Source: Alphaproteobacteria bacterium (GTDB taxonomy: Bacteria > Pseudomonadota > Alphaproteobacteria > Acetobacterales > Acetobacteraceae). Taken from it: a stretch of DNA of 55,653 nt. The DNA lies in contig VGDL01000021.1 in the NCBI GenBank assembly GCA_016869735.1, positions 1 through 55,653 of the forward strand, written 5' to 3'. Positions 1 through 55,653 of this stretch are shown piece by piece (position 1 is the stretch's first letter; each line of letters begins with the position of its first letter). The notes below the pieces were generated by a model. It worked only from the letters and a program-made list of their open reading frames with translations. It did not search any database and was not told the origin of the DNA. The position numbers were made by a program, and so were the translations under genes.

Positions 1-1
1 C

Positions 2-1006
2 ATGGCGGCCAAGGCTGGGCTTTCCATGGCGATTGGCGCCTTTTTTGCCGGGTTGTTGCTGGCCGAAACCGAATATCGCCGCGCGGTGCAAGCCGCGATT
101 GAACCCTTCAAGGGCCTGCTACTGGGCATTTTCTTCTTCAGCGTGGGCATGAGCATTGATTTCCGGGAAGTGGCGAAGGAACCGGTGCTGCTGCTGGGGC
201 TGGCTTTCGGCTTGGTGTTGCTCAAGGCCGGCATTGTCTATGGGCTGGCGCGCTATTTCGCGCTGACGCCGGCGGCGGCCTTGGAATCGGCGCTGCTGCT
301 TGGGCCTGGCGGCGAGTTTGCTTTCGTCGGGATTGGGCTCGCGACCGGCTTGGCGCTCATTGAACCAGGCCTCGCCGGCTTCATCCTGGCCGCGATCAGC
401 CTGACCATGGCGATGCTGCCCTTGCTTTCGGCGCTGGCCCGGCGCCTGGCGCCCTTGCTGGAAGAAGCCCGGCCCAAGGACCCGGCGCTTGAGGCTCTGC
501 CAGGGGCGCAGCAGGGCCATGCCATCATCATCGGCTATGGCCGTGTCGGCAAAACCGTGGCCGCGTTGCTGCGTCAGCATGGGCTGAGCCAGATCGCGGT
601 GGATAATGACCCTGCCACGGTCTCTCGTGCCCGCCGCGCGGGGGAGGAAGTTTTCTTCGGCGATGCCGCGCGCCCGGCTTTTTTGCAGGCCTGTGGTCTG
701 GCCGCGGCGCGGAGTGTCATCATCACCATCAGCGTCACGCCGCAGATGGACCAGATCATCGCCGCCATCCGTTCGCTACGGCCCGATCTACCGATCATTT
801 CCCGCGCGCGGGATGCGGCGCATGCGCGCCACCTTTATGCGCAGGGCGTGAGTGAGACGGTGCCGGAGACGATTGAAGCGAGCCTGCAGTTATCCGAGGC
901 GGCTTTGGTATCGCTTGGCGTGCCGATGGGGCGCGTGATTGCCTCCATCCACCAAAAACGCGCTGATTTCGCTGAGGAATTGCGCAGCGCCGCGCGGGGC
1001 ACTTAA
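2..1006 (+). CDS. KefB/KefC-type monovalent cation:proton antiporter (CPA2), 5'-truncated
   Basis: This is the C-terminal 334 residues of a CPA2 antiporter; the true start lies before the window. The first ~150 residues are hydrophobic membrane segments containing the family segment GPGGEFAFVGIG (around residue 100). A short linker leads to a cytoplasmic TrkA-N/RCK Rossmann domain beginning at about residue 173 (IIIGYGRVGKTVAALL, with the GxGxxG nucleotide-binding loop). Family knowledge: these proteins exchange K+ or Na+ for H+ in the inner membrane and are gated by NAD(H) or glutathione adducts bound to the RCK domain. The next gene, gatB, is convergent and ends 19 bp away. Which cation is transported cannot be told from this fragment. 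Confidence 0.9.
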   Translation: MAAKAGLSMAIGAFFAGLLLAETEYRRAVQAAIEPFKGLLLGIFFFSVGMSIDFREVAKEPVLLLGLAFGLVLLKAGIVYGLARYFALTPAAALESALLLGPGGEFAFVGIGLATGLALIEPGLAGFILAAISLTMAMLPLLSALARRLAPLLEEARPKDPALEALPGAQQGHAIIIGYGRVGKTVAALLRQHGLSQIAVDNDPATVSRARRAGEEVFFGDAARPAFLQACGLAAARSVIITISVTPQMDQIIAAIRSLRPDLPIISRARDAAHARHLYAQGVSETVPETIEASLQLSEAALVSLGVPMGRVIASIHQKRADFAEELRSAARGT

Positions 1007-1025
1007 CCCCGCGCAACGCGCGTTT

Positions 1026-2477
1026 TCACGAAAGCTTCTGCTTCAGCACATCATTGACCAGTGCAGGATTGCCCTTGCCCTGCATGGCCTTCATGGTCTG
1101 GCCGACAAAGAAGCCAAACAGCTTATCCTTGCCGGATTTGTATTCCGCGACCTTATCGGCATTGGCAGCCAGCACCTGGTCAATCACCGCCTCAATCGCG
1201 CCGGTATCCGTTACCTGCTTCAGGCCGCGTTCTTCCACAATGGCGCCCGGCGCACGGCCGGTTTCCACCATGGCTTCAAAAACTTCCTTGGCGAGCTTCC
1301 CGGAAAGCGTGCCATCCGCCATCAGATCCAATAGCGCACCAAGATCAGCGGCACTGACCGGCGGTTCCGCGATGGAGGTTTTAGTACGGTTGATGGCGGC
1401 GAAAAGATCACCCATCACCCAATTCGCCGCCTGCTTCGCATCCCGCCCCTTGGCAACCGTTTCGTAATAGGCAGCGGTTTCGCGTTCCAGCGTCAGCACA
1501 TGCGCGTCATAGGGCGTGATGCCGTAATCGCGCACATAGCGTGCGCGGCGCTGATCCGGCAGTTCCGGCAAGGCGGCCTTCAGGCTTTCCACAAACGCCG
1601 CATCAATCACCAAGGGCGGCAAATCCGGGTCCGGGAAATAGCGGTAATCATGCGCATCTTCCTTGGACCGCATGGACCGCGTTATGCCGCGCCCCGTATC
1701 AAACAGCCGCGTTTCCTGATCCACCGTGCCGCCTGATTCCCAAACCTCAATCTGCCGGCGCGCTTCGGCTTCCACCGCCTGCATGACAAAGCGGATGGAA
1801 TTGACATTCTTCACTTCGCAGCGCGTGCGAAAATCCTCGCCCGCCTTGCGGACGGAAACATTCACATCGGCCCGCATCGAGCCTTCATCCATATTGCCAT
1901 CGCAAGTGCCCAAATAGCGCATGATCTGGCGAAGCTTCGTCAGATAGGCGCCGGCTTCCTCCGGGCTCCGCATATCGGGTTCCGAGACAATTTCCATCAG
2001 CGCCACACCGGAACGGTTGAGGTCAATGAAGGATTTTGTCGGGTGCTGGTCATGCTGGGATTTCCCGGCATCCTGTTCCAGATGGAGCCGCGTAATGCCG
2101 ATGGTTTTGGTGCTGCCATCGGCCAATTCAATGTCAATCGCGCCTTCCCCGATAATGGGATGCGCGTATTGGCTGATCTGATAACCCTGCGGCAGATCGG
2201 CATAGAAGTAATTCTTGCGATCAAAGCGCGACCAGAGATTGACCTTGGCATTCAAGCCAAGCCCAGTACGCACGGCCTGCGCCATGCATTCGCGGTTGAT
2301 CACCGGCAACATGCCGGGGAAGCCCGCATCAATGAAGGAAACCTGTGCATTGGGTTCCGCGCCGAAAGCCGTCGCTGCGCCGGAAAACAGCTTGGCGTTG
2401 GACGTGACCTGGGCATGAACTTCAAGCCCAATCACCAATTCCCATGGGCCGCTTTCGCCCTCGATCGTGTAGCTCAT
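1026..2477 (-). CDS. gatB: Asp-tRNA(Asn)/Glu-tRNA(Gln) amidotransferase subunit B
   Basis: GatB, 483 aa, full length for the family. It binds the mischarged tRNA and activates the Glu (or Asp) carboxyl with ATP so that ammonia from GatA can form Gln-tRNA or Asn-tRNA in the cytoplasm. The N-terminal kinase-like core has the family segments [12 protein letters not shown] (residues 12-23) and [20 protein letters not shown]. The C-terminal YqeY/tail domain ends in [14 protein letters not shown]. Its start overlaps the gatA stop by 4 bp, so gatC-gatA-gatB is one translationally coupled operon. Presence of GatCAB implies an indirect route to Gln-tRNA, as in most Alphaproteobacteria. Confidence 0.97.
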
Positions 2478-3961
2478 GCGCCTGCCCTCATTGCTGGCAC
2501 TGCCTTGAAATCGGCGGCGCGTTCCAAGGCCGCACCCACCGCGAAAACCGTTTCCTCATCAAAGGCGCGGCCAATCACCTGCAAGCCGAGCGGCAGGCCC
2601 TGATGATCAAGCCCTGTCGGCAGCGCCAGGCCCGGCAGACCGGCCAGATTGGCGGTGACAGTGAAGACATCATTCAAATACATCTTCACCGGGTCATCGG
2701 TATTCTCACCCTCGGCAAAGGCGGCTGATGGCGTCGCCGGTGTGACAATCGCGTCCACCTTGGCCCAGGCCGCGTCAAAATCACCTGCGATCAGGGCACG
2801 GATTTTTTGCGCCTTCAGGTAATAGGCATCGTAATAACCGGCACTCAACACATAGGTGCCGATCATGATGCGCCGGCGCACTTCCGCGCCAAACCCCTCG
2901 GCCCGCGTGCGTTCATACAAATCCCGCAGGTCGCTATCCTTCTCCGCCACGCGCAGGCCAAAGCGCACGCCATCATAACGCGCCAGATTGGAAGAAGCCT
3001 CAGCCGGGGCCACGATGTAATAAGTGGGCAGCGCGTATTTCGTGTGCGGCAGGGAGATATCCACAATCTCCGCCCCCGCATCGCGCAGCCAATCCAGCCC
3101 CTGACGCCAGAGCTTTTCAATCTCCGCCGGCATGCCATCCAGCCGATATTCGCGCGGCACGCCAATGCGCAGCCCCTTCACACTCCGCGCACACGCCGCG
3201 GCGAAATCCGGCACGGGTTGATTAGCGCTGGTGGAATCCTTTGGGTCATGCCCGGCCATGGAGCGCAACAAAATGGCGCAATCTTCCACCGTGCGCGCAA
3301 AGGGGCCGGCCTGATCCAAGGAAGACGCAAAGGCCACAATGCCAAAGCGCGAACAGCGCCCATAGGTCGGCTTGATGCCGGTAATGCCGCAAAACGCTGC
3401 CGGCTGACGGATGGAACCGCCCGTATCCGTCCCCGTCGCGCCAAGCGCCATACGCGCTGCCACCGCCGCCGCCGAACCACCGGAAGACCCGCCCGGCACC
3501 AGCCGCGCAGCGGGGTCATTCTTGCGCTGCCAAGGGTTCAGCACACCGCCATAGGCCGAGGTCAAATTCGATGACCCCATCGCGAATTCATCCAGATTGG
3601 CCTTGCCCAGAAACACCGCACCATCGCGCTTCAACTGCGCGGTCACGGTGCTTTCATAAGGCGGGATGAAATTGCCAAGGATTTTGGACCCTGCCGTGGT
3701 GCGCACAGCTTCCGTGCAGAACAGATCCTTGATCGCGAGTGGAATGCCCTCAAGTGGCCCCGCCTCACCGCGCTTGCGGCGCGCATCGGAAGCGCGCGCC
3801 GCCTCCAGCGCCTGTTCGCTTGTGGTGGTGATGAAGGCATTGAGCTTCGGGTTCAGCGCTTCAACCGCCGCCACATGGGCGCGGGTCAATTCCTCGGCGC
3901 TGATCGCGCCCTCATTCAGCGCGGCGAGGGCGCCCGCGAGGGTAAAATCGGTCGGATGCAT
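2474..3961 (-). CDS. gatA: Asp-tRNA(Asn)/Glu-tRNA(Gln) amidotransferase subunit A
   Basis: GatA, 495 aa, is the glutaminase of the amidotransferase. It belongs to the amidase-signature family and releases ammonia that is channelled to GatB. The catalytic Ser-cisSer-Lys triad is readable: Lys78 in LAIKDLF, Ser159 in GGSSGGS, and Ser183 in [11 protein letters not shown]. The 24-residue gap between the two serines is normal for GatA. The start overlaps the gatC stop by 1 bp and the end overlaps the gatB start by 4 bp. Nothing unusual is seen. Confidence 0.97.
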
Positions 3962-4257
3962 TATTCCACCACCTTCGGCACGCCGAAATATTCGCCCTCT
4001 CGGTCCGGGGCATTGGCCAGCACGGCCTCGGCCTGGTCGCCATCAGTCACCACATCATCGCGCATCGGCATGGCAGCCGCGCCGCCAGGCGTGCCGCCGG
4101 CCATGGGCGCGACACCTTCGGTGTTGACGGCCTGGAGCTGTTCAATCCAGCCCAGAATGCCGTTCAGCTCACCCTGCACGCGGGCGATATCCTGTTCTTC
4201 AAGGCGCAGCCGGGCCAAGGCCGCAACGCGCCGGACGGTGGCGGTGTCTAGGGACAT
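3961..4257 (-). CDS. gatC: Asp-tRNA(Asn)/Glu-tRNA(Gln) amidotransferase subunit C
   Basis: GatC, 98 aa, is the small stabilising subunit that wraps around the GatA-GatB interface. The sequence has the family pattern: an N-terminal helical pair ([21 protein letters not shown]), an extended middle with the PMRDDV segment, and the C-terminal [12 protein letters not shown] that docks on the partners. It is the first gene of the gatCAB operon. Only 47 bp separate it from the divergent ruvX, so both promoters must sit in or overlap that gap. Confidence 0.95.
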
Positions 4258-4304
4258 GAAATCACTACTTCCCGGAAAAAGAGCGGCGGACCATAAGGCC
4301 CCCG

Positions 4305-4775
4305 ATGCCTATCATCAACCTGACCGATTTGCGCGCTGCGCTCCCCCGCCATTCCCGGCTGATCGGCCTTGATCCGGGGGAAAAGACCGTGGGCGTGGCG
4401 CTGAGTGATGTCTCGCTGATGTTGGCGAGCCCCTATGGTAGCCTCAAGCGCGGGAAATTGATGGCCATGGCCGCCGAAATCAAGGCGATTGCCGCCAAGG
4501 AAGGCGTGGGCGGGCTGGTGGTCGGCCTGCCGCTTGGCCTGGATGGGTCCTTCGGCCCGGCGGCGCAGGCGGCGCGGGATTGGGCGCGGTCGCTTTCGGA
4601 TGCCGTTGGTCTGCCCGCCGCGCTTTGGGATGAAAGGCTTTCATCGGCGGCGGTGAACCGCATGATGGTGGGGGAAGCCGATCTCAGCCGCGGCAAAAGG
4701 GCAGCATCGGTGGACAAGGCGGCGGCGGCATGGATGCTACAGTCTGCGTTGGACGCAACGCGGGGCCAGGCGTGA
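4305..4775 (+). CDS. ruvX: RuvX/YqgF-type pre-16S rRNA nuclease / Holliday junction resolvase-like protein
   Basis: This 156-aa RNase H-fold nuclease belongs to the YqgF/RuvX family. Members are implicated in 5' maturation of 16S rRNA and have been proposed as Holliday junction resolvases. The acidic metal ligands are in place: Asp23 (IGLDPGEKTVGVALSD), the WDERLSS motif with Asp109/Glu110, and Asp137 (VDKAAAAWML). It leads the plus-strand run ruvX-pyrB-pyrC'-plsY-dprA-topA-rnr and is divergent from gatC. Confidence 0.93.
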   Translation: MPIINLTDLRAALPRHSRLIGLDPGEKTVGVALSDVSLMLASPYGSLKRGKLMAMAAEIKAIAAKEGVGGLVVGLPLGLDGSFGPAAQAARDWARSLSDAVGLPAALWDERLSSAAVNRMMVGEADLSRGKRAASVDKAAAAWMLQSALDATRGQA

Positions 4776-4833
4776 TGGGGCGCGCCTTGGCCGGGTCTGG
4801 CCATCCCCGCCCCGGGGCGGCTAGAAAGGGTGC

Positions 4834-5769
4834 GTGACCTATCCCCGCAAACACCTCCTCGCCATTGAGGGTCTTGAACCGCCGCATCTCGCGGATTTGC
4901 TGGACCTGGCGGAATCCTACGCGCTGCTTAATCGCAGTGGCAAAACCCAGCGAGACCTGTTGAAGGGCCGCACGCTGATCAATCTGTTTTTTGAGGACAG
5001 CACGCGCACGCGGACAAGTTTTGAACTGGCGGGCAAGCGCTTGGGTGCTGATGTCATCAATATGTCGGTCAGCACCTCCAGCGTGAATAAGGGTGAGACG
5101 CTGCTGGATACCGCCAGCACGTTGAATGCGATGCATTGCGATTTGCTGGTGGTGCGCCATGGGCAATCCGGCGCGCCTTCGCTGCTGAGCCAGAAGGTGG
5201 ATGCGGCGGTGATCAATGCGGGCGATGGCACGCATGAACACCCGACCCAGGCGCTATTGGATGCACTCACCATCCGCCGCCATAAGGGCCGGCTTGAAGG
5301 GTTGGTGGTCGCGATTTGCGGCGATATCGCCCATTCGCGCGTGGCACGCTCCAACATGCATCTGCTGACCACTATGGGCAGCCGCGTGCGCGTGGTGGGG
5401 CCGCCAACCCTGATCCCGGCAGAGTCCGCGCGCCTGGGCGTGGAGGTCTTCCACGACATGAAGGCCGGGCTTGCCGGCGCTGATGTTGTGATGATGCTGC
5501 GCCTGCAACGCGAACGCATGTCGGGCGGGATGGTGCCTTCTGCGCGGGAGTTTTTTCGCTTCTACGGGCTTGATGCGGAAAAGCTGGCGCACGCCAAGCC
5601 GGATTCGATTGTGATGCACCCAGGCCCGATGAATCGCGGCGTCGAGATTGACAGCGCCATCGCGGATCACCTGACACGCAGCGTGATTGGTGAACAGGTG
5701 GAAATGGGGGTCGCCTGCCGGATGGCGGTGCTGGATATGCTTTCCCGCCAATTGCCGCGGAACCGTTGA
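4834..5769 (+). CDS. pyrB: Aspartate carbamoyltransferase catalytic subunit
   Basis: ATCase, 311 aa, joins carbamoyl phosphate and aspartate to give N-carbamoyl-aspartate, the committed step of pyrimidine synthesis. The carbamoyl-phosphate site STRTRTSFE is at residues 56-64, Lys86 of the 80s loop follows STSSVN, and HPTQALLD starts at 136. The start is GTG at 4834, preceded by AGAAAGGG. The stop lies 2 bp before the ATG of the dihydroorotase-like gene. No pyrI is present. A PyrB directly followed by an HxH-less PyrC homologue resembles the PyrB-PyrC' holoenzymes of Pseudomonas, in which the second protein is structural. Confidence 0.96.
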
Positions 5770-5771
5770 GC

Positions 5772-7049
5772 ATGGCTGACACACTCATCACCAAGGCCCG
5801 CCTGCTTGACCCTGCCTCTGGCCTTGATGCGCCGGGCGCTTTGCTGATCCGTGATGGGCTGATCGCCGATTGCGGCGCTGGCTTGACCGCGCCGGAAGGT
5901 GCCACGGTGGTGGATGCCGCCGGCTCTTGCCTCGCCCCCGGCTTGATTGATTTGCGCGCCAATCTTGGCGAACCGGGGGCTGAGCATCGGGAAACCATTG
6001 CCTCCGCCGCGCAAGCTGCTGCTGCGGGGGGCATCACCACCATTTGCGTGCTGCCGGATACTGACCCTGCATTGGATGATCCCGCGCTGATTTCCTTCAT
6101 TGCACGGCGCGGTGAGGCGACGGGTTCGGTTACCCTGCTGCCCTATGGCGCGGCGACGGCGGGCTGTGCCGGCAAGGAATTGGCCGAATACGGCCTGCTC
6201 CGCGAAGCCGGCGCCATTGCCTTTACCGATGGGGTGCGTGCCATCGCCTCGGCGCGCACCATGCGGCTTGCGCTGTCTTACGCGCGCGCCTTTGGCGCCT
6301 TCATTGTGCAGCACCCGGAAGAACCGAGCCTGGCTGCCGGCGGTGCCGCAACCGAAGGCGAATTGGCCACGCGCCTTGGCCTGCCCGGCATTACGCCTGC
6401 GGCGGAAGCCATGTTGGTAGCGCGCGATATCGCACTCGCGCGGATCACGGGTGGGCATGTGCATTTCGCGCATGTCTCAACGGCCGCCGCGCTCGATCTG
6501 ATCCGGGCCGCCAAGGCTGAGGGGCTGGCGGTCACCTGCGATACCGCGCCGCCCTATTTTGATTTGAACGAAACGGCGATTGGCGATTACCGGACCTATG
6601 CCAAGCTCTCCCCACCGCTGCGGACGGAGATGGATCGGCAAGCGGTGGTGGCTGCCCTGGTTGATGGCACGATTGACGCCATCGCCTCAGACCATCAACC
6701 GCGCGATGCCGATGACAAGCGCTTGCCTTTTGCGCAGGCCGAAGCGGGCGGCGCGGGCTTGGTCACACTTCTGGGCGTGACGCTAGCGCGTGTGCATGCG
6801 GGGGATGTGCCGATGCTCACCGCGCTTGGGCTGCTGACCGCGCGGCCCGCAACCTTGCTCGATCTGCCGCAGGGCAGGCTGGTGAAGGGTGCGCCGGCGG
6901 ATTTGGTGCTTTTCCATCCCGATCGCGGGTGGAAGGTTGAAGCCGGCAAGCTGCCGGGCAAGGCGCAGAACTCGCCCTTTGATGGTCGCGCCCTGGAAGG
7001 CCGGGTGCTGGGCACCTGGAAAGCCGGGCGGCGCGTATTCGGGGGCTGA
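5772..7049 (+). CDS. pyrC: Dihydroorotase-like protein PyrC' (probably non-catalytic ATCase partner)
   Basis: This amidohydrolase-fold protein, 425 aa from the ATG at 5772, matches type I dihydroorotase over its whole length. The N-terminal zinc motif HxH is absent: where active enzymes read DLHVHLREPG, this one reads DLRANLGEPG, with Arg62 and Asn64 in place of both histidines. The other conserved positions remain: Asp153, His181, His234 (HFAHVS) and Asp307 (SDHQP). Family knowledge: HxH-less PyrC' proteins encoded next to pyrB in Pseudomonas are inactive and needed for ATCase assembly. By inference the working dihydroorotase is encoded elsewhere. The ORF can be extended to a TTG at 5766, but the ATG fits better. 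Confidence 0.88.
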   Translation: MADTLITKARLLDPASGLDAPGALLIRDGLIADCGAGLTAPEGATVVDAAGSCLAPGLIDLRANLGEPGAEHRETIASAAQAAAAGGITTICVLPDTDPALDDPALISFIARRGEATGSVTLLPYGAATAGCAGKELAEYGLLREAGAIAFTDGVRAIASARTMRLALSYARAFGAFIVQHPEEPSLAAGGAATEGELATRLGLPGITPAAEAMLVARDIALARITGGHVHFAHVSTAAALDLIRAAKAEGLAVTCDTAPPYFDLNETAIGDYRTYAKLSPPLRTEMDRQAVVAALVDGTIDAIASDHQPRDADDKRLPFAQAEAGGAGLVTLLGVTLARVHAGDVPMLTALGLLTARPATLLDLPQGRLVKGAPADLVLFHPDRGWKVEAGKLPGKAQNSPFDGRALEGRVLGTWKAGRRVFGG

Positions 7050-7052
7050 GTC

Positions 7053-7658
7053 ATGGCTGAACATGCGGACAGCATTGCCTTCGTGATCGCGCTGCTGGGC
7101 GGATATCTGATCGGGTCCATCCCCTTCGGACTGCTGCTGACCAAGGCCGCAGGGCTTGGTGATATCCGCAAGGTCGGGTCCGGCAATATCGGGGCGACCA
7201 ATGTGTTGCGGACCGGCCGCAAGGGGCTGGCGGCGGCAACCCTGATCCTGGATGGGCTGAAGGGGGCGGTGGCGGTGTTGCTCGCGCGCTATTTCCTGGG
7301 GGATCAGGATTTGGTCGTGGGCACGGCGGCGGTGCTCGGGCATCTATTCCCCGTCTGGCTTGGCTTTCGCGGCGGCAAGGGGGTGGCGACCGGGCTTGGC
7401 GTGCTGCTGGCCGCTGCCTGGCCGGTGGGGCTTGCCTGCTGCGCCCTTTGGTTGGTGGCAGCCAAAATCCTGAAAATGTCATCAGCGGCGGCGCTCACGG
7501 CCTTTGCCGCCGCGCCGCTTTTCGCCCTAGTCCTGTCCAGCGCGGATCATGCGCTGATGGCGCTGCTCATCGCCGTGCTGGTGTTCTGGCGGCATGAGGC
7601 GAATATCCGCCGCCTGCTGGCGGGCACCGAACCGCGCATTGGCAAAACCGCCAAATAG
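7053..7658 (+). CDS. plsY: Glycerol-3-phosphate acyltransferase PlsY
   Basis: This 201-aa polytopic inner-membrane enzyme transfers an acyl group from acyl-phosphate to glycerol-3-phosphate, the first step of phospholipid synthesis. The family motifs are visible: the N-terminal segment [17 protein letters not shown] (first helix with the SIPFG loop), [17 protein letters not shown], and the [20 protein letters not shown] segment that binds phosphate/acyl donor. The ATG follows the pyrC' stop by 3 bp, so it is probably co-transcribed with it. Confidence 0.95.
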
Positions 7659-7712
7659 AAAAGCGATTTAGTATTTCCCGTATAGGTTGAATTGTGGCGT
7701 AGGGTTTCGCCT

Positions 7713-8837
7713 ATGCCCGCCGCCTCCCCCAGCCCTGCCGAAAGCCTATGCCTTTGGCGCATTGCAGAGACCGAGGGCATTGGCCCCATGGGCTTTCGCC
7801 GCCTGCTCGCCCGCCATGGCAGTGGCCGCGCGGCGCTGGAGGCTCTGCCCCGTCTTCTCGCCAAGCGCGAAACCCCGGCGCGCATCCCAAGCCTGGATGA
7901 GGCAAAGCGGGAAGCCGATGCCATGGCGAAGCTCGGTGCGCGCTTCATCTTTTGGGGCAGCACTGACTACCCGCCTTTGCTCGCCATGCTGCCCGATGCG
8001 CCGGCCATGCTCGCCGTGCAGGGCGATGCCGGTTTGCTGGCCCAAGTACCAAGCTTCGCCATTGTCGGCGCGCGCAATGCCTCGGCGGCCGGCCGGCGCA
8101 TCGCGGAAGACATTGCGAAGGCGCTGACCAAGGCCGGCGTATTGGTGATTTCCGGCTTGGCGCGCGGCGTGGATGCGGCGGCGCATCAGGGCGCGCTCCG
8201 CGCCGGGCCGACACTCGCCGTGCTGCCGGGCGGCTTGGATGTCGCCTATCCGCCGGAAAACGCTGCCCTGCAAAGCCGGATTGGCCGCGATGGCGCGCTG
8301 GTGGCGGAACATGCGCTTGGCACCGCGCCACTCGCGCGGCATTTCCCCAAGCGCAACCGCATCGTAGCCGGGCTTTCGCTTGGCGTGTTGGTGGTAGAAG
8401 CTGCGGAACGCTCCGGCACGCTGATTACCGCCCGCCTTGCTTTGGAAGCGGGGCGCGAGGTCTTCGCCATTCCCGGCAGCCCGCTTGACCCGCGCAGCCG
8501 CGGCGCCAATGACCTGATCCGCCAAGGCGCGCATTTGGTGGAATCAGCCGCCGATGTGCTGACGCACCTCCCCGAAGCCCCCCGTGATGCCCCGCTTTTT
8601 GCCCTGCCCAGCGCCCTGGAAGCGCCCATCCCCGAGAATGCACCGCCTGAGGCCACCCCCGGCGAATATGGCCAACTGATTGATTTGATTGGAATGGCAC
8701 CGATATCGGTTGACGATCTTCTCCGGCGCTGCCACCTCTCACCCCCCGCGCTCCAGGCGGCTTTGGCCGATCTGGAACTGGAAGGCCGGGTGGATATGCT
8801 GCCCGGCCATCGGGTAGCGCTATCGGGCAGAGGGTGA
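7713..8837 (+). CDS. dprA: DNA-processing protein DprA (Smf)
   Basis: DprA, 374 aa from the ATG at 7713 (a TTG 21 bp upstream is the longer alternative). It binds incoming single-stranded DNA and loads RecA during transformation. The Rossmann-like core is clear: IVGARNAS at about 117-124, SGLARGVDAAAH at 147-158, and a PKRNRIVAGLS segment. The C-terminal ~60 residues form a winged-helix/DML1-type domain (LIGMAPISVDDLLRRC...LELEGRVDMLPGHRVAL). The stop overlaps the region where topA begins. No other competence gene lies in the window. Confidence 0.95.
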   Translation: MPAASPSPAESLCLWRIAETEGIGPMGFRRLLARHGSGRAALEALPRLLAKRETPARIPSLDEAKREADAMAKLGARFIFWGSTDYPPLLAMLPDAPAMLAVQGDAGLLAQVPSFAIVGARNASAAGRRIAEDIAKALTKAGVLVISGLARGVDAAAHQGALRAGPTLAVLPGGLDVAYPPENAALQSRIGRDGALVAEHALGTAPLARHFPKRNRIVAGLSLGVLVVEAAERSGTLITARLALEAGREVFAIPGSPLDPRSRGANDLIRQGAHLVESAADVLTHLPEAPRDAPLFALPSALEAPIPENAPPEATPGEYGQLIDLIGMAPISVDDLLRRCHLSPPALQAALADLELEGRVDMLPGHRVALSGRG

Positions 8838-8848
8838 ATCGGGAAGGC

Positions 8849-11593
8849 ATGAGCGACGTAGTCGTGGTGGAATCGCCGGCCAAGGCGAAGACGATTGAAA
8901 AATATCTGGGCCGCGATTTCACGGTGCTGGCCTCCTACGGCCATGTCCGCGATCTGGAAGAAAAGGATGGCGCTGTCCTGCCGGATCAGGATTTCGCCAT
9001 GCTTTGGGGCAAGGACCCGCGCGGCGAACAGCAGGTGGGCAAGATTGCCTCCGCACTTAAAGGTGCGAAGCGCCTGTTCCTGGCAACTGACCCGGACCGC
9101 GAAGGGGAAGCGATTTCCTGGCATGTGAAGGATATGCTGGCCGAGCGTGGGGCGCTGAAGGGCAAGCATGTTCAGCGCATCACCTTCAATGAAATTACCA
9201 AGCGCGCCGTACAACATGCCGTGGCGCATCCGCGTGATTTGGATCAGCCGCTGATTGAAGCTTATCTGGCGCGACGCGCCCTCGATTACCTGGTGGGCTA
9301 TACGCTTTCGCCCGTGCTGTGGCGGAAACTTCCCGGTTCGCGTTCCGCGGGCCGCGTGCAATCGGTCGCCCTTCGCCTGATCTGCGAACGCGAAGCAGAG
9401 ATCGAAGCGTTTCGCGCGCGCGAATATTGGACCATTGAAGGCCGCTTCACCACGGCGGCTGGCGCGCCTTTCACCGCGCGGCTCACGCATCTTGAAGGCC
9501 GCAAGCTCGAACAATTCGACCTGCCGGATGAAGCGGCGGCGATGCGCGCGAAGAAGCTGGCCGAAGGCGGCAGCTACAGCGTGGCGTCGGTGGAAAAGCG
9601 CCGCGTGCGCCGGAACCCGCCGCCGCCCTTCATGACATCAACCTTGCAGATGGAAGCATCGCGGAAGCTCGGCATGGGCGCGCAACAAACCATGCGCACG
9701 GCGCAGGCTTTGTATGAAGCCGGCCACATCACCTATATGCGGACGGATGGCGTGACCATGGCGCGCGAAGCCATCGCCGCCATTCGTGATCATGTGAAAA
9801 GCGCATTCGGGCCGAATTACATTCCCGCCGCGCCGCGCGAATATGCATCGAAAGCGAAGAACGCGCAGGAAGCGCATGAAGCGATCCGCCCGACCGATGT
9901 GACTCGCAATCCTGAGACCATGGGTAGCGAATTGGAAGGCGCGCAGGCCCGGCTTTATGATCTGATCTGGAAGCGCGCGCTGGCGTCGCAAATGGCCTCG
10001 GCCGAGATGGACCAGACCACGGTAGAAATCACCGCCAAGGATGGCCGCGCCAATTTCCGCGCGACGGGTTCCGTGATTGCTTTTGATGGTTTTCTGAAAC
10101 TCTATCGCGAAGATGAGGATGATCGCGCGGCGGACGCACGCGCCGGCATCCTGCCAGGCGCGGCGGCGGCGGAAGATGAGGATAGCCGCATCCTGCCACC
10201 AATGCGGGAGAAGGAAGCGCTAAAGCGCGGTGACATCGCGGCCAGCCAGCATTTCACCCAGCCACCGCCGCGCTATTCCGAAGCGTCATTGGTGAAGCGG
10301 CTGGAAGAACTCGGCATTGGGCGGCCTTCCACCTATGCCTCCATCCTGCAGCGCTTGCAGGATTTGAAATATGTCTCGCTCGAAAAACGGCGCTTTATCG
10401 CGCAGGATTTGGGCCGGATGGTCACCACCTTCCTGGTGCGGTTTTTCGAAAAATACGTGGATACCGGCTTCACCTCCGCCATGGAGGAAAGGCTCGATGA
10501 AATCTCCGGCGGGCGGGCGGAATGGCGCGCGGTGATGCATGCCTTCTGGGATGAATTCTCCCGCGCCGTGGAAGCGACCAAGGACCTGAAAGTGCGCGAC
10601 GTGATTGACGCGCTGGATGAGGATTTGGGGCCGCATATCTTCCCCGCGCGCGGCGATGGCACGGACCCGCGCGTTTGCCCGAGTTGTTCTGCCGGGCGGC
10701 TTGGCCTGCGGCTTGGGCGCGGCGGCGCCTTCATCGGGTGTTCAAATTATCCGGAATGCCGCTACACGCGCCCCTTCGGCGTGGGCTCAGCCGATGGCGA
10801 AGCTGCGGGCGCGGATCGTGAATTGGGCAAGGACCCCGCGACCGGCCAGGCGGTCACGATGCGGCGTGGCCCTTATGGCGTTTATGTGCAGCTTGGGGAG
10901 CCCGGCACGGATGCCAAGGGCAAGCCCACCAAGCCGCGCCGCGCGAGCTTGGCTGCCGGGCAGAACCCTGATGGCATGACGCTGGAAGCAGCGCTTGGCT
11001 TGCTGTCGCTGCCGCGCGTGATTGGCATTGATCCGGAAAGCCAGGAAGAAATCACCGCCGGGCTTGGCCGCTTCGGCGCTTATGTGCGTTGTGGCAGCAT
11101 CTTCAAATCGCTCGACAAGGATGATGATGTCCTGACCATCGGGCTCAACCGCGCCATCGTGCTGCTGGCCGATGCACGGTTGCGCATTCGCGAATTGGGT
11201 CCGCACCCCAAGGACGGGGAAATGGTCGTGGTGCGCAAAGGCCGCTTCGGGCCTTACGCGCAGCATGGGCGTGTGGTGGCGAACCTGCCGCGTGATTTGG
11301 CGATGGAAGATGCCGCGCTTGCCGATATGGTCACGCTGCTTGCCGAAAAGGGCAAGGAGATGAAGGCGCGCGGTGCCGCCGCCCGCAAGGGTGCCAAGGG
11401 TGGCGCGCGCAAGGCGGCTGCCGCCCCGGCCGGCGCCAAGCCAGTCGCCAAGGCGAAACCGAAAGCCGCGCCTGCCAAGGCCAAACCAGCCGCCAAGGCG
11501 AAGCCCGCTGCGAAGCCAAAAGCCGCCGCTGCCAAGGCAAAACCCGCAGCCAAGGCCAAAGCCAAGCCCGCCACCCGCAAGAGCAGACGCTGA
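8849..11593 (+). CDS. topA: DNA topoisomerase I (type IA) with Lys/Ala/Pro-rich tail
   Basis: TopA, 914 aa, relaxes negative supercoils. The N-terminal Toprim domain starts VVVESPAKAKTIEKYLG and has TDPDREGEAISWH. The active-site tyrosine is Tyr296 in ITYMRTDG. One C4 zinc ribbon (CPSC...CSNYPEC) precedes repeated topoisomerase C-terminal domains. The last ~75 residues are almost only Lys, Ala and Pro in repeats such as AKAKPAAKAKP, a basic DNA-binding tail common in high-GC alphaproteobacterial TopA. The start is uncertain: GTG at 8834 overlaps the dprA stop (GTGA), while ATG at 8849 gives the usual MSDVVVVESPAK. Confidence 0.96.
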   Translation: MSDVVVVESPAKAKTIEKYLGRDFTVLASYGHVRDLEEKDGAVLPDQDFAMLWGKDPRGEQQVGKIASALKGAKRLFLATDPDREGEAISWHVKDMLAERGALKGKHVQRITFNEITKRAVQHAVAHPRDLDQPLIEAYLARRALDYLVGYTLSPVLWRKLPGSRSAGRVQSVALRLICEREAEIEAFRAREYWTIEGRFTTAAGAPFTARLTHLEGRKLEQFDLPDEAAAMRAKKLAEGGSYSVASVEKRRVRRNPPPPFMTSTLQMEASRKLGMGAQQTMRTAQALYEAGHITYMRTDGVTMAREAIAAIRDHVKSAFGPNYIPAAPREYASKAKNAQEAHEAIRPTDVTRNPETMGSELEGAQARLYDLIWKRALASQMASAEMDQTTVEITAKDGRANFRATGSVIAFDGFLKLYREDEDDRAADARAGILPGAAAAEDEDSRILPPMREKEALKRGDIAASQHFTQPPPRYSEASLVKRLEELGIGRPSTYASILQRLQDLKYVSLEKRRFIAQDLGRMVTTFLVRFFEKYVDTGFTSAMEERLDEISGGRAEWRAVMHAFWDEFSRAVEATKDLKVRDVIDALDEDLGPHIFPARGDGTDPRVCPSCSAGRLGLRLGRGGAFIGCSNYPECRYTRPFGVGSADGEAAGADRELGKDPATGQAVTMRRGPYGVYVQLGEPGTDAKGKPTKPRRASLAAGQNPDGMTLEAALGLLSLPRVIGIDPESQEEITAGLGRFGAYVRCGSIFKSLDKDDDVLTIGLNRAIVLLADARLRIRELGPHPKDGEMVVVRKGRFGPYAQHGRVVANLPRDLAMEDAALADMVTLLAEKGKEMKARGAAARKGAKGGARKAAAAPAGAKPVAKAKPKAAPAKAKPAAKAKPAAKPKAAAAKAKPAAKAKAKPATRKSRR

Positions 11594-11594
11594 G

Positions 11595-13859
11595 ATGCCG
11601 CGTCGCGGCCCGCCGGTGAAAGGCCATAAGGCCCGATCCCGCGCCGCTTCCGGCCCGGCCGCCAGCGCGAAGCGTCGCGGCGCCGCGCGTCAGACAGGCG
11701 ATGGCACAGGCGAATTGCCGTCAAAGGCGGCGCTGCGGGGTTTTATCGCGGAAGCCAAGGGCCGTGTGACGAAATCTGAAATTGCCCGCGCCTTTGGGCT
11801 GAGTACCGATCAGCGCCCCGCCTTGCGCCAAATGATGCGCGAATTGGCCGAAGAAGGTGGCTCAAACCCTGCCGGAAAGCGCGCCACTATCGCGCCTGGC
11901 CGCCTGCCCGATATGGCGCCGGTGGAAGTGACCGGCACAGACCCGGATGGCGACCCCATCGCGCGCCCGCTGCAATGGGACGGCGAAGGCCGCCCGCCGA
12001 TCATTTACATGCGCCCGGAAGGCAAAGGCCGCCCGGCGCTCGCGGTTGGGGAACGTGTGCTCGCACGCCTCAAGCCCATCGGTGCCGGCAAATATGAAGG
12101 CCGCACCTTCAAGCGCATCGCGGGCAGCGCGCCCGCGCGCATTCTGGGTGTTTATGAGGAAGGGCGCATCATCCCGACCGATCGGCGCCAGAAGGGCGAA
12201 TGGATGGTTCCGCCCGGCGAAGCGGGCAGCGCCAAGCCAGGCGATATTGTGCTGGCCGAGCCCTTGCCCGCGACGCGCCATTTCGGCCCCAAGCCCGCGC
12301 GGATTATCGAAAGCCTGGGCGTCATGGGCGAACCGAGATCGGTCTCCCTTATTTGCATCCATGCCCATGGCATCCCCGATGTCTTCCCTGCCGAGGCGAT
12401 CCGTGAAGCGGAAGCGGCGAAGGGTGTCACCGCCCGCGGGCGGGTTGATTTGCGCGACCTGCCGCTGGTGACGATTGACGGCGATGATGCGCGGGATTTC
12501 GACGATGCCGTGCATGCGGAACCCGATGGCGCCGGCTGGAAAGTGACTGTCGCGATTGCCGATGTCGCGCATTATGTCGGCCCCGATAGCCATCTGGACC
12601 GCGAAGCCTGGGCGCGGGGCAATTCGGTCTATTTCCCCGACCGCGTGGTGCCGATGCTGCCCGAGGCGCTTTCCAATGGCTGGTGCAGCCTGCGCCCGCG
12701 CGAAGACCGTGGCTGCCTATTCGTTGAAATGCGCTTTGATGGCGCGGGGCGAAAGTCCGGCCATCGCTTCGGGCGCGGCATCATGCGCTCCGCCGCGCGG
12801 CTGACTTACGAACAGGCGCAGGCGAGTTTTGAGGCGGGCAGCGAACCGGAAGGCTTGGCGCCCGGCCATATGGCAAGCCTTTACGGCGCCTTCCGTGCCT
12901 TGCTCGCGGCACGGGAAGCGCGCGGCACGCTCGATTTGGATCTGCCGGAACGCCGCGTGCTGCTGGATGACAAGGGGCGCGTCACCGCCGTGGTGCCCCG
13001 CGCGCGACTCGATTCCCATCGGTTGATCGAGGAATTCATGGTCGCCGCCAATGTCTGCGCGGCGGAAGAATTGGAACGCCTGATCCAGCCCTGCATGTAC
13101 CGGGTGCATGACCGGCCTTCGGATTTGAAACTGGAAGGGCTCAGGCAATTCCTGCGCAGCCTGGAATTGTCGCTGCCGCCCGGTGATCGGCTGCATCCGC
13201 GCGACTTCGCCGCATTATTGGCGCAGGTGAAGGAAAGCCCACAGGAACGCCTGGTGCATGAAACCGTGCTGCGGAGCCAATCCCAGGCGGCTTATGCGCC
13301 GGAGAATCTCGGGCATTTCGGCCTGGCCTTGGCGCGTTATGCGCATTTCACGTCACCCATTCGGCGCTATGCGGATTTGCTCGTGCATCGCGCGCTGATC
13401 CGCGGCTTGAAGCTTGGCAGCGATGGGCTTGCGGAAGTGGAAGCCGCGCGCTTTTTGGAAACGGGTGAACACATCACCGCGACCGAACGGCGCGCTGCTG
13501 CGGCGGAACGCGATGCGGTTGATCGCTACCTTGCGGCATATATGTCAGAGCGCGTGGGAAATATCTTCGCCGCACGTATTTCTGGGGTGACACGCTTCGG
13601 ACTGTTTGTCACCTTGGAGGAGAATGGCGCGAGCGGAATCGTCCCGCTTGGCTCATTGCCGGATGATAGATGGGATCAGGACGAAGCCACGCAGCGTCTG
13701 GCTGGTCGCAGAACGGGTTTGACCTTCACGCTGGGTCAATCCGTGGAGGTGCGGCTGCGGGAAGCAACAGCGCGCACGGGCGGGATGGTGTTTCACATCA
13801 TGCAGGGCATTCCCCAACGCAGTGGTCGGCAGGCGCCGCCGCGCCGTGGGCGGCGCTGA
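11595..13859 (+). CDS. rnr: Ribonuclease R (RNB-family 3'-5' exoribonuclease)
   Basis: RNase R, 754 aa, degrades structured RNA in the cytoplasm. From the N-terminus it has a basic segment (MPRRGPPVKGHKARSR), a winged-helix region, cold-shock-like OB domains, and the RNB catalytic domain with IDGDDARDFDDAVHAE, whose aspartates bind Mg. A C-terminal S1 domain follows (GNIFAARISGVTRFGLFVTL...GIVPLGSL). The ATG at 11595 lies 1 bp after the topA stop; the reading frame stays open upstream inside topA but that part is not coding. The stop TGA (13857-13859) overlaps the proposed CTG start of the S41 protease. Confidence 0.95.
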   Translation: MPRRGPPVKGHKARSRAASGPAASAKRRGAARQTGDGTGELPSKAALRGFIAEAKGRVTKSEIARAFGLSTDQRPALRQMMRELAEEGGSNPAGKRATIAPGRLPDMAPVEVTGTDPDGDPIARPLQWDGEGRPPIIYMRPEGKGRPALAVGERVLARLKPIGAGKYEGRTFKRIAGSAPARILGVYEEGRIIPTDRRQKGEWMVPPGEAGSAKPGDIVLAEPLPATRHFGPKPARIIESLGVMGEPRSVSLICIHAHGIPDVFPAEAIREAEAAKGVTARGRVDLRDLPLVTIDGDDARDFDDAVHAEPDGAGWKVTVAIADVAHYVGPDSHLDREAWARGNSVYFPDRVVPMLPEALSNGWCSLRPREDRGCLFVEMRFDGAGRKSGHRFGRGIMRSAARLTYEQAQASFEAGSEPEGLAPGHMASLYGAFRALLAAREARGTLDLDLPERRVLLDDKGRVTAVVPRARLDSHRLIEEFMVAANVCAAEELERLIQPCMYRVHDRPSDLKLEGLRQFLRSLELSLPPGDRLHPRDFAALLAQVKESPQERLVHETVLRSQSQAAYAPENLGHFGLALARYAHFTSPIRRYADLLVHRALIRGLKLGSDGLAEVEAARFLETGEHITATERRAAAAERDAVDRYLAAYMSERVGNIFAARISGVTRFGLFVTLEENGASGIVPLGSLPDDRWDQDEATQRLAGRRTGLTFTLGQSVEVRLREATARTGGMVFHIMQGIPQRSGRQAPPRRGRR

Positions 13860-15430
13860 GCACGCGCGCGCGCGTTCTTTTTTCTCTCGCTTTTCTGATC
13901 CTGCTTTTTGCCTCCGCGCTGCCCTTCGGGGCGGCGCTGGCACAGGAAGCCCCGCGCGCGGGTGTGCATGAGGCGATCGCCCCTTTCCCGCGCGATGAAA
14001 TGCGGGAGGTGCTTGCCGCCGGCTTTGCCGCCATTCTGGACCGGCATATGGAACGCGCTTTGCCCAGTGACTTGATCATTTGGGGATTGGCGGGTTTCAC
14101 CGCACATGATCGAAGCCTTCGTGTCGAACGCCAAGGGCGCGAATTGCGCCTGCTTCGCGCGCGTCGGGTGCTGATCAGTCGCATGTTGCCGAGCGATTCC
14201 GCGCGCGGCCGGCCAGAGGCGATCGGCTCGGCCACCGCCGACGCGCTCCTGCCATTCCTTGAGGCCGCCTGGGCGGTCTCACCCGCTATGCGGGAACTTG
14301 GGCAGGATAGGCTGCTGCGCGGTGGTTTTTCAGGTATTTTCGGCCATCTTGATCCCTTCAGCCGTTATGTGACGCCCGAAGAAGCCCAGCTTGCGCGTGA
14401 ACGTCGGCTTGGGCAGGGCAGTGTTGGCCTCAGGCTCGCGGCGCAGCGCGGGCAGGTGCTTGTGGCAGCGGTCAGCCCCAATAGCCCAGCGGCGGTGGCG
14501 GGCATTCGCGTGGGTGATAGGCTTGTGACCGTGGATGATGAAATGGTCTTCGCCAATGACCTGCCGGGGGCGGAGCTATTGCTGGCAGGTACTGCGGAAA
14601 CCGAGGTAGCCTTGGTGACCCAGCGGGCCGGGCGCAGGCGGAATCTTGTGCTGCGCCGGATCGCGCAGCGTGTGGAAACCGTGACCACGGAAACCCGCGA
14701 TGGGGTGCTGCATCTGCGCCTTTCTGGCTTTACAGCGCTGACCTCGGCCCAAGTGACAGGCTTTGTTGAAGCGGCTTTCGCGGGCCCCAATCCACCGCGA
14801 GGGCTGGTGTTGGATTTGCGCGGCAATCGCGGCGGCATCCTGACCCAGGCGGTCGCGGTCGCAGATATTTTCCTGGATGGTGGGGAGGTTGTGGGGACCG
14901 CCGGGCGCCATCCTGAAGCCAATCGGCGCTACGCGGCAACGGATAGTGACCTGGCGCAAGGCCTTCCCATTGTGGTGATGGTGGATGGGCGCACGGCCTC
15001 GGCTGCCGAAATCCTGGCGGCGGCCTTGGCGGAACGCGGCAGGGCGGCGGTGCTTGGCACCGGCACCCAGGGCAAGGGTCTGGTGCAAATCCTGCTGCCC
15101 TTGCCCAATGGCGGGGAATTGCAGCTGAGTTGGTCGCGGATTGTCATGCCCTCTGGCTGGCCCTTGCAGGGGGCGGGGCTATTGCCGGCGCTATGTACCG
15201 CGGGCGGGGCGGAAGCGGCGGCGGTGGCGCTTGCTGCACTGCGCGCGGGGCAGCAACCCATGGGGGCAGTGCTGGCTCGGCTGCGCGCCTTGCGCCCGCC
15301 GGCCTCATCGCTCGACATCAATATTCTGCGTGAAAGCTGCCCTGGGCTGGATGGCGTGGAGCGTGAGTTGGATTTCGCCCAGGCGCTGGTGACGGATGCG
15401 AATGCCTATCGCGTGGCACTGATGCGTTAA
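13856..15430 (+). CDS. S41-family carboxyl-terminal processing protease, probable CTG start
   Basis: A secreted CtpA-like serine protease of about 524 aa from the proposed start. The residues after codon 13856 form a convincing Sec signal: [17 protein letters not shown], then [10 protein letters not shown] with an ALA cleavage site. A PDZ domain follows ([10 protein letters not shown]...[20 protein letters not shown]), then the S41 core. The catalytic Ser382 (TASAAEIL) and Lys407 (TQGKGLVQ) have the 25-residue spacing typical of CtpA. There is no in-frame ATG, GTG or TTG between 13670 (deep inside rnr) and the signal peptide. CTG at 13856 overlaps the rnr stop as CTGA, mimicking the usual ATGA coupling. 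A start at 13670 would put ~62 unrelated residues before the signal and is less likely. Confidence 0.85.
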
Positions 15431-16002
15431 GGAAGCTTGGTGGTGCCAGCGGCGCGGATAATCCCCGCTGGCCGCGCTGCCTTTTCGGCAATGCCGCTAA
15501 TGCCCTGGCGGCGGGCCAATTCGGCCCAAACCTCCGCCGGCCGGATGCCGGCATCAACCCACACCACCATCAAGTGATAAAGCACATCAGCCGATTCCAG
15601 CACCGTGGCGTCGCGGTTGCCCATGGTGGCTTCAATGATGCACTCGACCGCTTCCTCGCCGAATTTCTGCACGACTTTTGCGGTGCCGCGCGCCATTAGC
15701 CGGGCCGAATGGGATGTCGCGATATCCCCGGCAAGCCGGCGCTGTTCAACCGTATGCCACAGCCGATCCAGGATCGTGGCATCGGCCCCGATGGGGGATA
15801 GGCTGAGCGGTTGCAAGACCCGCGCTTCCGCCTTGCGGATGCGTTTGGGCAGCTTGGCAGGCTTCACCTTCATGCCGCCCGGCAGCGGCAGGGCCGTCTT
15901 TTTCTTCAAGGCCTTGTCTTTCGCCCCTGGCTTCTTCTTTGTCTTGTCAGCGGGCTTCACCTTGGCGGGTTTTACCTTGATAGGCTTTGTTGCCTTGGCC
16001 AT
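15427..16002 (-). CDS. hisE: Phosphoribosyl-ATP pyrophosphohydrolase with lysine-rich N-terminal extension
   Basis: The HisE domain occupies about residues 76-175 of 191. It carries the MazG-like helices with GEEAVE (116-121) and [11 protein letters not shown] (136-146), which bind Mg and PRATP. It hydrolyses PR-ATP to PR-AMP, step 2 of histidine synthesis. The first ~60 residues are an unusual basic tract with about 20 lysines plus many Pro and Ala ([15 protein letters not shown]...). HisE alone is normally about 100-110 aa. The start abuts the hisF stop with no gap, so the two are coupled. Its 3' end overlaps that of the convergent S41 gene by 4 bp. Confidence 0.9.
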
Positions 16003-16785
16003 TTACGCGGCCTCCTGAGAAGATGGAACGGGGCGGATCGGCAGACCAGCGGCAGCGAGCGCAGCCTTGGCTTCGGCAATGCGGAAAACCCCGTAATGGA
16101 AAACACTGGCGGCGAGCAGGCCCGTGGCACCAGCACGCGCGCCTTCAACGAAATGGTGCAATCCCCCAACACCGCCGGAGGCCACAATCGGCAGTCTTGT
16201 CGCGGCGCGCACGGCGGCGGTCAGTTCCAGGTCAAAGCCCTGCTTGGTGCCATCACGATCCATGGAGGTGAGCAGGATTTCCCCCGCCCCAAGGGATTCA
16301 ACCTGCTTGGCCCAGGCAATGGCATCCATGCCTGTGCCGCGCCGCCCGCCATGGGTAAAGACTTCAAACCCGGCGCCCGCCTCGCGCCGACGCGCATCAA
16401 TCGCGACCACAATGGCTTGGCTGCCGAAAGCCACAGCCGCGCGGCGCACCAGATCAGGATCAGATACTGCCGCCGAATTGATGGAAACCTTGTCAGCGCC
16501 GGCCAGCAAAAGCCGGCGCGCATCATCCACGCTCCGCACGCCGCCGCCCACGGTCAGTGGGATGAAAACCTCAGCCGCCGTGCGGGAGACAACATCCAGG
16601 ATCGTATCGCGGTTTTCGGCGGACGCGGTGATATCCAGGAAGGTGATCTCATCCGCACCTTCGCGGTCGTAATTGCGCGCTTGTTCCACCGGGTCCCCGG
16701 CATCGCGCAATTCGACGAAGTTCACGCCCTTCACGACGCGACCATCTTTCACATCCAGGCAGGGAATGACACGAAGGGCGAGCAA
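16003..16785 (-). CDS. hisF: Imidazole glycerol phosphate synthase subunit HisF (cyclase)
   Basis: HisF, 260 aa, is a TIM-barrel cyclase. It uses ammonia from HisH to convert PRFAR to imidazole glycerol phosphate and AICAR. The N-terminal segment [16 protein letters not shown] holds catalytic Asp11. The second acid lies in VVAIDARR, and phosphate-binding loops TVGGGVRS and ASGGVGG are present. hisE follows immediately on the same strand; hisH and hisA are not in the window. Upstream (16786-16926) lies only a short gap before tRNA-Pro on the other strand. Confidence 0.97.
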
Positions 16786-16926
16786 GGGACCTCATCTGAA
16801 TGCCGGAAACGCTGCAGCGCAGCGCAGAAATTTCTTCGCGCGATGCGCCGGATTGTCCCCATGGTCAAGCCCCATCAAGATTAGGACTTGCCCCGCGCCG
16901 CCGCTGCCCATAGGGTGCGCCGCGTT

Positions 16927-17004
<78 letters not shown>

Positions 17005-17019
17005 GCCATCATTTGTCTG

Positions 17020-17991
17020 TTACTGCGGTTGGATCCCCGCCGCGCGGACCACAGTGGCCCAACGATCCACCTCGGCCCGCACCAGCCGCGCAAGCGCTTC
17101 CGGCCCCATCTGATCAGCGGCTGCGGGGATGGAGCCCAAATCCTCGATCCGTTTGCGGATGGTGGGATCATTCAGCGCGGCCCGCAACGCCTCATCCAGC
17201 TTTTGCACCACGGGTGCCGGCGTGCCGCGCGGGGCGAAAATCGCGTTCCAGCCTTGGAAGATATAGTCAGGCACCCCGGCTTCGGGCGCGGATGGCACGC
17301 CCGGCGCATTGGGGTTGCGCGTGGTGGCCGCCGTCAGCAGGCCGCGCATGGTGCCGGCCTGGATTTGCGGCACGGCGGCGGGGGCCAGCAAGCAGGCGCT
17401 ATCCACCTGCTGCGCCACCACATCATTGAGCGCCGGGCCTTCACCGCGATAGGGGATAGCGTTCATCTGCGCGCCGGTCAGATGCGCAAATAGCGAACAG
17501 GCGAGGTGATTGGTGGACCCGATCCCCGCATTGGCATTGACCACCTGCCCGGGATTGGCGCGGACGCGCGCCAGGAATTCCTGCATGGTCTGCGCCGGGA
17601 AGCCATTGCGCACCACGAAGAACAACGGCGTGCCGGCAATCAGCCCAATCGGCTGCAATTCGCGCGGGTCATATTGGATGGACCGGTATATCGAAGGCGC
17701 GGCTGAGTGGCTGCCAAGGCTGCCGACGGTCAGCGTATAGCCATCCGGTGCCGCTTGCGCGCCGCGCGCCCCGCCAATGGTGCCGCCAGCGCCTGAGATA
17801 TTTTCCACCGTGACGCGCTGACCCAGCGTTTTCATCATGTGGTCGGCCACAATGCGCGCCAGCACATCGGTGGCACCCCCTGGGGCGAAGACCACGATCA
17901 TATTGATGGTGCGATTGGGGAAATCCTGCGCGGCGGCAGGCTGGGCAAGGCCCAGACAAAGCGCCGCAAGGGCCGTGATGATGCGTTTCAT
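17020..17991 (-). CDS. Tripartite tricarboxylate transporter (Bug/TctC) solute-binding receptor, copy 1
   Basis: This is a 323-aa periplasmic receptor of the Bug/TctC family. The ATG at 17991 has a clear GGAGGAAG ribosome site and opens a Sec signal (MKRIITALAALCLGLAQPAAAQ). Family segments follow: DFPNRTINMIVVFAPGGATDVLAR and a central AAPDGYTLTVGS. Bug proteins bind carboxylated compounds; no TctA/TctB membrane partners are encoded nearby, which is common for the family. It is divergent from a D-2-hydroxyacid dehydrogenase (18146), a pairing repeated at 24163-26105. The ligand is unknown. Confidence 0.93.
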   Translation of the reverse strand: MKRIITALAALCLGLAQPAAAQDFPNRTINMIVVFAPGGATDVLARIVADHMMKTLGQRVTVENISGAGGTIGGARGAQAAPDGYTLTVGSLGSHSAAPSIYRSIQYDPRELQPIGLIAGTPLFFVVRNGFPAQTMQEFLARVRANPGQVVNANAGIGSTNHLACSLFAHLTGAQMNAIPYRGEGPALNDVVAQQVDSACLLAPAAVPQIQAGTMRGLLTAATTRNPNAPGVPSAPEAGVPDYIFQGWNAIFAPRGTPAPVVQKLDEALRAALNDPTIRKRIEDLGSIPAAADQMGPEALARLVRAEVDRWATVVRAAGIQPQ

Positions 17992-18145
17992 GATGCTTCC
18001 TCCCATCGGGCTTTGCTGTCGGGTTTGTCCCGTTTTGCCCCTGACTGATGGAAGCTTCCCCAAGGCCCCGCCGTCAAGCGCCACCCCTTGCGTCATTGTC
18101 CTTGGCGTTTCAGGGTCTCGGCCAGCAAGACCACAGGAGAGCACC

Positions 18146-19114
18146 ATGCTGCCGCCGCGCGAGAAAATGACCATCTGTTTTGCCCATGTCGCCTATCGCT
18201 TTGCCGATCGCTTTGCGCTGCGCGGCACCGGGATTGATTTCTTCGAAGTGCGCAACCGCGATGATCTGGATGCGCGGATTGGCAGCGCGGATGTGCTGGT
18301 CTGTTCCGGCTTGTGGCGGAATGATCTGCCGAAGCTTTCGCCCCGTCTGCGCTTCGTGCAATCCGCAAGTGCCGGGACGGATCAATATGACCGCGACGTG
18401 CTGCGCGCGGCGGGCATCAGGCTGGCAAGCGCGCAGGGCTGCAATGCCAATGCCGTCAGCGAACATGCGATTGCGTTGATGCTTGGGATTCTCCGCCGCG
18501 TGCCGGAAGCGCGCGACAATCAGGCCAAGCGCTTCTGGCGCGGCATGATGGGCGATTTCGCCAAGCGCGAGGATGAGGCGGGCGGCAAGACCGTGATTGT
18601 GGTCGGCACCGGGCGGATTGGCGGGCGGATTGCGCGCATCTGCAAGGCGCTTGATATGCAGGTGATTGGCGTGCGCCGTGATGCCTCGGCCGGCGCCAAT
18701 GGCGCGGATGAAGTGCATTCCTTCCAGAATTTGCCTGCGCTTTTGCCGCGCGCCGATTTCGTTGTGCTGGCCTGCCCGCTGACCGATGAAACCCGCGGGC
18801 TGATCGGCGCTGCGGCGCTCGCGGCCATGAAGCCCGCCGCGCATATCGTGAATGTCGCGCGCGGGCGCGTGGTGGATGAACCGGCGCTGATCGCGGCCTT
18901 GCAGGCCGGGCGGATTGCCGGTGCTGCCCTGGATGTGACGGTGGATGAACCCCTGCCGGAAGCAAGCCCGCTTTGGACCATGCCCAATGTGCTGATCACG
19001 CCCCATACAGGGGGTGAGACGCATAAATACGAAGACAATGTGCTGGATATGATGATGGAAAATCTGAACCGGCAATGGCGGGGTGAAACCGCCTTGTTCA
19101 ACCAGATTGTTTGA
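18146..19114 (+). CDS. D-isomer-specific 2-hydroxyacid dehydrogenase, copy 1
   Basis: This 322-aa NAD(P)-dependent dehydrogenase interconverts a 2-oxoacid and its D-2-hydroxyacid. The Rossmann loop VVGTGRIGGRIA is at 153-164, the substrate arginine is in NVARGRVVDE (Arg239), and the catalytic histidine is His287 (ITPHTGG). The start ATG at 18146 follows CAGGAGA; an ATG at 18167 is an alternative. It probably forms an operon with the M20 peptidase, whose ATG is 8 bp after its stop, and is divergent from Bug copy 1. The true substrate cannot be read from sequence. Confidence 0.92.
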   Translation: MLPPREKMTICFAHVAYRFADRFALRGTGIDFFEVRNRDDLDARIGSADVLVCSGLWRNDLPKLSPRLRFVQSASAGTDQYDRDVLRAAGIRLASAQGCNANAVSEHAIALMLGILRRVPEARDNQAKRFWRGMMGDFAKREDEAGGKTVIVVGTGRIGGRIARICKALDMQVIGVRRDASAGANGADEVHSFQNLPALLPRADFVVLACPLTDETRGLIGAAALAAMKPAAHIVNVARGRVVDEPALIAALQAGRIAGAALDVTVDEPLPEASPLWTMPNVLITPHTGGETHKYEDNVLDMMMENLNRQWRGETALFNQIV

Positions 19115-19122
19115 GGTGCGCC

Positions 19123-20514
19123 ATGCCCAACCGTGAAGGCGCACTTGCCCGCGCCGCAACCTATTTCGATGATGGCAGCTACAAGAAGTTGCTGACCGAT
19201 CTTGTCGCCATTCCTTCCACCGCGCAGGAGGAGGGGCATGAGGCTGATTTGCGCCACTACCTGGAAGGCGCCATCGGGCCTTGGCTGGAAAGGCTGGGCT
19301 TTGCCGTCACCATCCACCCCAATCCGCTGGAAGGCTTCGGCCCCATCCTGACCGCGACGCGCATTGAGGATGCGTCAAAACCGACCGTGCTGCTCTATGG
19401 CCATGGTGACACGGTGCGTGGCCTGGATGAGCAATGGCGCCCGGGGCTGAAGCCCTGGGAGTTATTCGAAGAAGATGGGCGTTGGTATGGCCGGGGTTCC
19501 GCCGACAATAAGGGCCAGCACGCGCTGAATATTGCAGCGCTTGAAGCGGTGCTGGCGGAACGCGGCGGCAAGCTTGGCTTCAATGTAAAGATCGTTTTGG
19601 AAATGGCGGAGGAACGTGGTTCGCGCGGTCTGCGCGAATTCGTTGCTGCCAATCGAGAATTGCTCGCCGCCGATGTGCTGATTGCCTCTGACGGGCCACG
19701 TTGTGAGCCAGATGTGCCCACCATCGCGACCGGTACGCGCGGCATTTTCCAGTTTGATCTGGTGCTGAAGCTGCGTGCTGGTGGCGTGCATTCCGGCCAT
19801 TGGGGCGGGCTGACGACAGACCCTGCCATTCGGCTCAGCCACGCCATCGGCGCCATTATTGATCCGCGCGGCAAGATCCTGGTGCGTGATTGGCTGCCGC
19901 AAAATGGCGTGCCGGCGGAAGTGCGCGGTGTGCTGGATGGCTGCCCGGTGGGGGGTGGCGATGGTGCGGCCACGATTGATGCCGATTGGGGTGAACCAGG
20001 CCTGACGCCGGCCGAGAAAATCTATGGCTGGAACAGTTTCATTGTGCTCGCCATGCTCTCTGGCAAGCCGGATGCGCCGGTGAATGCGGTGGCACCTGAT
20101 GCGCGCGCAACCTGCCATATCCGCTACACGGTGGACACCGACCCGAATACCTTTGAAGAATCTTTGCGCCGGCATCTGAATGAACAGGGCTTTGGCGATA
20201 TCGTGATTGAAAATGCCGGCGTGCGCATGGCGGCTTCTCGCACGCCGCCCAATCACCCTTGGGTGCGCTGGGCGCAGGAAAGCATGCAAAAAACGCTTGG
20301 CAAGCGCGTGCAGATCATCCCGAATTCCTCGGGCGGGCTGCCGGGGGATGTGTTTGTGGACCATATCGGCGTGCCGTTGGTCTGGGTGCCGCATTCCTAT
20401 AATGGCTGCAAACAGCACGGGCCGGATGAGCATTTCCTGATCGCGCCCGCGCGGGAGGGGGTTTTGGCCTTTACCGGCATGTGGTGGGATTTGGGGCAGG
20501 GGGGTACACCCTGA
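19123..20514 (+). CDS. M20-family metallopeptidase / deacylase
   Basis: This 463-aa zinc-dependent hydrolase belongs to the ArgE/DapE/carnosinase-like M20 family. Metal ligands are visible: His94 and Asp96 (LLYGHGDTV), Asp128 in GRGSADNKGQH, and Glu163/Glu164 (EMAEERGS). The dimerisation domain (GGVHSGHWGG) sits in the middle. No signal peptide is seen, so it is probably cytoplasmic. ATG at 19123 is chosen because GAGGTG stands 4-9 bp before it; a TTG overlapping the previous stop is the longer option. Position behind the 2-hydroxyacid dehydrogenase suggests it acts on a related amide or N-acyl compound, but the substrate is not predictable. Confidence 0.92.
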   Translation: MPNREGALARAATYFDDGSYKKLLTDLVAIPSTAQEEGHEADLRHYLEGAIGPWLERLGFAVTIHPNPLEGFGPILTATRIEDASKPTVLLYGHGDTVRGLDEQWRPGLKPWELFEEDGRWYGRGSADNKGQHALNIAALEAVLAERGGKLGFNVKIVLEMAEERGSRGLREFVAANRELLAADVLIASDGPRCEPDVPTIATGTRGIFQFDLVLKLRAGGVHSGHWGGLTTDPAIRLSHAIGAIIDPRGKILVRDWLPQNGVPAEVRGVLDGCPVGGGDGAATIDADWGEPGLTPAEKIYGWNSFIVLAMLSGKPDAPVNAVAPDARATCHIRYTVDTDPNTFEESLRRHLNEQGFGDIVIENAGVRMAASRTPPNHPWVRWAQESMQKTLGKRVQIIPNSSGGLPGDVFVDHIGVPLVWVPHSYNGCKQHGPDEHFLIAPAREGVLAFTGMWWDLGQGGTP

Positions 20515-20618
20515 TCCCGTTACCTTTCTTCACGCAGGCTATGCGCTGGCGCAATGCGCGGGTTACTGGAGGGGCGCATAAACTCCCCACGGCCTATTGC
20601 CGTTTGCAGGAGATTGCC

Positions 20619-21179
20619 ATGTTCACCAGAACTTCCCGGACCCTTTTCTTGGCTTCGGCCTTCGCGCTTGGCGCGGCGGGCCTGGCCAGCGCCCAACCCG
20701 GCCCAGCCCCGCAAGGCCCTGGTGCTTATCACATGCACCAGATGCATCACGGCCAGCGTGGCGATGGCATGATGGGCTTTGCGGCGGGTGAGGCTTTCGC
20801 CCGCGCCGATACAAATAATGATGGCAAGGTGACGCGGGATGAAGCCAATGCCTGGCTCGCCGCCCGCTTCGCGGAAATTGACGCCAATAAGGATGGCGGC
20901 CTGACGCCGGATGAAATCCGCGCCTTCTACCAAGCCCGTCGCGGTGAAGGCCGTGGCCCGCCTGAGGGCATGCGTGAGCGCATGGAAAGCCACCAAGCCG
21001 CGCGCTTCCGCTTCATTGATGCGGATTTGGATGGCAAGATCACGCTGCCTGAGTTGCGCGTCATGGCGGATGCCATTTTCCGGTCCATGGATGCCGATAG
21101 CGATGGCGCCTTGACGCGGGCTGAGGTGCAGCGCCGTGGCCGCCGTGGCGATGGCCCGCGCCACCAAATGCCGGGGTAG
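20619..21179 (+). CDS. Secreted EF-hand calcium-binding protein
   Basis: A 186-aa protein with a Sec signal (MFTRTSRTLFLASAFALGAAGLASAQ). Four EF-hand loops are readable at residues 64-75 (DTNNDGKVTRDE), 88-99 (DANKDGGLTPDE), 134-145 (DADLDGKITLPE) and 158-169 (DADSDGALTRAE), each with acidic 1-3-5 positions and a Glu at position 12. A His/Met-rich stretch (HMHQMHHGQRGDGMMG, ~38-53) after the signal could bind metal. Family knowledge: such proteins are common in the periplasm of Alphaproteobacteria but mostly uncharacterised. A ribosome site AGGAGA precedes the ATG. Confidence 0.9.
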   Translation: MFTRTSRTLFLASAFALGAAGLASAQPGPAPQGPGAYHMHQMHHGQRGDGMMGFAAGEAFARADTNNDGKVTRDEANAWLAARFAEIDANKDGGLTPDEIRAFYQARRGEGRGPPEGMRERMESHQAARFRFIDADLDGKITLPELRVMADAIFRSMDADSDGALTRAEVQRRGRRGDGPRHQMPG

Positions 21180-21261
21180 CCCGCGCCGCGGTAAAGCTTG
21201 GCTTAACTCAGCGCCTGATCTGCCGGGGGATCACGCGATGGGCCAGTGGGCGTCCAGACAT

Positions 21262-21305
21262 AAAAATGGCGTGATCCGCTGATGCGGGTCACGCCATTGG
21301 TTTTT
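21262..21305. terminator. Bidirectional intrinsic terminator between EF-hand gene and rpmB
   Basis: A 15-bp stem (21265-21279 with 21284-21298, one T-G mismatch) closes on the loop TGAT. It is flanked by A5 on the left and T5 on the right, so it can terminate both convergent genes. The core GCGTGATCC also occurs in the terminator at 29307. Confidence 0.85.
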
Positions 21306-21311
21306 GGAGGA

Positions 21312-21605
21312 TCAGGCGGCCTTGGCGGCCTGGGCGCGTTCCAGACGGCGCTTCAGCACAATGGCATCTTCGGTCAGCTTACGGTCCGGCGTGCCGAGCA
21401 GAAACGCATCAAGCCCACCATTATGTTCCACCGTGCGAATGCCATTGGTGGAAAGGCGCAGCTTTATCGGCGCGGCCAGAATTTCCGACCAGAAGGAGCT
21501 TTCCTGCAGATTGGGCAGGAAGCGGCGGCGGGTCTTGTTATTGGCGTGGCTGACATTGTTACCCGTCAGAACACCCTTGCCAGTAATAACGCAGCGGCGA
21601 GACAT
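21312..21605 (-). CDS. rpmB: 50S ribosomal protein L28
   Basis: L28, 97 aa, is a structural protein of the large subunit. It starts [34 protein letters not shown], which is characteristic. The family tail with [14 protein letters not shown] and a helical end follows. The frame remains open 204 bp upstream but that part is not L28. The 200-bp leader (21606-21805) carries a parS-like palindrome at 21651. A bidirectional terminator lies directly after the stop. Confidence 0.97.
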
Positions 21606-21650
21606 GGTGAAAATCCAAATATAAAGGCGCGCAAGCGGGGCCTGCGCGCA

Positions 21651-21666
21651 GGTTTCACGTGAAGCG
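21651..21666. promoter_or_regulatory. parS-like palindrome in rpmB leader
   Basis: The 16-mer GGTTTCACGTGAAGCG agrees with the bacterial ParB-binding consensus TGTTTCACGTGAAACA at 13 of 16 positions, and with its inner 14 bases at 13 of 14. It lies 46 bp upstream of the rpmB ATG in non-coding DNA. It could be a chromosomal parS site or just a palindromic operator. No parA/parB is in the window. Confidence 0.45.
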
Positions 21667-21805
21667 GCGCTTTTGGCGGGAAGCGGCGGCGCCGTCAAGT
21701 AGCTGAGCGTTTTAAAGCCAGGCAATTTAGCTTGGCGACTCGGAAAATGCGACCAAACACAAAAGACTTGAGGTGTTTTGCCGCAGGCTTGCGCGGCTGA
21801 ACACC

Positions 21806-22048
21806 TCAAGCGGGGGGCGGCGCGCGGAATTCGCCGCTTTCCACCGAAGCCAGCGCCTGGCGCAGCACCCCGGCCACGGCGCGGTCATCCAAGGTCCGGG
21901 TCAGCACCCCAAGCGCCCCACCCAGCAGGGCAGAGGCGATGGAAATCGGCTGGATTTGCTGTTCCATCATATACTCGATCGCCTTGTCCACGACCGAACC
22001 GGCATGGCTCAAATCCTCGGGCGCAATGCCTTCCGGGTCCATTTGCAT
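21806..22048 (-). CDS. Conserved small protein, function unknown
   Basis: An 80-aa acidic/helical protein ([20 protein letters not shown]...). It has a good ribosome site (TAGGAG 5 bp before the ATG) and a glycine-rich hydrophobic stretch [19 protein letters not shown] in the middle. It reads as a compact helical protein ending in a Pro-rich tail. It lies between the ABC exporter and rpmB on the same strand. I do not recognise the family; gene status rests on the ribosome site, codon use and position. Confidence 0.7.
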
Positions 22049-22084
22049 GAGCTACTCCTAAATGTAACAGGCAGATAGGCAGCC

Positions 22085-23992
22085 TCAGGTGCCAGGGGAA
22101 GGGGGGGCGGCATTGGGGCGCTGGCGGGGCATTTCCAAATCAGCGGCTGCCTGGGCGCGGGCAGCGGCCTCGGCTGCCGCCATGGCTTCCGATTGGCGGC
22201 GCCACATATCGGCGTAAAGCCCGCCGGCAGCGATCAGGCCGCCATGGGTGCCGCGTTCGGCAATGGTGCCTTCTTGCAGCACAATAATCTCATCCGCCTC
22301 CACCACTGTCGAAAGGCGGTGGGCAATAACAAGCGTGGTGCGGTTGCGCGCCACATCACGCAAAGCCGCCTGGATGTCCTGTTCGGTCCGGGTATCAAGC
22401 GCGCTGGTCGCCTCATCCAATATCAGCAAACGCGGGTCCTTCAGGATGGTGCGCGCAATCGCCACGCGCTGCTTCTCCCCGCCCGAAAGCTTCAGGCCGC
22501 GTTCGCCGACGCGCGTTGCGTAGCCATCGGGCAGGCGGGTCACGAAATCATGCACCTGGGCAAGCCGGGCGGCGTTTTCGATTTCCGCATCGGTGGCCCC
22601 TGGTCGGCCATAGGCGATGTTGTAGCGAATGGTGTCGTTGAACAGCACCGTATCCTGCGGCACCACGCCAATGGCGGCGCGCAGGCTTTGTTGCGTCATG
22701 CCGCGCACATTCTGCCCATCCACCAGCACGCGCCCGCCCGTCACATCATAAAAACGGAACAGCAGGCGAGAGATGGTGGATTTCCCCGCCCCTGTTGGCC
22801 CGACAATGGCCAGCATCCGCCCTGGCGGCACGGTGAAGGAAACACCCTTCAGAATCCCACGATCCGGTCGATAGCCAAAGCGTACATCTTCAAAGCGGAT
22901 TTCACCCTGCGTCAGCGCCAGCGGCACGGCATCCGGCGCATCGCGCACTTCGGCGGGCACATCCAAAAGCGCGAACATCTGCTCCATATCCGTGAGCCCC
23001 TGCTTGATTTCGCGATAGGCAAAGCCAAGGATGTTCAAGGGCTGATAAAGCTGGATCAAATAGGTATTCACCATCACCAGATCGCCAATGCTCATGCTGC
23101 CATCGGCAATGCCACGGCCCGCCAGCAGCATGGTGATGGTAAGCCCCACCGCCATGATGGTGGCCTGGCCGGCATTCAGCATATTCAGCGTGGTTTCGCT
23201 TTTGACATAGGCGCTTTCGTAGCGCGTCATGCTTTCATCATAGCGCCGCGATTCATGCGCTTCATTGCCGAAATATTTGACGGTTTCGTAATTCAGCAGG
23301 CTATCCACCGCCTTGGTATTCGCTTCCTCATCCGTCTGGTTCATCTGCCGGCGAAAGCGCAGCCGCCAATTGGTGAAAATCAGCGTGAAGGCAACATAGG
23401 CGATGATGGTGCCAAGCATGGTCAGCGCAAAGGAAGCGGCGAAGATCCACCAGAGAATGACGGCAACGAACAGAATTTCAACAATCGTTGGGATGATGTT
23501 GAACAGCAGGAAATTGAGCGATGTCGCGATGCCGCGCACGCCCCGTTCAATCACACGCGAAAGCCCGCCTGTCGCGCGGTCCATGTGAAAGCGCATTGAA
23601 AGTGCGTGCAAATGGCGAAACACGTCCAAGGCGACGCGGCGGCCGGCGCGCGCCTGCACCTTGGAGAATACCGCATTGCGCAACTCCCCAAGCGCCGAGG
23701 ACATCACGCGGAGCAAGCCGTAGCCCACCAGCAGCGCAATCGGCACGGCAACCACCGCGCCCGCACCGGATTGTGGCGCCAGCGCATCCACCGCGCGGGC
23801 ATAGGCAATCGGCACCAGCACATTCGCGGCCTTGGCGGCAGCCAGCAGCAGCAGCGCACCCACCACGCGCAGCCGCAGCATGGGTTCCCCCACCGGCCAA
23901 AGATGCGGCGCGATGCGGGCAAGTGCTGAGAAGGGAATGCCGGGGGAGGGCTGCTTCGGGCGGGCGGGCGGGGTCATGATTGGACCTGTCAT
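22085..23992 (-). CDS. Atm1/HMT-type ABC exporter half-transporter (membrane + ATPase)
   Basis: A 635-aa half-transporter with six transmembrane helices in the first ~330 residues and a C-terminal ATPase. Walker A GPTGAGKST is at about 398, signature LSGGEKQRVAIA near 502, Walker B LLILDEATSALD near 522, and the H-loop in VIAHRLST. The membrane part has the Atm1-subfamily segment FHMDRATGGLSRVIERGVRGI. Family knowledge: bacterial Atm1 homologues export glutathione-linked or metal-thiol compounds and link to Fe-S or heavy-metal handling. ATG at 23977 (MTPPARP) is a possible shorter start. Confidence 0.92.
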   Translation of the reverse strand: MTGPIMTPPARPKQPSPGIPFSALARIAPHLWPVGEPMLRLRVVGALLLLAAAKAANVLVPIAYARAVDALAPQSGAGAVVAVPIALLVGYGLLRVMSSALGELRNAVFSKVQARAGRRVALDVFRHLHALSMRFHMDRATGGLSRVIERGVRGIATSLNFLLFNIIPTIVEILFVAVILWWIFAASFALTMLGTIIAYVAFTLIFTNWRLRFRRQMNQTDEEANTKAVDSLLNYETVKYFGNEAHESRRYDESMTRYESAYVKSETTLNMLNAGQATIMAVGLTITMLLAGRGIADGSMSIGDLVMVNTYLIQLYQPLNILGFAYREIKQGLTDMEQMFALLDVPAEVRDAPDAVPLALTQGEIRFEDVRFGYRPDRGILKGVSFTVPPGRMLAIVGPTGAGKSTISRLLFRFYDVTGGRVLVDGQNVRGMTQQSLRAAIGVVPQDTVLFNDTIRYNIAYGRPGATDAEIENAARLAQVHDFVTRLPDGYATRVGERGLKLSGGEKQRVAIARTILKDPRLLILDEATSALDTRTEQDIQAALRDVARNRTTLVIAHRLSTVVEADEIIVLQEGTIAERGTHGGLIAAGGLYADMWRRQSEAMAAAEAAARAQAAADLEMPRQRPNAAPPSPGT

Positions 23993-24162
23993 GGGCCAGG
24001 GCAGCCCTGCCAGACAAGCCCCCCGGCCCTTTTCGGCCAGAAGGGCGGCTCAAACGCTGCATCCCGCTTGAAGCCGGGGCAATAACCCCGGATACTCCCG
24101 ACTTAAAGGCCCTTGCCTCTGCCCTGAAGCGAGGCGCGCGGACCCAATATCAAGGAGGATAC

Positions 24163-25131
24163 ATGTTACGCCGGATTGCCCTGACCCTTTTCGCCCTTTG
24201 TTTGCCTGGCCTTGCGCTAGCGCAGGGCTGGATGCCCGAACGCTCGGTGCGGATCATTCTGCCTTTCCCGCCGGGAGGTTCCACCGATCTGGTGGCGCGC
24301 ATCCTGGCTGATCGCGTCAGCCGCAGCGTGCAGCATCCCTGGGTGGTGGAAAACCGTTCTGGGGCGAATGGCAATATCGGCATGGATGCGGCCGCGAAAA
24401 GCGCGCCGGATGGCTACACGCTTGGCGCCTGCACTATCGGCAATTGCGCGATCAATGCCGCCATTTATGCCCGCATGCCCTATGATATTGAACGGGATTT
24501 GGTGCCGGTGTTCTGGTCCGGCAGTGTCATGAATGTGGTGGCGGTGAATAACAGTGTGCCCGTGCAGACGCTGCCGGAATTCATCGCCTGGGTGAAGGCC
24601 AATCCGGGCCGCGTGAATTACGGTTCTTCCGGTTTTGGGTCTTCCAACCATCTTGTGCCGGAATTGCTGAACGGCCGGCTGGGCCTGACGCTGGTGCATG
24701 TGCCCTTCCGCGGTGGCGCACCCGCCTTGCAGGCGCTGCTGGCCGGCCAGGTGCAGGTGATGATGGAAAACATCCCAACCAAGATTGGCGCCATCCGCGC
24801 CGGGCAAATCCGCGCCCTGGCGGTCACCGGGCGTGAACGTGATCCCTCCCTGCCGAATATTCCAACCTTCGCCGAAGCGGGTGTCCCCGGCATCGTGGCG
24901 GAGCCCTGGTTCGGCTATATGGCGCCGCGCGGCACGCCTGATGCCGTGGTGGCGGGGCTCAATCGTTTGTTGAATGAAGCCATCGCTGATGCCGAAGTGC
25001 AGCGCAAACTGCGTGACCTTGGCGCGAGGCCCGAAGGTGGATCGCCCGAGCGCTTCGCCGCCCATGTGCGGTCAGAAATCGCCCGCTGGCGTGAGGTTGT
25101 GGAAGTCAACAAGATCGAGAAGTTGAACTGA
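24163..25131 (+). CDS. Tripartite tricarboxylate transporter (Bug/TctC) solute-binding receptor, copy 2
   Basis: A 322-aa Bug receptor beginning with a Sec signal (MLRRIALTLFALCLPGLALAQ). The ATG at 24163 is preceded by a near-perfect AAGGAGG. Family segments are PERSVRIILPFPPGGSTDLVAR, GANGNIGMDAAAKSAPDGYTLG and a central YGSSGFGSSNHL. It overlaps the next gene by 1 bp, so receptor and 2-hydroxyacid dehydrogenase are co-translated. This repeats the association seen at 17020-19114 and suggests a 2-oxo or 2-hydroxy acid ligand, although that is inference. Confidence 0.93.
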   Translation: MLRRIALTLFALCLPGLALAQGWMPERSVRIILPFPPGGSTDLVARILADRVSRSVQHPWVVENRSGANGNIGMDAAAKSAPDGYTLGACTIGNCAINAAIYARMPYDIERDLVPVFWSGSVMNVVAVNNSVPVQTLPEFIAWVKANPGRVNYGSSGFGSSNHLVPELLNGRLGLTLVHVPFRGGAPALQALLAGQVQVMMENIPTKIGAIRAGQIRALAVTGRERDPSLPNIPTFAEAGVPGIVAEPWFGYMAPRGTPDAVVAGLNRLLNEAIADAEVQRKLRDLGARPEGGSPERFAAHVRSEIARWREVVEVNKIEKLN

Positions 25132-26105
25132 TGCCTTACCGCATTGTCCTTGGCCGGCCCCTGCATCCTGCGGGGGCTGCGGTGCTCGCTGCGCGGCCTG
25201 ATGTTGAAACCATCGAAATGTTCGACCCGCCGGCGCCCGCCTTGCATGCCGCTTTGGCCAATGCGGATGGGCTGGTGGCGTGGCTGGAACGCGTGGACAA
25301 GGCGGCCCTTGCCGCCGCGCCACGCTTGCGCGCGGTGTCGCGCATCGGGGTTGGCTTTGACACGGTGGATATTCCCGCCTGCACGGAACGCGGCATCGCG
25401 GTCATGGTGGTGAATGGCACCAATGATCTTTCGGTTGCCGAACACGCCATGATGTTGATGCTGGGGGTGGCGCGGCGCGCGGTTGATTCGGATGCCCATA
25501 TCAAGCAGGGCGGCTGGTGGCCCAAGGATGGGCCGCGCATGGTGGATTTGGCCGGCAAAACCGCGCTGGTGGTGGGCTATGGGCGGATCGGGTCACGCGT
25601 TGCGGCCTATGCGCGGGCCTTTCACATGAAGGTCACGGTGCATGACCCGCTTTATCATCCGGCGCGCATCGCGTCCGACGGCCACATCCCGGCGCGGGAT
25701 TTCAAACAGGCGCTGGCGGAAGCGGATGTAGTGACGCTGCATTGCCCATTAATGCCCGAAACTAGGCATTTGATGGATGAGGCAGCCTTCGCCGCACTCA
25801 AGCCCGGCGCCATTTTGGTGAATACGGCGCGGGGGCCGATTGTGAAGCAGGAAGCGGTGGTGGCCGCGCTGCAATCCGGCCGACTGATGGGTTTCGGCAC
25901 GGATGTGCTGGAAATTGAGCCCGCAACACCTGGCAATCCGCTGTTCAGCATGCCCAATGTCATCATCAGCCCGCATTCGGCGGCAAGCACGGAAGAAGGC
26001 ACGGCCCGCATGGCCGAAGCGGCGGCGCGCAATATCCTGGCCGCCTTGGATGGCGCGCCCGATCCCGCCATGATGGTCAATCCAGAAATCCTGCAACGGC
26101 GCTGA
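25131..26105 (+). CDS. D-isomer-specific 2-hydroxyacid dehydrogenase, copy 2 (SerA/GyaR-like)
   Basis: A 324-aa NAD-dependent dehydrogenase. Rossmann loop VVGYGRIGSRVA, substrate arginine in NTARGPIV, acidic partner in DVLEIEPATPGNPL, and the catalytic His in ISPHSAAST are all present. It resembles phosphoglycerate/hydroxypyruvate dehydrogenases more than copy 1 does, but lacks the C-terminal ACT domain of long SerA. It starts on the last base of the Bug receptor stop (ATG within TGATG). Confidence 0.92.
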   Translation: MPYRIVLGRPLHPAGAAVLAARPDVETIEMFDPPAPALHAALANADGLVAWLERVDKAALAAAPRLRAVSRIGVGFDTVDIPACTERGIAVMVVNGTNDLSVAEHAMMLMLGVARRAVDSDAHIKQGGWWPKDGPRMVDLAGKTALVVGYGRIGSRVAAYARAFHMKVTVHDPLYHPARIASDGHIPARDFKQALAEADVVTLHCPLMPETRHLMDEAAFAALKPGAILVNTARGPIVKQEAVVAALQSGRLMGFGTDVLEIEPATPGNPLFSMPNVIISPHSAASTEEGTARMAEAAARNILAALDGAPDPAMMVNPEILQRR

Positions 26106-26109
26106 CCGG

Positions 26110-26132
26110 GGTGCCGGGTTGCGCCCGGCGCC
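26110..26132 (+). terminator. GC-rich hairpin after the dehydrogenase
   Basis: A 9-bp stem (GGTGCCGGG/CCCGGCGCC with one G-U pair) closes on the loop TTGCG just after the dehydrogenase stop. No T-run follows, so termination is uncertain. It may be only a partial barrier before the glycosyltransferase gene 27 bp further on. Confidence 0.35.
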
Positions 26133-26158
26133 CGACCGGGCGATAGCCCGAGGCCGAG

Positions 26159-27214
26159 ATGACCTTTCATGCTTTCCTGATCCATTTGGCGGTCGCCCTT
26201 GGCCTGGCGCTGGTTTCGGCCGTCGTGGTGCGGCTGATGATCGCCTACCCGATCCTGGATCACCCCAATGCGCGATCAAGCCATAGCCGGCCCACACCGC
26301 GCGGTGGCGGGCTTGGCATTGTGGTCGCTTTCACGCTTGGCATGGGGGTTTTGTATTGGCAGGCAGAATATGCGCGCCTGCCCGGGCCGCAATTTCTTGG
26401 CGTGATTGGGGCTGCCTTGGCGATTGCAGCGGTATCGCTTTGGGATGATGCGCGGGATTTGCGCTTTGCGGTGAAATTGGCGGCGCAGGCGCTGGCCGCA
26501 CTGGTCGCGATTGGCAGCGGGCTTGAATTGCAGCGGATCGCGGTGCCGGGCTTGGGCATTGTGCAGCTTGGTGCGCTCGGGCCGCTGCTGACGCTTTTTT
26601 GGGTTCTGGGCTGCACCAATGCGGTGAATTTCATGGATGGGTTGGATGGGCTGGTGGGTGGGGCGGTGTTCCTTGCGCTGCTGATCCTTTGCGCCATTGC
26701 CGAAAACCAGGGCGGGTGGTTTGTCTATCTGGCATCCATGTTGCTGGCGGCGGGCTTGCTTGGTTTTCTGCCCTTCAATCTGCATCCCGCGCGCATCTTC
26801 ATGGGCGATGTCGGCAGCCAATTCCTGGGCTTCATGGTGGCGATCCTGGCTGTCGCGGCAGCGCGCTTTGACGCGGCCGAGGTTTCCTTCATGCTGGTGC
26901 CGCTGCTCTTATTCGGCTTGTTCTTTGATGCGGCCTTCACGCTGTTGCGGCGTGCCGCCATGGGGCTGAATATCACCGCCGCGCATCGCACGCATTTATA
27001 TCAAATGGCGCAGCGCAGCGGTCTTGGCGTGCGCTATGTTGCCGCCATTCATTGGGGCTTTGTCTTGGCCAATGGGCTGCTGGCCTGGGTTTTTCTTGGC
27101 CTGGCGCCCGGCTTGAAGCCGCTGGTGCTGCTGCCCGCGCTTGGGCTGCAAATGATCTGGCTGCTTTATGTCCGCGCGCGGATGGCGCGCGCTGGTCTTT
27201 CCTGGAACGACTAA
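26159..27214 (+). CDS. WecA/MraY-superfamily undecaprenyl-phosphate sugar-1-phosphate transferase
   Basis: A 351-aa polytopic inner-membrane protein with about ten hydrophobic segments. It has the superfamily motifs DHPNARSSHSRPTPRGGGLGI near the N-terminus, NAVNFMDGLDGLVGG (Asp-rich catalytic loop) and HPARIFMGDVGSQFLGF. It would transfer a sugar-1-phosphate from a UDP-sugar to undecaprenyl phosphate, starting O-antigen, exopolysaccharide or another glycan. No other glycan genes adjoin it, so the sugar and polymer are unknown. It is WecA-like rather than MraY, since cell-wall cluster genes are absent. Confidence 0.9.
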   Translation: MTFHAFLIHLAVALGLALVSAVVVRLMIAYPILDHPNARSSHSRPTPRGGGLGIVVAFTLGMGVLYWQAEYARLPGPQFLGVIGAALAIAAVSLWDDARDLRFAVKLAAQALAALVAIGSGLELQRIAVPGLGIVQLGALGPLLTLFWVLGCTNAVNFMDGLDGLVGGAVFLALLILCAIAENQGGWFVYLASMLLAAGLLGFLPFNLHPARIFMGDVGSQFLGFMVAILAVAAARFDAAEVSFMLVPLLLFGLFFDAAFTLLRRAAMGLNITAAHRTHLYQMAQRSGLGVRYVAAIHWGFVLANGLLAWVFLGLAPGLKPLVLLPALGLQMIWLLYVRARMARAGLSWND

Positions 27215-27227
27215 GTCACTGCCGCGC

Positions 27228-28385
27228 CTAACGCGGCGTTTGCTGGCGTTGCGCGGTTGGGCGCTGCGTTGTGGTCGCGGTGCTGCCTTGTTCCATGCGC
27301 TGCACCGGGCGCGCTGCTGGGCGCGGGGCGGGGCGGGGCGGTGCTGGCTGCTGACGATACGCCACCGGCGCCAAAGCTTGCCTGTTCGGTGCAGCCGCCA
27401 CTTGCTGGGGCTGACGGCGCTGCGGCGGCGTGGTCACCTGGGCCACGCGCGAATTGCCCTGTGCTACGGGGCGCGCGGCTGGCGTATTGCGCCGGGGTGC
27501 CGGGGCGGCGGCTGCCATGACGGATGAGGGCGCACGTGGTGCGACGCCCATGCGCGCAAACCCTTGATCGAGCAGCCCGCCCATATGCCGATCCCGCTCT
27601 ACCCAGGAAGAACCACCGAAGGTAGCACCCACCAGCCGCACCCCATCACGCTGGGCCGAGGTGACGATATTGAAGCCTGAGGCGTTGATGAAGCCGGTCT
27701 TGATGCCATCGGCACCAGAATAGTCGCCCAGCATCCGATTATGGTTGCGGATTTGCGCCCGGCCCCAGGCAAAATGCACCGTGCCGAAATAATGGTAGCG
27801 ATTGGGGAAATCGGTGAAAAGGCGCCGCCCCAGCGTGGCCATATCCCGCGCTGTCGTCACCTGTTCCCAATCTGGCAGGCCAGAGGCATTGCGAAAGCGC
27901 GTTTGTGTCATGCCGATGCTGCGGGCGCGCATGGTCATCATTTGCGCGAAGCGTTCTTCGGAACCGCCGATATGCTCACCGACCGCCGATGCGACATCAT
28001 TGGCGCTTTTGGTCACCAGGGCCAGGATGGCCTGTTCAACGGTAAGCCCGCCCCCTGGCGGGATCCCAAGCTTGGAAGGTGGGCGGGAAGCGGCTTCCTC
28101 GCTCATGACGACGCGGCTATTGAGCTGCGTGCGCCCATCGCGCAGCGCCTCAAACACCATATAAAGCGTCATCATTTTGGTGAGGGAGGCAGGGTAGCGC
28201 GGTTCATCTGCGCCAGCTTCAATCAGCACATTCCCGGTGCGGGCTTCCACCACAATGGCCGAATAGCGCGCGCTGCCGATCTGTGCCTCAGCCCCACGCC
28301 AGGGCAAGGCCGCGAGTGCCATCCCAAAAACCAGCCAGGCGAATCGACCGGCAAGGCTCCCCAAGCCTTGGCGACGAAACTTCAT
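27228..28385 (-). CDS. D-alanyl-D-alanine carboxypeptidase (S11, low-molecular-weight PBP)
   Basis: A 385-aa periplasmic peptidoglycan carboxypeptidase. The signal is residues 1-34 (…MALAALPWRGAEA). All three active-site motifs are intact: SLTK at 67-70, SAN at 127-129 and KTG at 229-231. Instead of the PBP5-like C-terminal beta domain and amphipathic anchor, residues ~285-385 are a low-complexity Pro/Ala/Arg/Gln-rich tail. The start ATG at 28385 is chosen for the signal peptide; the frame is open further upstream without coding character. It is convergent with the glycosyltransferase (13 bp between stops). Confidence 0.92.
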   Translation of the reverse strand: MKFRRQGLGSLAGRFAWLVFGMALAALPWRGAEAQIGSARYSAIVVEARTGNVLIEAGADEPRYPASLTKMMTLYMVFEALRDGRTQLNSRVVMSEEAASRPPSKLGIPPGGGLTVEQAILALVTKSANDVASAVGEHIGGSEERFAQMMTMRARSIGMTQTRFRNASGLPDWEQVTTARDMATLGRRLFTDFPNRYHYFGTVHFAWGRAQIRNHNRMLGDYSGADGIKTGFINASGFNIVTSAQRDGVRLVGATFGGSSWVERDRHMGGLLDQGFARMGVAPRAPSSVMAAAAPAPRRNTPAARPVAQGNSRVAQVTTPPQRRQPQQVAAAPNRQALAPVAYRQQPAPPRPAPRPAARPVQRMEQGSTATTTQRPTAQRQQTPR

Positions 28386-28728
28386 TCCGCAAACCCCCTG
28401 ATGGCCCAAGGCTGATAGCCCCAAACCTTTCTTCCCCTGTAATCTTTTTAGCGACTCAGGCCCGTTGCGTCCAGCGAAAAATCCACCAAATCTCCATTTC
28501 CTCAGAGGGTTAACGAAGGCCGTTGAGTCGCCACCCGAAAGGCTGACGCGCCCCATGCCGAAACCACTTTCAAAAAATTTTGTGCAGTGCAAAAAATGCT
28601 TGCAATGAGCGCTGTGCTGCGCGTAGAAGATGCCTATGTTGCAGCGCAGCAAATCTTCCCGGCCTTTCCGGCCGGTTCGCAAATCTCCGGTGGCGGTGCC
28701 CCGGACAGGCAAGGAAAGGGTTGAGGTC
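28386..28728. other. Divergent regulatory region, carboxypeptidase / phasin
   Basis: This 343-bp stretch without a convincing gene separates the divergent carboxypeptidase and phasin genes. It contains the PHA-type element at 28583-28605 and a candidate promoter. From 28630 it is in frame with the phasin (an ATG at 28630 would add 33 residues), but the added sequence is basic, unlike phasins, and is read here as leader. Confidence 0.6.
28583..28605 (+). promoter_or_regulatory. Putative PHA-regulator operator / -35 region upstream of phasin
   Basis: The 23-bp element begins TGCA, has GCAAAAAAT in the middle and ends CTTGCAA. Nineteen of 23 positions match the element at 55095-55117 (minus strand) upstream of the PhaC-like gene. 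TTGCAA (28600-28605) could serve as -35, with TAGAAG (28624-28629) 18 bp on as -10. TGC/GCA-rich operators are known for PhaR repressors of phasin genes in Alphaproteobacteria; binding here is inferred. Confidence 0.55.
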
Positions 28729-29229
28729 ATGGCGCAAAGCAAGAGCCAGGTTGTGAGCAAGGTCGCGGAAGAAGCCGCGGCGCAAGCTCAGAAAGTGATG
28801 AATGATGGCGCAGCGCAAGCCCGCGTCGCAATGGAGAAGAACATGGAACAGATGACCAAGGGTGCCGAGAGCATCTTCAAGGCGGCGGAAGAAGCCGCTG
28901 ATTTCGGCCGCGGCAATGTGGAGGCCTTCACCAAGGCCGCCCAGACCTGGGCCTCGGGCTCGCAGGACATCGCCCGCCAGTATATGGCGCTGGCGCAGGG
29001 CCTGACCGACCACGCCCTGGAAGGTGCGAAGGCACTGGCCGGCGTGAAAAGCGTGAATGAAGCCGCTGAGCTTCAGTCCAAGCTGGCCAAGGCCGCTTTG
29101 GAGAAGATGGTTGCCGAAGGCACCAAGCTTCAGGAAGCTTCCTTCAAGCTCGCTGAAAGCGCCTTCGCGCCCGTGAATGCGCGCATGACGGTGGCGATGG
29201 AAAAGCTGGCGAAGCCGCTGGCGGCATAA
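28729..29229 (+). CDS. Phasin family protein (PHA granule-associated)
   Basis: A 166-aa amphipathic, Ala/Glu/Lys-rich helical protein beginning MAQSKSQVVSKVAEEAAAQAQK. The phasin_2 pattern is visible: NVEAFTKAAQTWASGSQDIARQYMALAQ, then LQSKLAKAALEKMVAEGTKLQEASFKLAESAFAPVNARM. Phasins coat polyhydroxyalkanoate granules and control their size and number. Start ATG 28729 is preceded by GGAAAGGG…GAGG. Upstream is a conserved operator-like element shared with the PhaC-like gene at the far end of the window. A perfect terminator follows the gene. Confidence 0.92.
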   Translation: MAQSKSQVVSKVAEEAAAQAQKVMNDGAAQARVAMEKNMEQMTKGAESIFKAAEEAADFGRGNVEAFTKAAQTWASGSQDIARQYMALAQGLTDHALEGAKALAGVKSVNEAAELQSKLAKAALEKMVAEGTKLQEASFKLAESAFAPVNARMTVAMEKLAKPLAA

Positions 29230-29306
29230 GTTTGGGTGAGGCTTTGGCCCCATTCTGACTTGGCTGCCCCCCTTCCCTCCTCCTTAAAATTGGGGGGCCG
29301 CCGGCA

Positions 29307-29345
29307 AATAGCGTGATCCATATCAATGGATCACGCTATTTTTTT
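29307..29345 (+). terminator. Intrinsic terminator after phasin
   Basis: A perfect 15-bp stem, AATAGCGTGATCCAT (29307-29321) with ATGGATCACGCTATT (29326-29340), closes on ATCA and is followed by T5. It has the same GCGTGATCC core as the terminator at 21265. Confidence 0.92.
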
Positions 29346-29407
29346 GCCTTGAATGGGTCGGCATCTTCGCAAAAGAATTGCGCCTTGAATGTCATCAGGG
29401 CTTCACC

Positions 29408-29435
29408 TTGGGCCATTCGCTCCATATCCTATAGG
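29408..29435 (+). promoter_or_regulatory. Candidate sigma-70-type promoter for clpS
   Basis: TTGGGC (29408-29413) and TATAGG (29430-29435) are spaced by 16 bp and lie 46 bp before the clpS ATG, downstream of the phasin terminator. This is a by-eye match only. Confidence 0.35.
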
Positions 29436-29480
29436 CAGCGCAGCGTGGTAGTCTGCATCCGGAAAGACCGAACCGAGAGC

Positions 29481-29825
29481 ATGAGCGATCAGGATAAGCG
29501 CCCGAATGACGGGCAAGGTGGTGGCGAAGGGCCGCAGACGGGCATCGTGGTAAAGGCGCGCCCGCGGACCAAGAAGCCTGCCATGTACAAAGTATTGATG
29601 TTGAACGATGATTACACACCGATGGAATTCGTTGTTCACGTGTTGGAGAGGTTTTTCCAGAAAAATCGTGAGGAGGCGACGCGCATCATGCTGCATGTGC
29701 ATCGCCGTGGTGTCGGGGTTTGCGGGGTTTTCACTTATGAAATCGCGGAAACCAAGGTAACGCAGGTGATGGACCTGGCCCGCCAGAACCAGCACCCGTT
29801 GCAATGCACCATCGAGAAGGATTGA
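29481..29825 (+). CDS. clpS: ATP-dependent Clp protease adaptor ClpS
   Basis: ClpS, 114 aa, recognises N-degron substrates and hands them to ClpAP. The core shows [27 protein letters not shown] (hydrophobic pocket with the [10 protein letters not shown] signature) and [22 protein letters not shown]. The N-terminal ~35 residues are a flexible Gly/Asp-rich arm. clpA follows on the same strand 108 bp downstream, the standard order. Confidence 0.97.
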
Positions 29826-29933
29826 GGATAAGGGGGTCGCAGAATCCCCGAGGGGCACCTAGATTATAGAGTGTAATCGGCCATGGCGTCCTGCCTCGGC
29901 AGGCGCTTCGGCCCATATGGAGCGTCGTTGATC

Positions 29934-32279
29934 ATGTTGTCCCGTAACCTAGAACAGACGCTGCATCGCGCCCTGGCCTTGGCTGGTGAGCGCCGACATG
30001 AATACGCAACGCTGGAACATTTGCTGCTTGCGCTGGGTGATGACACCGATGCCACGGGCGTGTTGCGCGCCTGCGGCGTGGATGTTGATAAACTCAAGCG
30101 CGACCTGACCGAGTTTCTGGACAAGGACCTGGCCGGCCTGGTGACGGAACGCGGCGGGGATCCGAAGCCGACCGCGGGCTTTCAGCGCGTGGTGCAGCGC
30201 GCGGCCATTCATGTGCAATCTTCTGGCCGTGATGAGGTGACCGGCGCCAATGTGCTGGTGGCGCTGTTCTCGGAACGCGAATCGCATGCGGTGTATTTCC
30301 TGCAATTGCAGGACATGACGCGGCTGGATGCGGTGAATTTTATCAGCCATGGCATTGCCAAGGCGCCCGGGCGTTCCCAGCCCCGCGCGGCGAAGGGCGA
30401 TGGCGCGGGCAATGAAGAACCAGGCCAGGAGCGCGAGGAAAAAGCCCGCGGTGCGCCGCGTGGCCAGGATGCTTTGGCCAATTACTGCGTGAACCTGAAC
30501 AAGAAGGCCGAGCAGGGTAAGATTGACCCGCTGATTGGCCGGGATCAGGAAATTGAGCGCACGATCCAAATCCTGTGCCGCCGCACCAAGAACAACCCGC
30601 TTTATGTCGGTGATCCCGGCGTGGGCAAAACCGCGATTGCAGAGGGCTTGGCGAAGCGCATCATTGAAGGTGATGTGCCGGAAGTGCTGGCGAAATCCAC
30701 CATCTATGCGCTGGATATGGGCAGCCTTTTGGCCGGCACGCGCTATCGTGGTGATTTTGAAGAACGGCTGAAGGCGGTGGTTTCCGAATTGGAAGCCCAG
30801 CCCGGTTCCGTACTGTTCATTGATGAAATCCATACTGTGATTGGTGCTGGTGCGACCTCAGGCGGGGCGATGGATGCGTCCAATTTGTTGAAGCCCGCCT
30901 TGGCGCAGGGCACCATCCGCTGCGTCGGGTCCACGACCTATAAGGAATATCGCACGCATTTTGAGAAGGATCGCGCGCTGGTGCGGCGCTTCCAGAAGAT
31001 TGATGTGAATGAACCATCGCTGGAAGATGCGGTGAAGATCCTGCAAGGTCTCAAGACCAATTACGAAAAGCACCACAAGGTTCGCTATACGCCCGAAGCG
31101 ATTCGCGCGGCGGTAGAGCTTTCCGCGAAATACATCCATGACCGCAAGCTGCCCGATAAGGCGATTGACGTGATTGATGAGGTCGGCGCATCGCGCATGC
31201 TGCTGCCCGAAAACAAGCGCCGCAAGACCGTGACGCTCAAGGATGTGGAAGACATTGTCGCCAAGATTGCGCGTATTCCGCCGAAATCGGTTTCAACAGA
31301 TGATCGGGAAACGCTCAAGAATCTGGAACGCGATTTGAAGGCGATGGTGTTTGGCCAGGAAAAGGCGATTGAAGCCCTGGCCAGCGCCATCAAGCTATCG
31401 CGCGCTGGCTTGCGTGATCCGGAAAAGCCGATTGGGAATTATCTGTTCTCGGGCCCCACCGGTGTGGGCAAGACGGAAGTCGCCAAGCAATTGGCGAAGA
31501 CGCTTGGCATTGAACTGATCCGCTTCGATATGTCCGAATATATGGAACGCCATAGCGTATCACGCCTGATTGGCGCGCCGCCTGGCTATGTCGGCTTTGA
31601 TCAGGGCGGGCTTTTGACGGATGCGATTGACCAGCACCCGCATGCGGTATTGCTGCTCGATGAAATCGAAAAGGCGCATCAGGATTTGTACAATATCCTG
31701 TTGCAGGTGATGGATCATGGGAAGCTGACGGACCACAACGGCAAGAATGTGGATTTCCGCAATGTGATCCTGATCATGACCACCAATGCCGGCGCTTCTG
31801 ATATGGCGAAGCCGGCGATTGGCTTTGAACGCCCCGCCCGTGTGGGTGAGGATGAGGAAGCGATCAAACGGATGTTCACGCCCGAATTCCGCAACCGCCT
31901 GGATGCGGTGGTGGGTTTTGCGGGTCTGACGCCGGAGATTGTGGCGCAGGTCGTCGAGAAATTCGTCATGCAGTTGGAAGCGCAACTTGCTGACCGGAAT
32001 GTGACGATTGAGCTTTCCTCTGGCGCCAAGGAATGGCTGGCGGAACGCGGCTACGATCCGCTTTATGGTGCGCGGCCCTTGGCGCGCGTCATTCAGGAAT
32101 ATGTGAAAAAGCCGCTGGCGGAGGAATTGTTGTTCGGCAAACTCGCCAAGGGAGGATCGGTAAAGGTGGGGCTGCGTGAAGGTGCGCTGACCTTCGATTG
32201 CCAGGAAGCCACCCCGCCCGCGCTGCCCAAGCCTGAGGAAGATCGGGATGCGGAGCGCGAGCCGGAGAATGTGGAGTGA
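29934..32279 (+). CDS. clpA: ATP-dependent Clp protease ATP-binding subunit ClpA
   Basis: ClpA, 781 aa, is the AAA+ unfoldase that feeds substrates to ClpP. It has the Clp N-domain ([37 protein letters not shown]), a first AAA module with Walker [10 protein letters not shown] near 227, a second with GPTGVGKTE near 507 and [10 protein letters not shown], and the ClpA signature YSCR-like [13 protein letters not shown]. The ATG at 29934 gives the canonical MLSRNLEQ start; the open frame to 29883 adds an unlikely basic leader. A short acidic tail closes the protein, and a terminator follows. Confidence 0.97.
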
Positions 32280-32301
32280 GTTAGCGCCTTTACTGCGCAA
32301 C

Positions 32302-32340
32302 AAAAACCCCGATCAGGCAGCCGCCCGATCGGGGTTTTTT
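32302..32340 (+). terminator. Intrinsic terminator after clpA
   Basis: A stem of AAAAACCCCGATC (32302-32314) with GATCGGGGTTTTT (from 32327) encloses a 12-nt loop and ends in T6. The A/T flanks make it usable in both directions, but the minus-strand PhyH gene ends slightly further on and is transcribed toward it. Confidence 0.88.
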
Positions 32341-32354
32341 GTGGGTGCTTAGCG

Positions 32355-33236
32355 TCACTCCGCCGCTTGCGCGGAAGCCTGACCTTGCACGGTAAAGAAG
32401 CTCGCGGATTTGGGTTGTTGCGGCAATTCCAGGCGGGTTTCCGTAATGCGTGCAAAGCGTGCCGGCTTGCCGCGAATGACCTCACCCTCATGCGTGCTTG
32501 GCATCGGGTTGCGCGCCAAGGGCACCGCATCGGCGGCGGTATAGACGCAAATATAAAGCCCGCGCGGCTTGGTGCCGGCATTGGGCGCTGATCCATGCGC
32601 CAGCTTGGTATGCATCAGGCAAACTGAACCAGCGGCGCCATAGCAGGGGATGCTTTGCGCCAGCAGCGCCTTTTCATCCGCATCCGAAACCGCGCCGGTG
32701 AAACGATCCCCATCAAACAGCGAATACATCGGCCCCTTGTGCGAACCCGGCACAATGGTCAGCGCGCCATTGGTTTCATCCACATCATCCAGGAACAGCA
32801 GCGCGGTGATGATGTCGTCATTGGTATGCGGCGTATAGGCGAAGTCCTGATGGTACAGCACCTCGGTCTTCGCACCCATCAGTTTCAGATTGATCTTGCA
32901 GTGATGGAATTTCACATCGGGGCCGATCAACTCGGCCACCATTTCCGTCATGTCGCTGTCGCGCATCGCTTCCAGATAGGCGGGCGAGATATCGGATGGG
33001 TTATTGATCCGCCGAAGCGCCGGCTTTTCGGCGGAATGTTCCTTGCCCATGTCGAAACGCGGGCGACCATCCACGCAAGGCGGGCCGAAGGGTTTTGTAT
33101 GGGCGCGGCTTTCTTCCACCCAACCGGCGATCTCGGCCCGCAACCGTGCCAGCAGATCGGGTGAGACAGCATTGGGCGCCACCAGGCAGCCATCGCGCCA
33201 GAAGGCATCCTTCTGTTCCTGCGTCAAAACACCCAT
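32355..33236 (-). CDS. Phytanoyl-CoA dioxygenase (PhyH) family protein
   Basis: A 293-aa Fe(II)/2-oxoglutarate-dependent oxygenase of the PhyH family. The iron ligands are His129 and Asp131 (LYHQDFAY) and His214 (LAHGSAPN), and Arg225 (KPRGLY) can bind 2-oxoglutarate. The family hydroxylates carbon next to carboxyl or CoA-thioester groups, but substrates vary widely. The ribosome site AGAAGGAG precedes the ATG. It lies downstream of, and on the same strand as, the hexapeptide protein and CaiB-type transferase, so a shared acyl-CoA-related role is possible. Confidence 0.88.
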   Translation of the reverse strand: MGVLTQEQKDAFWRDGCLVAPNAVSPDLLARLRAEIAGWVEESRAHTKPFGPPCVDGRPRFDMGKEHSAEKPALRRINNPSDISPAYLEAMRDSDMTEMVAELIGPDVKFHHCKINLKLMGAKTEVLYHQDFAYTPHTNDDIITALLFLDDVDETNGALTIVPGSHKGPMYSLFDGDRFTGAVSDADEKALLAQSIPCYGAAGSVCLMHTKLAHGSAPNAGTKPRGLYICVYTAADAVPLARNPMPSTHEGEVIRGKPARFARITETRLELPQQPKSASFFTVQGQASAQAAE

Positions 33237-33369
33237 GCTGCGTCTCCTTCTGTTTCAGGCGTAGCGGGAATAAAGCGCAAAATGTCGGCGCCGTCATCCC
33301 GTAACCCCGCAGACCCCGCTTGACCCCAGGCGGCGCGCATCACCGCTGAGGCAGGCTGACCGCCTCGCT

Positions 33370-33900
33370 TCAGGCCAGGCGGCGCATCCCCTTCGCAAAG
33401 CGCCGCGCATTTTCAACGTAATGCGCGGCGGATGCCAGAAGCTTCGCGGCAACATCGGCATCGAGGCCGCGAATCACCTTGGCCGGGGAGCCCATCACCA
33501 GGGATCCCGGGGGGATATCCTTGCCTTCCGTGACCAGCGCGCCGGCGCCGATAATGCTGCCCGCACCAATGCGCGCGCCATTCATCACCGTGGCACCCAT
33601 GCCGATCAGGCAGCCATCGCCAATGGTGCAGCCATGCAAAATGGCCTGGTGGCCCACCGTCACATCGGCGCCGACGGTCAGCGGAAAGCCAGTATCCGAA
33701 TGCAGCACGGACCCTTCCTGGATATTGCTGCGCGCACCGATGTGGATGGGATCATTGTCACCGCGAATGACGGCGCCAAACCAAACGCCGACATCTTCAC
33801 CCAGCACAACAGTGCCGATCACATGCGCATCCGGCGCGACCCAGAAGCGATCCGCGGCGGGAAGCTCTGGCGTCAAATCATCAAGTGCATAAACCGGCAT
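33370..33900 (-). CDS. Gamma-carbonic-anhydrase-like hexapeptide-repeat protein
   Basis: A 176-aa left-handed beta-helix protein of the YrdA/PaaY/CaiE group. Hexapeptide repeats run from about residue 25 to 150. The three zinc histidines expected for the gamma-CA fold are present: His67 (VLHSD), His84 and His89 ([10 protein letters not shown]), together with IRGDNDPI. Start ATG 33900 (MPVYALDD) follows GGGAGGG. Members may be carbonic anhydrases or thioesterases. Lying 35 bp after a CaiB-type CoA transferase, it recalls CaiB-CaiE/PaaY pairs and favours a CoA-thioester role, which is inference. Confidence 0.9.
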
Positions 33901-33935
33901 GGTGTTTTCCCTCCTGTGTTGCGGTCTTGTGGTAT

Positions 33936-35081
33936 TCAATCAGCGGCTTTTGCTGAGCGGATCGGGCCCAGAATTTCCTCATTATGCTGGCCGGGTGTTG
34001 CCAGATCATGGCGGAGCGGCAGCCTTTCCTGCCCGAATTGAAGCGGCAGCGCCGGCACCTTGGCGCGCCGCCCATCTGCAAGCGTCACTTCATGAAAGCC
34101 GCCGCTCGCGGCAAGATGCGCATCTTCGAACAAATCCCAGGGCTTGGCGATGCGGGAATAGGGCAGGCCGGCGCGGGCGCACATTTCCTCAAGCTCTGCG
34201 ACATTGCGCCTGATCAGCAGGGATTGCACCAGCGGTATCAGCGCCTCCCGCCGCTTGGCGCGTTCGGTATTGCTGCAATAATCGGGGTTGTTCAGCGCGG
34301 GTTCATTCAATTCGCGGATGAAGATTTCCCATTGGCGTTCGGTGACGACGCCGATGAAAATCTGTTCGCCATCGGCGGTATCGAACACATCATAAACGCC
34401 CCAGGCGCGGCGGCCCGCCGGCATGGGTTCCGGCGCCTTGCCCGTAATGGCTTGTTGCAGCATGGCGGTGGAAACCAGAAAGGCCGCGTTTTCAAACAAC
34501 CCCGCCTGCAAATGCTGCCCTCGGCCGGAGGCATCGCGCTGGCGGAGCGCGCTCAAAATCCCGATGGCGCCGAACATGCCGCCCATCATGTCATTCACCG
34601 GCGCCCCGGCGCGCAAGGGCCGGCCGGGCGGGCCGGTCATGTAAGCAAGGCCGGACTGCATCTGCACAACCTCATCCAAGGCTGTGCGGTTTTCATAAGG
34701 GCCGGGCAGATAGCCCTTGAGCGAGCAATAGATTAGCCGCGGATTGCGTGCCGAAAGCGCCTCATACCCCAGGCCCTTGGCGGCCAAGCCACCGGGGCGG
34801 AAATTCTCCACCAGCACATCGGCGGTATCAATCAGGCGCTTCAGCGCCTCAAGATCTGCCGCATCATCCGTATCGAGCGTGACGCTTTTCTTGTTGCGAC
34901 TGAAGGCAGCGAAGAAGCCGGTGCCGGATGCCACCAGATAGCGCGTGCGGTCGCCCTTGCCGGGGGGTTCGATCTTGATGACCTCGGCGCCCAGATCGGC
35001 CAGAACCAGGCCGCAGGTCGGCCCCATGACCATGTGGGAGAATTCAACAACGCGTATGCCGGCAAGCGGTAGCAGATCCAT
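33936..35081 (-). CDS. CaiB/BaiF (class III) CoA transferase
   Basis: A 381-aa family III CoA transferase that swaps CoA between carboxylic acids. The fold signature [42 protein letters not shown] opens the protein, and the catalytic aspartate is probably Asp164 ([10 protein letters not shown]). Substrates of this family include oxalate, carnitine, succinate, mesaconate and bile acids; sequence alone does not choose. It is first in the minus-strand group with the hexapeptide protein and PhyH, and is divergent (180 bp) from the importer operon at 35262. Confidence 0.93.
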
Positions 35082-35261
35082 GATGGCGCCTTGCGGGCAG
35101 TGTGAACAGGCGAAAGCGCCCGCCCGGCAACGCTTTCACAGCGAAGGCTAAGGCGATTTGGGGCAAGTGCAAAATCGGGCCTGCGCGGCACCAGATTCCC
35201 TCTGGCCCATTGGCAAAGCCTGGGGCATGACCATTTTCGGGTAACAACAGGGGAGTCTCCA

Positions 35262-36473
35262 ATGTCTCATTTCAGCCTTTCCCGGCGCCAGGCGCTGATG
35301 GCCGCGCCGGTGCTGCTCGCGGCACCCACCATTGCGCGGGCGCAGTCGCGCGCCATCAAGCTTGGCATCATCCAGCCCGTAACCGGCGCCTTGGCGCAGG
35401 ATGGCGAATATGGCCGCCTGGGCGCAGAGCTGGCCATTGCCGATATCAATGCCGGCGGCGGGATCAAGGCGCTGGGTGGCGCGCCGATTGAAATGGTGTT
35501 CGGCGATGCGCGCTCCACCCCCGATGGTGGTGTGGCCGAGGTTGAGAAAATGCAGGCCGAAGGCGTGCTCGCGATTGTGGGCGGCTTTGCAAGCCCGATT
35601 TGCCTTGCCGCATCGCAAGCCGCATCGCGTTATGACCTGCCTTATATTGTTGATGTCGGCGTGTCGGATCAGATCGTGTCTCGTGGGCTGGCCAATACCT
35701 TCCGCTTCGGGCCTGGCTTTGGCACCGTGACGGCAACCGCTTTGGATAATCTGGTCGCGATCAATGATGCCGCCGGCAAGCCTTCCCGTACGGCAGTGAT
35801 TGTGCATGAGGATGGGTTGTTCGGGTCCGGCATGGCGCGCCTGCTGAATGCGGAATTGCCCAAGCGCGGCTTTCAGGTGCTGGAGACGATTGCGCATCCC
35901 ACGCCATCGCGCGACATGTCTAATGTGGCGCTGCGGATCAGGGCGCTCAATCCCGATCTGATCATCCCATCATCCTATTACGCGGAATTCGTGCTGCTGT
36001 CGCAAACCTTGCAGCAGCGCCGCATTCGCCCGAAGGGGATTTATTGCATCCTGAATGGTGCGGCTTCCAATTTCCGTTTTGTGCGGGAATTCCCGGAAGC
36101 GGCTAATCTGGTAATGGATTGCAATCATTGGGCCGATCCGCGCAAGCCGAAAACCGCCGAATTGCGCCGGCGTGTGGAAGCGCAGGGGCGCTTCTGGCTT
36201 TACAATGTACCGCTGAATTATTCCGCCGTAATGCTGTTTGCCGATGCGCTGGAACGCGCGGGCCGGGCGGATCGTGGTGCGTTGATCCAAGCGCTGGCGG
36301 CAACTGGTGCTGGCTTTGATCGCCACATCATGCCCTATGGGCCGACGCAATTCGTCAATGGCCAAAACCAGGGCGGCAAGCCGGTGAATACGCAGGTGCA
36401 GAACGGCGATATCAAGGTGATCTTCCCGCGCGATTTTGCGGACGCCCAGCCGATCTATCCCGTCACCGGCTGA
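35262..36473 (+). CDS. LIV/HAAT-type ABC transporter substrate-binding protein
   Basis: A 403-aa periplasmic binding protein of the LivJ/AmiC (Peripla_BP_6) family. The N-terminus SLSRRQALMAAPVLLAAPTIARAQ has twin arginines before a hydrophobic stretch, suggesting Tat export. IKLGIIQPVTGALAQDGEYGRLGAELAIADINAGGGI is the family's first ligand-binding lobe. It opens a nine-gene operon in which every junction is an overlap or a gap of 3 bp or less. Relatives bind branched-chain amino acids, amides, urea or aromatics; downstream HyuAB suggests a cyclic amide, heterocycle or related compound. Confidence 0.93.
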   Translation: MSHFSLSRRQALMAAPVLLAAPTIARAQSRAIKLGIIQPVTGALAQDGEYGRLGAELAIADINAGGGIKALGGAPIEMVFGDARSTPDGGVAEVEKMQAEGVLAIVGGFASPICLAASQAASRYDLPYIVDVGVSDQIVSRGLANTFRFGPGFGTVTATALDNLVAINDAAGKPSRTAVIVHEDGLFGSGMARLLNAELPKRGFQVLETIAHPTPSRDMSNVALRIRALNPDLIIPSSYYAEFVLLSQTLQQRRIRPKGIYCILNGAASNFRFVREFPEAANLVMDCNHWADPRKPKTAELRRRVEAQGRFWLYNVPLNYSAVMLFADALERAGRADRGALIQALAATGAGFDRHIMPYGPTQFVNGQNQGGKPVNTQVQNGDIKVIFPRDFADAQPIYPVTG

Positions 36474-36474
36474 G

Positions 36475-37350
36475 ATGGGCTACCCGCCCGAAATATTGCT
36501 GGAGGCCGTGGCAAACGGCCTCCTGATGGGGGCCGTGTATGGGCTGGTGGCGCTGGGCCTCACGCTGGTTTACGGCGTGTTGCACATTATCAACTTCGCC
36601 CATGGTGCGTTGCTGACGCTGGCGATGTATGCGGCCTTTGTCGCGCATGGCGCCTTTGGGCTTGACCCCTATGCGGCGATGATCCCGCTGGCGGGCTTGT
36701 TCTTCGTGTTGGGCTATCTGGTACAGCGCTTGGTGATTGGGCCGGCCAGCCGTGGCGATGATTCCAATATGTTGCTGGTGACACTTGGGCTTTCGATCAT
36801 CATCGAAAACGCCATGTTGGCGATTTTTCGTTCGGATACCATGACGCTCCGCCTGCCCTATGCCATGTCCATGGTGGAACTTGGCGATGTTTTGTTGTCA
36901 GTGCCGCGCCTGATCGGCTTTGGCGTGACGCTGCTGCTGGCCGCCTTGCTGTTTGTGCTGATGACGCGCACCGATACGGGCCGCGCCATTCGGGCGGTCG
37001 CGAAGGAACGCACGGGCGCTGCCTTGGTTGGTATTGATGTCGCGCATATCTATGCCGTGACCTTTGGCATCGGCACGGCTTGTCTTGCCATCGCCGCCTG
37101 TCTTTTGCTGCCGTCCTTCTATGTCTCGCCACGTGTGGGCAATGCCTTTGTGCTGGTGGCCTTCACCATTGTGGTGCTGGGTGGCATGGGCAGCGTGACG
37201 GGGGCGCTGCTGGGCGGCTTGTTCATCGGTGTGGTGGAAAGCCTTTCTGGCCTCTATTTCGGTGATAGCCTTGGACAAATCGGGATTTTCCTGATTTTTA
37301 TCCTAGTGCTGCTGCTGCGCCCGACTGGGTTGTTCGGGGCGCGCGCATGA
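36475..37350 (+). CDS. LivH-type ABC transporter permease
   Basis: A 291-aa inner-membrane permease. The LivH signature GAVYGLVALGLTLVYGVLHIINFAHGAL lies near the N-terminus and AVAKERTGAALVGIDV in the cytoplasmic EAA-like loop. About eight hydrophobic helices are seen. The ATG is 1 bp after the binding-protein stop; its end overlaps the next permease by 4 bp. Confidence 0.94.
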   Translation: MGYPPEILLEAVANGLLMGAVYGLVALGLTLVYGVLHIINFAHGALLTLAMYAAFVAHGAFGLDPYAAMIPLAGLFFVLGYLVQRLVIGPASRGDDSNMLLVTLGLSIIIENAMLAIFRSDTMTLRLPYAMSMVELGDVLLSVPRLIGFGVTLLLAALLFVLMTRTDTGRAIRAVAKERTGAALVGIDVAHIYAVTFGIGTACLAIAACLLLPSFYVSPRVGNAFVLVAFTIVVLGGMGSVTGALLGGLFIGVVESLSGLYFGDSLGQIGIFLIFILVLLLRPTGLFGARA

Positions 37351-38306
37351 CTATTCGTGAGGCTTTGCCCATTTTGGGCTTTCTGGTCGTCGCCGTGCTG
37401 GTTTCGCTATTTGTGACCAGCAATGTGGTGCTGAATTTTCTGGTCTTTACGCTGATCCTGGCGATTGCCGCGCAGGGGTGGAATCTGCTTGGTGGCTATG
37501 GCGGGCAGTATTCCTTTGGTCATGCGGCGTTTTTCGGCATGGGCGCTTATGTCAGCGCCATTCTGCAACAACGCTTTGGCGTGAATGCCTATCCGGCGGT
37601 GGCCTTCGGCATGGTAGCCGCCGCGCTGCTTGGCTATGCGATTGGTGCCATGGTGTTTCGCGCTGGGCTGCGCGGTTCCTATTTTGCGCTGGTCACGCTT
37701 GCCTTTGCTGAGGTGCTGCGCATCCTTGCCAATGCAATCGAGATCACGGGCGGTGCTGCGGGTTTGCTGATCAGCCTCAATCTCGGCGCGGGTAATCTGC
37801 AATTTGCCAATCGGTCGAGCTTTTTGATTTTGGCAGCGGTATTGCTTGCGCTTGCCATGTTGATGACGCTGGCCGTGGAGAAAAGCCGGATCGGCGCGCA
37901 GCTTGTCGCGGTGCGGGAGAATGAGGCAGCGGCTGCCGCGCTTGGTGTGGATATTCTGGCGGTGAAGCTGCGTGCCATCAGCCTATCGGCGGGGCTTACT
38001 GGTGCGGCAGGGGCGCTTTATGCGCAGTATTTCCTCTATATTGATAGCAATATTGCTTTCGGCACCTGGATTTCAGTGGAAGCATTGCTCGCCCCAATTA
38101 TTGGTGGTGCGGGCACGGTATTCGGCCCGCTGATTGGTGCATTGATCCTGCAAGGGCTGAGCGAGGGCACGAAGATGCTGATCGGCAAAATCCCTGGTGT
38201 TGATCTGATCATCTTTGGTGCGCTGCTGATCCTGGTGGTGCGCTTTCCGCTGCATCGCATCCCGGGCGTCATCGCCGCGCGCTGGCGCGGCAAGGGGGCG
38301 CCATGA
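37347..38306 (+). CDS. LivM-type ABC transporter permease
   Basis: A 319-aa second permease with the LivM segments AAQGWNLLGGYGGQYSFGHAAFFGMGAYV and AVRENEAAAAALGVD (cytoplasmic coupling loop). It starts on the ATGA overlap with the LivH-type gene and ends on an ATGA overlap with the first ATPase. It pairs with the LivH-type subunit to form the membrane channel. Confidence 0.94.
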   Translation: MTIREALPILGFLVVAVLVSLFVTSNVVLNFLVFTLILAIAAQGWNLLGGYGGQYSFGHAAFFGMGAYVSAILQQRFGVNAYPAVAFGMVAAALLGYAIGAMVFRAGLRGSYFALVTLAFAEVLRILANAIEITGGAAGLLISLNLGAGNLQFANRSSFLILAAVLLALAMLMTLAVEKSRIGAQLVAVRENEAAAAALGVDILAVKLRAISLSAGLTGAAGALYAQYFLYIDSNIAFGTWISVEALLAPIIGGAGTVFGPLIGALILQGLSEGTKMLIGKIPGVDLIIFGALLILVVRFPLHRIPGVIAARWRGKGAP

Positions 38307-39064
38307 CAGGGCAAGGGCGGGACCCCGCTTTCCTCGCGGTGCGTGATCTCACCAAGCGCTTTGGCGGGCTGACGGCAGTGTCTGACGCGACCTTCGATGT
38401 GCGTGAAGGTTCGATAACCGGGCTGATCGGTCCGAATGGTGCGGGCAAGACGACGCTCTTTGCCATGATCGCCGGCTTTGAACAGCCAAGCGCTGGGCTC
38501 GTGTTGCTGGATGGCGAGGAAATCACCGGCCGCAAGCCGCATGATCTGGCCAAGCTTGGCCTGGCGCGAACCTTCCAGATTGTGCAGCCCTTCGCCGGGC
38601 TTTCCGTGCGCGAAAATATCGCGGTTGGAGCCTTTCTGCGCCTGGCAAAACGTCGTGATGCCTTGGCGTTGGCGGAAGAAGTCGGCCAACGCCTGGGCCT
38701 CGGTCCGCAACTTGATAAGCCAGCGGCAGCGCTGACGGTGGCGGGGCGGAAGCGCCTGGAAGTGGCGCGCGCATTGGCCACGCGCCCGCGCATATTATTG
38801 CTGGATGAGGTATTGGCGGGGCTTAACCCATCGGAACTCCGCGATTTCCTGCCGGTGCTGCAGGATATTCGCGCGGGTGGCGTCACCATCCTCATGATCG
38901 AACATGTCATGCAGGCGGTGATGAGCCTTTGCGAATATGTCCATGTGATCTCCGGCGGGCGTATCATTGCCTCGGGCGAGGCGGCCGAGGTGGTCGGCAA
39001 TCCCGCCGTGATTGAGGCCTATTTGGGCCATGGCGCCGCGCAAAGGTTGGCCGGCCATGCTTGA
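38303..39064 (+). CDS. LivG-type ABC transporter ATP-binding protein
   Basis: A 253-aa ATPase. Walker A is GPNGAGKTT, Walker B ILLLDEVLAGLNP, and the switch histidine is in LMIEHVMQAVM. The ABC signature is altered: the usual LSGGQ-type motif reads LTVAGRKRLEVARALA, as is common in LivG proteins. It overlaps the LivM-type gene by 4 bp and the LivF-type gene by 8 bp. Confidence 0.94.
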   Translation: MTGQGRDPAFLAVRDLTKRFGGLTAVSDATFDVREGSITGLIGPNGAGKTTLFAMIAGFEQPSAGLVLLDGEEITGRKPHDLAKLGLARTFQIVQPFAGLSVRENIAVGAFLRLAKRRDALALAEEVGQRLGLGPQLDKPAAALTVAGRKRLEVARALATRPRILLLDEVLAGLNPSELRDFLPVLQDIRAGGVTILMIEHVMQAVMSLCEYVHVISGGRIIASGEAAEVVGNPAVIEAYLGHGAAQRLAGHA

Positions 39065-39758
39065 AATCAAGGCGCTTGAAGCTGGCTATGGCGAAACCCT
39101 GATCCTGCGCGGCATTGATCTGAGTATCCCCGAAGGCGCTTTGGTTGCGGTGCTCGGCGCCAATGGTGCGGGCAAGACAACTTTGAACATGACCGTCAGC
39201 GGTGTGGTGCGCCCGCGCGGCGGGGAAATTCGTTTCGCGGGGCAGAGCCTCGCTGCGCTATCCCCGCCTGAGATTGTTTCACTTGGCCTGATCCATGTGC
39301 CGGAAGGGCGCAAGATTTTCCCGAATTTGAATGTGCGCGAAGTGCTGGAACTTGGTTCCTATCGCCGCGCGCGGACCAATCGTGCGCGTAATCTGGAACG
39401 CGTTTTTGGTATTTTCCCGCGCCTCAAGGAACGAACCCGCCAGGCCGCTGGCACGCTTTCAGGGGGCGAACAGCAAATGCTCGCCATCGGCCGCGGGCTG
39501 ATGGCGGAACCGAGGCTGCTGATCCTGGATGAACCATCGCTCGGCCTTTCGCCCTTGCTGGTCGAGGAAATGTTCACGCTGATCCGGCGCCTGCATGCGG
39601 ATGGGCTGACCATCATGCTGGTGGAACAGAATGTTGCGCAAAGCCTGGACGTGGCGGATCAGGCGCATGTCTTGGAAAATGGCGTGATCAGCTTGAGCGG
39701 CGCGGCGCGTGACATTGCCGCTGACCCCGAATTGCGCCGTAGCTATCTTGGATTGTGA
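39057..39758 (+). CDS. LivF-type ABC transporter ATP-binding protein
   Basis: A 233-aa second ATPase starting MLEIKALEAGYGETLILRG (ATG 39057). Walker A GANGAGKTT, signature LSGGEQQMLAIGRGLM, Walker B LLILDEPSLGLSP and the H-loop MLVEQN are intact. It completes the importer and ends 1 bp before the HyuB ATG, so importer and enzymes appear co-transcribed. Confidence 0.95.
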   Translation: MLEIKALEAGYGETLILRGIDLSIPEGALVAVLGANGAGKTTLNMTVSGVVRPRGGEIRFAGQSLAALSPPEIVSLGLIHVPEGRKIFPNLNVREVLELGSYRRARTNRARNLERVFGIFPRLKERTRQAAGTLSGGEQQMLAIGRGLMAEPRLLILDEPSLGLSPLLVEEMFTLIRRLHADGLTIMLVEQNVAQSLDVADQAHVLENGVISLSGAARDIAADPELRRSYLGL

Positions 39759-39759
39759 G

Positions 39760-41451
39760 ATGACTGAAATAGAAACCGTGCGTCTTGATGCCGTGACCCT
39801 GGCGGTGCTGAAGGGCCGGCTTGAACAAATTGCTGATGAGATGGATGCAACGCTCTATCGCAGTGCCTTCAACCCGATCATCGCCGAAGCGCGCGACGCC
39901 TGTCACGGCGTTTATGATGCGGTCACTGGCGATACGCTGGTGCAGGGCACCAAGGGCTTGCCGATTTTCGTCGGCGCCATGTCCTTTGCCGTGCGATATG
40001 TCATTCGCAAGGTGGCGGCGGAAGGCGGGCTGGAAGCCGGCGATACCTTCCTGTTCAATGATCCCTATGATGGCGGGACGCATTTGAATGATTTTCGCCT
40101 GGTGCGGCCGATTTTCCGCGCCGGCAAGCTATTCTGCTGGGTCGCAAGTGTTGGGCATTGGCTTGATATCGGCGGAAATGTGCCGGGCAATTACAATCCA
40201 CGCGCCACGGAAAGCCATCAAGAAGGCGTGCGTTTCCCGCCGGTAAAACTGATCCGCGCCGGGCAGATGCAGCAGGATATTCTGGATATTCTGGCGGCCA
40301 ATTCCCGTGTGCCGCAATCCAATTGGGGTGATTTGAATGGGCAGTTGAATGCGCTCGACCTCGGTGAAAAACGGCTGTTGGAATTACTGGATGATTATGG
40401 CGATGCGCGGATCGCCGCGGCCTTCGCGCAATTGGCGGATCGGGCTGAGGCGCTGATGCGCGCGGAAATCGCGGCCCTGCCCGATGGAAGCTACAGCTTT
40501 GATGATTTCCTGGATAATGACGGCGTGAAGGATGAGGCGCTGCGGATTGCGCTGGACCTGACGATTGAAGGTGATCGGCTAATTCTGGATATGTCGCGAT
40601 CCTCACCGCCTTGCGCCGGGCCGCTCAATATCTCCGTCGCGACCACGGTGGCGGCTTGTTATGTTGCGCTCAAGCACGCTTTCCCGGATGTGCCGGCCAA
40701 TGCGGGCGTGCTGCGCCCTGTGGAAGTGATTGCGCCACCAACTACGCTATTGGGTGCGGAGGCACCGCGACCCGTCGCTGGCTATACCGAAACCATCCTA
40801 CGCCTGATCGGCGTAATTTTCGGCGCACTCGGCAAGGCGCGCCCTGCCACCGCGACAGCCGCGCCTTTCGGGACCATCAATGCGCTGGCGCTGTCTGGCC
40901 AGCGGGAAAATGGCACGCTCTGGGTGATGTTTTCCTTCTTTGGTGGCGGGCTTGGCGGCAATCCGGCTTCCGATGGCTTGCATCACGCGAATAACCCGAT
41001 CTCAACGGCGACAATTCCGCCGGTGGAGATTCTGGAGGCAGCCTATCCAGTCATGTTCACGCAATGGGCGCTCCGCCCCGATAGCGGTGGCGCGGGCGAG
41101 CATCGCGGCGGCGTTGGCGCGATTTATGAGATCGAGGCGCTGGCGCCGGGCCGCACCGAAGTCGCCTTGCTGGGTGAACGCGGGCGTTTCGCGCCCTTTG
41201 GTGTGGCGGGCGGCGCTGATGGCGCGCTTAATCGCTTCACCTGGGGGGAGGCGGGCGAAACGCCGCCGATGGCAAGCAAGATTGTTGGTGTTTCCATCGG
41301 CCAAGGTCAACGCGTGCGGCTGGAAAGCCCGGGCGGTGGCGGTTGGGGCGATCCTGCGGCGCGGCCCATGGAGGCTATCGCGCGCGATGTCCGCTTGGGT
41401 TATGTCAGCGCCGAAGCGGCGCTGCGCGATTACGGAAGGCGCGCATCATGA
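39760..41451 (+). CDS. Hydantoinase B / 5-oxoprolinase-type subunit (HyuB)
   Basis: A 563-aa HyuB-family protein. Characteristic segments are DEMDATLYRSAFNPIIAEARDACHGVYDA near the start, FNDPYDGGTHLNDFRLV (metal/substrate region), and RPDSGGAGEHRGGVG near the end. With HyuA it forms ATP-dependent enzymes that open cyclic amides (N-methylhydantoin, 5-oxoproline, caprolactam) or carboxylate ketones (acetone/acetophenone carboxylase). It overlaps HyuA by 4 bp. Sequence alone does not distinguish these substrates. Confidence 0.92.
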   Translation: MTEIETVRLDAVTLAVLKGRLEQIADEMDATLYRSAFNPIIAEARDACHGVYDAVTGDTLVQGTKGLPIFVGAMSFAVRYVIRKVAAEGGLEAGDTFLFNDPYDGGTHLNDFRLVRPIFRAGKLFCWVASVGHWLDIGGNVPGNYNPRATESHQEGVRFPPVKLIRAGQMQQDILDILAANSRVPQSNWGDLNGQLNALDLGEKRLLELLDDYGDARIAAAFAQLADRAEALMRAEIAALPDGSYSFDDFLDNDGVKDEALRIALDLTIEGDRLILDMSRSSPPCAGPLNISVATTVAACYVALKHAFPDVPANAGVLRPVEVIAPPTTLLGAEAPRPVAGYTETILRLIGVIFGALGKARPATATAAPFGTINALALSGQRENGTLWVMFSFFGGGLGGNPASDGLHHANNPISTATIPPVEILEAAYPVMFTQWALRPDSGGAGEHRGGVGAIYEIEALAPGRTEVALLGERGRFAPFGVAGGADGALNRFTWGEAGETPPMASKIVGVSIGQGQRVRLESPGGGGWGDPAARPMEAIARDVRLGYVSAEAALRDYGRRAS

Positions 41452-43499
41452 GCGGCGCGATTGTCGGCGTTGATGTCGGTGGCACCTTCACCGATTTGTT
41501 CCTGTTTGATCCGGCCTCGGGGCGCTTTCAGACTGCGAAAGTACCAAGCCAGCGCGGTGATGAGGCTTCCGGTTTTCTCGCGGGCTTGCGAGCACTTGGT
41601 GGTGCTTCGGGCATGGCAGCGGTCGTGCATGGCACCACGGTTGGCACCAATGCGCTGCTCGAGCGAAAAGGTGCGAAGCTTGGCGTTATCACCACTGCGG
41701 GTTTTCGCGATGTCTTGGAAATGCGTCGCCGTGATCGCCGCCATACCTGGGGGCTTTGGGGCGAATTCGAACCAATCGCGGACCGCGATTTGCGCCTGGA
41801 AGTGCCGGAACGCTGCCTTGCAGATGGCAGCATCCACACACCAGTGGATATCGCGGCGGTGGAATCTGCCGCGCGGGAATTGCTGGCCGCAGGGGCGGAC
41901 GCCTGTGCCATTATCTTCATCAATGCCTATGCCAATCCCGCCAATGAACAGGCAGCGGCAGCAGCGGTGCGGCTCATTTGGCCCAATCCGCATGTTTCGG
42001 TTTCTTCTGAAATACTCCCGGAAATTCGCGAATTTGAACGGGCTTCGACAACGGCGCTCAACGCCTATTTGCAGCCTTTGGTCGCCGGCTATTTGGGTAA
42101 GTTGGAAGGCGCGCTGGCGGATGAAGGTTTCGGTGGGCGGTTTCATATTGTACAATCCAATGGCGGCATCATGTCCACCGCAACGGCGCGGCGCTTCCCG
42201 GCACGCACGGCACTGTCAGGCCCAGCGGCTGGTGTGATTGCGGCAGGCGCCATCGCCAAGGCCGCCGGCTTCAGCCATGTGATTACCTGTGATCTTGGCG
42301 GCACTTCCTTTGATGTGTCTTTAATTGCCGATGGGCAAATGGCCCTAGCCGCGCAGGCGACGATTGATTTCGGCCTGGTCATCCGCTCCCCCATGATTGA
42401 AATCACCACCATTGGCGCGGGTGGCGGTTCCATCGCGGCGGTGGATCGTGGTGGCTTGCTGCAAGTGGGGCCGGAAAGCGCGGGCAGCCGACCGGGGCCG
42501 GTCTGCTATGGGCAGGGCAATGACCGCCCGACGTTGACGGATGGGAATCTGGTGCTCGGGCGGATCAATGCTGCGCGGCCGATTGGCGGCGCGCTCACCA
42601 GCCTTGATGTGGATGCCGCGAAGGCCGCGATTGCACAGCATGTCGGCCTGCCTTTGGGGCTGGATGCCATGGCGGCGGCAGAAGCCATTCTGCGCGTGGC
42701 GAACGCAAAAATGGCCGGCGCCATCAGGCTTGTTTCCATCGAACGCGGGCTTGATCCGGCGCGTTTCGTCGCTCTCCCCTTCGGTGGCGGTGGCGCGCTG
42801 CATGTTGGTGCCTTGCTGACCGAGGTCGGCTTGAAAGCCGCTTTGGTGCCGCGCTTTCCGGGCGTCACTTCCGCGCTTGGCTGCATCATCGCTGATGTGC
42901 GGCATGACCAGGTGCGTACGCTTAATCTCGATTTGGATAGCCTCGATCCTGCCGCGCTGGATGCGCATCTGGTGCGCGAAGCAAGTGCGGCTGTGGCGGT
43001 GGTGCGCGATGCCGGCCTGCCGGTGGAGGCGATTGAAACGCTTTTCACGCTTGATATGCATTACGCTGGGCAGACGCATACCGTTGCTGTGCCTCTGCCC
43101 GTGACGGTGGCGGGCAATAGCACCGGCGTGACGCGAACGATTGTGCGGCAGGCCTTTGAAGCGGCCTATCAACGCGCCTTCAGTCGCTTGCTGCCGGGAT
43201 TGCCGGTCAGGATTGTCTCGCTCCGCAGTGCTGCGATTGGCCGCCGCCCGGCATTTGATCTGGCGGCACTTGCGCCTGGGCCTGACGCAAGCCTTGAAAC
43301 AGCAGCGCGTGGCGCGCGGCCGGTTTGGTTTGATGGCGCTTGGCATGAGGCACGCATTTTCGCGCGGCTTGAACTGCCGGTTGGTGCCGAAATTCCCGGC
43401 CCCGCCATTCTGGAACAACCCGATGCAACCGTGGTGGTGGACCCTGGCCTAGTGGCGCGGGTGGACCGCTTTGGCAATCTGATTATCGAAAGGGCGTGA
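41448..43499 (+). CDS. Hydantoinase A / 5-oxoprolinase-type subunit (HyuA)
   Basis: A 683-aa ATP-binding subunit with the actin/Hsp70-like phosphate loops IVGVDVGGTFTDLFLFD (residues ~5-21) and VITCDLGGTSFDVSLIADG in the middle. GAGGGSIAAVDRGGLLQVGPESAGSRPGP is also typical. It is thought to phosphorylate the cyclic amide or ketone so HyuB can complete hydrolysis or carboxylation. No third small subunit, as in acetone carboxylase, is present, which favours cyclic-amide hydrolase. The ATG lies in an ATGA overlap with HyuB. Confidence 0.93.
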   Translation: MSGAIVGVDVGGTFTDLFLFDPASGRFQTAKVPSQRGDEASGFLAGLRALGGASGMAAVVHGTTVGTNALLERKGAKLGVITTAGFRDVLEMRRRDRRHTWGLWGEFEPIADRDLRLEVPERCLADGSIHTPVDIAAVESAARELLAAGADACAIIFINAYANPANEQAAAAAVRLIWPNPHVSVSSEILPEIREFERASTTALNAYLQPLVAGYLGKLEGALADEGFGGRFHIVQSNGGIMSTATARRFPARTALSGPAAGVIAAGAIAKAAGFSHVITCDLGGTSFDVSLIADGQMALAAQATIDFGLVIRSPMIEITTIGAGGGSIAAVDRGGLLQVGPESAGSRPGPVCYGQGNDRPTLTDGNLVLGRINAARPIGGALTSLDVDAAKAAIAQHVGLPLGLDAMAAAEAILRVANAKMAGAIRLVSIERGLDPARFVALPFGGGGALHVGALLTEVGLKAALVPRFPGVTSALGCIIADVRHDQVRTLNLDLDSLDPAALDAHLVREASAAVAVVRDAGLPVEAIETLFTLDMHYAGQTHTVAVPLPVTVAGNSTGVTRTIVRQAFEAAYQRAFSRLLPGLPVRIVSLRSAAIGRRPAFDLAALAPGPDASLETAARGARPVWFDGAWHEARIFARLELPVGAEIPGPAILEQPDATVVVDPGLVARVDRFGNLIIERA

Positions 43500-44113
43500 T
43501 GATGGCCAGCGCCATTCCCATCAGTGAAACCGCTTTACTGCTCTGTGATTTGCAGAATGATTTCATCCATCCCGAGGGCGCCTATGCGCGCGGCGGGCAA
43601 GGTGATGTGACCATCGCAGCACTGCCCGCGCGGCTTGCGCCGCTTTCCGAAGCCATGCGCGCAAAAGGCGGCTGGATCGCTTCCACGCATTTCACGCTGG
43701 TGCCGGGCAAGGGGGGCGAGCCCTTCATTGCGGAGCATCTCAAACAAATGCGGCCCTTCCTGCGCAAGGGGGATTTTGCGCCGGCATCCTGGGGCCAGGC
43801 CTTGGTGGATGAATTGGCACCATCCGATCTGATGGTCGAGAAAATCGGCTATGACGCTTTCTGGAATTCGCGCCTGGAATGGGCCTTGCGCAAGGCAGGT
43901 ATTCGCGCGCTATTGGTGGCGGGCATTGTTACCAATGGCGGGGTTGCTTCCACCGTGCGCGGCGCGCATGTGCGCGAATTTGATGTGACGGTATTGGAAG
44001 ATGGCTGTGCGGCGTTTTCTGCCGCGGTACATCAGGCGGCGATTGAAGGGCTGCGCCCAGTGGCGCGCATCACCAGAATCGCGCAGGCTTTGCAGGAAAT
44101 AACGGGGAAGTAG
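43499..44113 (+). CDS. Isochorismatase-fold hydrolase lacking the catalytic cysteine
   Basis: A 204-aa Rossmann-like hydrolase of the isochorismatase superfamily. Asp17 (LLCDLQNDF) and Lys115 (VEKIGYDAF) of the usual Asp-Lys-Cys triad are present, as is the cis-peptide segment GIVTN. The nucleophile position is changed: typical cysteine hydrolases read TNVCV, here it reads TNGGV (Gly148). True isochorismatases such as PhzD also lack the cysteine and hydrolyse without a covalent intermediate. HyuAB and N-carbamoylsarcosine amidase work together in creatinine breakdown, so a decarbamoylase would fit, but the lost cysteine argues against it. ATG 43502 is an alternative start. Confidence 0.9.
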   Translation: MMASAIPISETALLLCDLQNDFIHPEGAYARGGQGDVTIAALPARLAPLSEAMRAKGGWIASTHFTLVPGKGGEPFIAEHLKQMRPFLRKGDFAPASWGQALVDELAPSDLMVEKIGYDAFWNSRLEWALRKAGIRALLVAGIVTNGGVASTVRGAHVREFDVTVLEDGCAAFSAAVHQAAIEGLRPVARITRIAQALQEITGK

Positions 44114-44116
44114 GTC

Positions 44117-46432
44117 ATGGATAACTTTGGCATTGGTCAGCCGGTACGGCGCAAGGAAGATGTGCGGCTGCTCACGGGGCGCGGCACCTATACGGATGAT
44201 ATGAACCGCCCTGGCCAGGCCCATGCGGTGGTGCTGCGTTCACCGCATGCCCATGCGCGCATCATCTCCATGGATGTCAGCGAAGCGCGTGCTGCGCCTG
44301 GCGTGGTGGCGGTACTGACCGGGCATGACGCGATGGCTGATGGCATTGGCGCGCTGCCGGTGCAGGTGGAAGTGCCCGGCAAGGACAAGCCGCTTTTCGC
44401 GCCAACGCGTCATATCCTGCAAACCGAACGCGTGCGCTATGTGGGGGACCCGGTCGCGTTGGTGGTCGCCGAAACCCGCGATCAGGCCATGGATGCGGCT
44501 GAGCTGATTCAGATTGATTACGAAACCCAGCCGAGCATCACGGAAACCGGCAAGGCGCTTGATGCCGACGCGCCGGTGATTTGGGAAGACCAGGGCAGCA
44601 ATCTTTGCGTGCATTGGGATAGTGGCCGCGCGGCGGAAGCGGATGCCGCCTTCACCAAGGCCGCGCGTATCGTCGCGGTTGACCTGGTGCAGAACCGCGT
44701 AGTGGGCAATCCGATGGAACCGCGTGTCGCCCTCGGTGATTGGGATGGGGAGAGGTGGACGCTGGTTTCGCCTTCTCAAGGTGCGGTCAAGGTTCGCGAC
44801 AATCTGGCGAAGCTGGTCTTCAAGGTGCCGCTCGAGAAAATTCGCGTCATTTCGCCCGATGTGGGTGGTGGCTTCGGCTTGCGCGGCAAGCTGTTTCCGG
44901 AAAGTGCCATGGTCTTGTGGGCGGCGCGCAAGCTTGGGCGGCCCGTGAAATGGCGCGCAGGCCGGACCGAGACTTTCCTGTCAGACCCACATGGGCGTGA
45001 TCATGTGACGCATGCCGAAATGGCCTTTGATGAAAACGCCAAGGCGATTGGCGTGCGTATTCGCACCTTGGCCGCCATGGGTGCCTATTTGCTGGATTTT
45101 GGTCCGCGTGTGCCCACCATGGCGGGTGGGCGCATCAATGGCACAGTTTATGACCTTCAGGCCTTGAATGTGCAGGTGCGCTGCGTGTTTACCAATACGG
45201 TGCCAACCGATGCCTATCGCGGTGCAGGCCGGCCGGAAACTGCTTATGTGCTGGAAAGATTATTCGACCAAGGCGCGGCGGCCTTCGGCATTGGGCGGGA
45301 GGAAATTCGCCGGCGGAATTACATCCGCCCGGATCAAATCCCCTACCGCAATGTCGCGGGCAATGTAATCGATTCCGGCCATTTCGCGGAAACCCAGGAT
45401 ATGGCGTTGAACTTGGCCGATTGGCAGGGCTTCGCCGCGCGGCGTGCGGAAGCGGCGAAGCAGGGCAAGCTGCGCGGTATCGGCCTTGGTTACTTCATTG
45501 AAGCCTCAGGCGGGCAGCCTTTTGAATGGGCGCGCGTGGCACTCACGCCTGAAGGTCGCGCCAAGCTTACGGTTGGCACCTTCAGCCATGGGCAGGGGCA
45601 TGAAACGGCCTTTGCGCAAATACTTTCCGAAAAGCTTGGGCTGCCTTTTGAATCGATTGATCTGGTGCAGGGCGATTCGGATGTCGTGCTGAAGGGCGGT
45701 GGCACGGGCGGGTCGCGTTCATCCCAGATGGGCGGTGTTGCCACCAGCCGCGCTGCTGCGTTGGTCATTGAAAAGGCCAAGCGCATCGCGGCGCATTTGT
45801 TGGAAGCAGGTGTGGCGGATATTGAATTCCTGAATGGCCGCTTCAGCGTGGCCGGGACGGATATCGCCACAAGCTGGCCCGCCATTATCGCCGCCGCGCA
45901 TGACCCGGCGCGCCTGCCGCCGGGTGAATCGCCTGGGCTTGACGAACAACTCACCTACACGCGCGACACGGAATGCAATTTCCCCAATGGCTGCCATGTC
46001 GCGGAGGTGGAGATTGATCCCACCACTGGCGAAGTTACCATCGCCAATTACGCGGCGGTGGATGATGTTGGCGTGCCGCTCAATCCCATGCTGGTGCATG
46101 GCCAATGCCATGGCGGCATCATGGCCGGCATTGGTCAGGCCATGCTGGAACATGCGCAATATGATCCTGAAAGCGGCCAATTCCTGACCGCGACTTTCCA
46201 GGATTACTGCATGCCGCGCGCGGGTGATGCGCCTTCCTTCAATCTTGATCTGAATGTGGTGCCTTGCCCATCCAATGATCTTGGCGTGAAGGGCGCGGGT
46301 GAGGGCGGCGCTTGCGGTGCGCCGCCTGCCATCATCTCAGCGGTCTGTGATGCGCTGGGTGTGGCGCATATTGATATGCCGATCACGCCAGAAGCGGTCT
46401 GGCGTGCGGTGCGGTCAAAACAGGCAGCGTAA
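44117..46432 (+). CDS. Xanthine dehydrogenase-family molybdenum hydroxylase large subunit (form II CoxL-like)
   Basis: A 771-aa molybdopterin-binding subunit: N-terminal a/b hammerhead domain (GQPVRRKEDVRLLTGRGTYTDD), then the two MoCo domains. The active-site loop reads AYRGAGR (366-372), the form II/other-hydroxylase pattern, not the AYRCSFR loop of true CO dehydrogenase. The catalytic Glu729 is in KGAGEGGACGAPP. The expected FAD (CoxM) and 2Fe-2S (CoxS) subunits are not adjacent; the operon ends here at a hairpin. It probably hydroxylates a heterocycle or aldehyde using partner subunits encoded elsewhere. Confidence 0.93.
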   Translation: MDNFGIGQPVRRKEDVRLLTGRGTYTDDMNRPGQAHAVVLRSPHAHARIISMDVSEARAAPGVVAVLTGHDAMADGIGALPVQVEVPGKDKPLFAPTRHILQTERVRYVGDPVALVVAETRDQAMDAAELIQIDYETQPSITETGKALDADAPVIWEDQGSNLCVHWDSGRAAEADAAFTKAARIVAVDLVQNRVVGNPMEPRVALGDWDGERWTLVSPSQGAVKVRDNLAKLVFKVPLEKIRVISPDVGGGFGLRGKLFPESAMVLWAARKLGRPVKWRAGRTETFLSDPHGRDHVTHAEMAFDENAKAIGVRIRTLAAMGAYLLDFGPRVPTMAGGRINGTVYDLQALNVQVRCVFTNTVPTDAYRGAGRPETAYVLERLFDQGAAAFGIGREEIRRRNYIRPDQIPYRNVAGNVIDSGHFAETQDMALNLADWQGFAARRAEAAKQGKLRGIGLGYFIEASGGQPFEWARVALTPEGRAKLTVGTFSHGQGHETAFAQILSEKLGLPFESIDLVQGDSDVVLKGGGTGGSRSSQMGGVATSRAAALVIEKAKRIAAHLLEAGVADIEFLNGRFSVAGTDIATSWPAIIAAAHDPARLPPGESPGLDEQLTYTRDTECNFPNGCHVAEVEIDPTTGEVTIANYAAVDDVGVPLNPMLVHGQCHGGIMAGIGQAMLEHAQYDPESGQFLTATFQDYCMPRAGDAPSFNLDLNVVPCPSNDLGVKGAGEGGACGAPPAIISAVCDALGVAHIDMPITPEAVWRAVRSKQAA

Positions 46433-46440
46433 TTTAGTGT

Positions 46441-46470
46441 GTTGCCCATTCACCTTAGTTGATGGGCAAC
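46441..46470. terminator. Hairpin between convergent genes
   Basis: A perfect 9-bp stem, GTTGCCCAT with ATGGGCAAC, encloses a 12-nt loop. It sits 8 bp after the molybdenum hydroxylase stop. There is no T-run on either side, so it is at best a weak or factor-assisted terminator. Confidence 0.45.
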
Positions 46471-46535
46471 CCAGTAAAAACTTGTTTGATCGCATTTTCC
46501 GGGCAGCCAAGTGATTCCACTTGGCTTGAAAATGC

Positions 46536-48131
46536 TTAGCCAGCCGGCCGCACGCCCCAAGGATAGGGCATGCTGCCCTGGGCAAGCCCGGTAATGCTGC
46601 GCCGCCAGGCGCTGCGGATGCGGAATTGGCCAAGTGGGATGGTCGCAACATCATCCTGCGCCAGCTTATTGATCTCATCCGCCAGCGCCTTTTGCCGCGC
46701 GGCATCAGGCGCATCAAACCAAGCCTGGATGCGTTCCTGCATCACTGGGCTGCCATACCAGCCGAACCAACCTGTGGCACCCGGCCCTTTCACCAGCGAA
46801 CTCACCGCAGGGTTCAGGTAAGCAAGCGACGATCCATAGGTGTGGAAAATACTCCAGCCGCCACGATCAGCGGGTTCGGTGCGCACGCGCCGCTGCACCA
46901 CCGTGCCCCAATCGGTTTCCGCCAGTTCCACATTCATGCCAATGCGGCGCAGTCGGTCCGCGGTTACTTGCCCATGCGGGCCGATGAGCGGGAAATCGGT
47001 CGGGTTGATGATGACAACCTTCTCACCATTATAGCCACTCGCCTGCAGCGCGGCGCGCGCGCGATCCAGGCTGCGCGGCGGGGCATTGAGTTCTGATAGG
47101 TTTTCAACACCATAAGGCGTGCCGCAAGGGAATAGGCTTCGGCATTCCTGCCAAACACTGCGATCATCACCAAGCGTGGAACGCATGTAATCCGTTTGAT
47201 CCACGGCCAAAGCCACCGCTTGCCGCACGCGCAGATTATTGAAGGGCGCTTGCAGATGGTTCAAGCGCATGATGCTCATCAAGCCGGTTGGGTTCAGAAT
47301 ACCCACTTCTATATTGCGATTGCGCTGCAGCGTTGGCACCAGATCCGCCAAAGGCTGTTCCAGCCAATCAACCTCGCCCGATTGCAGCGCTGCTGCGGCG
47401 GTCGCGGGGTCCGGCAGGATATGCCATTCAATGCGCGGGAAATGCGCAACCTTGCCGCCGGACGCCCAATCTGATGCTTCATCGCGCGGGCGATAGCGGT
47501 CATTTCGCATATAAACCACGCGACTGCCGGAGACGAATTCATCGCGCATGAAGCGATAAGGGCCGCTGCCGATAACTTCGCTAATTTGCGTGCCAGAATC
47601 TGTCTTGGCCAAGCGTTCAGGCATGATGAAGGGCACGTTGGAATCGGGCTTCGCCAAGGCATCAAGCAAAAGCGGGAAGGGGCGTTTCAGGCGAATTTCC
47701 AGCGTGCGATCATCTGCCACGCGCCATTCATCCACCTGCGCGGCCAGGATTTGCCCAAAAGGATCACGCCGTGACCAACGCGCGAGAGATGCGGCGCAAT
47801 CAGCCGCGCGCACCGGCTCCCCATCATGGAAGAACAAGCCTTCACGCAGGCGGATGCGCCACACCCGGCCATCGGCAGAAACCTCATGCCCTGCCGCCAT
47901 TTGTGGGCGGGCGCGCTGCTGGCCATCCACGGCGTAAAGCGTGTCATAGACATGATAGCCGTGCATTTGCGTAACAATCGCACTGGTCCAGATAGGATCA
48001 AGCGCAGTCAGATTGGCCTGCGGCACAAAGCGCAGCGTGGCCGTGCGCGCGGGCTGCGCCAGCGAAGGCGCGGCGAAGCCCGAGGCCCCGGCAAGCGCCG
48101 CGGCCCCTTGCAGCAAATGACGACGTTTCAT
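46536..48131 (-). CDS. OppA/DppA-family (SBP_bac_5) ABC substrate-binding protein
   Basis: A 531-aa periplasmic receptor of the peptide/nickel/glutathione-binding class. The N-terminus MKRRHLLQGAAALAGASGFAAPSLAQ has twin arginines and a likely Tat signal. LTALDPIWTSAIVTQMHGYHVYDTLYAVDG and GLFFHDGEPVRAADCAASLARW are class-5 SBP landmarks. No permease or ATPase genes are beside it. It lies 21 bp after the gamma-glutamyltransferase stop on the same strand, so both are probably co-expressed and could handle a gamma-glutamyl compound. Confidence 0.92.
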   Translation of the reverse strand: MKRRHLLQGAAALAGASGFAAPSLAQPARTATLRFVPQANLTALDPIWTSAIVTQMHGYHVYDTLYAVDGQQRARPQMAAGHEVSADGRVWRIRLREGLFFHDGEPVRAADCAASLARWSRRDPFGQILAAQVDEWRVADDRTLEIRLKRPFPLLLDALAKPDSNVPFIMPERLAKTDSGTQISEVIGSGPYRFMRDEFVSGSRVVYMRNDRYRPRDEASDWASGGKVAHFPRIEWHILPDPATAAAALQSGEVDWLEQPLADLVPTLQRNRNIEVGILNPTGLMSIMRLNHLQAPFNNLRVRQAVALAVDQTDYMRSTLGDDRSVWQECRSLFPCGTPYGVENLSELNAPPRSLDRARAALQASGYNGEKVVIINPTDFPLIGPHGQVTADRLRRIGMNVELAETDWGTVVQRRVRTEPADRGGWSIFHTYGSSLAYLNPAVSSLVKGPGATGWFGWYGSPVMQERIQAWFDAPDAARQKALADEINKLAQDDVATIPLGQFRIRSAWRRSITGLAQGSMPYPWGVRPAG

Positions 48132-48152
48132 GGGCGTTTCCTTTGTTGTGGT

Positions 48153-49727
48153 TTAGGCTTCGGCGATTGCCGCACTCCAGGGGCTCATCACATCGGTAAT
48201 GCCGGTGCGCAGCCCATCCGCGCCAATGCGGATCAGATTCGGGCAGGCGAAATTCACCGGCAGCACCGCGTGTTCGACTTCAGTCACCTCATCCTCGGCG
48301 GCCAGCGCGGCCAGGGTTTCCGCACCCAGCCGGATATCGGCGGTGACACCCTCAGGCGCTGAGACATCCAAGCGCGGATGATGCGCCGCCTGTTCCGGTT
48401 CCATGCCGAAATCGGCAATGAAGGACAGCATTTGGAAGACCGAGGCCATGATGCGCCGCCCGCCGGAAGCACCCGTGGCAAGCACGGGCTTGTCGCCCTC
48501 AGCAGCAATAACGGGGCACATATTGGTCAGCGGCCTTTTGCCCGGTGCCAGCGCATTGGCCGCTTCCGGACGAGGGTCGAACCACATGACGCCGTTATTC
48601 ATCAGCACGCCTGATTTCGGCAGCACCACCCGGCTACCCATGCTGGAAAGCAGCGTCGTGGTCATGGCGACCATCATGCCGTTCTTGTCAGCGACCGTCA
48701 GATGGGTGGTGCAGGATTCGGCTGCTTTCGGTTCCGCATCCCCAAGCCCGGCAAGGCGTTCCGCATAAGCCGCGCGCATCACGCGCGCCAAATGCGCATA
48801 CCAGGCGGCGGAGGGCGCCTTGCCGGAGAAATCGGCACCCTTCATGCCTTCCAGCACGCGCATCAGCGTGGGCGCCGCCGTCAGCCCATTGGCCAGGAAC
48901 AGCCGCTTGCCGCGCCAGGCGGCTTCCAGCGCGGGCAGCACGCGCGCCTTGCAATTGGCAAGATCCTCGGCGCTGACAAAGGCGCCCATGTCCTTGCAAT
49001 CGGCAGCGATGGCGGCGGCAATATCGCCCGTGTAGAAATCAGCCAGCCCTGCATGCGCCAGGCGTTCCAACGTGTCGGCCAGATTGCCCTGTTGGAAGAA
49101 GCCCGGTGAGCCCTGATACGGCGCCACCGGCGGCAGCCCGCCCGGCAGATAGATGCGCGCCGATTCCGGATAAAGCTTCAGCACCGATGCGGAATTGGCC
49201 ACTTTCAGCGTGGTGAACCAATCCTGCGCCAATCCGCGTTTCGCAAGCGCCACCGCCGGCGCCAGCACATCCTTGATCGGCATGCGGCCATGGCGGGCAT
49301 GCAATTCCATATAGCCCGCAACCGCCGAGGGGATCGCGAAGGAAAGTGGGCCATGGACATTGCGGTCTTCCAAGACCTCTGGCCAGGTGAACAAATCCGC
49401 CTTCATCTTGCCGGTCATGGGGAAGGCGGAAGGCTTCAAGCCGCGCGGGGAAACCGGGCCGAAATCAAAGGTCTCGGCGCCGCTGCCCGGCGACATGACT
49501 TGCGCGAAGCCAATACCGCCCAAGCCGCTATTCCAGGGCTCCAGCGTCGCCAGCGCAAAGGCCGTGGCCACCGCCGCATCTGCCGCCGTGCCGCCGGCTT
49601 CCAGAATCGCGACCCCGGCCTCGGCGGCGCCGCGCGCCTGGGAAGCGACCATGCCCTTGCGGCCAGAGGCTGCGGGCTTCGTGACGTGCCAATGCTGGGA
49701 AGTGTGACGCGGCGGGGTCCAGGCCAT
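48153..49727 (-). CDS. Gamma-glutamyltransferase family protein
   Basis: A 524-aa Ntn-hydrolase-like protein. It matures by self-cleavage before a threonine; here Thr340 (CTTHLTVAD) is the expected nucleophile. Substrate-binding features include LEPWNSGLGGIGF near residue 62 and GASGGRRIM in the small subunit. No signal peptide is seen, unlike classical periplasmic GGT, so this resembles cytoplasmic YwrD-like members. It cleaves or transfers gamma-glutamyl groups, or acts on related amides. It is upstream of the OppA-like receptor and divergent (129 bp) from malate synthase. Confidence 0.9.
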   Translation of the reverse strand: MAWTPPRHTSQHWHVTKPAASGRKGMVASQARGAAEAGVAILEAGGTAADAAVATAFALATLEPWNSGLGGIGFAQVMSPGSGAETFDFGPVSPRGLKPSAFPMTGKMKADLFTWPEVLEDRNVHGPLSFAIPSAVAGYMELHARHGRMPIKDVLAPAVALAKRGLAQDWFTTLKVANSASVLKLYPESARIYLPGGLPPVAPYQGSPGFFQQGNLADTLERLAHAGLADFYTGDIAAAIAADCKDMGAFVSAEDLANCKARVLPALEAAWRGKRLFLANGLTAAPTLMRVLEGMKGADFSGKAPSAAWYAHLARVMRAAYAERLAGLGDAEPKAAESCTTHLTVADKNGMMVAMTTTLLSSMGSRVVLPKSGVLMNNGVMWFDPRPEAANALAPGKRPLTNMCPVIAAEGDKPVLATGASGGRRIMASVFQMLSFIADFGMEPEQAAHHPRLDVSAPEGVTADIRLGAETLAALAAEDEVTEVEHAVLPVNFACPNLIRIGADGLRTGITDVMSPWSAAIAEA

Positions 49728-49856
49728 GATCGGGTTTCCTCAAGTTTTTACGCCCATAGCCTTGCGCCGCTTGTGCCTCCCGGCAAGCCCCCGCCCGGTT
49801 TGCCCCGCCGCCCCTTTCCTTTTATTGAACCCCTCTGAATTTAGGGGAGCGTTGGA

Positions 49857-52001
49857 ATGTCCGCATCTAAGGGGCTTTTTGTTGCCCCCATTCTGAAGAA
49901 TTTCATTGAAACCGAAGCCCTGCCCGGCACGGGCGTGGAGCCCGCGCGCTTCTGGGACGCGATGGAACGCACCCTGCGAGAGATGGCGCCGACCAATGCC
50001 GCGCTGCTCGCCAAGCGCGATGCGCTGCAAGCGAAGATTGATGCCTGGCACCGCGCCAACCCCGCCAAGCCGATTGATCAGGCGGCCTATACGGCGTTTC
50101 TGAAGGAAATCGGCTATCTGCTGCCGGAACCCGCGAGTGTGACCGTCGCGACCACGGATGTTGATGCGGAAATTGCCTCCATGGCCGGGCCGCAGTTGGT
50201 CGTGCCGGTTTCCAATGCGCGCTACGCGCTGAATGCGGCCAATGCGCGCTGGGGCAGCTTGTATGATGCGCTTTACGGCACGGATGCCATTCCGGGTGCG
50301 GCTTCCGGCAAGGGCTATGACCCGGAACGCGGTGCGAAGGTGATTGCCTATGCGCGCGGCGTGCTGGATAGCGCCGTGCCGTTCGCCAAGGGGTCGCATG
50401 CCGATGCCACGGGCTACCGCATCGAAGGCGGCGCTTTGGAAGTGACGTTGAAGGATGGCAGCAAAACGGGCCTCGCGCGGCCTGGCCAATGCGTTGGCTT
50501 GCTGGGCGAACCACATGCGGTGTCTTCGCTGCTTTTCGTCAATAACGGCCTGCATCTTGAAGTGCGGCTGGACCGCGCGCATCCGATTGGCAAGACCGAT
50601 GCGGCGGGCATTGCCGATGTTGCCTTGGAAAGCGCGCTGACCACCATTCAGGATTGCGAGGATTCCGTCGCCGCCGTGGATGCGGAAGACAAGGTCGCGG
50701 TCTATCGCAATTGGCTCGGCCTGATGCGCGGCGATCTGGAAGCGAGCTTCGAGAAGGGCGGCAAGACCATGATCCGCCGCCTCAATCCGGATCGCGTGTT
50801 TCAGCGCCCGGCGGGTGGCGGCATGACGCTGCATGGCCGTTCGGTCATGCTGGTGCGCAATGTCGGCCACCACATGATGATTGATGCGGTAAAGCTGGAT
50901 GGCGCGGAGGTGCCGGAGACCATTCTGGATGCCTTCTGCACATCGGTCATTGCCATGCATGACATTCGCGGCAAGCGGCTGAATTCGCGCGCCGGCAGCG
51001 TTTACATTGTGAAGCCCAAGATGCATGGGCCGGAAGAAGTGGCCTGGGCTGATACGCTTTTCGCCCGCGTGGAGGATGCGTTGGGCCTGAAGCGCGCCAC
51101 GCTCAAGATGGGCATCATGGATGAGGAACGCCGCACCACCGTGAACCTGAAGGCCTGCATCGCTGCGGCCAAGGATCGCGTGGTCTTCATCAATACGGGC
51201 TTCCTGGATCGCACCGGTGATGAAATCCACACGGCCATGGAAGCGGGTGCTGTCATTCGCAAGAACGACATGAAGGGTGCCGCCTGGATCAAGGCCTATG
51301 AGGATTGGAATGTGGATACCGGCCTTGCCTGCGGGCTGCGGGGCCGCGCGCAGATCGGCAAGGGCATGTGGGCCATGCCGGATGCCATGGCGGCGATGCT
51401 TGACCAAAAGGTTGGCCACCCCAAGGCCGGCGCTTCCACCGCCTGGGTGCCGTCACCCACGGCGGCCACCTTGCATGCGCTGCATTATCACCAGATCAGT
51501 GTTGCCGACCGGCAGGATGAAATCACCAAGGGCGGTCGCCGTGCGAAGCTGGATGATATCCTGACTGTGCCGCTGGCGCGGGATACGAACTGGTCCCCCG
51601 CCGATGTGCAGGCGGAATTGGACAATAACGCGCAAGGTATTTTGGGCTATGTGGTGCGTTGGGTGGATCAGGGCGTTGGCTGTTCCAAGGTGCCGGATAT
51701 CAATGATGTTGGGCTGATGGAAGACCGTGCGACGCTGCGCATCAGCAGCCAGCACATCGCCAATTGGCTGCGCCATGGTGTGGTGAGCGAAGCGCAGGTC
51801 ATGGAAACCATGAAGCGCATGGCCGGCGTGGTGGATCGCCAGAATGCCGGCGATGCGGCCTATCGCCCCATGGCGCCGGCTTTTGATGGCCCGGCCTTCA
51901 AGGGCGCTTGCGATCTGGTGCTGAAGGGCCGCGAACAGCCCAATGGCTATACGGAATTTGTGCTGACGGCGCGGCGGCGGGAAGCCAAGGCGGCGGGGTA
52001 A
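49857..52001 (+). CDS. glcB: Malate synthase G
   Basis: A 714-aa monomeric malate synthase, normal length for isoform G. It condenses acetyl-CoA with glyoxylate to malate in the glyoxylate bypass or in glycolate use. The sequence starts [21 protein letters not shown], has [21 protein letters not shown] in the barrel, [27 protein letters not shown] and the C-terminal [16 protein letters not shown]. No glc operon or isocitrate lyase is nearby. A 559-codon open frame on the opposite strand (49740-51419) is a codon-use shadow. Confidence 0.97.
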
Positions 52002-52007
52002 TATCCG

Positions 52008-52039
52008 CGCGCCGCTTGTCCCGCGGGGCAAGCGGCGCG
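52008..52039 (+). terminator. Strong GC hairpin after malate synthase
   Basis: A perfect 11-bp stem, CGCGCCGCTTG with CAAGCGGCGCG, encloses TCCCGCGGGG, whose CCC/GGG can extend the pairing. It follows the stop by 6 bp. The downstream bases are an A-run rather than a T-run, so it may act as an RNA 3'-end stabiliser or a factor-assisted terminator. Confidence 0.5.
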
Positions 52040-52067
52040 ACGAAAAAAGTGACTGGCCACCACCCCC

Positions 52068-52742
52068 ATGCCAAGATTGGGCATGGTGCTTTCGCCGCAT
52101 CCCAACCAACGCTTTGCTGATCGCGCAGAAGCCGGGCGCAGCCTTGCGGCTTTGCTTGTGGCGCGCGGCTTTGCTGATCCTGTGGTCTATGCCCTGCCGC
52201 GCGGCGGTGTGCCGGTGGCTTTGCCTATTGCCCAAGCCCTTGGCGCCCCGCTTGATCTTTTATTGGTGCGCAAATTGGGCGTGCCCTGGCAGCCGGAATT
52301 GGGCTTTGGCGCGATAGCCGAAGGTCTTGAAGAACCGCTGCTCAATCAGGATGTCATTGCCCATGCGGGTTTGACTGATGACATGATTGCGCCAGTGCTG
52401 ACCTTGGAAAAACAGGAACTCGCCCGTCGCAGTGCAGTCTATTTGAAGGGCCGCGACAGGCAGGACCCCAAGGGGCGCATCGCCATTCTGGTGGATGATG
52501 GGCTCGCTACCGGCATCACGGCGCGCGCCGGGATTGCTGCGCTACGCAAACGGGGCGTGGCGCGGTTGGTGCTGGCCATCCCCATCGCCGCGCCTGAAAG
52601 TGTTGCAGAATTTCAGGGCCTCGCGGATGAGGTGATCACGGCCGAGACCGCCCCCATCCGCTTTGGTATCGGCGCCTTCTACCGGGATTTCCACCAGATC
52701 AGTGATGCCGAAATGCTGGAAATGCTGATGAAGGCTACTTGA
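52068..52742 (+). CDS. Phosphoribosyltransferase-family protein
   Basis: A 224-aa type I PRTase fold. The PRPP-binding motif is ILVDDGLATGIT (residues 140-151), and PRGGVPVALPIAQAL supplies the flexible-loop/hood region. The group (often annotated as predicted phosphoribosyltransferase) has no firm substrate. ATG 52083 (MVLSPHPNQRF) is an alternative start. Its stop abuts that of the convergent DUF3141 gene with no gap. Confidence 0.88.
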   Translation: MPRLGMVLSPHPNQRFADRAEAGRSLAALLVARGFADPVVYALPRGGVPVALPIAQALGAPLDLLLVRKLGVPWQPELGFGAIAEGLEEPLLNQDVIAHAGLTDDMIAPVLTLEKQELARRSAVYLKGRDRQDPKGRIAILVDDGLATGITARAGIAALRKRGVARLVLAIPIAAPESVAEFQGLADEVITAETAPIRFGIGAFYRDFHQISDAEMLEMLMKAT

Positions 52743-55046
52743 TCAGGCCGCGCGTTGCGGGCGCACCGCCAGCACTTCGCGCAAACGCTGCAAGCGCGCG
52801 CGCGCATTCTCACCAAGCTCCTCATCCGGCCCGGCCACGGTTTCCACCGCTTTCAAGGCCTTCCGGCGGGAAGCCGCATCGGGCAGCAGTACCGTCAGCG
52901 CCTTGATCGCCTCTTCCGGGAAAAGTGTGGCGATCATGGTCTGATCACGGATCACGGCCGTGCGTTCTCCCGCACTCATTTGCGCAAAGGGCGCTTCGGT
53001 GGTGAGTAATTGATTGGAACGCGCAAGGCGCGAACGCCGCACCGCGCCGCGCGCATCAGCCAGCAGAATCATCATGCGAATGACCGCTTCCGCATAGCCG
53101 CCTTGCGCCAGCTTGGCTTCCGCTTCGGCACGCTGCGGCGCATCAGTGGTGACCGAATCCCGCGCAGCCTCTGCTTCTGCCTCATGATCCTCACCAGTAA
53201 CGCCGGCGGCATGCAGCGTGCCATAGACGCCATGAAAGGCGATCTCCACCCAGGCATCGCGCAAATCGCGCATGGAATTCAGCCCATATTCCACTGAATC
53301 CGCAAAGGCTTTCTCAAACGCCAGAAAGGGATTATTCGCCGCCACTGGCTTGCGATTTTCCCGCGCTAAACCTGCCAGGGATGAAACCGGACCCATCCAG
53401 GGGTTAATGTCGCTCAGCGCATAGCGACGCCAACGCATCGGGTTCATCCGCCGGCGTGTCTCAGCACCCATTTCGGTGCTGAATTGCCGGATGACCGGGG
53501 ATACCAGCACATCATACAAATGCTGGTTCAATTCGGAAATCTGCGCCACAGCCGGGAAGGCTTCATTCTCGGCTTCGCCCGAAATCTCGCGCACATGGGC
53601 GATGGTGCGTTCCACCAGCTCCACCTGCCATGCGCCATCCCCTTCACCCTCATGCCCGGTGATGACCATTTCATAGAGCCCAGGTGCCACGGATTCGATC
53701 ATGTCAATCGTGGTGGCGATTTCGCTATGTTCCTTCTTCGCCACCTTGCCGGAAACGAAAATGCCAAGATGCCCGATATCCTCATGCAGCAGATACACAA
53801 TGGTCTGGCCAAGCGATTTGATTTCGCGTTCGTCGCGATAGACATCGGCAATCCAACGCAAAGCCTGACCGGGCGGCGTGATATTATCGCCAGCCGAGGC
53901 AAACACGATGATCGGCGCCTTCACTTCGCGCATATTGAAGGTCTGCCCGTCCCCAGCTGAAATGCGGCCCGAGGCGAAGCGATTGCCGATGAACAGGTTT
54001 TCCACGATCCAGCGAATCTCATCGCGGTTCATCAGGAAATAGCCGCCCCACCAGCGTTCAAATTCCAGGAAGCGCTCGGCCTCCTGATCGACATTTTCGT
54101 AGAGGTCGAAGTATTTGCGGAACCAGGTATTGGCGGGCGACAGCGCCTCAAAATTCGCGACCAGATTGGCGCCGTCAAAACGGCCATTGCCCATATCGGC
54201 CATGAGTGCCGCCGGCCAGCCGCCACCGGCTAACCCGCCCAGATAGCGCATGGGGTTCTTGCCGCGCTCACCGGCCCAATAGGAAAGCGGGGCGCCATTC
54301 AGCACCAGCGCGCCAAGCTGGTTGGGCATGGCGGCGCCCAGCATCATCACCGCCCAACCGCCCTGGCAATTACCGATCACAACAGGCTTCGGCGCCTTGG
54401 GGTGCGCATCCGTGACATGCTTCAGAAACACGGCTTCGGCGGCGGTAATATCCAGAATCGTCTGGCCCGGTTCGGGGTCCCGGAAAAAGATCACGAAATA
54501 AACCGGATGCCCGCGACGCAAAGCCACGCCTACCTGACTGTCTGATTTGAAGCCGCCAATGCCCGAGCCATGGCCGGCGCGCGGGTCAATGATCAAAAAC
54601 GGGCGGAGCGCATCATTGCTCGGCGCCATATCTTCGGGCGGCGTGATACGCACCAGGGCGTAATTCACGGGGCGCATCAGCTTGCGGCCATCCACCACGG
54701 TTTCATAGTCAAAAATCAGCACGGGCGGGCAGCCCGCCTGTTCGTGGGAGACGAAGTTGTTGCCCGCTTCGCGCATCGTGTCCCAGAACAGGAAGCTGCG
54801 CTGCGCCGCATCAAGCATGTAGGAAGCCGCATCCATGGCCAAGTTCTGCGGCGCGCGCATCAAGCCATTCCCGGCCTTGGCCAGGCTTTCCAGCGGCGCC
54901 TTGGGGTTCAGCGCATCCGGCAGGGTCCGAGCGTGGCGGCCCACCACATCGGCCATGCTGCGGGACTGTTCCAACACGCGCTGGGCGGTCGCATTGCCCT
55001 TGCTCAGCAATTCGCGGCCGGGGGGCATGGGGCGCTTGGATGTCAT
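52743..55046 (-). CDS. DUF3141 / PHA-synthase-like alpha/beta-hydrolase
   Basis: A 767-aa protein with an alpha/beta-hydrolase core matching the PhaC pattern. The lipase-like box has cysteine as nucleophile, GNCQGG with Cys227. Asp387 (AGDNITPP) and His426 (DIGHLGIF) complete a Cys-Asp-His triad. The N-terminal ~100 residues are helical (SMADVVGRHARTL…), and the C-terminal ~250 residues form a long helical region not found in PhaC. ATG 55046 is chosen because CAGGAGT precedes it. An operator-like element shared with the phasin gene lies 49 bp upstream. It is either a divergent PHA synthase or another cysteine acyltransferase/hydrolase linked to PHA; activity is unproven. Confidence 0.85.
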   Translation of the reverse strand: MTSKRPMPPGRELLSKGNATAQRVLEQSRSMADVVGRHARTLPDALNPKAPLESLAKAGNGLMRAPQNLAMDAASYMLDAAQRSFLFWDTMREAGNNFVSHEQAGCPPVLIFDYETVVDGRKLMRPVNYALVRITPPEDMAPSNDALRPFLIIDPRAGHGSGIGGFKSDSQVGVALRRGHPVYFVIFFRDPEPGQTILDITAAEAVFLKHVTDAHPKAPKPVVIGNCQGGWAVMMLGAAMPNQLGALVLNGAPLSYWAGERGKNPMRYLGGLAGGGWPAALMADMGNGRFDGANLVANFEALSPANTWFRKYFDLYENVDQEAERFLEFERWWGGYFLMNRDEIRWIVENLFIGNRFASGRISAGDGQTFNMREVKAPIIVFASAGDNITPPGQALRWIADVYRDEREIKSLGQTIVYLLHEDIGHLGIFVSGKVAKKEHSEIATTIDMIESVAPGLYEMVITGHEGEGDGAWQVELVERTIAHVREISGEAENEAFPAVAQISELNQHLYDVLVSPVIRQFSTEMGAETRRRMNPMRWRRYALSDINPWMGPVSSLAGLARENRKPVAANNPFLAFEKAFADSVEYGLNSMRDLRDAWVEIAFHGVYGTLHAAGVTGEDHEAEAEAARDSVTTDAPQRAEAEAKLAQGGYAEAVIRMMILLADARGAVRRSRLARSNQLLTTEAPFAQMSAGERTAVIRDQTMIATLFPEEAIKALTVLLPDAASRRKALKAVETVAGPDEELGENARARLQRLREVLAVRPQRAA

Positions 55047-55094
55047 GGTGTGGACTCCTGTTTCGCGCATCTTCCTGCGCCTCTAGCACGGGGG

Positions 55095-55117
55095 TTTCAA
55101 GTATTTTTTGCGGTGCA
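55095..55117 (-). promoter_or_regulatory. Putative PHA-regulator operator upstream of DUF3141/PhaC-like gene
   Basis: Read on the minus strand, the element begins TGCACC, continues GCAAAAAAT and ends CTTGAAA. It matches 28583-28605 upstream of the phasin at 19 of 23 positions. It also sits in a TTTGC-N6-GCAAA inverted repeat. It lies 49-71 bp before the ATG. Confidence 0.55.
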
Positions 55118-55201
55118 GCAAATTTGTGGGGCCTGGGGCGCCTTGCCTTGGCGGCGGTCTCGGCAGAAGCTTGGCCGACAAGCTGAAGGGGAGAACGCCA
55201 A

Positions 55202-55653
55202 ATGTATGTCGAACAGCGCCAATATACCTTCCATCCGGGCAAAATGCCGCTTTGGATGGACGCCTATCAAAGCCTCGGCGGCCCGGCTTCAGGCCGGCAT
55301 ATGGGGCCTTCGCTCGGCTTCTTTCAGGTGGAAGTCGGCACCATCAACCGCGTGGTCTTCTTCCGCGGCTGGGATGATATTGATACCCGCGAAGCCTGCC
55401 TGGCCGCGCGTGAGGCTGACCCGGATTGGCAGGCCTTCCGCAAGCGGTCGGCCGAGGCCGGTGCGCTCGCGCAGCAGGAGGTCAAGTTCCTGAAAACCGT
55501 GCCTTTTTCGCCAATCACCCAGGCCAAGGGTTTCCAATTCAAGCGGGTGATTGGCGGGACGGGGATGTTCGTCGATCACCGCACCTATGATTTCCACCCC
55601 GGCAAGATGGCCGGCTGGCTGGAAGCTTATGAAAAATACGGCCTGCCCGTGCA
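55202..55653 (+). CDS. NIPSNAP-family protein, 3'-truncated by window end
   Basis: The first 150 codons of a NIPSNAP protein. Two successive domains of dimeric alpha-beta-barrel type are visible: YVEQRQYTFHPGKMPLWMDAYQ at residue 2 and a second copy, FVDHRTYDFHPGKMAGWLEAYE, starting near 123. Family function is unclear; bacterial members often adjoin catabolic or PHA genes. GGGGAG stands before the ATG. It is divergent from the PhaC-like gene (155 bp), so the operator at 55095 may also affect it. Confidence 0.88.
   Translation, partial: MYVEQRQYTFHPGKMPLWMDAYQSLGGPASGRHMGPSLGFFQVEVGTINRVVFFRGWDDIDTREACLAAREADPDWQAFRKRSAEAGALAQQEVKFLKTVPFSPITQAKGFQFKRVIGGTGMFVDHRTYDFHPGKMAGWLEAYEKYGLPV

Follow-up and report, generated by a model that had tools for sequence, protein, structure and literature searches.

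Creatinine and N-methylhydantoin are broken down by ring opening with HyuAB, followed by decarbamoylation with an isochorismatase-fold enzyme. In RutB, triuret hydrolase, and related ureide hydrolases, a cysteine acts as the nucleophile. The lactamase IaaCE pairs with a molybdenum hydroxylase, and we know of no isochorismatase-fold partner for it. According to excerpts of two papers, this lactamase of anaerobic indoleacetate metabolism is of the Hyu type; PMC8453981 names it IaaCE, and PMC5214803 names it 2-oxoindoleacetyl-CoA gamma-lactamase. The same excerpts place a vicinal disulfide in the caprolactam pocket of caprolactamase (PMC8453981) and give A-B as the conserved gene order for hydantoinases (PMC5214803).

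The window analyzed here is a 55,653-nucleotide stretch of DNA from an Acetobacteraceae bacterium (contig VGDL01000021.1 of assembly GCA_016869735.1). On its forward strand, at 35262..46432, all nine reading frames of the operon are present, and the tight packing that the first-pass annotation described was borne out at each junction. The operon begins with a LIV-type periplasmic binding protein of 403 aa (35262..36473; Peripla_BP_6, PF13458, 155 bits). The ATG of a LivH-type permease (36475..37350) lies 1 bp past the receptor stop, and a LivM-type permease (37347..38306) overlaps it by 4 bp; both match BPD_transp_2 (PF02653). A LivG-type ATPase (38303..39064; ABC_tran, PF00005, with PF12399) overlaps LivM by 4 bp and is itself overlapped by 8 bp by a LivF-type ATPase (39057..39758; ABC_tran, PF00005; nearest NCBIfam model LivF, under its cut-off). 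By Pfam, this is the full LIV/HAAT part list of a receptor, two permeases, and two ATPases. The HyuB-type metal subunit of an ATP-dependent cyclic amidohydrolase (39760..41451; Hydantoinase_B, PF02538, 571 bits) starts either at ATG 39760, leaving a gap of 1 bp after LivF, or at ATG 39766, leaving 7 bp; HyuB residue numbers are counted from 39766. Overlaps of 4 bp join HyuB to the HyuA-type ATP-binding subunit (41448..43499; Hydantoinase_A N, core, and C domains, PF05378, PF01968, and PF19278) and HyuA to a cysteine-less isochorismatase-fold hydrolase (43496..44113; Pfam Isochorismatase). An accessory, orphan molybdopterin large subunit (44117..46432; Ald_Xan_dh_C, MoCoBD_1, and MoCoBD_2; PF01315, PF02738, and PF20256) follows after 3 bp. 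Promoter and terminator scans of the sequence returned shuffle-level counts (3 found vs. 4.3 expected and 15 vs. 15.2, respectively). The layout supports the earlier claim that the importer, HyuB-HyuA, and the isochorismatase-fold protein form one transcription-unit-like block.

The best solved relative of the receptor, 8wch (136 bits), is by its name a probable Leu/Ile/Val-binding protein, and a full-text search of open-licence papers found none naming this structure. Against the branched-chain receptor model NF011933, the receptor scored 70 bits, with 477 required. Based on its family, the LIV-type importer would take up the cyclic amide.

The ATP-site motifs of HyuA match those of CapA, with D9 in DVGGT, D282 in DLGGT, and GSRPGP at 346. 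D9 is kept in 81 of 83 alignment rows, the other two being gaps, and D282 and the GxxPGP at 346 are kept in all 83. HyuB residues D44, H106, D109, and H131 align with the metal ligands of CapB and are invariant (80/80 rows). Judged by these residues, the window HyuAB carries the ATP motifs and the Asp-His-Asp-His metal site that mark HyuAB, CapAB, and OplAB. By analogy with the catalytic residues common to caprolactamase, HyuA would phosphorylate the ring carbonyl with ATP, and the metal site of HyuB would hydrolyze the phosphorylated carbonyl, opening the ring.

Residues 146-150 of the hydrolase, TNGGV, align to the cysteine region of RutB and triuret hydrolase. Gly149 occupies the Cys position, with Gly in 116 of 118 rows and Ala in two, and Asp18 and Lys116 are retained. 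The alignment rows (118 for the hydrolase, 83 for HyuA, and 80 for HyuB) are partly non-independent because two locus collections overlap; L071 and L167 are apparently one record, and counts were not summed across collections. The fold and the catalytic Asp and Lys of the isochorismatase-fold cysteine amidohydrolases are present and the nucleophilic Cys is absent, so the label "cysteine hydrolase" found in annotated records is unsupported as far as the protein's sequence goes. For the ureide hydrolases, the titles of structures 6xj4 and 6xjm describe ligand-bound variants, C162S and C169S. The isochorismatase-fold protein would complete nitrogen removal via Asp18 and Lys116 without a protein nucleophile; most simply, the substrate would provide its own, such as a cis carboxyl beside the amide.

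Among the hydrolase relatives fetched (n = 80), 79 were orthologues. HyuB, HyuA, and the hydrolase are contiguous in 70 of these 79 orthologous loci, and six of the nine others are interrupted by contig ends. This order recurs in Acetobacteraceae, Azospirillum, Rhizobiales, Rhodobacterales, and Burkholderiales, which is more than chance; the first-pass annotation had been prepared to give up its reading if the gene order occurred in no relative, and the order does recur. The core gene set is thus found in many soil and sea bacteria. All nine genes occur in 21 loci and the exact nine-gene block in 12, 11 of them near-identical to the window. LIV genes orthologous to those of the window were found in at least 32 of the 79 loci and TRAP genes in at least 27. 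In regions that carried no annotation, genes were labeled by tblastn. Two genomes have the hydrolase but no orthologous HyuAB: Roseomonas sp. CECT 9278 (L056; best HyuA in the genome 48%) and G006, which has LeuC, LeuD, the lyase described below, and the hydrolase (best HyuA 51%). In L071 and L072, it is apart from HyuAB and adjoins an aldolase gene, which in L072 lies directly upstream and makes this locus a true exception. These four cases indicate that HyuAB and the hydrolase need not use consecutive intermediates.

The genes flanking the operon were considered and set aside. The divergent CoA-transferase gene at 33936-35081 was not found within the 1.7 kb that precede the receptor in the 12 exact nine-gene loci. 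On the opposite strand, the genes at 46536-49727, which by our own reading of the sequence encode a dipeptide-type receptor and a gamma-glutamyltransferase, keep their place beside the operon solely among near-identical relatives, and some of these relatives lack them there.

The genes that accompany the core elsewhere inform on its product. In the 53 loci where no molybdenum gene was seen, a PrpB-like lyase occurs in 47, a fumarate-reductase-like flavoprotein in 40, and LeuC in 37; the companion families comprise FAD_binding_2, PEP_mutase, Aconitase, Aconitase_C, MmgE_PrpD, and Tautomerase with SnoaL_2. The lyase is nearest to PrpB (281.7 bits, 354.4 required), the flavoprotein is nearest to flavocytochrome c and TcuA among the best 25 of 69 families, under their cut-offs, and companion matches include fumarate reductases and methylisocitrate lyases. 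The operon of Azospirillum brasilense Sp7 (L180) has the complete set. The Azospirillum LeuC and LeuD tested scored 670 bits (cut-off 560) and 175 bits (cut-off 116) for 3-isopropylmalate dehydratase, and because they exceed these cut-offs, they may perform just that reaction. The company of lyase, flavoprotein, and LeuC suggests that nitrogen removal leaves di- or tricarboxylate skeletons, a poor match for simple breakdown of creatinine, 5-oxoproline, or caprolactam.

On balance, we favor reading the operon as a route for catabolism of a small cyclic amide (an imide or lactam), probably carboxylated. We read the product as a substituted maleate or succinate, with hydration and cleavage to follow. 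In most of the loci where no molybdenum gene was seen, the flavoprotein would dehydrogenate the skeleton, LeuCD would hydrate it, and the PrpB-like lyase would cleave it; the gene associations are observed, and the reactions are proposed from them. The operon-type flavoprotein and lyase are absent from the window genome (best matches 29% and 44%), which holds five LeuC matches, three of them strong (54-61%); one of the strong matches, by our own reading of the sequence, sits in a leuCDB-like run. In the window organism, paralogues or other enzymes would do these jobs.

A more specific version of the cyclic-amide reading, which we consider rather unlikely, is that this family of operons breaks down monopyrrole imides derived from tetrapyrroles, foremost hematinic acid, along with its dihydro form, which comes from chlorophyll's saturated ring. 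Hematinic acid derives from chlorophyll and heme. HyuAB would use ATP to open the dialkylated imide, for which ring closure is otherwise favored. The resulting half-amide, 2-methyl-3-(2-carboxyethyl)maleamate, would be hydrolyzed by its own cis carboxyl with acid help alone from Asp18 and Lys116, which would account for the loss of the Cys. The flavoprotein would dehydrogenate the saturated form (TcuA dehydrogenates tricarballylate), LeuCD would hydrate the product, and the PrpB-like lyase would release pyruvate and glutarate. If true, this would, to our knowledge, give the final fragments of chlorophyll and heme their first genetically defined route.

The molybdenum subunit bears on a different proposal. 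It has AYRGAGR at residues 366-372, a loop that we take to mark a "form II" molybdenum hydroxylase, together with the MoCo domains. Copies linked to the operon in L055 and L058-L066 match it at 69-84%, and paralogues in its own genome at 49% at most. A profile search of the genome's contigs found no partner subunits on the window contig (C21), the FAD domain PF00941 being confined to C26, C1, and C55 and the 2Fe-2S domain PF01799 to C26, C1, C14, C41, and C55. The gene was seen in 26 of the 79 orthologous loci and not in the other 53, several of which are incomplete, and it is not near the eight-gene operon present in a genome of the same genus (G104). The first-pass annotation had made the molybdenum enzyme an integral module; its coupling of importer, ATP-dependent cyclic-amide enzyme, and isochorismatase-fold protein stands, and the molybdenum enzyme as a defining module is rejected, since its gene is optional and encodes a large subunit that lacks partners, and the other eight genes are the conserved unit. 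As a lineage-specific extra, the subunit would have to borrow FAD and FeS subunits; it would broaden the substrate range by oxidizing a related ring or aldehyde. This distribution also makes it decidedly unlikely that the molybdenum enzyme turns an N-heteroaromatic, by hydroxylation, into a pyridone-like lactam, which HyuAB would open to an enamine whose C-N bond the Cys-less enzyme would cut by acid catalysis. Isochorismatases hydrolyze an enol ether by acid catalysis, but they score under ureide and maleamate amidases against the window hydrolase in both sequence and fold, and the best solved match of the molybdenum subunit is CoxL, the CO-dehydrogenase large chain (518 bits).

The nearest solved relatives of the hydrolase, triuret hydrolase, RutB, and biuret hydrolase, instead suggest a ureide route, in which ring opening of a hydantoin-like compound by HyuAB would give an N-carbamoyl acid that the isochorismatase-fold enzyme then decarbamoylates. 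HyuA likewise has N-methylhydantoinase as its best solved match (393 bits vs. 375 for CapA), and some loci favor a ureide or N-methyl route: soxB (sarcosine-oxidase beta, 651 bits, cut-off 529) shares a gene run with the hydrolase in L166, Tistrella has a sarcosine oxidase operon downstream on the opposite strand, and the genes that follow in Neorhizobium include members of the PF01177 racemase family, to which hydantoin racemase belongs. However, the ureide relatives use the Cys nucleophile that is replaced here, and such a route has no need for a PrpB-like lyase or a fumarate-reductase-like flavoprotein; we regard it as unlikely for the operon. The missing nucleophile and the occasional separation from HyuAB could also mean that the Cys-less protein is a binding, regulatory, or vestigial partner of HyuAB and not a route enzyme. 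This is highly improbable, as 30 diverse members keep Asp18, Lys116, H81, R86, and H158 (the last three invariant) and at least 90% keep R32; retention of charged residues fits catalysis, and a vestige would drift.

Full-text searches of open-licence papers found none that combines the modules, and no title among the matches listed dealt with this operon, which is weak evidence of novelty. Conservation of this catabolic cassette across soil and marine Proteobacteria suggests that some widespread natural compound has a breakdown route that is still unmapped. The conserved loss of the nucleophile raises the enzymological question of how an amidase fold catalyzes without Cys, for which substrate-assisted catalysis is our proposed, testable answer.

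Compared with known systems, the ending of the proposed route resembles methylcitrate-type endings (TcuA/fumarate reductase, LeuCD/aconitase, and PrpB): the same families lie beside the core in other lineages, with a related flavoprotein and lyase under family cut-offs and LeuC and LeuD above them, and none of these genes is inside the window operon. In the creatinine/N-methylhydantoin pathway, HyuAB is followed by a Cys-dependent N-carbamoylsarcosine amidohydrolase, whereas the window hydrolase is without that Cys; RutB, BiuH, TrtA, NicF, and Ami also have it where the window protein has Gly in a conserved TNGGV. The isochorismatases PhzD and VibB are Cys-less members of the fold too, with lower sequence and fold scores to the window hydrolase than the amidases. 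IaaCE is likened to the window HyuAB by description. Caprolactamase as such is rejected, as the window subunits score 486 (alpha) and 311 (beta) against NCBIfam equivalogs that need 1000 each, and the C410-C411 pocket disulfide aligns with S413-T414. The window order is B-A, in contrast to the A-B order that the excerpt of PMC5214803 calls conserved for hydantoinases. Both subunits of CapAB and of N-methylhydantoinase/5-oxoprolinase are homologous to the window HyuAB over nearly their full length, and the ATP motifs and D-H-D-H metal site of CapAB are likewise kept.

The nine genes at 35262-46432 on the forward strand of the window, which lies on contig C21 of the 3.25 Mb genome G000, are joined by overlaps or gaps of 1 to 3 bp, with one gap of 7 bp if the second ATG is taken as the HyuB start. 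A Pfam search returned the same families that the first-pass annotation had named. In order, the genes encode a LIV receptor, LivH, LivM, LivG, LivF, HyuB, HyuA, a cysteine-less isochorismatase-fold hydrolase, and a molybdopterin large subunit (Mo subunit). None of the nine reached the cut-off of any NCBIfam model among those listed (for the two ATPases, the best 25 of 186 and of 187), so NCBIfam assigns them no specific function. A family III CoA-transferase gene (33936-35081) lies divergent to the operon; it does not adjoin the operon in the 12 relatives that share the exact gene block.

We surveyed the best 80 of 81 hydrolase relatives from the GTDB collection, counting those above 45% identity as orthologs, which left 79 loci and one exception (L117). 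The gene order recurs in other genomes: HyuA lies directly upstream of the hydrolase in 75 of the 79 loci, HyuB-HyuA-hydrolase is contiguous in 70, and the exact nine-gene block occurs in 12. Contig ends interrupt six of the nine noncontiguous loci (L042, L043, L054, L082, L084, and L090); the other three genuinely depart from the order. In L071, an aldolase gene immediately precedes the hydrolase, and HyuBA is encoded nearby on the opposite strand. That aldolase gene also precedes the hydrolase in L072, whose HyuBA lies elsewhere in the genome (HyuA 67%), and L056 has the importer and hydrolase without HyuBA. Of the 79 loci, 32 carry a LIV set orthologous to the window's, and 27 carry a TRAP set. 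All nine window genes are found in 21 loci, nine of which (L058-L066) carry inserted PrpD-like and flavoprotein genes, hence the 12 exact blocks; 11 of these are near-identical to the window, and the other, Roseomonas rubea L055, is 71-84% identical. The closest operon relatives are metagenome-assembled genomes, mostly labeled Roseomonas or Asaia. In a 150-genome draw of the family, HyuA adjoins the hydrolase in 22 of the 29 best loci, the window's own excluded. We found no description of this operon variant in a library of open-licence papers, using full-text searches with combinations of module names.

The Mo subunit occurs in 26/79 loci, on records labeled Roseomonas, Falsiroseomonas, Asaia, Acetobacteraceae, or plainly Rhodospirillales or Alphaproteobacteria. 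G104, a genome of the window's genus, carries the eight-gene unit of importer, HyuB, HyuA, and hydrolase (73-86% identical) with no Mo gene across 8.6 kb downstream, and another genome, G127, has HyuB-HyuA-hydrolase-Mo with no importer across 6.7 kb upstream. The operon-linked copies from the window, L055, and L058-L066 share 69-84% identity among themselves, more than with paralogs: the window's copy reaches at most 49% with the other large subunits of its genome. The best solved match of this copy is a CO-dehydrogenase large chain. A profile search of G000 found neither the FAD-subunit family PF00941 nor the Fer2_2 family PF01799 on C21, so the window's copy is an orphan large subunit. The large-subunit domain PF20256 has 12 places in G000 (on C55, C26, C59, C21, C15, C41, C17, C1, and C14) vs three for PF00941 and five for PF01799; several large subunits are orphans and may share partners. 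Sulfitobacter S190 carries a further, distinct cluster downstream of its operon (L127:15554-22588), containing a fused Mo hydroxylase, a subunit M, and a gene annotated as 6-hydroxynicotinate reductase; relatives of this cluster appeared at no other locus among those labeled. The first-pass annotation had united four modules in one pathway; the eight-gene core stands, but the Mo subunit is an accessory. The core, with this optional orphan, is real and widely conserved and is probably a variant of ATP-dependent cyclic-amide catabolism.

By sequence and fold (structure model pLDDT 89.6), the nearest kin of the hydrolase are RutB and the biuret and triuret hydrolases, followed by maleamate amidases. 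In an alignment of 118 rows, some of which come from duplicate records, Gly149 occupies the cysteine position in 116, Asp18 is kept in 117 (one gap), and Lys116 in all. The cysteine loss is a conserved clade trait rather than the product of sequencing error or gene decay, although database records annotate the protein as a cysteine hydrolase. Copies with Ala there (TNTAV) occur in L036, L037, and L169:278-7791, the last behind genes that, by reading alone, resemble a 2-aminoethylphosphonate or phosphonoacetate operon. The leanest setting seen is L168:4959-8447, with LeuC, LeuD, a PrpB-like lyase, and the hydrolase in a row without HyuAB.

Varying sets of companion genes accompany the core in Azospirillum, Roseobacters, Rhizobiales, and Burkholderiales. 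Across the 79 loci, an FAD_binding_2 flavoprotein (closest to the flavocytochrome c and tricarballylate dehydrogenase models) occurs in at least 49, a PEP_mutase-family lyase (nearest methylisocitrate lyase, 281.7 bits vs a cut-off of 354.4) in at least 47, LeuC in at least 37, a tautomerase-SnoaL fusion in at least 29, PrpD-like proteins in at least 12, and Asp/Glu/hydantoin-racemase proteins in at least three, all lower bounds because many contigs are short; LeuD and GntR-UTRA regulators also appear. The 53 loci lacking the Mo gene include 40 with the flavoprotein, 47 with the lyase, and 37 with LeuC, and the lyase occurs in 0/26 Mo-bearing loci. The window's genome yielded neither the flavoprotein (best match 29%) nor an operon-type lyase (best match 44%). 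From the named families, a succinate-type dehydrogenase, a cis-alkene diacid hydratase, and an alkylmalate lyase would make chemical sense as the final steps for a substituted succinate or maleate. This idea is weakened by the LeuC and LeuD of Azospirillum, which exceed leucine-pathway model cut-offs. The small fusion protein has both domains above cut-off in L120:7681-8247 and below it in L122:11631-12122. Arylmalonate-decarboxylase-family genes (PF17645) and FAD_binding_3 monooxygenases lie near the operon in L055:13942-15994 and L115:15027-17798.

We lean slightly toward a pathway in which the importer would take up the substrate, a cyclic imide or lactam would be opened with ATP, the resulting amide would be hydrolyzed without a protein nucleophile, and, in many lineages, the carbon skeleton would be dehydrogenated, hydrated, and cleaved. 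We infer every reaction; the observed basis is gene linkage, catalytic residues, the missing cysteine, and the absence of Mo partners from the contig. Two occurrences of the hydrolase without orthologous HyuAB count against this pathway: one in L056 and one in G006, the latter behind LeuC, LeuD, and the lyase. An N-methyl or ureide route for the operon family is favored by two settings: L166:3038-7557, where an HpcH/HpaI-type aldolase directly precedes the hydrolase in a run that includes soxB and a bestrophin-like protein (and, by reading alone, a short-chain dehydrogenase beside it), and Tistrella, where a sarcosine oxidase operon lies downstream on the opposite strand. A ureide route also fits the hydrolase's kinship with ureide hydrolases, and these points are the main reason that our preference for imide or lactam opening stays slight. 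The same aldolase type directly precedes the hydrolase in L071:9037-9984 and L072:2-610.

Hematinic acid is a specific but improbable candidate substrate. Senescent leaves and lake sediments are reported sources of maleimides and hematinic acid, leaf hematinic acid amounts are similar to those of propentdyopents with maleimides undetected there, and ring D is saturated in chlorophylls except Chl c (PMC7318184). A saturated ring D would give the dihydro form of hematinic acid. The original work on half-amide cyclization is reportedly that of Kirby and Lancaster. Substituted maleic acid half-amides are described as breaking down by intramolecular cyclization, faster in acid and with more double-bond substituents, with a similar statement for citraconic amide (PMC5342538). 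Because maleic half-amides self-cyclize, an isochorismatase-fold amidase could dispense with its cysteine; the dihydro form would receive less assistance from its own carboxyl group.

G000 holds nine Hydantoinase_B genes (on C12, C21, C8, C57 [two], C76, C10, C19, and C11), and HyuA-like places number 14, 12, and 13 in the related genomes G006, G150, and G151. A characterized counterpart of HyuA and HyuB is caprolactamase (CapA and CapB), for which a standard free energy of caprolactam hydrolysis of 23 kJ/mol is given as the reason for ATP use (PMC8453981). There, exchange of CapA D11 or D295 reduced activity, and exchange of CapB D41, H99, H124, or a fourth metal ligand (D101 in the abstract, D102 in the text) abolished it (PMC8453981). 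These residues align with HyuA D9 and D282 and HyuB D44, H106, H131, and D109, which are conserved in 80-83 rows except for two gaps at D9. The vicinal disulfide of the caprolactam pocket is not conserved in the operon proteins, and pocket residues T336 and L38 are replaced by invariant Glu.
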